Origin: a virus
Strand: one strand, 5' to 3'
Virus record (IMG/VR): IMGVR_UViG_3300046373_000063
Coordinates: 1-22,868 of that record
DNA: 22,868 nt
Of the stretch, positions 1-22,868 are shown in pieces. Both the position numbers and the translations under genes were made by a program. The number at the start of each line of letters is the position of its first letter. The first letter of the stretch is position 1. Under the pieces are notes generated by a model. It searched no databases. It saw only the letters and a program-made list of their open reading frames with translations, and was not told the DNA's origin.

Positions 1-1190
1 CGGTCGTTGACCATCGTGATCATGACTGGGATGACCTTCCCTTCGTCGACGTCCAGGCCGGCGGCGAGCAGGTCTTCGCTGGTGGCCACGCCGTGGTAAT
101 ACCAGATCTCGAACTGCTCAGCGTCCGGCGCGTTGTACTGCTGCGATTCCTCGAACTTGCGTGCGGCGCCTTCCTTCAGACACATGTCGATGGACGACTC
201 GATGTACATGGGATTGCCGTCGGCGTCCTTCGTGTCCTTCAGGTCGCGCAGCTGGCGCGCGGTGATGCGGTCGCGCTCCCAAACGAAGTTCCCGTTGTGG
301 ATGTCCTCGCCGCACGAGCGGTCAGGGAAGAAATTCCAGTGGTCGATGGCCTTGCTGACTGGCTGGGTCTTGTTCTGGATCTGCAGCGTTGGTTCGCCCG
401 CTTCGTTCTTGACGATCGCGCGCGAGACGGTCTTGGTCGGGATCGGGCCTTTCAGGATCGCCACGCCGACTTTGGCTGCGCCGTTGATGATCTTGCGCTG
501 CTCGGCGTGGAACCGGCCCTCTTCATGCCAGTCCTCGATGCGCTTCTTCGCCTTCTCGACCTTGGCTTTCGCCTCTTCGACCATCTGGCGCGCGGCCTGG
601 CCGATGGTGGTCGGGGCGCCTGGCGCGGCATTTGCCAGCGGCAGCGGGCGCTCGTCGCCGAAGGCCTTGATCAGATCCGGCATCGGCGTCGGGCGAATAT
701 CCCAGTTGCGATCGTCGGTCGGCAGCAGCATATCGGCGGCGCGGCCGGCGCTGAAATCGACATAGGCGCGCGTGATGTTCACGAACACGGTGGAGCCGTC
801 GCCGCCGGCGGTGGTGTCGCTGATCGCGGCGCCGCTGCGGCCATTCAGGTCGCGCGGCTTGACCGTGTGCACGCCTTCATGGCGGTTGGCGTCGTCGATG
901 CCTTCGTAGAATTCCTCATCCTCGCGCCAGATGTCCTCGATGCCCGACTGGCTGCGAGCCTCGACCGACTCCTTGCGCTTCTTGGCCAGGGCCGCGGCAA
1001 ACGCGTCGAGCTGGTCCTGGCGGTGCGCGTCGGCTTCCAGCTTGCGCTGCGCCTCGTCCATCACATCGAACGGGTCGACTTCGTCGTCCAGGCGGTCGAC
1101 GTCGAGCGCGCCGGGCGCATCCTGCCCTGCCTGCGCGCGTGCGGATTCCTCGCGCTGCGCCTGGCGGCGGCGTGCTTTCTGTTTGTCCAT
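1..1190 (-). CDS. Phage portal protein (P22-like type), C-terminus cut by window edge
   Basis: The portal is the dodecameric ring at the capsid vertex through which DNA is packaged and ejected. I translated this frame by hand from the ATG at 1190; it stays open for 396 codons to the window edge, so the C-terminal part is missing. The N-terminus is highly charged (MDKQKARRRQAQREES) and is followed by a helical acidic segment. Further in are segments typical of large portals of this class: IWREDEEFYEG (about residue 88), DRNWDIRPTPMPD (about 160) and WNFFPDRSC, then an acidic long-helix region. The start is 12 nt past the large-terminase stop, with an AGAAAG ribosome site about 7 nt upstream. 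Position directly after the large terminase is standard. Family assignment is from recognisable sequence style and synteny, without an alignment. A long plus-strand ORF across this gene is an antisense shadow. Confidence 0.88.
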   Translation of the reverse strand, partial: MDKQKARRRQAQREESARAQAGQDAPGALDVDRLDDEVDPFDVMDEAQRKLEADAHRQDQLDAFAAALAKKRKESVEARSQSGIEDIWREDEEFYEGIDDANRHEGVHTVKPRDLNGRSGAAISDTTAGGDGSTVFVNITRAYVDFSAGRAADMLLPTDDRNWDIRPTPMPDLIKAFGDERPLPLANAAPGAPTTIGQAARQMVEEAKAKVEKAKKRIEDWHEEGRFHAEQRKIINGAAKVGVAILKGPIPTKTVSRAIVKNEAGEPTLQIQNKTQPVSKAIDHWNFFPDRSCGEDIHNGNFVWERDRITARQLRDLKDTKDADGNPMYIESSIDMCLKEGAARKFEESQQYNAPDAEQFEIWYYHGVATSEDLLAAGLDVDEGKVIPVMITMVND

Positions 1191-1202
1191 GCGGGTGCTT
1201 TC

Positions 1203-2714
1203 TTAATATCCGACGCCCGGATCGTGCGGCTGAAACACACGGATCGAGTCGCCCGGTTCTGGCTCGCGCGTGAGCGGCTTGAAGTGCTTGAACTGCGACA
1301 TCACCAGGTAGCGCATCGCGTCCATCAGGTGGTCATTCTTCTTGACGATCTTGCCGTCGTCGTCGCGCCGGTACATGCGGTACTCGGTGCGCAGGCTGCT
1401 GAGGTTGTTGAAGATCTTGAGGCGCCCGGTCGACAGGCGCTGCCAGACTTCATACAAGCCGGCTTCCACGGCATTCTCGGCCATGTGCAGCTTGAGACCT
1501 TCCTTCTTGTACATGTCGATCAGCTTCGAGCCGTCGATCTGCGAGCGGCCGCGCGATGCTGGGTCGATGACGCCTTCATACGGCCCGCGCGCCTTGATGG
1601 CGCTGGCGTGGATCGCCGGCTCGGCCATGCCGCGGTAGTGCTCCTGCACCAGGTACAGCGTGTCGGTGTCGCGGTCCAGAGCTCCCCACACGACGGCGGT
1701 CTTGTTCCAACCGACGTCCATGGCGTAGCCGCGCGTCCAGAAGGCAGGCAGCGCGAACGGTTCGACCAGGATGTCTTCCTCCTTGATCGGGTAGATCGCG
1801 CCGGCGCCCATCGACGGGATGCCCTTGCTTCGGGCTTCGCGCAGGTGCGGCTCGGACTCGGCCAGCATGCGACGCTTGTCGTCGGCCGACAGGTGCGGCA
1901 CGTCGTCCCAGCCTGCCATCACGACGGCGCGGTCTTCCGTGACCATGATTCCGGATTCGTCCAACTCAAGCCCATCCTCGAAATACTTGCTGATGATCGG
2001 CGTGATGCCGGACAGCGGGGTGAACGTCTCGATCAGCAGGCCGCCGGTCGTCATCAGGCGAATCACGCATTCGGAGCGGATCCCCTCGTTTGCTTCCTCG
2101 TCCAGCCAGATGCCGTCTTTCTCGACGCCCTGGAAGGCTTTGCGCCCCTGCTCGTAGGACTTGAAGCCGATCGTCGACCAGCCGCCGGAGACGTGCTTGA
2201 CGTGCAGCGTGTCCATGGCGCCGTTGCTGTTCGGGCGGAACGTGGCCTTGCCCATCACATCGCCAGGAATCAGGCCGGTGCCGGGATCCTCGCGGGTGCC
2301 GCACAACTTCGCCTGCGTGATGTCGCGCACGGTTTCGTTCGTGTCGCCGGCCACCCACCAGTGATTCGGGCGGTCGAAGCGGTGGCCTTCCCACCAATCC
2401 GGATACAGCCCGGTCAGGTGACAGACGACCTCATAGCCGCCTCCGCCTTCGGTCTTGCCGACCCGGTTGCCGGCGATGAAGCCGCGCGTCTTGCGCAGCG
2501 CGCCGAGCTTGAAGAACGCCATGTGCTTCTTGTACAGGTGGCGTGCCAGCGGTCCGCTGTCCGGGTAGTAGGTCCAGAACTTGCGCTTGGCCGCGCGCCT
2601 GGCCTGCTCCTTGAGCAGCTTCAGATACAGTTCCTTCTTCTCCCGCTCAGTGGACGGGAGCGCCAACGCCGAGCTGCTTTTGGAGCTCTCGGGCTTGTCG
2701 GTCGAGTTCATCAT
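1203..2714 (-). CDS. terL: Terminase large subunit
   Basis: This is the ATPase/nuclease motor that cuts concatemeric DNA and pumps it through the portal. The 503 aa fit the usual length. The Walker A motif GNRVGKTE lies at residues 82-89 and Walker B with the catalytic acid, GIWLDEE, at 201-207. The C-terminal RNase H-like nuclease shows AMDVGW (Asp333), VIDPASRG (Asp384) and DHLMDAMRY (Asp461/Asp465). The start is the first of two adjacent ATGs and has GGAG 7 nt upstream. That start lies inside the small terminase gene, giving a 68-nt overlap. The N-terminal 25 residues are Ser/Glu-rich and probably variable. Function is well supported; the packaging strategy (headful or cos) cannot be told from this sequence. 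Confidence 0.96.
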   Translation of the reverse strand: MMNSTDKPESSKSSSALALPSTEREKKELYLKLLKEQARRAAKRKFWTYYPDSGPLARHLYKKHMAFFKLGALRKTRGFIAGNRVGKTEGGGGYEVVCHLTGLYPDWWEGHRFDRPNHWWVAGDTNETVRDITQAKLCGTREDPGTGLIPGDVMGKATFRPNSNGAMDTLHVKHVSGGWSTIGFKSYEQGRKAFQGVEKDGIWLDEEANEGIRSECVIRLMTTGGLLIETFTPLSGITPIISKYFEDGLELDESGIMVTEDRAVVMAGWDDVPHLSADDKRRMLAESEPHLREARSKGIPSMGAGAIYPIKEEDILVEPFALPAFWTRGYAMDVGWNKTAVVWGALDRDTDTLYLVQEHYRGMAEPAIHASAIKARGPYEGVIDPASRGRSQIDGSKLIDMYKKEGLKLHMAENAVEAGLYEVWQRLSTGRLKIFNNLSSLRTEYRMYRRDDDGKIVKKNDHLMDAMRYLVMSQFKHFKPLTREPEPGDSIRVFQPHDPGVGY

Positions 2715-3162
2715 CTGTCAGCTCCGCAAATTCGCCCGGCTTGCCGACCTCGGCCTTCTTGATGAACATGCCGATCTCGGTGCCGAGCAGTTCCAGCGCC
2801 TTGTTCGCGGCCGGCAGGTTCTGCTTGTACTCGCCCGTTTCATTGCCCTCGCTGTCGCGCACCGGCTCTGCTGCTTTGGCCATGGCCACGTTCTCCATCA
2901 ACTGGGCGATGATCCATTCTTTGGTCAGCCCAGCCTTCTCAATCACTGCCTGGCGTACTTCGGCGTGCTGTTGCTCCTTCAATGCTCGGAGATAAGCAAT
3001 TCTCTCGCAAACCGGAGCATTCTTTAGCAAACGAGCAGCAGACGGGCCCGCGCCTTTTTCGGAATAGCCTGCTAAAACATAGGCTTGCGTTGCGCTCTCT
3101 CCGTTAGCAATCAACTGGCAGAAATGCTCATGCTTGGCATTGTCCAGGGGGATGTTCTGCAT
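2647..3162 (-). CDS. terS: Terminase small subunit
   Basis: This is the DNA-recognition subunit of the packaging motor, 171 aa. The N-terminal half has the typical helix-turn-helix pattern of the Terminase_2 family: HFCQLIANGESATQAYVLAGY, then a Ser/Ala/Leu-rich helix with RLLKNAPVCERI (residues 10-55). A middle Glu/Ala-rich oligomerisation helix follows, then NKALELLGTEIGMF (about 120-133), a segment commonly seen near the end of these proteins. The C-terminal acidic/basic tail would contact the large subunit. An AGAGG ribosome site precedes ATG 3162. The C-terminal 22 codons are also read in another frame as the start of the large terminase. Confidence 0.93.
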   Translation of the reverse strand: MQNIPLDNAKHEHFCQLIANGESATQAYVLAGYSEKGAGPSAARLLKNAPVCERIAYLRALKEQQHAEVRQAVIEKAGLTKEWIIAQLMENVAMAKAAEPVRDSEGNETGEYKQNLPAANKALELLGTEIGMFIKKAEVGKPGEFAELTDDELDRQARELQKQLGVGAPVH

Positions 3163-3190
3163 AGGTGCCTCTGCTGCGCTCTACTGGCGC

Positions 3191-3409
3191 TTATGCCCAA
3201 TAGGCGTGGTAGCCCGTGTCGCGCTGGCTGGCGTTGATCGCGCTGCGGCGGTCATCGTGGATCTTGACGACCTTGATGTGCTCGGGCAGCGGGGTGAAGG
3301 CGCAGACCTCGACCATCGTGGCGCTGTCGGCGCGGGTAATGATGGCCGGGCGATCGCCACCCATGTCGGCGAGGATGATCGTGGCGCCCATCGTTGCGGT
3401 GCGGGTCAT
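3191..3409 (-). CDS. Hypothetical phage protein, 72 aa
   Basis: I do not recognise this protein. It is small, with an even mixture of residues, no membrane segment and no cysteine motif; the sequence has several short beta-like stretches (GATIILADM, VEVCAFTPL, HIKVVKIH). It sits 28 nt upstream of the small terminase and 2 nt after the 96-aa gene, so it is part of the head of the late packaging operon. It is accepted as real because of this tight spacing and because the frame gives a protein-like composition, unlike the other frames. No function can be inferred. Confidence 0.7.
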   Translation of the reverse strand: MTRTATMGATIILADMGGDRPAIITRADSATMVEVCAFTPLPEHIKVVKIHDDRRSAINASQRDTGYHAYWA

Positions 3410-3411
3410 GA

Positions 3412-3702
3412 TCAGCTCCGGTTCAGGGGGATGCCGCGCGCCTGGTTGAAGCCGGCGCCGAAGAGGGCGTCGGCGTCGTCCTGTGCGGGCTCGGCTTCAC
3501 TCTGGCCGGCGCCGCCGAGGTACTGGCGGGCTTGCTCGAGCGCCGCGTCGAGGTCGAGCGGCTTGCGCAGCGGGTCACTCGGGCCGTTCTGCTCGAAGAC
3601 CAGGAACATGCCGTCACCTTGCGGAACGATTGTGATGCCGCCTTGCTTTGGTGTGGCTTCCGGCGGCTGGCCGGGGGTGGCCTGTTGGGTCGGATCGATC
3701 AT
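3412..3702 (-). CDS. Hypothetical phage protein, 96 aa
   Basis: Unrecognised. The N-terminus is Pro/Gln-rich and looks disordered (MIDPTQQATPGQPPEATPK). It is followed by a possible beta hairpin (GGITIVPQGDGMFLVFEQNG) and a helix (LDAALEQARQYL); the C-terminal tail is acidic. It starts 3 nt after the stop of the 58-aa gene and ends 2 nt before the start of the 72-aa gene, so the three small genes appear to be translated together ahead of the terminases. The organisation resembles small head-completion or packaging accessory genes, but no motif supports a specific role. Confidence 0.72.
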   Translation of the reverse strand: MIDPTQQATPGQPPEATPKQGGITIVPQGDGMFLVFEQNGPSDPLRKPLDLDAALEQARQYLGGAGQSEAEPAQDDADALFGAGFNQARGIPLNRS

Positions 3703-3705
3703 CGC

Positions 3706-3882
3706 TTACTCGCCGGCTTGGGTGGCGGCGGCAGCTGGTGCTTCTGCGGGCGCTTCGTCCTTGGCCTCGGCCCAGTCCTTTTTGTGCTCGATGTGCTTGA
3801 GGAATTCGCTGGCTTGGGCGTGGTCCGCAAAATGGCACTCCTGGTCGGTGGTCTTGTTGCGCAGCGTGATCGATTGGTCCAT
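3706..3882 (-). CDS. Small hypothetical phage protein, 58 aa
   Basis: Hand translation from ATG 3882 gives MDQSITLRNKTTDQECHFAD, continuing to a stop at 3706. Residues 1-42 look like a folded beta-alpha unit with charged residues (EFLKHIEHKKDWAEAK). The last 16 residues are an Ala/Pro/Glu-rich tail. AAGAGAG lies at ribosome-site distance upstream. It fits exactly between the leader region and the 96-aa gene, whose start is 3 nt beyond this stop. It is probably the first gene of the late operon. Longer open frames over the same bases have Arg/Ser/Pro-rich translations typical of shadows. Function is unknown. Confidence 0.72.
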   Translation of the reverse strand: MDQSITLRNKTTDQECHFADHAQASEFLKHIEHKKDWAEAKDEAPAEAPAAAATQAGE

Positions 3883-4032
3883 TGTGGCTCTCTTGTGAGG
3901 TGTTGGAGGTGAGGGGTGCCGCTGGCCTGTTCTGCGCGCGGGGAGAAATCCCGCGTCAGGTTCCGCATCATCCAGCGTCGTGCGGCCCTTGCGCTGCCCA
4001 GGCTGGAGTGACCGCGTGCCGTTTCAGGTTGT

Positions 4033-4060
4033 AAAACCCCGGCGCTGTTGAGCGGCCGGG
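4033..4060 (-). terminator. Terminator-like hairpin in late leader
   Basis: On the minus strand CCCGGC (4060-4055) pairs with GCCGGG (4043-4038). An inner GCT/AGC extension follows, with one bulged C and a CAAC loop, and the stem runs into GTTTTA. It has the form of a factor-independent terminator with a short U-tract. Three bases before it stands a separate perfect hairpin, GCTCTC-ACATC-GAGAGC (4080-4064). It lies about 150 nt upstream of the first late gene, so it would block late transcription unless bypassed. Confidence 0.6.
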
Positions 4061-4153
4061 CAAGCTCTCGATGTGAGAGCGAGGGAGACAACGGGCGCCA
4101 TTGCTGGCGAATAATGTGAATTATTGGAAATGATTCGCGCCTCGTTTTGCCAT

Positions 4154-4182
4154 AAAAAAAGCCCGCTTGTGGCAGGCTTTTT
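4154..4182. terminator. Factor-independent terminator ending the accessory operon
   Basis: A run of seven A (4154-4160) is followed by GCC, a loop region, then GGC and five T (4178-4182). The stem is AAAAAGCC/GGCTTTTT with partial inner pairing. A/T tracts on both sides make it usable in both directions. On the minus strand it follows the last accessory gene (stop at 4267) by about 85 nt, so it most likely ends transcription of the accessory block before the late operon begins. Confidence 0.8.
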
Positions 4183-4266
4183 GCTGTAGTGACAATTCTG
4201 AGGGGTATCAGTAATTTGGATTGTGAGCCATGAATTGTGCTCAGTCAACTAATTGATGGAAATATT

Positions 4267-4422
4267 TTAAGAATACATGGGCGCTACCCGGGCCCGGCGG
4301 TCGAACCCACTGCGGCGCTCGCCGCGGCGCCGGCTGAACATCACAGGGGCGAACAGGCCGGCCAGGAAGGTGCGCCAGGTGCGGCGCTCGATCGTGGTGC
4401 GGCGATCGGTGCGCGGCTTCAT
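4267..4422 (-). CDS. Small Arg-rich hypothetical protein, 51 aa
   Basis: Hand translation from ATG 4422 gives a very basic protein beginning MKPRTDRRTTIERRTWRTF. A short hydrophobic stretch (FLAGLFAPVMF, about residues 19-29) follows, then RRRGERRSGFDRR. Its start overlaps the stop of the 83-aa gene by 4 nt (ATGA), which strongly suggests translational coupling. The Arg-rich flanks around one hydrophobic patch could indicate membrane association or nucleic-acid binding. I do not recognise the family. It is the last gene before the terminator at 4154-4182. Confidence 0.66.
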   Translation of the reverse strand: MKPRTDRRTTIERRTWRTFLAGLFAPVMFSRRRGERRSGFDRRARVAPMYS

Positions 4423-4670
4423 GATGCGCCTCCGGCCTTGACCCACTCCACGAGATCATCAAGCAGGTGGTCGCGCCGCTCACCGCCATCCATCGACATG
4501 CCGGCAAAGTCGACGAACCAGCCGTGATATTCATCCGGAGTCACCGCGAATCTGCGGGATCGCCCATCCTCCAGCCATACGGTCAGCGTGCTCGGCTCCA
4601 GCAGAACACGCGGCCATTGCCTAGTGATGCGGTTCTTCATCGGTGGGTAGTACTGTTGCATCCATGTCAT
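4419..4670 (-). CDS. Hypothetical phage protein, 83 aa (possible DUF2442-like)
   Basis: Starts MTWMQQYYPPMKNRITRQWP. The centre, LLEPSTLTVWLEDGRSRRFAV, is followed by YHGWFVDFAGMSMDGGERRDHLLDDLVEWVKAGG. The pattern of a short beta sheet with a DGR turn followed by a Trp/acidic helix loosely resembles small DUF2442-type proteins, but that is only an impression. Both ends overlap neighbours by 4 nt (ATGA), so it is embedded in a coupled operon. Function is unknown. Confidence 0.78.
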   Translation of the reverse strand: MTWMQQYYPPMKNRITRQWPRVLLEPSTLTVWLEDGRSRRFAVTPDEYHGWFVDFAGMSMDGGERRDHLLDDLVEWVKAGGAS

Positions 4671-4933
4671 GATTCGCTCCCGGCCTTGGCTGATGCGCTA
4701 CCAGTGCCTAAGCAAATCGAACATTCGACGTTATGAGGCGTCCAGTCCCTTGAGTCGTGCAGCAGGACTAGGCCGCTGCCTTTGCAACTCGGGCAAATGT
4801 CAGCGCCCATGATATTGAGATACGCAGTTGCCATGTCAAGCCAGCCAGATCCAGGCCTTTCGCGCTTTATCCGATCAACGTCTGCTTGCGCTGCCTTGTG
4901 AGCCTGGCCCAATGTTTCAAATGGAAACAGCAT
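4667..4933 (-). CDS. Small protein with paired CxxC zinc-binding motifs, 88 aa
   Basis: The N-terminal 40 residues are helical (LGQAHKAAQADVDRIKRER). The C-terminal half contains CPSCKGSG (Cys47, Cys50) and CSICLGTG (Cys71, Cys74). These are two CxxCxGxG motifs of the kind that form the zinc centre in DnaJ and in many small phage zinc proteins. No J domain is present, so it is not a DnaJ. It probably binds one zinc through the four cysteines; the partner is unknown. It overlaps the next gene by 4 nt and the upstream gene by 17 nt. Confidence 0.8.
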   Translation of the reverse strand: MLFPFETLGQAHKAAQADVDRIKRERPGSGWLDMATAYLNIMGADICPSCKGSGLVLLHDSRDWTPHNVECSICLGTGSASAKAGSES

Positions 4934-5132
4934 TGTTACCTCCTGTGTGGCTCTTTGTTGGGAAAGCGTTCGCGCAGCTCGGCGGCAGGTAGCCGCGCGC
5001 CTTCATCAGCGCGCGCATGTCGGGCGCCTTGGGTTTGCCGTCCTGGCCCATGCACTGCCCGACCAGTTCATCCAGGGCGCGCGTCATTACCTTGAGCGCG
5101 GTTTCGATTACGAACAGTTCATCCTTGTCCAT
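4917..5132 (-). CDS. Hypothetical phage protein, 71 aa
   Basis: Unrecognised. The N-terminal half is an amphipathic helical unit (ELFVIETALKVMTRALDELVGQCMG). The C-terminal half is looser (MRALMKARGYLPPSCANAFPTKS). It overlaps both neighbours by 14-17 nt, consistent with coupled translation within the accessory block. No membrane segment or catalytic motif is visible. Confidence 0.7.
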   Translation of the reverse strand: MDKDELFVIETALKVMTRALDELVGQCMGQDGKPKAPDMRALMKARGYLPPSCANAFPTKSHTGGNNAVSI

Positions 5133-5844
5133 GATCGCTCCCGTCCTTCAACTCGACAAGGTCGCCAGTCGCAACCCAGCTGGGCGCACCCCTCGGCCAT
5201 GCGTCCAAATCTGCGGGGATCATCGCCCACTCACCGGGGTAGGTCTCGCCTTCCTCGATCGCCCAGCCGCGGGTGAATTCGAATTCCTTGCCGTCGAGCT
5301 GATCCGCCTCCGGCCTCACATCCAGGCCGATGTCGCGCCGGATCTTGACGCGGTAGCGCGCCCGCCAGGGCGGCTCGTCATCTGGCTTGGGCTCCGGTGC
5401 TTTGGCTTGCGCTTCAATAGCAGCGTCGATGGCTTCTCGCGGCGAGTTGGACCATTCGTTGATTCGGGTATAGCGCCAAACGTCGTGGCCGTCATTGTCG
5501 AACCACTTCATCGGCAGGCCGTGCGCGAGAACGTATTCCAGCCGTACAGCGTTCTTCGCATCATCCGTCAGCGCACTGGCCGCCCCGGCCAGCACCTCAA
5601 AGCTAGCATCCATGCGGGTTTCGGCGGTTTTTGACCCGTTTTGGCCAGCACCAGAACTCGCGCTCGGCTCGGTGCTGGCTTTGCGCTGTTGCATGGCTGC
5701 ACACCAGAACAGCCAGTAGGTATTCAGCACGTAGTCGCGGTATCCGTCGCACTCGTCCGAGCGGATGAAGTCCTTGACGTGCGTGATGCGGCGCGCGGCC
5801 GCCTCAAAGCCTGCGCGGAACTGCTCGTTCGATTCGGTGCTCAT
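5119..5844 (-). CDS. Hypothetical phage protein, 241 aa, mosaic
   Basis: Three parts can be seen. Residues 1-55 are helical and include an aromatic run (YVLNTYWLFWCAAMQQRK). Residues 56-80 are a Ser/Gly/Ala linker ending in AETRMDASFEVL. Residues 90-241 are acidic and Trp-rich (MKWFDNDGHDVWRY, FTRGWAIEEGETYPGEWAM). The ETRMD segment recurs in the 569-aa protein, with 17 identical bases at 5608-5624 and 8031-8047. This suggests exchange of segments between accessory genes. It ends in WVATGDLVELKDG. Function is not recognised. The start overlaps the stop of the upstream gene by 4 nt. Confidence 0.76.
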   Translation of the reverse strand: MSTESNEQFRAGFEAAARRITHVKDFIRSDECDGYRDYVLNTYWLFWCAAMQQRKASTEPSASSGAGQNGSKTAETRMDASFEVLAGAASALTDDAKNAVRLEYVLAHGLPMKWFDNDGHDVWRYTRINEWSNSPREAIDAAIEAQAKAPEPKPDDEPPWRARYRVKIRRDIGLDVRPEADQLDGKEFEFTRGWAIEEGETYPGEWAMIPADLDAWPRGAPSWVATGDLVELKDGSDHGQG

Positions 5845-6158
5845 GCCGCCCTCCCGAGTTTGTCCGATCGCGCGAGCAAATCGGCGACTTCTTCGGGGCG
5901 GTAGCGCTCCAGCTTCACTTCCATCTCAACGCCCTTATTTCCCTTCGCCGCTTCGCGCTTCACTTCAGCGCACGCCCGCTCGATGGCGAACTCGTAGGCG
6001 TCCATGTCGAACCATGCGACGTTCGCCCATCCGATACTGACGACCCACAGCTTCACCCAGCCCGATTCTTCAATTCGGCGCTTGCGCGCGCGGGCCGCCT
6101 CGATAAAGAAGTCCAGCTGGTCCTCGTCTAACTTGTCGATGTATTCGGTCGTGCTCAC
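5841..6158 (-). CDS. Hypothetical phage protein, 105 aa, GTG start
   Basis: The protein starts at GTG 6158, which overlaps the TGA of the upstream gene (GTGA); AGAAAGGAAAG stands upstream as the ribosome site. The sequence is helical and charged: LDEDQLDFFIEAARARKRRIEESG, then a hydrophobic strand (VKLWVVSIGWANVAWF), then YEFAIERACAEVKREAAKG and a C-terminal YRPEEVADLLARSDK. No known motif is visible. The ribosome site is part of a junction repeat shared by four neighbouring genes. Confidence 0.72.
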   Translation of the reverse strand: MSTTEYIDKLDEDQLDFFIEAARARKRRIEESGWVKLWVVSIGWANVAWFDMDAYEFAIERACAEVKREAAKGNKGVEMEVKLERYRPEEVADLLARSDKLGRAA

Positions 6159-6607
6159 GGTGCTTTCCTTTCTACGCCTACCTGCTCAAAACAGCGCTTG
6201 TAGCGGTTGCGGTATGGTTCTTTTTCCAGCTTCGCGAGCAGCGCGCGGTTTGCGCCGCCATCGTCACGCTTGTTGCAGCACCATCCGCTGTCGCCAGTGG
6301 AGCCTTCCGCGCTGTCGTCGTCGGCCCATTCCAGATGTTTGCAGGCGTGGCAGTTCCGCACTTCGGTCAGCGTCTCGACGGCAATACGCTTCACCAGCGC
6401 GCCACGGTCGCATGTTTCGCACAGGTAGTCGGCAGGGTCGCGCGACTGGCCTTCGTTGATGAAGCAGCGCGCGATGTCGGACTCAGTGGCGTCGCGTAGT
6501 GTAAGGGTCTGCCCAGGGCGGACATCAGCCCACCAGCCCTGCTGCTCGCGCGGGATCTCGACCATGATGCGCTTGCGGGATTTCAGCTTGGCGCGGTACG
6601 TTTTCAT
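6155..6607 (-). CDS. Cys-rich hypothetical protein, 150 aa
   Basis: I place the start at ATG 6607, which overlaps the upstream stop (ATGA) and has GGCGGGAG upstream. The frame is open for another 118 codons, but that extension is Arg-rich shadow over a real neighbour. The N-terminus is basic (MKTYRAKLKSRKRIMVEIP). A possible beta region follows (GWWADVRPGQTLTLRDA). Later come CETC (63-66), CHAC (86-89) and CC (110-111), with YRNRYKRCFEQ near the end, so metal binding is likely. It ends in VGVERKAP, encoded by the junction repeat. Function is unknown. Confidence 0.72.
   Translation of the reverse strand: MKTYRAKLKSRKRIMVEIPREQQGWWADVRPGQTLTLRDATESDIARCFINEGQSRDPADYLCETCDRGALVKRIAVETLTEVRNCHACKHLEWADDDSAEGSTGDSGWCCNKRDDGGANRALLAKLEKEPYRNRYKRCFEQVGVERKAP
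6167..6185 (-). repeat. Gene-junction repeat, copy 1 of 4
   Basis: Minus-strand GCAGGTAGGCGTAGAAAGG. It encodes the VGVER near the end of the 150-aa protein, and its purine end is the ribosome site of the GTG-started 105-aa gene. It differs from the copy at 6616-6634 by one base. Confidence 0.75.
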
Positions 6608-6900
6608 GGCTCCCGCCTTTCTGCGCCTACCTGCGATGAATCCGAATTGATGAAGTGAATCAGGGTGCGGACTCCAGCGTTTAACGCGGCCTGCCCTTTG
6701 ATGCGCCATCTGCCGCTGCCGGGCGTGTAGTCGATCACATGGTCTTTCGTTTCGATTCGCAGGTGCCAGCCGCCGTCGAGCGCCGAGAATGCGATTCCGG
6801 CGTGTTGCAACGCTTGAGTGCCGCGCCGGCGGCCTTCCGCCCTGCGCTCTTTGCGCGCCTGCGCGACTACCTGCCAATGCCCTTGCTGTGTCAGTACCAT
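6604..6900 (-). CDS. Hypothetical phage protein, 98 aa
   Basis: The start at ATG 6900 is chosen because a perfect AGGAGG lies 9 nt upstream; the frame extends 23 codons further to 6969 without support. The N-terminus has a basic helix (WQVVAQARKERRAEGRRRG). The core LRIETKDHVIDYTPGSGRWRIKG looks like an antiparallel beta unit. The C-terminal helix is followed by the tail VGAERREP, written by the junction repeat. Its stop overlaps the next start (ATGA). The family is not recognised. Confidence 0.7.
   Translation of the reverse strand: MVLTQQGHWQVVAQARKERRAEGRRRGTQALQHAGIAFSALDGGWHLRIETKDHVIDYTPGSGRWRIKGQAALNAGVRTLIHFINSDSSQVGAERREP
6616..6634 (-). repeat. Gene-junction repeat, copy 2 of 4
   Basis: Minus-strand GCAGGTAGGCGCAGAAAGG. 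It encodes the C-terminal VGAER of the 98-aa protein and also provides part of the ribosome site for the next gene. Related copies are at 6167-6185 (one mismatch in 19 bp), 7215-7231 and 7421-7437 (these two identical over 17 bp, with CGGTAGGCGCAAAGG as core). All four sit just before a stop that overlaps the following start. Confidence 0.75.
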
Positions 6901-7036
6901 CTTGTTGCGCCTCCTGGCGGCGTAATAGGGTGCCCGCCCCGGTATCCAATCTATTCGGCAAACACCCACTGGATTTAGGTGCTTTAAACGCGGCGTTGCA
7001 GCGCCGTAGCTGCCTGATTGGGGCGGGCGTTGATCG

Positions 7037-7204
7037 TTAATGAGTCTGGAGCAGCTCGTGCTTGACGACTTCCAGAATGCCGAGCGCCGACACGAGCGGA
7101 AGTCTGCCCTCGTACTCCATCAGCATCGACTTGACGCGCTGCGCTATTTCCATTTCTAGCGCGAACAACGGCGTATCGCGCAGGTTAATTATTTCACAGC
7201 TCAC
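7037..7204 (-). CDS. Small hypothetical protein, 55 aa, GTG start
   Basis: Hand translation from GTG 7204 reads MSCEIINLRDTPLFALEMEI and continues to TAA at 7037. The start overlaps the upstream TGA (GTGA), and AAAGGAG lies 8 nt upstream. The sequence is a plausible two-helix protein (ALEMEIAQRVKSMLMEYEG and LVSALGILEVVKHELLQ). Its codon use is more AT-rich at the 5' end than that of its neighbours. Function is not recognised. The 136 bases between this stop and the next start (7036-6901) show no gene; they contain GC-rich partial inverted repeats only. Confidence 0.68.
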   Translation of the reverse strand: MSCEIINLRDTPLFALEMEIAQRVKSMLMEYEGRLPLVSALGILEVVKHELLQTH

Positions 7205-7413
7205 AGTTCTTTCTCCTTTGCGCCTACCGGCTCCAACTTCCAGATTCCTTGCCGGATCAACTGTTCGGTTTCCGCCAAGTACTTGAACCGGTCGCTGGCG
7301 AACATCTCCTTGGGGTCGTCTACTTGCACGCCAGGCCTGCCGTTCACCTGCAGCAGGTTCACGACCGTAACGCGCTGCCCGTTGCCGTAAATGATGGTGT
7401 CTCCGGATTTCAT
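7201..7413 (-). CDS. Hypothetical protein, 70 aa, possible small beta-barrel
   Basis: The start at ATG 7413 overlaps the TGA of the 569-aa gene (ATGA) and has AAAGGA 6 nt upstream; the longer open frame to 7635 is shadow. The start MKSGDTIIYGNGQRVTVVNL, with GRPGVQVDDP and a later helix (KYLAETEQLIRQGIWKL), resembles a short SH3-like or KOW-like beta unit with a C-terminal helix. That is only a fold impression. The tail VGAKEKEL comes from the junction repeat. Confidence 0.74.
   Translation of the reverse strand: MKSGDTIIYGNGQRVTVVNLLQVNGRPGVQVDDPKEMFASDRFKYLAETEQLIRQGIWKLEPVGAKEKEL
7215..7231 (-). repeat. Gene-junction repeat, copy 3 of 4
   Basis: Minus-strand GCCGGTAGGCGCAAAGG, identical to the copy at 7421-7437. 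It encodes VGAK of the 70-aa protein tail and carries the ribosome site of the GTG-started 55-aa gene. Confidence 0.78.
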
Positions 7414-9119
7414 GGTTGATCCTTTGCGCCTACCGGCGAAGTAGATGGGGCGGCAGCGAGGATCGCGGTGTAGATCGCGTCCATGTCGATGCCAAAGGTG
7501 CAGGCCCATGCGTTTTTGCCTGCCGCCGACATTTCGCGGGTCAGAATTTTTGGCACGGTCTGCCACCCTGGCGCGGCCCCGGCATTGCTGGCGAGAACTT
7601 CGCGGACGAGCTTGCGCAGCGATCCGGCAGTGCATCGGCCGTCAGGGTGCACGCGCGCCGTGATCGCGTCGATTTCTTCGTTCGTCAGATCGCCCGGTTC
7701 GGCGGTTGCGGCATTGCTGGCGATACATGCTATGCCGTATTCGCGCATGTCGTCGTCGGTGTGGCCGGTGATGTCGTCGCCAATATCGACGTTCCCAGCC
7801 AGCAGCGTTTCGGGTGGAAGCGGCGGTAGATCGCCCGGTGCGGCGGTTTCGGCGAGGGCTTTGCGAGCAACAACGATGCACGCCCAAGATTCCGCCTTGT
7901 TGGCGTCGCCGTACTGGTCCTCCGCATGCTGGCGGTTCATTTCGATGATCTTGCGCAGGGCTGCGGCGCACGCGCCTTCGTCAGGTGCGGCATTGCCTGC
8001 GGCACAGTCGATCAGCACCGAAGATGCAGTATCCATGCGGGTTTCGGTGGCTTCACCCGCGTTTCGCTCAGCACCATTGCCGCCACATTTATGCCAGCCT
8101 ATTTGGGCGCACTTGTCGCACGGTACTTCGTCTGTCCAGCATCCGCCGTCGTCTTCGGTCGGTGCGGCATTGCCTGCGGTAGCGCGCTCCAACTCCACGG
8201 CGTCGCGGCACTCGATTGCTGCGAGCGCGTTCTCTGCCTTGCGATAGTAGGCGGCGGCGCTCGGGCTGGTGTCGAAGCGGGCCAGGTCGCGGATGCTGCG
8301 CAGCGCGTCGGCGGCGCTCGGGGCTGCTGTAGTGCCTGCGGTAGAGCGGCGAGCGGCGTGAAGCGCGCGGCGTTCGATGTCATTGGCGAACTTGCGCCAG
8401 TCGCCGGCAGCAAGGCGCCAGCAGTCCATGACTTGCTGTTCGTCGAAATAGCTTTCGCCTCTTGGGGCGCGCTCTGCCGTCTTACTGCAACCAGCGTTGT
8501 GCAGCTCGGCGGATTTATTCGACCAGCCTCCACATTCAGAGCACTCATCGCGCTCCTTGTCGATACGCGCCGGGGAAGCCTCTCCCAGTTCTTTACGCAG
8601 CATGCCGATTGCGCGCTCGACGGCCACTGGCGACAGGTGCGGGTCGTCGTAGGTAGCCACGACGTTGCGCGCCAGTTTCTCAATACGCCCGGTGGCAGGG
8701 GATGACTGCTCGCCCTGAACCAACGGCATTGCCCGAAGCGCGGCGCGAGTTTGATCGGCGCTCATTTCAAACGTGGGTACCGTGGATGGTTGCGAGACGA
8801 CAAGAACCGTTTCGGACGCGGTACTGTTGCGCTTGAGACTGCACACTCCCCAGCATCCACTGGTGGTGCAGGCGCATTTGCCCTGCGCGCACTCGGCGTC
8901 GGGGATGAGGCGCGCCGGGGATGGCTGCTGTCGGCGCTTCTCTATTTCTTCGCTGATCCGGTCCAGACGATCAACGTTTGGAGTGGGCGCCGGGGATTGC
9001 TGCGAGGCAGGGACGTCGTGCACAATGAACGATCTCTCATTGCCAACCAGAGTCACTACGCCGTCAGGGCTCGACAATTCCCACGTCATGCCGCCGTCTT
9101 TGCTGTATTGGAACTGCAT
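7410..9119 (-). CDS. Mosaic Cys-rich hypothetical phage protein, 569 aa
   Basis: A long accessory protein built of short modules joined by Ala-rich linkers. Three Cys clusters are visible: CAQGKCACTTSGCWGVC (about residues 80-96), CSECGG with a later Cys (about 190-210), and CWTDEVPCDKC with WHKCGGNG (about 325-350). Between them is a helical module (VMDCWRLAAGDWRKFANDIERRALHAA). The C-terminal module (VPKILTREMSAAGKNAW, then AIYTAILAAAPS) is a motif seen at the end of many phage proteins. Linkers such as AGNAAP recur, written by 19-bp direct repeats at 7984-8002 and 8161-8179. The Cys clusters suggest zinc binding; the role is unknown. The tail VGAKDQP is from the junction repeat. Confidence 0.74.
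   Translation of the reverse strand: MQFQYSKDGGMTWELSSPDGVVTLVGNERSFIVHDVPASQQSPAPTPNVDRLDRISEEIEKRRQQPSPARLIPDAECAQGKCACTTSGCWGVCSLKRNSTASETVLVVSQPSTVPTFEMSADQTRAALRAMPLVQGEQSSPATGRIEKLARNVVATYDDPHLSPVAVERAIGMLRKELGEASPARIDKERDECSECGGWSNKSAELHNAGCSKTAERAPRGESYFDEQQVMDCWRLAAGDWRKFANDIERRALHAARRSTAGTTAAPSAADALRSIRDLARFDTSPSAAAYYRKAENALAAIECRDAVELERATAGNAAPTEDDGGCWTDEVPCDKCAQIGWHKCGGNGAERNAGEATETRMDTASSVLIDCAAGNAAPDEGACAAALRKIIEMNRQHAEDQYGDANKAESWACIVVARKALAETAAPGDLPPLPPETLLAGNVDIGDDITGHTDDDMREYGIACIASNAATAEPGDLTNEEIDAITARVHPDGRCTAGSLRKLVREVLASNAGAAPGWQTVPKILTREMSAAGKNAWACTFGIDMDAIYTAILAAAPSTSPVGAKDQP
7421..7437 (-). repeat. Gene-junction repeat, copy 4 of 4
   Basis: Minus-strand GCCGGTAGGCGCAAAGG, identical to 7215-7231. 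It encodes VGAK at the end of the 569-aa protein and supplies AAAGGA as ribosome site for the 70-aa gene. Confidence 0.78.
7984..8179 (-). repeat. 19-bp direct repeat inside the 569-aa gene
   Basis: The 19 bases GGTGCGGCATTGCCTGCGG (plus-strand reading) occur at 7984-8002 and again at 8161-8179. A looser relative lies near 8331-8345. Each encodes the AGNAAP linker on the minus strand. The repeats mark seams between modules and could permit deletion or exchange of the 177-bp unit between them. Confidence 0.75.
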
Positions 9120-9120
9120 G

Positions 9121-10455
9121 TTAGTTGCCCTCCGCTTGGGTAGCTGGCTGGCGGTCGATGCGCTCGATGTCGGCCAGAATCAGGGCGGCAGCCTTGACCA
9201 AGTTGCGGCGGTCATCGGCAGGCTTCCACCAGAATTGCTCCCATGGCCAGCTTGCCGGCGCTCCTGAGTGCGGCCCGTCGCCAGCAAGTAGGTAGCAGCC
9301 TGCTGCGAGCGACAGTTCGTGCCTTTCGTACTGGTCGTCATGCTCGGGCTTCCAGCCCTCCTGCTCGACTTGGCGGCGGCGCTCGGCCAGCACATCGCGC
9401 GCGGCTTGGGTCTGCTCAGCCGGTGCCGCTGCGCTCTCGGCGGCAACAGCGCGGAGGATGCGCGGCGCCCACCAGGCCGGATCGTTGATGACGGTCCCGG
9501 CTGGCATTTCGCGCGCCAGCCATGCGGTGAAGCCTTCCGGCTCGCCCATCGCCACCAGTGCGCCGCCCACAGGTGCTGAGCAGGTCAACTGCACGTAGTT
9601 GTCGGCCATCTGCTTGATGCCCTCGGCGACGCCACTTGCTTCCTGATAGTGCCAGTTGATGAGCGCCTTGATCGTTGCGACTGGATTATCTGCCTGATAG
9701 CAGGACTCGACCTTCATGCACTCTGCAAGGATTGCGTCGTGCCATGCGCCGCCCACAGGGATTCTGTCATCCGCATACGAGACCGAAAGAACGGGCCCGG
9801 TCGGCGTTTTTTCATATTTGATAATCGGCTCGCTACGCACAGGCTCGGCGGGATGGGTGGCGAGCTCGTATCCTTGCGCGCGCAGCGTCTCAGCATCGTC
9901 GCCAGGACGCACTTCTTGCCACTTGCCGCCCCAGCCTCGGAAGTGCGTCGGCTCTGCTTGCACTGCGCTGCCAGCCTCGACAGGCTGGGCGGCAGGGCGC
10001 CATAGCGCAATGCGTTCAGCGAGGCGGTCGCGCAGCGGGTCGGCGCCTGGCTCCATGCTGCCCGATGTGCGCTGGCCCAGGAATACCATGATCTTGCGCG
10101 CCAATTCGCTATCGTCCACGGTGTAGTCAGCATGTGGAGCGGTAGCGCGGCGGGCCAGGGCGATCAGGTCGAGCACCGCTGCAGGGTTTGCGGCGGCGAT
10201 GAACTGCGCGTCGCGCTGGCCGGGTCCGGAATCCTCGCTCAGCAACACGGTGCCGTCGTCGGCGTTGATGTCAATGCCGCTGAATGCGCCGTTGTCAGCG
10301 TAGGCATCCGATGCGCGCCACGGTCCCGGCGTTGCTGCGCGCGCCAGTGCTTCCAGCTTGTCGAGGTCGAGTGCGGTAGCGCGGCTGTCTGCCTCGGCGC
10401 CTGGTTTGAGTAGGCCCATACGCTCGTATGCGGCCTTGATTTCTTTGTCGTTCAT
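9121..10455 (-). CDS. Ead/Ea22-like accessory protein, 444 aa
   Basis: Residues about 28-104 match the Ead/Ea22-like pattern: LDKLEALARAATPGPWRASD, then DAQFIAAANPAAVLDLIAL. The middle contains RGWGGKWQEVRPGDDAE and a Trp/acidic region. The C-terminal module, residues about 350-437, reads DVLAERRRQVEQEGW, HDDQYERHELSLAAGCYLLA and later RRNLVKAAALILADIERIDR. This second module is widespread in phage proteins of unknown function. Ea22-like proteins are dispensable early products in lambda-like phages; their activity is not settled. The gene starts 4 nt after the 55-aa zinc-ribbon gene and stops one base before the 569-aa gene. Confidence 0.82.
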   Translation of the reverse strand: MNDKEIKAAYERMGLLKPGAEADSRATALDLDKLEALARAATPGPWRASDAYADNGAFSGIDINADDGTVLLSEDSGPGQRDAQFIAAANPAAVLDLIALARRATAPHADYTVDDSELARKIMVFLGQRTSGSMEPGADPLRDRLAERIALWRPAAQPVEAGSAVQAEPTHFRGWGGKWQEVRPGDDAETLRAQGYELATHPAEPVRSEPIIKYEKTPTGPVLSVSYADDRIPVGGAWHDAILAECMKVESCYQADNPVATIKALINWHYQEASGVAEGIKQMADNYVQLTCSAPVGGALVAMGEPEGFTAWLAREMPAGTVINDPAWWAPRILRAVAAESAAAPAEQTQAARDVLAERRRQVEQEGWKPEHDDQYERHELSLAAGCYLLAGDGPHSGAPASWPWEQFWWKPADDRRNLVKAAALILADIERIDRQPATQAEGN

Positions 10456-10459
10456 GGTG

Positions 10460-10627
10460 TCATCCTTTCTTCGCCGGGATCGGGCCGGCTTTGATCTGGT
10501 AAGCCTTGCGGCACATCGGGCAGTAGGTGAGCACCGTGCGGCCCGCCGTTGTCAGCCTTCGCGTCTGCTCGAAGCGGTGCCCCTGTGGGCACTTCACTCG
10601 CTCGTTGAAAGTCTTGGCATCAGCCAT
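10460..10627 (-). CDS. Small zinc-ribbon-like protein, 55 aa
   Basis: The start at ATG 10627 has GAGGGAGGGAG immediately upstream; the open frame continues to 10660 but without a ribosome site. Cys13 and His17 (KCPQGHRF) pair with CPMC (Cys36, Cys39) to give a likely zinc ribbon. The rest is basic, ending in a Lys-rich tail (AGPIPAKKG). Such small zinc ribbons often bind nucleic acid or a protein partner, but the target cannot be inferred. It overlaps the upstream gene by 8 nt. Confidence 0.74.
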   Translation of the reverse strand: MADAKTFNERVKCPQGHRFEQTRRLTTAGRTVLTYCPMCRKAYQIKAGPIPAKKG

Positions 10628-10811
10628 TGCTCCCTCCCTCGGTGGTATGGGTGGCGGCATCGCGATCGGCTTTGCGGGCGGCGATTTCGTCCATGAGGAT
10701 GGCGAAGATCTTGTTCCAGGCTTCGTCGCTACATCCCAGCGTGCCCTCGATCTTCGCCGTGTCGCTGCTGACGAACGAGAACTTGAGGCGGTTCGGGATG
10801 CGCTTAGCCAT
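10620..10811 (-). CDS. Small hypothetical protein, 63 aa
   Basis: Starts at ATG 10811 (MAKRIPNRLKFSFVSSDTAK), 8 nt inside the end of the 607-aa gene. The longer open frame to 11267 is an Arg/Ser-rich shadow and is not used. The protein has a beta-like N-terminus, a central helix (CSDEAWNKIFAILMDEIAARKADRD) and a polar tail. No family is recognised. The overlap at both ends supports coupled translation. Confidence 0.7.
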   Translation of the reverse strand: MAKRIPNRLKFSFVSSDTAKIEGTLGCSDEAWNKIFAILMDEIAARKADRDAATHTTEGGSNG

Positions 10812-12627
10812 GTGCCGCTCCCTCTGCACCAGCAGCTGGAGTGCTACCCGACTTGAGGGCGCGGATAGCAGCGGCGAGATTTGCAGCAAGTACAACTTCA
10901 TCTTCGGAGAAGCAGCAGGAACATGGCACTTCGTTTTCGCAAACCATCGCTGCTTCTTCCAGCACCGCATCGCGGTCGGTCGGCTGCGCCTGGCGTGCAA
11001 TCGGCGCGGCCTCCATCGCTTCGAGCGCCTTGGCCAGCTGCCATGCAAAGTCGCCAGCCAGCGCGCAATGCCGGTTGTGCCCCATGATGTAGTTCGTGAA
11101 CGTGCGGTCGGTTGGGAAGTGCTCGCGGTGCCATTCGGCGATATAGGACCGCGCGCTGTCGGCGTCTGTGATCTGGCTCGGCGCAGGGATGACCGTCTCG
11201 GCTTTCGCCTGATCCTGTGCGACAGGGGCGGCGGCGAGCTTGCCGAATGCGCGGTTTGCGGCATCAACGCGAGCGCGCCATTGCGTCACCAACTCCATCG
11301 CGTCCTCGCGCCGGATCAGTTCGTGCGCGCCTTCTCCCATAACGGTATGGAGCGCTGTCAACTTGGAAGTCAGATCGAACGCCGCGCCTAGCAGCTCGCG
11401 CTTGTACTGCGCCCACCCTTCCGGCACGGCCGGCGCGGCTGCTGGCTTGGTGGCGGCAAGGGCTTCGCGGAACTGCTTGACGTATTCGGTCGCCGTGGCG
11501 CCCCAGTTCAGCAAGCATTCCTCGCCCGGTTCTTCGTCGTCTGCTGGCGGGTCGGTTTCAACGGTGAAAAACTCGCGCTCAATCGCGTTCAGGCATTCGC
11601 CGCGACGAATCAGATTGCCCACATTCGTCAGGATCGTGCTCGGCGTGCGCGCCGCAAACCCGATGTGAAGCATGTCGCAAACCTGCCTCAGCGTTTCCTC
11701 TTCTGCGGTCGGCTTGGTGGCGGCAGATACTGCGGCGCGGACCCATTCTTCGATCTTGCGCTTTGCTTCGTGGCGCGCGGCGCCGACTGGAATGTATTCA
11801 AGCAGGTAGTCGAGGTTATCGGGGCGCTCATCGCCAGATGCGGTAGCAGGAGAGGCGGCAGGGTGGTCAAGTTCGCTCAGCAGGTCGAGTGCGTTGTCGA
11901 TGCGAGCGATACGGTTGAGTATTTTGTCGTTATTCTCGACTGCTTGGCGCAACGTTTCGCTCGCAAGTTCAAGGCCCGCCTGCTGCTGATCGATGCGGGC
12001 GATCAGGTCGAGAACAACGGCAGGCGAAGCGGCGCGGTGCCATGCTTCGTTCGCCTTCCAGCCGTTGGAATCGCGCGGGTTCGTGTAAATGTGCTGGCCT
12101 TCGCCCTGGTCGGCCGCCAGTGCCAGCGTCTTTAGCTGTTGCAGGTCGGTCGGAGCATCGCCCGAGGTGGAGGCAGGGCGGCTGAGCGCTGCGCAGTCGG
12201 CGAGGTTCTTGATGTGCTCGAGCACGGCATCGACCAGGATGCCGCCGGCGTCGATCGAGCCTGCCAGTTCGCAGAACCCGCTGTTCTCGCGCACTTCGAA
12301 GTCGCAGACACGGAATAGACCGCGCACGTCGTCGACGATGGACGGCAAGGTGCGGGCGCGGCCAAGGTGTGCATTGATCTCGTCCAGCTTGGCGCGCGCT
12401 GCGGCCACGGTCGCCAGCGGCGCGATCGCCAGTTCGTCCTGCGCGGACGTGTACAGCTTGCGCACGCTGTCCGGCTTCGCTTCGAGCAGGGCGTCGAGCG
12501 TTTCGTGGTTCGTCAGGTCGACCCAGAGCACGCCAGGCTGGGCCTGGTACTGGTAGACGACGCCGGGTTCCTCGATCGGCGTGCCGAGCAACGCGCTCTT
12601 GAATTCTTCTTCGATAGGGTGATCCAT
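10804..12627 (-). CDS. Large mosaic accessory protein with Ea22-like segment, 607 aa
   Basis: The N-terminal part begins with a hydrophilic unit (VVYQYQAQPGVLWVDLTNHETLD), a helical segment and a region with CDFEVRENSGFCELAGSIDAGG. Residues about 165-215 (LKTLALAADQGEGQHIYTN and later ASPAVVLDLIARIDQQ) match the Ea22-like pattern in degenerate form. A middle helical module and a Trp/acidic segment follow. The C-terminus RDAVLEEAAMVCENEVPCSCC with AANLAAAIRALKSG is a module found at the end of many phage accessory proteins. Ala/Pro linkers separate the modules. Function is unknown; it appears assembled from parts shared with the 444- and 569-aa proteins. The gene begins 2 nt after the 209-aa gene. 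Confidence 0.76.
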   Translation of the reverse strand: MDHPIEEEFKSALLGTPIEEPGVVYQYQAQPGVLWVDLTNHETLDALLEAKPDSVRKLYTSAQDELAIAPLATVAAARAKLDEINAHLGRARTLPSIVDDVRGLFRVCDFEVRENSGFCELAGSIDAGGILVDAVLEHIKNLADCAALSRPASTSGDAPTDLQQLKTLALAADQGEGQHIYTNPRDSNGWKANEAWHRAASPAVVLDLIARIDQQQAGLELASETLRQAVENNDKILNRIARIDNALDLLSELDHPAASPATASGDERPDNLDYLLEYIPVGAARHEAKRKIEEWVRAAVSAATKPTAEEETLRQVCDMLHIGFAARTPSTILTNVGNLIRRGECLNAIEREFFTVETDPPADDEEPGEECLLNWGATATEYVKQFREALAATKPAAAPAVPEGWAQYKRELLGAAFDLTSKLTALHTVMGEGAHELIRREDAMELVTQWRARVDAANRAFGKLAAAPVAQDQAKAETVIPAPSQITDADSARSYIAEWHREHFPTDRTFTNYIMGHNRHCALAGDFAWQLAKALEAMEAAPIARQAQPTDRDAVLEEAAMVCENEVPCSCCFSEDEVVLAANLAAAIRALKSGSTPAAGAEGAAHG

Positions 12628-12629
12628 TA

Positions 12630-13259
12630 TTAGCTCTCTGGTTGTGCCGCCAGGATGGCGGCGTGGATGGAATTAAAACCGGCGCGGCGCGCTTCGCCCA
12701 GCAGCCAGCGGTAGGTGTCCTGGTAGTCCTTGTCGCCGCGCTCGCGCGCCAGCAGGAGTTCCTCGGGGTTCGGCATAGGCATGCCCGGTTTCTGGCCGTC
12801 GGCGCCGTAGCCGTTTCTCTCGCACAGCTTGCGCGCCTGCTGCACGACCGGGCTGCTGTGATAGAGCGGATGGTGTTTGTTGATCGGCATGGCGCCGGGG
12901 TTGGACTGCGACGGGCGCGGCCGGAAATTCAGCTCGTGCGCCACCATCGCCACCGTCCGCACCACTTCGAACAGTTCGATCGTCTGATCGTTGATCGTTT
13001 TCAGGACTTCGCCCTCGACCACGCGGGCCACGCGCAGAGCCATGTCCGGACCGGCATCCAGGCCGGCGACCAGCTCGCGAATGCGTTCGAATTTCAGTAC
13101 CTCGCGCGGCGGCAAGTCGCTGTGCTTCGTATCCTGATGGTCGAGCTTGCGCCGCTGGGGCAGGCCTTCCAGCGCCAGGGCCCCGCGCAGCTGCGCGCCG
13201 GCGATGGCATTGATCGAAATGTCCTTGAGGCAGAAGCTTGTCGTCTCGGGCTTATTCAT
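12630..13259 (-). CDS. Hypothetical phage protein, 209 aa
   Basis: No family is recognised. The sequence runs from a polar N-terminus (MNKPETTSFCLKDISINAIA) through a basic stretch (RRKLDHQDTKHSD), a helical region (ELVAGLDAGPDMALRVARVVEGEVLKTINDQ read in parts) and a Pro/His segment (NKHHPLYHSSPVV), to a final GFNSIHAAILAAQPES. That last part resembles the AIYTAILAAAPS ending of the 569-aa protein. A weak AGAG ribosome site precedes ATG 13259. The plus-strand ORF of the same length over it is a shadow. Confidence 0.74.
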   Translation of the reverse strand: MNKPETTSFCLKDISINAIAGAQLRGALALEGLPQRRKLDHQDTKHSDLPPREVLKFERIRELVAGLDAGPDMALRVARVVEGEVLKTINDQTIELFEVVRTVAMVAHELNFRPRPSQSNPGAMPINKHHPLYHSSPVVQQARKLCERNGYGADGQKPGMPMPNPEELLLARERGDKDYQDTYRWLLGEARRAGFNSIHAAILAAQPES

Positions 13260-13279
13260 GTTTTTCTCTAAGGTATAGG

Positions 13280-13459
13280 TTATTCGGACAGGTGCGCTTG
13301 ACGGTTGATCGCGCGCTGCAGTTCATTTGCGGAATCTTCTACTTCGCACAACGCGCGGCCGATGCTTTGCTCGATCCGGCGCTGCTCTCTCGTGTCCAGC
13401 ACCGCCGCCAACACAGCCATGGCGATGCCGATCAAGATGATCGCCGACAGCAGGAACAT
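13280..13459 (-). CDS. One-helix membrane microprotein, 59 aa
   Basis: The start at ATG 13459 shares one base with the upstream TGA (TGATG); upstream codons to 13564 are shadow. Residues 1-21 (MFLLSAIILIGIAMAVLAAVL) form a clear membrane helix at the extreme N-terminus. A charged cytoplasmic or periplasmic domain follows (DTREQRRIEQSIG, then CEVEDSANELQRAINRQ). It is the third of three adjacent genes with this design. The layout would fit a small inner-membrane regulator. It lacks lysis-protein features such as a lipobox. Function is unknown. Confidence 0.74.
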   Translation of the reverse strand: MFLLSAIILIGIAMAVLAAVLDTREQRRIEQSIGRALCEVEDSANELQRAINRQAHLSE

Positions 13460-13689
13460 CACGCTCCTCCCTCCACCAACGCGGCGTGCCGCTCCTGCTC
13501 GCGCCGGTCCATCTCGACGCTGAAAGGGTTTGGGTAATGCCCGTCCTGCTGTTCCTTCCAGCACTCATCGGCCAGTTCTTCGTCCGACATTTCGCTCAGG
13601 GCCGCATCGAGTTGAACGGCGATGACCGCCACCTTGACGGTCATAACCACGATTACGACAAAACCGAGTAGTACGATCAGCGATTGCAT
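13459..13689 (-). CDS. One-helix membrane microprotein, 76 aa
   Basis: ATG 13689 with AAGGAG about 6 nt upstream is chosen over the longer frame. Residues 1-25 (MQSLIVLLGFVVIVVMTVKV and on) are a membrane helix. The soluble part contains MSDEELADECWKEQQDG and later RREQERHAAL. The pattern M(S/T)-x-x-EL ... EQ-x-DG ... RR is shared with the 64-aa neighbour, so the two are probably diverged duplicates. Function is unknown. Confidence 0.76.
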   Translation of the reverse strand: MQSLIVLLGFVVIVVMTVKVAVIAVQLDAALSEMSDEELADECWKEQQDGHYPNPFSVEMDRREQERHAALVEGGA

Positions 13690-13732
13690 TTTCGTCTCCT
13701 TGTGATGCCCCACGGATGGAGCGGATCTTTGC

Positions 13733-13927
13733 TTATTGGGCTTGGCGGCGCTGCAGTTCACGCAGGTACATGTTGTCGGTGTCGCCGTCTTGCTCCGCGA
13801 TCAGGCTGTTTTCGATCAGCTCATCGTTAGTCATTTCGTACACGTGCGCGGCCAGCGCGCGGCCCGTCATCAAAGCCAGGCCAAGCATTGCCAGAAGGGC
13901 CGCGGCGAGGATCAGCAACGTCATCAT
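13733..13927 (-). CDS. One-helix membrane microprotein, 64 aa
   Basis: Starts at the first of two ATGs (13927), with GGAG 7 nt upstream. The N-terminus MMTLLILAAALLAMLGLALM is a membrane helix, followed by TGRALAAHVYEMTNDELIEN, AEQDG and YLRELQRRQAQ. The soluble part aligns by eye with that of the 76-aa gene downstream, which suggests duplication. A perfect 8-bp GC hairpin lies just upstream. Function is unknown. Confidence 0.76.
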   Translation of the reverse strand: MMTLLILAAALLAMLGLALMTGRALAAHVYEMTNDELIENSLIAEQDGDTDNMYLRELQRRQAQ

Positions 13928-13943
13928 GGTGTTCTCCGGGTTG

Positions 13944-13963
13944 GCGCCCGCCGTAGCGGGCGC
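13944..13963 (-). other. Perfect 8-bp GC hairpin before the 64-aa gene
   Basis: GCGCCCGC, a 4-nt loop, then GCGGGCGC. It stands between the 37-aa gene and the ribosome site of the membrane-protein gene. No U-tract follows on either strand, so it is not a typical terminator. It might protect or process the mRNA, or modulate translation. Confidence 0.6.
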
Positions 13964-13973
13964 GGGTTGGTGT

Positions 13974-14087
13974 TTAGGCGGCGCGAGGATGCACAAAGCC
14001 GACGCCAGCAACATAAACGAGGGTGTTCTTTTCGTTCTGCTGCTTGTAGATGTAGCCGTAGTGCAGACAAAAGCCGATGCGTTCCAT
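13974..14087 (-). CDS. Possible micro-gene, 37 aa
   Basis: Hand translation from ATG 14087 gives MERIGFCLHYGYIYKQQNEK, then KNTLVYVAGVGFVHPRAA and TAA. AAAGGTCAGGA lies upstream as a plausible ribosome site. The composition (aromatic-rich, two strand-like halves) is unlike random GC-rich DNA. It fills the gap between the 145-aa gene and the hairpin. It has no overlap with a neighbour and is very short, so confidence is moderate. Function is unknown. Confidence 0.5.
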   Translation of the reverse strand: MERIGFCLHYGYIYKQQNEKNTLVYVAGVGFVHPRAA

Positions 14088-14131
14088 GATCCTGACCTTT
14101 CATTTTTGCCGCGCCCTGTGCGCAGCGTCGG

Positions 14132-14569
14132 TTATTGACGATCCAGCGCCAGTGCAGCGAGGCCAGCGTGGCGAACGCGGGGCATTGATGCCGCTGCGGC
14201 GGAAAATTCAGGCCGGCGCAGTTCCGCGGCCAGTTCTGGGTGGCGCGCGCTGAACGTGCGCTGCGCCTCGATCGCATGGCACGGCTCCACTACAGCTGGC
14301 GCGTGGCCCATGCGCTGCAACTCCCGCATGATCTCGATCTCGCGGCAGGTCAATTCCTGGCGCTGCGCCTTGATGGCCGCCTGCTCGCGCAGCAGGGCTT
14401 CGCGCGTCGGGCCCGGCGTGCCAGCGGTATCGTTGCGGCGGCCGGTAACGTAGCGGCCGAAGATGGTCCAGACAGAAGCGTTCGGGCCGGCCGTGGACAG
14501 CACTCCCAGCGCACCGCGCCGGGTGAATGCAAATGTCCAGGTGCCCTCGTCGCAGCGAATGTGATACAT
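14132..14569 (-). CDS. Hypothetical phage protein, 145 aa
   Basis: This is the first gene after the regulatory gap, with GGGAGG about 7 nt before ATG 14569. The N-terminus MYHIRCDEGTWTFAFTRRGA looks like a small beta sheet. It continues into a helical charged region (REALLREQAAIKAQRQEL, CREIEIMRELQRMG) and an Ala-rich C-terminus. It lacks a recognisable DNA-binding motif. Being promoter-proximal, it would be the most strongly expressed gene of the accessory block. Function is unknown. Confidence 0.72.
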   Translation of the reverse strand: MYHIRCDEGTWTFAFTRRGALGVLSTAGPNASVWTIFGRYVTGRRNDTAGTPGPTREALLREQAAIKAQRQELTCREIEIMRELQRMGHAPAVVEPCHAIEAQRTFSARHPELAAELRRPEFSAAAASMPRVRHAGLAALALDRQ

Positions 14570-14584
14570 GCCAGCCTCCCTTGT

Positions 14585-14680
14585 GTGATGTGACGAATCT
14601 CAATGAATTCATCGTATATCACGCAGGTTGCTTGCGCAAGTACTTTTATACAAAAATGTGCAATTACTTGCCTATTTTTG
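14585..14680 (-). promoter_or_regulatory. AT-rich promoter/operator gap (whole gap 14570-14719)
   Basis: This gap is strikingly AT-rich compared with its surroundings. Two dyads are present: GCTTGCGCAAGT (14630-14641) and GCAATTACTTGC (14660-14671). Both are built from ACTTGC-like half-sites and their centres are 30 bp apart. A further palindrome ATGAATTCAT is at 14603-14612. On the minus strand the extended -10 TGATATACG (TATACG at 14618-14613) has TTGCGC about 15 nt upstream, lying within the first dyad. TATAAA (14649-14644) is another -10 candidate. I infer a repressible promoter for the accessory block; the exact start site is not certain. Confidence 0.6.
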
Positions 14681-14719
14681 TGAGCTTCGCACGGCAGAGA
14701 AGATCAGCTCGCGCAATCT

Positions 14720-15058
14720 TTATTCGCTATTAGCCACAAGCGACAGGTACAGGTGGCGGCAGCGATTGGCAAGGAAGGCGGCGATTTCGTCGCGGTCGGC
14801 GACGATGTGCCGGGTGTGCATCTGGTAGCGGGTGGAGATCGGTTCGCCGGCCTCGTTGAAGGCGCGGATCGTCAGTTCGACGGTGCCTGGCGCCGGGCCG
14901 CGCAGGATCTCGCGCAGCTGCTCGTTCTTGGCGCGCAGGTTGATGAGGTGCGCGTCGGCCGTTTCGAGGTTCAACTGCAGGCGCTTGCATTCGGCCTCAA
15001 GCTGTTGGTCCAGGCTCGGGCCGTTGGCCCAGTCGACCAGGCGCGCGAGCCAGTTCAT
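14720..15058 (-). CDS. Hypothetical phage protein, 112 aa
   Basis: ATG 15058 overlaps the stop of the upstream Cys/HTH gene (ATGA); the longer open frame is shadow. The N-terminus MNWLARLVDWANGPS is followed by a long heptad-like helix (LDQQLEAECKRLQLNLETADAHLI, read in parts, and LRAKNEQLREIL), then a beta-rich domain (TVELTIRAFNEAGEPI). The C-terminus ends in LANRCRHLYLSLVANSE. The likely coiled coil suggests oligomerisation. It is the last gene before the regulatory gap. Function is unknown. Confidence 0.76.
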   Translation of the reverse strand: MNWLARLVDWANGPSLDQQLEAECKRLQLNLETADAHLINLRAKNEQLREILRGPAPGTVELTIRAFNEAGEPISTRYQMHTRHIVADRDEIAAFLANRCRHLYLSLVANSE

Positions 15059-15594
15059 GCATCTTCTCCGCACAGGTCGCCCAGCATGTCGCCAATGATG
15101 GTGCGCGCGCGCTTGTCGAGGTCGGAGAGGTGCGGCCAGATCTTCTCCTTCTGGCCGTAGGCGGTGCGCTTCGGCACGCCCAGCTTTTCCGCTTCCTTGC
15201 CCAGTGTTCGCCGGCGGACAAAGAATTCTTCGATCACGGCGTACAGCATGCGCTGGACCGTGTTGTCGCCGGAAACGAACTGGCGCGCCCACGGCACAAG
15301 CGTCAGGATCGCGCCGCGGTATTCGTCGAGGGTCTTGTCGTTGCCACAGCACGGGCACAGCTCGATGCGCGCCGAATAGCGGGCCACGATGCAGGCCCGC
15401 TCGATGTCGGACAGGCGCTCGACCTTGGCCTTGATGAAGCCGGCCATGGCCGACCCATCCAGCGCCACCAGCCCCTTGTCGCTACTGCGCCCGGTCTGCT
15501 TTTGCAGCTTGGCCAGCGCCGACTGGGCGTACTGCTGGCTTGAAAAACGGAGGGCAAACGTTAATGCGTCGTCCTGGTTATCAAACAGTGCCAA
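15055..15594 (-). CDS. Cys/HTH protein, candidate late transcription regulator, 179 aa
   Basis: The frame starts at TTG 15594, with GAGAGG 5 nt upstream; no better start is visible. Residues 41-60 (GLVALDGSAMAGFIKAKVER) lead to a helix and CPCCG (Cys80, Cys82, Cys83), then a helical middle. Residues 130-152 (TLGKEAEKLGVPKRTAYGQKE read in parts) look like a helix-turn-helix of the sigma-region-4 type. The gene lies at the end of the replication/recombination run, where lambdoid phages keep the late antiterminator Q. I suggest a Q-like role from position and HTH/Cys layout only; the sequence is not a recognisable Q family member. Confidence 0.62.
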   Translation of the reverse strand: MALFDNQDDALTFALRFSSQQYAQSALAKLQKQTGRSSDKGLVALDGSAMAGFIKAKVERLSDIERACIVARYSARIELCPCCGNDKTLDEYRGAILTLVPWARQFVSGDNTVQRMLYAVIEEFFVRRRTLGKEAEKLGVPKRTAYGQKEKIWPHLSDLDKRARTIIGDMLGDLCGEDA

Positions 15595-15686
15595 ATTGGC
15601 CTCTCTCGTTGTCGTTTTTATTCAGGGTTTCGGTCTGCTGCCGAGCACCGAAAGCATACCGCCAAAGTTGCTGGTTCGCACTAACT
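15595..15686 (-). other. Intergenic segment with two inverted repeats
   Basis: The 92-nt gap holds TTTCGGT/ACCGAAA (15628-15634 and 15647-15653) with an inner GCT/AGC, and AAAGTT/AACTTT (15664-15669 and 15683-15688), which overlaps the upstream stop. No U-tract follows either on the minus strand. They could be an attenuator or leader structure ahead of the TTG-started gene. Confidence 0.5.
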
Positions 15687-16169
15687 TTATGCGGCTTCGC
15701 AGTACACATTTCCCGTTTTGTGGCGCGCATGAATCGTGTGGATGACGTCGATCAGCTCATACCGACTGGCGTGGTCTATCTGCGCCTCCAACACCTGCAT
15801 CGCTTCACGGACAGCGACCAGCGCGGGCCCATCAAAAACCCAGCGGCCGGTGGCGTCGCCGCGTTTTTTCGCGCGCCAGCAGCCGTCAAGCGCCAGCCGT
15901 ACCTGGTCCTGGTACTCGCGGCCGAACCCCTGTTCGGTCAGCACCATCGCCATGTTCATCGCCGTGATCACGATCGCCATGTGGTCGGCCAGGCCGGCGC
16001 CGCGCGCGATCAGGTCCAGCGACGCCCAGTTGTCGACCATCAGCTTGTGCTTGTCGCGGTCGATCATCGGCAAGGCCTTGTTTTTTTCCATCTGCCAGCG
16101 CGCGACTTCGGCCAACTCGATCGAGGACACCGGCAGCGGCCGGGTTTGCGGGTTGAATGCGGGTTTCAT
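15687..16169 (-). CDS. Conserved-looking phage protein, 160 aa
   Basis: ATG 16169 overlaps the TGA of the resolvase gene (ATGA). The longer open frame to 16535 is shadow. The sequence begins MKPAFNPQTRPLPVSSIELA and is mainly helical: WQMEKNKALPMIDRDKHKLM, then HMAIVITAMNMAMVLTEQGF, DGCWRAKKRGDATGRWVFD and a C-terminal HTIHARHKTGNVYCEAA. The Trp/Met-rich helices look like a compact helical fold. Coupling to the RuvC-like gene suggests a function in recombination or DNA processing, but no motif proves this. Confidence 0.76.
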   Translation of the reverse strand: MKPAFNPQTRPLPVSSIELAEVARWQMEKNKALPMIDRDKHKLMVDNWASLDLIARGAGLADHMAIVITAMNMAMVLTEQGFGREYQDQVRLALDGCWRAKKRGDATGRWVFDGPALVAVREAMQVLEAQIDHASRYELIDVIHTIHARHKTGNVYCEAA

Positions 16170-16669
16170 GCTGCCTTCTCCTGTGGGCCGCGCGCGGCGG
16201 CGGTGATGGCCACGCCGAGTGCTGGCCATGCGTGACTGGATACGCCGAACAGCGGGCCCGGTTGCGCCTTGGTGCCGATCTGCGGTGTCTTGCCTCCGCC
16301 GGTGCGCGCGAACAGGTCGAGCAGCGCCTGGCGCACGTTCGGGTCTTTCGCGCGCGGGGTGCCGCACAGGTGCAGCTTGACGTCCTTGCGGTATACCAGT
16401 TCGACCGCGCACGGGGCATGCCACGCCTGCTGGAATCGACCGATCCAGACGCAGGTTTCGAACACCTCGCGACCGACCGCCATGCCATAGCTCGCGATCA
16501 TCTCGATGCACAGGCGGTAGCCGTTGATCTTCCAATGATCGCGCTGCACATAGGCCAGCATCTCATCGTTCGGCATGACGCCCGACGCGATCACGCACGT
16601 TCCGTCGTACACACACCATCCCGATTCAGTCGTGCCGGGGTCGATCGCCAAAATGCGAACATCAGCCAT
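16166..16669 (-). CDS. RuvC-like Holliday-junction endonuclease
   Basis: Structure-specific nuclease of the RNase H fold expected to resolve branched replication and recombination DNA before packaging. Of 167 aa, motif I ILAIDPGTTESGW carries Asp10 and motif II CIEMIASYG carries Glu56. A basic/acidic region follows (YRKDVKLHLCGTPRAKDPN), then the terminal SHAWPALGVAI. In canonical RuvC the last motif is H-x-x-D-A; here His146 is present but the expected Asp is Pro149, so metal ligands must come from elsewhere (Asp109 or Asp118 are candidates) or activity is altered. Length and order fit RuvC-like phage resolvases. GAGAGAGA lies upstream of ATG 16669. Confidence 0.85.
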   Translation of the reverse strand: MADVRILAIDPGTTESGWCVYDGTCVIASGVMPNDEMLAYVQRDHWKINGYRLCIEMIASYGMAVGREVFETCVWIGRFQQAWHAPCAVELVYRKDVKLHLCGTPRAKDPNVRQALLDLFARTGGGKTPQIGTKAQPGPLFGVSSHAWPALGVAITAAARGPQEKAA

Positions 16670-16688
16670 GCTTTTTCTCTCTCGAAGT

Positions 16689-16706
16689 GGCCCGGCGAAC
16701 CGGGCC
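16689..16706 (-). other. GC hairpin with TTCG loop before the resolvase gene
   Basis: Minus-strand GGCCCGG, loop TTCG, CCGGGCC: a perfect 7-bp stem with a tetraloop of the stable UUCG type (closing pair G-C). It is in the 44-nt gap between the gp49-like gene and the resolvase, about 20 nt before the resolvase start. No U-tract follows, so it is more likely an mRNA-stability or processing element than a terminator. Confidence 0.65.
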
Positions 16707-16713
16707 GGGTTGG

Positions 16714-17289
16714 TTATTTGAAATCAGCGATGCGCTCGGTCAGGATGCTCGAGTACAGGCGCATGGTTTCGATCTGGCGGCACAGTTGGCCCTTGTCGCG
16801 CGAGCTCAAGGTGAGGAACGCCGCGTTGCCTTCGATGAAGGCGGCCAGCTTCTCGATCTTGTCGTCCAGCGCCCATTTTTCCTCGAACACGCGGACCTGG
16901 TGCGGCGGTCGGCCATCAGCGACAAGTCCGGCAGCCGCCTTGGCGTGCTCTGTCTCTGCGTAAAGCGGCGGCGCCGACGGCAGGGCCGAATCAGCATGCA
17001 CCTGGCTCCATAACGATGCCATCTCTGCGCGAGCGACGACATAGGCCTCGAATTCCATCAGCTTCGCGCGGGCCTTGATGTGCGCATCATCGATCGCGCG
17101 GCGCCGACCTTCTTGCACCTCGAACGTCGCCGGGCTGAGTGTGTGGTTCTCGCCAGTGCACACGACGAAGCCGCCCGGCAGGCGCGCGGTGGCGACCGTA
17201 GTGCTCGTGTTGGGAACGCGGGCAGTGTCGAACGTAAGGCTTTCAACCAGGCAGTTGACGACGTATTGCGATACGCTCGGCGCCTTCAT
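16714..17289 (-). CDS. Gp49/66-type domain fused to crAss001_48-type domain, 191 aa
   Basis: Residues about 10-88 match the phage N4 gp49/Sf6 gene 66 family: LPGGFVVCTGENHTLSPATF, then EGRRRAIDDAHIKARAKLME and FEAYVVAR. After an Ala/Pro linker with SALPSAPPLYAET, residues about 130-190 read RVFEEKWALDDKIEKLAAFI, then RQIETMRLYSSILTERI. That is the pattern of the crAss001_48-related domain seen alone in many phages. Both families are of unknown activity. The start overlaps the 165-aa gene stop by 4 nt (ATGA). Its presence in the replication-proximal operon suggests an early/middle accessory role. Confidence 0.84.
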   Translation of the reverse strand: MKAPSVSQYVVNCLVESLTFDTARVPNTSTTVATARLPGGFVVCTGENHTLSPATFEVQEGRRRAIDDAHIKARAKLMEFEAYVVARAEMASLWSQVHADSALPSAPPLYAETEHAKAAAGLVADGRPPHQVRVFEEKWALDDKIEKLAAFIEGNAAFLTLSSRDKGQLCRQIETMRLYSSILTERIADFK

Positions 17290-17783
17290 ACGCGCCCCGC
17301 CAGTACGATCTGCGGCGCGTCGGGCCGCACCGTCGGCGCCGTCATGCCCGGCATGGTCTCGACCAGGGCGTGCACCATGAAATTGGCGATCTGGTCAAAG
17401 TCGGCGCTGGTGCGCTCGGCGTCCGGCGGCAGGGTTTCCTCAAAATCCTTGAACATGGCGTTGACCCGCTCGAACTGGTCCTTGTTCGTATGCGCCAAGC
17501 TGGCGAAGGCGCGCAGGGCCCGGTAGCGGTCCGCATCGGTGATCTCGCCGGCGACCTTCGCCACCAGGTTCGGGTATTCGTCCTGGATCACCTGCAGCAG
17601 CGCATGCGAGGCGTCCAGCCCCGGATTGAACGGCGGGTGTTTCGGCACGCCGGCGATCTCCATCTTGCCGTCGTCGGTGATCGTGATCAGCAGCAGCGCG
17701 TCGGCGGCGGTGATGCGGCCCAGCAGCGCCTGCGGGATATCCTGCGCGGCTTGCTGGTCGAGGGTGGGGGCGGTGTGTTGCAT
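17286..17783 (-). CDS. Hypothetical phage protein, 165 aa
   Basis: Not recognised. Residues 25-45 form a beta unit (ADALLLITITDDGKMEIAGV) followed by PKHPPFNPGLDASHALLQVI, then an all-helical charged middle (DADRYRALRAFASLAHTNKD) and a C-terminal helix (IANFMVHALVETMPG). The LITITDDG-x-x-E-x-x-G pattern resembles small phage proteins with a beta hairpin followed by helices. An AGGAG site overlapping the upstream TAG precedes ATG 17783, and the stop overlaps the next start. Confidence 0.76.
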   Translation of the reverse strand: MQHTAPTLDQQAAQDIPQALLGRITAADALLLITITDDGKMEIAGVPKHPPFNPGLDASHALLQVIQDEYPNLVAKVAGEITDADRYRALRAFASLAHTNKDQFERVNAMFKDFEETLPPDAERTSADFDQIANFMVHALVETMPGMTAPTVRPDAPQIVLAGRV

Positions 17784-17795
17784 GGTGGTGATCTC

Positions 17796-17972
17796 CTAGT
17801 TTGGGTGGGTGGGGTGAAACTGTTCGTCCTGCTCCAGCGCCAGCGAGTGCGCGACGATGGTGCCCATGGCTGCCATGATGTTGCCGATGCGATGAGCGCG
17901 TACGTCGATGATGTATTGCTCGTGGCGGGTGGGGAGCGGCTCCTGGCGCTCGTCGATGTCGTGTTCGCTCAT
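17796..17972 (-). CDS. Small hypothetical protein, 58 aa
   Basis: Hand translation from ATG 17972 gives MSEHDIDERQEPLPTRHEQY, a central amphipathic helix (IIDVRAHRIGNIMAAMGTIV) and a His/Pro tail ending at TAG 17796. The start overlaps the stop of the 139-aa gene by 4 nt (ATGA), and its stop contains the ribosome site of the next gene, so it is firmly within the coupled operon. Function is unknown. Confidence 0.74.
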   Translation of the reverse strand: MSEHDIDERQEPLPTRHEQYIIDVRAHRIGNIMAAMGTIVAHSLALEQDEQFHPTHPN

Positions 17973-18388
17973 GCTGTCTCCGAGATTTCGTAGTCGTGGC
18001 GGTAGCCCTTGATGAGCTTGCGGAAATTCTGCTGCGTGGTCATTCGCAAGTTGTTGCGCCCGAACCGCCGGCCGTCAGGGTCGATCCAGTTGCGCAGGAA
18101 GAACACGCGCGGCGGGTAGCTGCCCGGCTTGAACACGGCGATGACGGTGAACACGACTTCGCCCACGGCATCGGCTCCCGCTTCGCTGTCCCCGAAATTG
18201 TTTGTGTCCCACTCGACGCCCGGCTTCCATGTTGGCTGCTCGACCGGCTCGCCATCGTCATCGGGCAGTACATCGTATGTGGTTCGGCAGAACGGGTAAG
18301 GCGCGCGAAATTCTTGTCCGCTGGCGAATCCAGCACTGCGCCGCGCTGCTGGCTCGCCGTCTGCGGCCTGGTCGATGATGGTGTGCAT
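17969..18388 (-). CDS. Hypothetical phage protein, 139 aa
   Basis: Starts MHTIIDQAADGEPAARRSAG with AGGAG 5 nt upstream. The core is beta-rich and aromatic (YPFCRTTYDVLPDDDGEP, VVFTVIAVFKPGSYPPRVFF), followed by DPDGRRFGRNNLRMTTQQNF, and it ends in a basic stretch. FGRNNLR could be part of a DNA-contacting surface, but no family is recognised. It lies 11 nt after the helicase loader gene and probably functions in early metabolism of phage DNA. Confidence 0.75.
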   Translation of the reverse strand: MHTIIDQAADGEPAARRSAGFASGQEFRAPYPFCRTTYDVLPDDDGEPVEQPTWKPGVEWDTNNFGDSEAGADAVGEVVFTVIAVFKPGSYPPRVFFLRNWIDPDGRRFGRNNLRMTTQQNFRKLIKGYRHDYEISETA

Positions 18389-18399
18389 GCTGTCTCCTG

Positions 18400-19149
18400 T
18401 TATTGGCCGCGGAAGCTGGGCCAGTCAAACGTGCAAACGAAACTGTTTTCGCGCAGGCGGTCGTCGACGCGCGATCCGACGAAATCGGCCAGCTTGTCGA
18501 TCGACTGGTTCGTGATAACGACGACCGGTTTTCCCTCGTTGTAGCGCCGGTTGATCACTTCGGTCAGCAGCAAGTTCGATGCGTCGGTGTCGCGCTTGAT
18601 GTCCACTTCGTCGAGCATCAGCAGGTCGAACTGAATGAATTTCAGTATCTCGCCTTCCTCCGTCTTGCCCTCGGTGTGGTAAGACGCCTGGATCTCGGCG
18701 ATCATCTGCTTGACCGTGCAGTAGCGCACCGTCATGCCGAAGTTGCGGATCAGTGCTTCGGCCAGCTCCGACGCCAGCAAGGTCTTGCCGGTCCCGGCCT
18801 CGCCGGTCAGCACCAGGCCCGCCCACCGCTTGGCGCTGGTGATCTCGTCGCGAAATTCCTTGACCCGGATGCGCACGGCTTGCTGGTCCTTCGTGTGCGC
18901 CATGAAGCGCTGGCCGCGATACTTGGTCGGCACCTGCGACACCTGCAGCAGCCAGTCGATGCGGCCCTCGCGGTAGCGCAGGTCGTCGGCGGCCTTGTGC
19001 TCGACCATGGCGCACTCGCTGCAATGCCAGATCGTGAAGGCCACGCCACGCGGCAGGTACAGCGGGCGCTTGCCGTGCACCGGGCACTCGCCTTCGTGGA
19101 CCTCCAGCTTGCCGAACTGGCCGGCGAGCATATCGCCCAAGTTTTCCAT
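18400..19149 (-). CDS. DnaC-like helicase loader (lambda P analogue)
   Basis: AAA+ ATPase that loads the replicative helicase at the phage origin. In 249 aa: an N-terminal likely zinc site (Cys22, His25, Cys43, Cys46), Walker A GEAGTGKT (116-123), Walker B FDLLMLDEVD (174-183), sensor ITNQ (212-215) and the DnaC-type arginine finger region RVDDRLRE (227-234). This is the DnaC/IstB architecture. It lies 11 nt downstream of the initiator gene, giving the lambda O-P order. It differs from lambda P, which lacks Walker motifs, so it belongs to the DnaC branch. AGGGGG stands about 10 nt before the start. Confidence 0.94.
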   Translation of the reverse strand: MENLGDMLAGQFGKLEVHEGECPVHGKRPLYLPRGVAFTIWHCSECAMVEHKAADDLRYREGRIDWLLQVSQVPTKYRGQRFMAHTKDQQAVRIRVKEFRDEITSAKRWAGLVLTGEAGTGKTLLASELAEALIRNFGMTVRYCTVKQMIAEIQASYHTEGKTEEGEILKFIQFDLLMLDEVDIKRDTDASNLLLTEVINRRYNEGKPVVVITNQSIDKLADFVGSRVDDRLRENSFVCTFDWPSFRGQ

Positions 19150-19160
19150 TTCATCGCCCC

Positions 19161-20090
19161 CTAGAATTTAATGTCCACGTCCAGATCCGGCACGACGGTC
19201 CCGGCCTTGCGCATCCCCTCTTCCATCGCCTCGCGGCTGCTGGTGTGATCGATGCCGGTCAGGTTCCATTTCGTTCCCTGCGGCCCGGTCTTCGCCACCG
19301 GAGCTGGTGCTGCGCGGCGCTCGACCAGCCGATCCCACTGCTTACGCAGGGTTGCAGGCGACTGGATGTTCGACGCCCAGAAGTGATCGAGCTTGGCCCA
19401 CTGGAACAGCTCGCAGATCTCGCTACGCTTGCGCTTGTCGATCTCGCGCATCTTGCGGATGTCGTTGGCCCAGGCATCCCAGTTCGGCGTCTTGGCCGTT
19501 GCATTCACGCCCAGCACCATGTCGAACATCACCCGCGCCGCCTCGTAGTCCTTCGGATCGCCTTTCTTGCGACTGTCCGAACGGCGGTCTTCACCACGAC
19601 GATCATCGTCTTGCCCATCCTCTTCGCCGTCCGGGCTATGCTCGGACGAGGTTTTAATGGGTTTACTATCTTCTCTTCTCTTCTCTTCTCTAGTCCGCAT
19701 TTTGTCCGCATTTTGTCCGCAATTATCCGTGACATCTTTCGGACTTTTTCGGCTGTCCCGCTTGCGCTTTTGGTCTTCCGCACGCCGCTTTCCTGATGCC
19801 CCGTTATGCTCGTCAAAGTCAGGCAGCATGAGGGTTTCAGCCCCATCGAACAGCAGCCATTCGGCCTCAATCATTGCTCCTGAAAACCCTGGCCAACCGA
19901 TGATGTGGTCCAGCGCTTCTGGTGTGTAGCCATACAGCTTGCCATCGACTGAATGCGTGTCGAACACGGACCAGACCGCATGCAGTCCGCCGATCGCGCG
20001 AAATTTGTCCGACTTTGTTGCGGACAAAATGCGGACAATTTTCGGATGCGTTTGCAGACTAAGTCGCATCTTGATCCAGTCACCTGCCAT
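19161..20090 (-). CDS. Phage replication initiator (lambda O-like)
   Basis: Binds iterons and starts phage DNA replication. The N-terminal 100 residues (MAGDWIKMRLSLQTHPKIVR, then FRAIGGLHAVWSVFDTHSVD and LDHIIGWPGFSG) have the winged-helix pattern of phage initiators. Residues about 98-180 are a charged low-complexity linker (KRRAEDQKRKRDSRKSPKD, TREEKRREDSK, DDDRRGEDRRSD). Residues 180-309 form the C-terminal domain with a Trp-rich helical region. The linker DNA contains iterons and a purine tract, as in lambda O. GGGGAGG precedes ATG 20090. Coupling to the DnaC-like gene supports the assignment. Confidence 0.87.
   Translation of the reverse strand: MAGDWIKMRLSLQTHPKIVRILSATKSDKFRAIGGLHAVWSVFDTHSVDGKLYGYTPEALDHIIGWPGFSGAMIEAEWLLFDGAETLMLPDFDEHNGASGKRRAEDQKRKRDSRKSPKDVTDNCGQNADKMRTREEKRREDSKPIKTSSEHSPDGEEDGQDDDRRGEDRRSDSRKKGDPKDYEAARVMFDMVLGVNATAKTPNWDAWANDIRKMREIDKRKRSEICELFQWAKLDHFWASNIQSPATLRKQWDRLVERRAAPAPVAKTGPQGTKWNLTGIDHTSSREAMEEGMRKAGTVVPDLDVDIKF
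19669..19735. repeat. Iteron cluster A with pyrimidine tract, probable replication origin
   Basis: Plus strand: a TTCTC-type tract (about 19669-19690; GAGAA on the minus strand) is followed by three 11-bp units. In minus-strand reading these are TGCGGACAAAA, TGCGGACAAAA and a variant. A degenerate unit (ATCCG) and TTCGGAC follow. The cluster lies in the linker part of the initiator gene, and an AT-rich patch (TTTTAATGGGTTTACTA) is next to it. This is the lambda-ori layout of iterons plus asymmetric purine/AT-rich region inside O. The protein there is hydrophilic linker, which tolerates such repeats. Confidence 0.78.
20004..20047. repeat. Inverted iteron cluster B near initiator start
   Basis: The plus strand carries TTGCGGACAAAA and TGCGGACAATT (20018-20040), followed by TTCGGATG. 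A reversed TTTGTCCGA stands at 20004-20012. A 21-bp stretch (20018-20038) is identical, in inverted orientation, to 19702-19722 of cluster A. It is within the region coding for the N-terminal domain, where the amino-acid constraint would not by itself create these units. A second initiator-binding site, perhaps for autoregulation, is likely. Confidence 0.72.
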
Positions 20091-20102
20091 GATGCCTCCC
20101 CG

Positions 20103-20486
20103 TCAACCAGCGACAGGCGTGCGCGGCTGGGTCATCGAGCCAGGGGCAATAACAGGGCGCGGCTTCGGCGGGCGGCGCTCCTGTGTCTTGCGTGGCGGGC
20201 GCGGGATCGGCGCCGGCGCGGGCTGCTGGCCCGTCACGTACAGGTAGAGGTCGCGGTGTTCCTGAAAGGTCATCAGGTCGTAGGCCTTGAGCGGTTTATC
20301 GCTCGGCATCTGCGCGCGTTCCAGGCGAAGCGCGTACTCCAGCGTAATCGGGATCAAGCCGCGCTTCATCTTGGTGATGATCGGAGGGAACAGGCCCGGG
20401 TCGATTTTCCCGAAATAGGCGCTGCGGCCGAGGGCTTCATCGAGCCAGGCGACAAAATGGGCGGGCGGGGTATAAGGTGGCTTCAT
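20103..20486 (-). CDS. Cro/YdaS-type HTH regulator, 127 aa
   Basis: Residues about 8-58 (HFVAWLDEALGRSAYFGKID, then IITKMKRGLIPITLEYALRL) have the small HTH pattern of Cro/YdaS-type DNA-binding proteins. In place of the usual Ser/Ala-rich loop the sequence has aromatic and Pro residues. Residues 85-127 form a Pro/Arg-rich tail (PAPAPIPRPPRKTQERRPPK), likely disordered and basic. AAGGAG is 9 nt before ATG 20486. It stands directly ahead of the replication initiator, in the place of lambda cII, and may be a cII-like activator or a second Cro. The exact role is open. Confidence 0.74.
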   Translation of the reverse strand: MKPPYTPPAHFVAWLDEALGRSAYFGKIDPGLFPPIITKMKRGLIPITLEYALRLERAQMPSDKPLKAYDLMTFQEHRDLYLYVTGQQPAPAPIPRPPRKTQERRPPKPRPVIAPGSMTQPRTPVAG

Positions 20487-20599
20487 GCAATTTATCTCCT
20501 TTATTGAAATTCGTCAAATTACGGAACAAGTTTGACTTGGTTCAAATAAGAATGCAATAGCCAGCCTGCAAATAATGTGGTTTTGAGACAGATTTATTT
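20487..20599 (-). promoter_or_regulatory. AT-rich gap with operator-like dyad ahead of the replication genes
   Basis: The 113-bp gap is notably AT-rich. GAACAAGT (20524-20531) and ACTTGGTTC (20535-20543) form an inverted repeat with a TTG centre and one extra base in the right arm. Minus-strand -35-like TTGAAC and TTGCAG are visible, but without a strong matching -10. Given HTH genes on both sides, a promoter and operator for the replication operon is probable. Confidence 0.55.
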
Positions 20600-20899
20600 T
20601 TAGTCGATCCGCGCGCGCAACAGCGCCTCGAGCAGATGCGCGCGTGACGGGCACAGGATTTCGATGGTCAGAGCGCCAGCGGTGGCGACTTCGAGGATGA
20701 TGGCCAGCTCCAGGCTGATGCCTTGCCCCCCGGTTTTCATGCGGGTGATGGCGCCCTTGTCGATGCCGGTCTGCTCGCACAAGCGCGTGTGCGCGCCGCG
20801 CTGTCCACAGTACCGGATCAGCGCGTTGCGGCCCGCTTCCTCGGCTTTCAGGATCTCGGGCGATTTTTCCAGCAGGTTGTAGACTCCGCTCATGGGCAT
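20600..20899 (-). CDS. Cro/YdaS-type HTH regulator, 99 aa
   Basis: The start at ATG 20899 is chosen from AGGAG 7 nt upstream; the longer frame to 21157 is shadow. The protein starts MPMSGVYNLLEKSPEILKAE. Residues about 25-80 (IRYCGQRGAHTRLCEQTGID, KGAITRMKTGGQGISLELAI) are a clear HTH with the YdaS/Cro-like order of helices and a GISLE turn. The C-terminus (RAHLLEALLRARID) is a helix that may dimerise. It is the last gene before the AT-rich operator gap, and could act on that gap. It is not related closely enough to the 127-aa HTH protein to call a recent duplication. Confidence 0.8.
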   Translation of the reverse strand: MPMSGVYNLLEKSPEILKAEEAGRNALIRYCGQRGAHTRLCEQTGIDKGAITRMKTGGQGISLELAIILEVATAGALTIEILCPSRAHLLEALLRARID

Positions 20900-21390
20900 G
20901 GTGCAGCTCCTGGTGGGGTGAAGTTGAGCATGCGGTAAAGCTCGGCCAGCAGTTCGCGCTCGGTGCCATACATTTGCCCGAACACCTTCTTCGATCCATG
21001 CAGTGCAACGCGCTCGAGCGGGTCGGTGTCGTCGGGCTGGTGGTGCGGCGCGCACAGGGGCAGCACCAGGAAGTGCGCGCCCGGCTTGGTGCGCCCGTCG
21101 ACGTGGTGCAGCGACACATGCCGGTTCTCGCGGCCGTCCTTCGTGCACGCCAGGCACGGCACTTTCCCGGCCTGGTCCATGAAGGCGCGTTCGGCGGCGG
21201 TCGGCGGTCGGCCTTTCAATCCGCGGCCGCGCTTGGCCGGCACACGCTTTTCGACCGCGGCCGCAGGTTCAGCTTTCGGCTTGGCCGCGCGCTTCATCGG
21301 CGATCGGGCCAGCGTGGCGGTGCCGCGCGCCATGGGCGTTGATCGAGGCGCGAAACCTTTGCCGGGCTTGAGCGGGCCGCCGCGCTTCAT
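20890..21390 (-). CDS. Ref-like HNH nuclease (RecA-dependent nuclease family)
   Basis: The family prototype is P1 Ref, a RecA-directed DNA nuclease that stimulates recombination. The N-terminal 60 residues are Lys/Arg/Pro-rich (MKRGGPLKPGKGFAPRSTPM and KRVPAKRGRGLKGRPP), as in Ref, and likely bind DNA/RecA. The globular domain shows Cys79/Cys82 (CLAC), SLHHVDG (His95/96), PLCAPHH (Cys113, His116/117) and HGSKKVFGQMYGTERELL (from His131). The order and spacing fit Ref-type HNH folds. The start at 21390 overlaps the upstream stop (ATGA), and the stop overlaps the HTH gene. Confidence 0.84.
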   Translation of the reverse strand: MKRGGPLKPGKGFAPRSTPMARGTATLARSPMKRAAKPKAEPAAAVEKRVPAKRGRGLKGRPPTAAERAFMDQAGKVPCLACTKDGRENRHVSLHHVDGRTKPGAHFLVLPLCAPHHQPDDTDPLERVALHGSKKVFGQMYGTERELLAELYRMLNFTPPGAAPCP

Positions 21391-21809
21391 CCCTTGACCT
21401 CGCCGAGCTCACGACGAATGCAGTGCTCCAAGTAGGCGATGAGCGTTCCCTGCGCCGGATCCCAGCGGCGCACGATCTCGACCAACCTGCCGCTGTTTTC
21501 CAGTACCCATGTTGCGCGGCGGTCGGCGGCGACGGCGCGGCGACGTTGCTCTCGCAGCTGGTCGCGCAGGCTGTCGATTTCGGCCTTGGCGAATGCGCGC
21601 TGCGCGGCCAGCTGCGATTCCAGTTCGCGCGCAAGCGGCGCCAGCTCTTGGTGTACGGCCTCAAAATACCGCGCCAGTGCGGCCGGCGTTTCGCCAGGAT
21701 GTTCGCGCATGACCTCCTGAATGCACGCCTCGACGCGCGGCGCGCTCATGGCAAGCACCCGGTCAAGCGGCGGCGCTGGTTGCGCCCGTAGCGGCGGCTC
21801 ATGCTGCAC
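21387..21809 (-). CDS. Hypothetical coiled-coil protein, 140 aa
   Basis: The N-terminus is Pro-rich (MQHEPPLRAQPAPPLDRVLA). Residues about 50-100 form a strongly heptad-like helix (LAPLARELESQLAAQRAFAK, then IDSLRDQLREQRRRAVAADR). The end (TLIAYLEHCIRRELGEVKG) is helical. A coiled-coil oligomer is likely. It is coupled to the Ref-like gene by a 4-nt overlap and overlaps the NinX-like gene by 11 nt. No enzymatic motif is seen, so the role is unknown. Confidence 0.74.
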   Translation of the reverse strand: MQHEPPLRAQPAPPLDRVLAMSAPRVEACIQEVMREHPGETPAALARYFEAVHQELAPLARELESQLAAQRAFAKAEIDSLRDQLREQRRRAVAADRRATWVLENSGRLVEIVRRWDPAQGTLIAYLEHCIRRELGEVKG

Positions 21810-22200
21810 CGCCGATCTCGTCAGGCACTTCGTCGCCGAACTTGCTGGCCACGTAGGCGCGCAAGGCGGCGATCAGAATCGTCGGGCCTTCCATTGAGAT
21901 CCATTCGCCGTCGTAATTGTTAGGTTTAAATGGGAGTGCTTCCGTATCGGTATTGGAGCATGTGAATTCGTCATGATCTGAATATCGCCAGATGCCCCAG
22001 CCATCCAGCATCATGCGTTCGATGATCGGCCCGCCTTCGGCCCAATCCTGCGTTGGCTCGTAACGCGCCCATCGCTCGGTATCGTAATAGCACTGCGGGG
22101 CCTCGCCGTATCCAGCGTCGTATAATTCCGGTGCGGGCAACCCTTCAGCCCGCGCCACCCAGTAGTTCAGCAACTCGCCGGTCAGTTCGCTCGTTTTCAT
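21799..22200 (-). CDS. NinX/DUF2591-like phage protein, 133 aa
   Basis: The start MKTSELTGELLNYWVARAEG matches the typical NinX/DUF2591 N-terminus (M-K-T-S-E-L-x-G-x-L-L-x-Y-W-V-A-x-A-E-G). It continues with WAEGGPIIERMMLDGWGIWR and a C-terminal segment ending PTILIAALRAYVASKFGDEV, a characteristic end of the family. These proteins occur in the ninR-like regions of lambdoid phages; their activity is not known. The 5' part of the gene has more AT-rich codons than neighbours. AAGGGG precedes ATG 22200. Confidence 0.9.
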   Translation of the reverse strand: MKTSELTGELLNYWVARAEGLPAPELYDAGYGEAPQCYYDTERWARYEPTQDWAEGGPIIERMMLDGWGIWRYSDHDEFTCSNTDTEALPFKPNNYDGEWISMEGPTILIAALRAYVASKFGDEVPDEIGGAA

Positions 22201-22236
22201 TGTCTTTCCCCTTATTGTTTAAATGGAGCGCCGCCC

Positions 22237-22539
22237 CTATTTGATTTCAGCCAGCGCCTGGCGCACCATCCATACGCCCAGCTTCGTGCTGCCCGGCGAG
22301 AGCGGCCCAAAATATTGCGGCACGAAGAACGAAACCGGCCGGCGCACCTCTTCGGAGATGAGGTCGACCGCGCTTTCTCCGATGCCGTAGGTGCGCGCGT
22401 ATTCATGGATGACCGCCGTGCGGCCTGGCCATGGGGGCAGTATGTCGCCCGTGATGATGTCGAGCGGCGGGCGCTGCATATTGCGCTTCAGGTCGGCGGT
22501 GATCTTGCGCAGCAGTTCGAGGGTGATCTTGCTGCTCAC
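22237..22539 (-). CDS. Hypothetical phage protein, 100 aa
   Basis: Unrecognised. The N-terminus is a charged helix (ITLELLRKITADLKRNMQRP). The centre is loop-rich (DIITGDILPPWPGRTAVIHE) and the C-terminal half (GESAVDLISEEVRRPVSFFV, GVWMVRQALAEIK) is mixed. The start overlaps the stop of the 69-aa gene by 4 nt (ATGA). The stop is 36 nt before the NinX-like start. Confidence 0.72.
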   Translation of the reverse strand: MSSKITLELLRKITADLKRNMQRPPLDIITGDILPPWPGRTAVIHEYARTYGIGESAVDLISEEVRRPVSFFVPQYFGPLSPGSTKLGVWMVRQALAEIK

Positions 22540-22745
22540 GCTTCACGCTCCACCAGTGCATCGCCGCCAGCCGAGGTGCCGCTGGCAGCGTCGAAATTGA
22601 TGCCGAGGTAGCCGTCGACGCGGCCGTCCACATAGGCCGTCTCGATGATGTCGGCGCGCGCGCCGGGGATGATCTTGACCCGGTGCCCCATCGCCGTGCG
22701 CCAGGTCTCGCCCGGCTTGGCGTCAAATTTTTTCGTCGGTCCCAT
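22536..22745 (-). CDS. Hypothetical phage protein, 69 aa
   Basis: ATG 22745 is used because AGGAAGAGGGAA stands upstream; the longer frame to 22814 is Arg-rich shadow. Sequence: MGPTKKFDAKPGETWRTAMG, then RVKIIPGARADIIETAYVDG and LGINFDAASGTSAGGDALVE. It looks like a small all-beta protein. The family is unknown. It overlaps the partial upstream gene by 23 nt. Confidence 0.7.
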   Translation of the reverse strand: MGPTKKFDAKPGETWRTAMGHRVKIIPGARADIIETAYVDGRVDGYLGINFDAASGTSAGGDALVEREA

Positions 22746-22868
22746 TTCCCTCTTCCTGCGGCGTGGCCGCTTTCTGTTGTGTGAATTTCTCGACCCAGCG
22801 CCGGCGCGCCTCAAACGTGGCGGCGCGTTTATAAAGCACGCAACTGTTCCAGTCCCAGCTCTCGGGCC
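22723..22868 (-). CDS. Hypothetical protein, partial (N-terminus beyond the window)
   Basis: The last 47 codons of a gene that enters from the right edge: ESWDWNSCVLYKRAATFEAR, then RWVEKFTQQKAATPQEEG, ending at TGA 22723. The WDWNSC start and aromatic/basic mixture look coding, and the frame remains open up to the edge. It overlaps the start of the next gene by 23 nt. Too little is visible for a function. Confidence 0.62.
   Translation of the reverse strand, partial: PESWDWNSCVLYKRAATFEARRRWVEKFTQQKAATPQEEGNGTDEKI

Follow-up and report, generated by a model that had tools for sequence, protein, structure and literature searches.

The initiator gene and the repeated sites within it

The stretch of DNA analyzed here, referred to as the window, is a complete viral contig of 22,868 bp. 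According to PHROG profiles, BLASTP and a structure model, positions 19161-20090 (minus strand) hold a phage replication initiator gene encoding a protein of 309 aa. Residues 1-214 of this protein match phrog_2509 ('replication initiation protein', E=1.5e-52) and its C-terminal half matches the O-like families phrog_391/277 in PHROG profile searches. With BLASTP, residues 177-281 were found to be homologous to the C-terminus of lambda O (44% identity over 106 aa, E 1e-24), and no meaningful alignment was obtained between the N-terminal domain and the N-terminal half of lambda O. The AlphaFold model consists of a helical N-terminal domain with a beta-hairpin (aa ~10-90, pLDDT 93-98), a disordered linker (aa ~120-175, pLDDT <50) and a helical C-terminal domain. 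The arrangement of elements in the N-terminal domain and the matches of its model in BFVD, which are predicted phage primosomal and replisome-organizer proteins, suggest a winged helix; the term is used with caution, since a fold search with this domain in the PDB gave zero significant matches. The adjacent gene (18400-19149, minus strand) encodes a DnaC-like AAA+ helicase loader (phrog_50, DnaC-like, E=3e-44; IstB_IS21, E=7e-16). From its location, which is that of P in lambda, it would be the partner of the initiator and is probably the functional counterpart of P. A RuvC-like Holliday junction resolvase (phrog_1770) is encoded on the same strand ~1.7 kb past the loader gene (16166-16669, minus strand).

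In gene sense (minus strand) the DNA encoding the linker reads AATTGCGGACAAAATGCGGACAAAATGCGGACTAGAGAAGAGAAGAGAAGAGAAGATAG, with AATTGCGGACAAAATGCGGACAAAATGCGGACT followed by the tract AGAGAAGAGAAGAGAAGAGAAGA. Three GCGGAC words are present in 11-bp steps, at 19715-19720, 19704-19709 and 19693-19698 (minus strand), the first two 11-mers being near-perfect and the third matching at 8 of 11 positions. The word at 19693-19698 is 1 bp away from the tract, a homopurine pentamer repeat of 23 bp (19669-19691, minus strand) that starts one base after the last unit and encodes REEKRRED; a short AT-rich patch (19651-19668, minus strand) comes after it. These elements correspond to the initial annotation of the locus, which described three 11-bp units next to a pentameric purine tract and an AT-rich patch (19669-19735) in the linker of the initiator gene. 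Two degenerate inverted units extend the array upstream, in gene sense: CGTGAC on the plus strand at 19728-19733, i.e. gene-sense GTCACG where the family has GTCCGC, located 13 bp from the first direct unit; and TCGGAC on the plus strand at 19739-19744 (GTCCGA in gene sense, one mismatch), 11 bp beyond the former. The whole array, designated cluster B, spans 19693-19744 and has the layout <<>>>, with steps of 11, 13, 11 and 11 bp and both inverted members degenerate.

A second group of GCGGAC/GTCCGC words, cluster A, is located at 19985-20036, in DNA encoding the N-terminal domain and ~290 bp from cluster B. It consists of two GTCCGC words in gene sense (20031-20036 and 20020-20025, plus strand), one gene-sense TCGGAC with a single mismatch (20007-20012, minus strand) and one gene-sense GCGGAC (19985-19990, minus strand), the latter within the codons GGC GGA CTG of the peptide GGL. 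The layout is <<>>, with steps of 11, 13 and 22 bp. Repeat analysis revealed a perfect 18-bp inverted repeat between the two clusters (20019-20036 in A, including both of its inverted words, and 19693-19710 in B). Throughout the 22.9-kb contig, at least three GCGGAC/GTCCGC words within 70 bp are found in clusters A and B only, and the same is true of Salmonella phage epsilon15. The initial annotation had equated the origin with the three linker units and overlooked cluster A; the structure is one of two clusters on one grid.

Conservation of words, spacing and tract

The repeat in the linker cannot be attributed to the protein sequence. Synonymous resampling was done keeping the protein and using the codon usage of the contig itself (3000 replicates): the observed period-11 score was reached in 0/3000 resamplings, the tract was produced in 0/3000 and a perfect 18-bp inverted repeat similar to that observed in 1/3000. 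Codon choice in relatives is equally restricted. The EKRRE peptide is invariably encoded as GAG AAG AGA AGA GAA in 68 distinct relatives, with AGA for all 136 Arg residues (136/136); outside the tract, AGA makes up 87 of 1432 Arg codons. Within the iteron part, Ala-6 is GCG in 51/52 cases, Ala-9 exclusively GCA or GCT, Asp-7 GAT in 36/37 and Asp-5 GAC in 62/62. These fixed codons support the previous proposal that the linker peptide is a by-product of the DNA repeat. Nine genes in which the tract is read in another frame were considered as proof of conservation at the DNA level, an argument that does not hold for the tract and was discarded there, since (GAGAA)n gives a cyclic EKRRE in whatever frame it is read; it is still valid for the iteron adjoining the tract, which gives RT versus SGL.

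Relatives were gathered by protein similarity in viral contigs, species genomes and phage records, and separately by the tract alone. The initial annotation had raised the question of whether homologues keep the units at the DNA level, and by a lenient count (two or more iteron-like words preceding the tract of the linker) they are kept in 88/88 distinct homologues selected by protein, 84/88 of which passed a strict test for the tract. The possibility of a new iteron type, also raised there, holds only in part: the GCGGAC/GTCCGC word is present as well in epsilon15, phiPSA1 and many prophages, and no paper describing it as an iteron was found in a search of mostly open-access literature, judged by titles among the matches listed, so that its novelty is provisional. 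In other lineages the word is different (GTAACG, GTCACG or GTCTAC, among others), and in most of them it is present in A as well as in B. Whatever the word, spacing is the same, 13 bp for inverted and 11 (or 12) bp for direct arrangements, and the last word of cluster B is mostly 1-2 bp before the tract. The distance between the centers of A and B is about 290 bp in the word group of this gene and 211-223 bp in other groups. Layouts vary between genes; two inverted words followed by two direct ones is the commonest, and <>, <<, <>> and >>> are also found.

The distribution of words was analyzed in 81 distinct relatives (at least 10% different). GTCCGC/GCGGAC shows two sharp peaks relative to the tract, at about -360 to -280 (A) and -80 to 0 (B), with almost zero words between the peaks or beyond the tract. 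Cluster A accounts for 260 words and cluster B for 252; shuffling codons within each gene gives 46 (maximum 64) and 45 (maximum 63), respectively. At least two copies of the gene's own word are present in A in 79/81 members of this group. For the other lineages the word was assigned from the linker alone and then sought in A, where it was found at least twice in 28/33 genes of the GTAACG type, 12/13 of the GTCACG type and 3/4 of the GTCTAC type; in the four groups, 2/81, 5/33, 1/13 and 1/4 relatives, respectively, lack cluster A by this count. Two loci with rare words, L207 (GTCCGAC) and L234 (GTCCCC), have the same word in A and B, and L200 and L271 have zero copies of their own word in A. 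In some relatives extra words encode insertions in the N-terminal domain, such as MRPQDVQT in L008 and VTRNVTRNVTV in L144 and L147, which indicates that DNA sites have lengthened the protein. Insertions of these kinds occur in L008, L010 and L021, and in L133, L144, L147, L162, L240 and L254.

Proteins with N-terminal domains at least 60% identical share the same word in 10,317/10,324 pairs, as would be expected if the word belongs to the N-terminal domain, although linkage within the gene alone would give this count. More than one word is found in 4/6 of the C-domain families with several members, and one and the same linker is followed by C-terminal domains of different families. In a tree of N-terminal domains the words group by clade (20 changes vs 54 when shuffled); given that linkage within the gene is enough to produce such grouping, the tree shows only that words have changed. 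Specificity residues were sought from the association between word and alignment column, and this approach was rejected as confounded with ancestry.

The tract is a putative DNA unwinding element. The AT content in the 40 bp from the tract start is 0.61-0.62 in the relatives, and the least stable 60-bp segment of the gene is centered at the tract in 137/145 of them. When viral contigs were scanned for exact copies of GAGAAGAGAAGAGAAGAGAAGA, at least 120 loci selected by the tract only were obtained. Among the matches listed, one 6-mer is repeated three or more times within the 71 bp upstream in 82% of 90 distinct, fully flanked upstream contexts, versus 6% downstream; a count on 92 contexts gave 83% upstream, 4% downstream and 2% elsewhere. 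In tract-linked loci, the own word gave 172 matches further upstream versus 12 downstream. The N-terminal families of the tract-only loci differ, and include Lin1244_N-like and phage-replisome-organizer-like proteins. Other homopurine repeats are flanked by iterons too: 51% for GGAAA, 47% for GAAAA, 52% for a period-6 purine repeat and 19% for period 4. (GAGAA)n had the strongest association among the five repeats scanned, and the idea that GAGAA is unique was discarded; since iterons also flank repeats of other periods, what these loci have in common is a coding-strand homopurine stretch and not period 5. Unrelated repeated words (AACCGC, AAGCAA, GCGTCA, GAGGAC and many others) are often located just upstream of homopurine repeats of periods 4, 5 and 6 in viral contigs L279-L642, which may constitute a wide field of undescribed candidate origins. 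Eight loci (L154, L172, L184, L190, L241, L251, L262 and L267) have the GAGAA tract and no evident repeated word upstream; their initiators start with M(Y/R)KIKNWEKFNLY or similar, and their sites, if any, would be elsewhere or degenerate. In searches of mostly open-access literature, no paper was found on the EKRREE peptide in connection with phage, and for the tract in connection with phage replication the sole match was a paper on a eukaryotic helicase.

A putative bipartite origin and alternative explanations

We consider it probable, at roughly 85%, that the locus is a bipartite iteron origin of phage replication, wholly contained within the initiator gene. The N-terminal domain of the initiator would bind the 6-bp word GTCCGC/GCGGAC in the palindromically arranged clusters A and B, and the bound initiators would bring both clusters together by looping or wrapping, which the ~290 bp of gene DNA between their centers would allow. 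The resulting strain might open the homopurine tract abutting B, and the lambda-O-like C-terminal domain, along with the neighboring DnaC-like loader, could then deliver DnaB to the exposed strand. The GC skew fits an origin at the tract only loosely: its minimum lies 1.2 kb away in epsilon15 and 0.5 kb away in Pusillimonas T7-7, and in Xanthomonas phage CP2 and this contig it is not near the tract.

An alternative that we regard as unlikely is that the words are operators at which the initiator, or a different regulator of the phage, acts on its own gene or on copy number, with the origin elsewhere and cluster A perhaps serving as a control or handcuffing site. The position of A near the gene start, the fact that the tract touches B only and the existence of clusters outside the gene in CP2 would fit such a function. 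However, B is fixed against the least stable tract, in the same order as in the proven origin of lambda, and this abutment and order are better explained by an origin than by an operator ~350-400 bp inside a gene. The additional clusters in CP2 (L277) are formed by CGTTAC/GTAACG words and located at 5976-6017 and 34142-34184, far from the initiator gene, with four words each and no purine tract seen alongside. They are possibly second binding or control sites, and their location away from the initiator gene implies that a cluster is not by itself the mark of an origin.

That the inverted words form a hairpin in mRNA or single-stranded DNA, as a primosome-assembly-like or RNA control element, instead of being double-stranded protein sites, seems very improbable. 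The commonest layout, with two inverted and two direct words, does fold strongly in L026 (z -4.5), but the linker of this contig folds weakly (z -1.9), the layouts of many genes (<>, <<, <>>, >>>) lack a full hairpin, and the grid is present a second time ~290 bp away. Least probable of all is a mere by-product of coding for a charged EKRRE linker, or of recombination at a hot spot for C-domain exchange, with no origin function: it would account for C-terminal domains of different families following the same linker and for a peptide kept in any frame, as (GAGAA)n always gives a permutation of EKRRE, but not for codons that are invariant where the protein allows alternatives, words that differ between lineages with constant spacing, or a cluster A within the N-terminal domain and distant from the junction.

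A broader generalization can be put forward, tentatively and as possible rather than probable. Across unrelated N-terminal families there might be one unrecognized origin rule, made of exchangeable initiator words set at fixed 11/13-bp spacing right next to a homopurine tract on the coding strand, in many cases accompanied by a second cluster of the same word in the DNA of the N-terminal domain, so that the gene would be a movable unit of specificity plus start site. The tract might act via a triplex, thinkable here because (GAGAA)n is a mirror repeat, or via a purine-RNA R-loop during transcriptional activation, instead of simple AT-rich melting. A circular record of 41,205 bp from Pusillimonas sp. 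T7-7 (L276), deposited as a plasmid, carries the two-cluster module together with an integrase and phage structural genes and is possibly a phage-plasmid or the circular form of a phage; with those genes aboard, it was rejected as clean proof of autonomous replication.

Should the origin reading be correct, replication origins could be read from sequence in many uncharacterized phages and prophages, since word, grid and tract are all within one gene. It would also mean that one coding sequence satisfies three simultaneous demands, namely a protein fold, two clusters of sites and an opening element. The natural exchange of words offers material for working out how phage initiators recognize their sites, and looping of DNA at phage origins becomes open to a direct test through the matching second cluster.

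Comparison with known replication origins

In iteron plasmids such as RK2, P1 and F, an AT-rich region where the DNA opens is adjoined by initiator sites repeated in helical phase (PMC5043065), and the locus described here resembles them in having repeated putative initiator sites beside a region of that kind. In contrast, plasmid iterons are mostly direct repeats that lie outside the coding sequence of rep and are recognized by Rep monomers (RepA/TrfA-type) of unrelated families, whereas here the sites are inside the gene, mixed inverted and direct, and the protein falls in phage initiator families.

Closer parallels are found among phages. Gp23 of epsilon15 belongs to the same N-terminal family (55% identity) and its gene has the same word in two clusters (starts at 35233-35279 and 35512-35547), with the tract at 35555. 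In the epsilon15 record gp23 is annotated just as a replication initiation protein and no origin is annotated; no description of this origin was found in a search of mostly open-access literature. The Stx lambdoid phages 933W and P27 have iterons inside O, and extra iterons lengthen the protein by 13 aa (PMC7466680), as they do the N-terminal domain in relatives of the L008 and L144 types. Unlike this locus, six iterons in a single array are described there, and no cluster in N-terminal-coding DNA is mentioned in the parts consulted (PMC7466680). The linker of YdaU, encoded in the Rac prophage of E. coli K-12 (L273:4620-5477), has repeats of the GTTCAAACA type, which make it a candidate oriJ (the origin of Rac), and no GAGAA tract.

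With respect to lambda, the similarities are the repeated sites in the linker-coding part of the initiator gene (here cluster B, 19693-19744), the strand-asymmetric, easily melted purine tract beside them (19669-19691), the homologous O-type C-terminal domain and the loader gene adjacent to that of the initiator. The order is also the same, iterons being followed in lambda by AAAAGAAAAAAGAAAAGA (the lambda DUE) and the O C-terminus; a purine-asymmetric, A+T-rich region on the coding strand after the iterons has been reported in that phage (PMC5043065, citing Schnos 1988). As for the differences, lambda has four iterons of ~18 bp in a single array, each of them an inverted repeat to which an O dimer binds, whereas here the words are of 6 bp and form two clusters on an 11/13-bp grid; lambda words are confined to codons 116-142, without an A cluster; the tract is (GAGAA)n and the loader is DnaC-like, that of lambda being P; and no alignment to lambda O is obtained for the phrog_2509 N-terminal domain. 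The description of the locus as lambda-ori-like in the initial annotation is well supported by the iterons, the purine tract and the lambda-O-like C-terminal domain, and covers about half of the structure. The locus in all likelihood works like ori-lambda, and it is not a plain member of the lambda type, from which it differs in N-terminal domain, iteron format and the presence of a second cluster.
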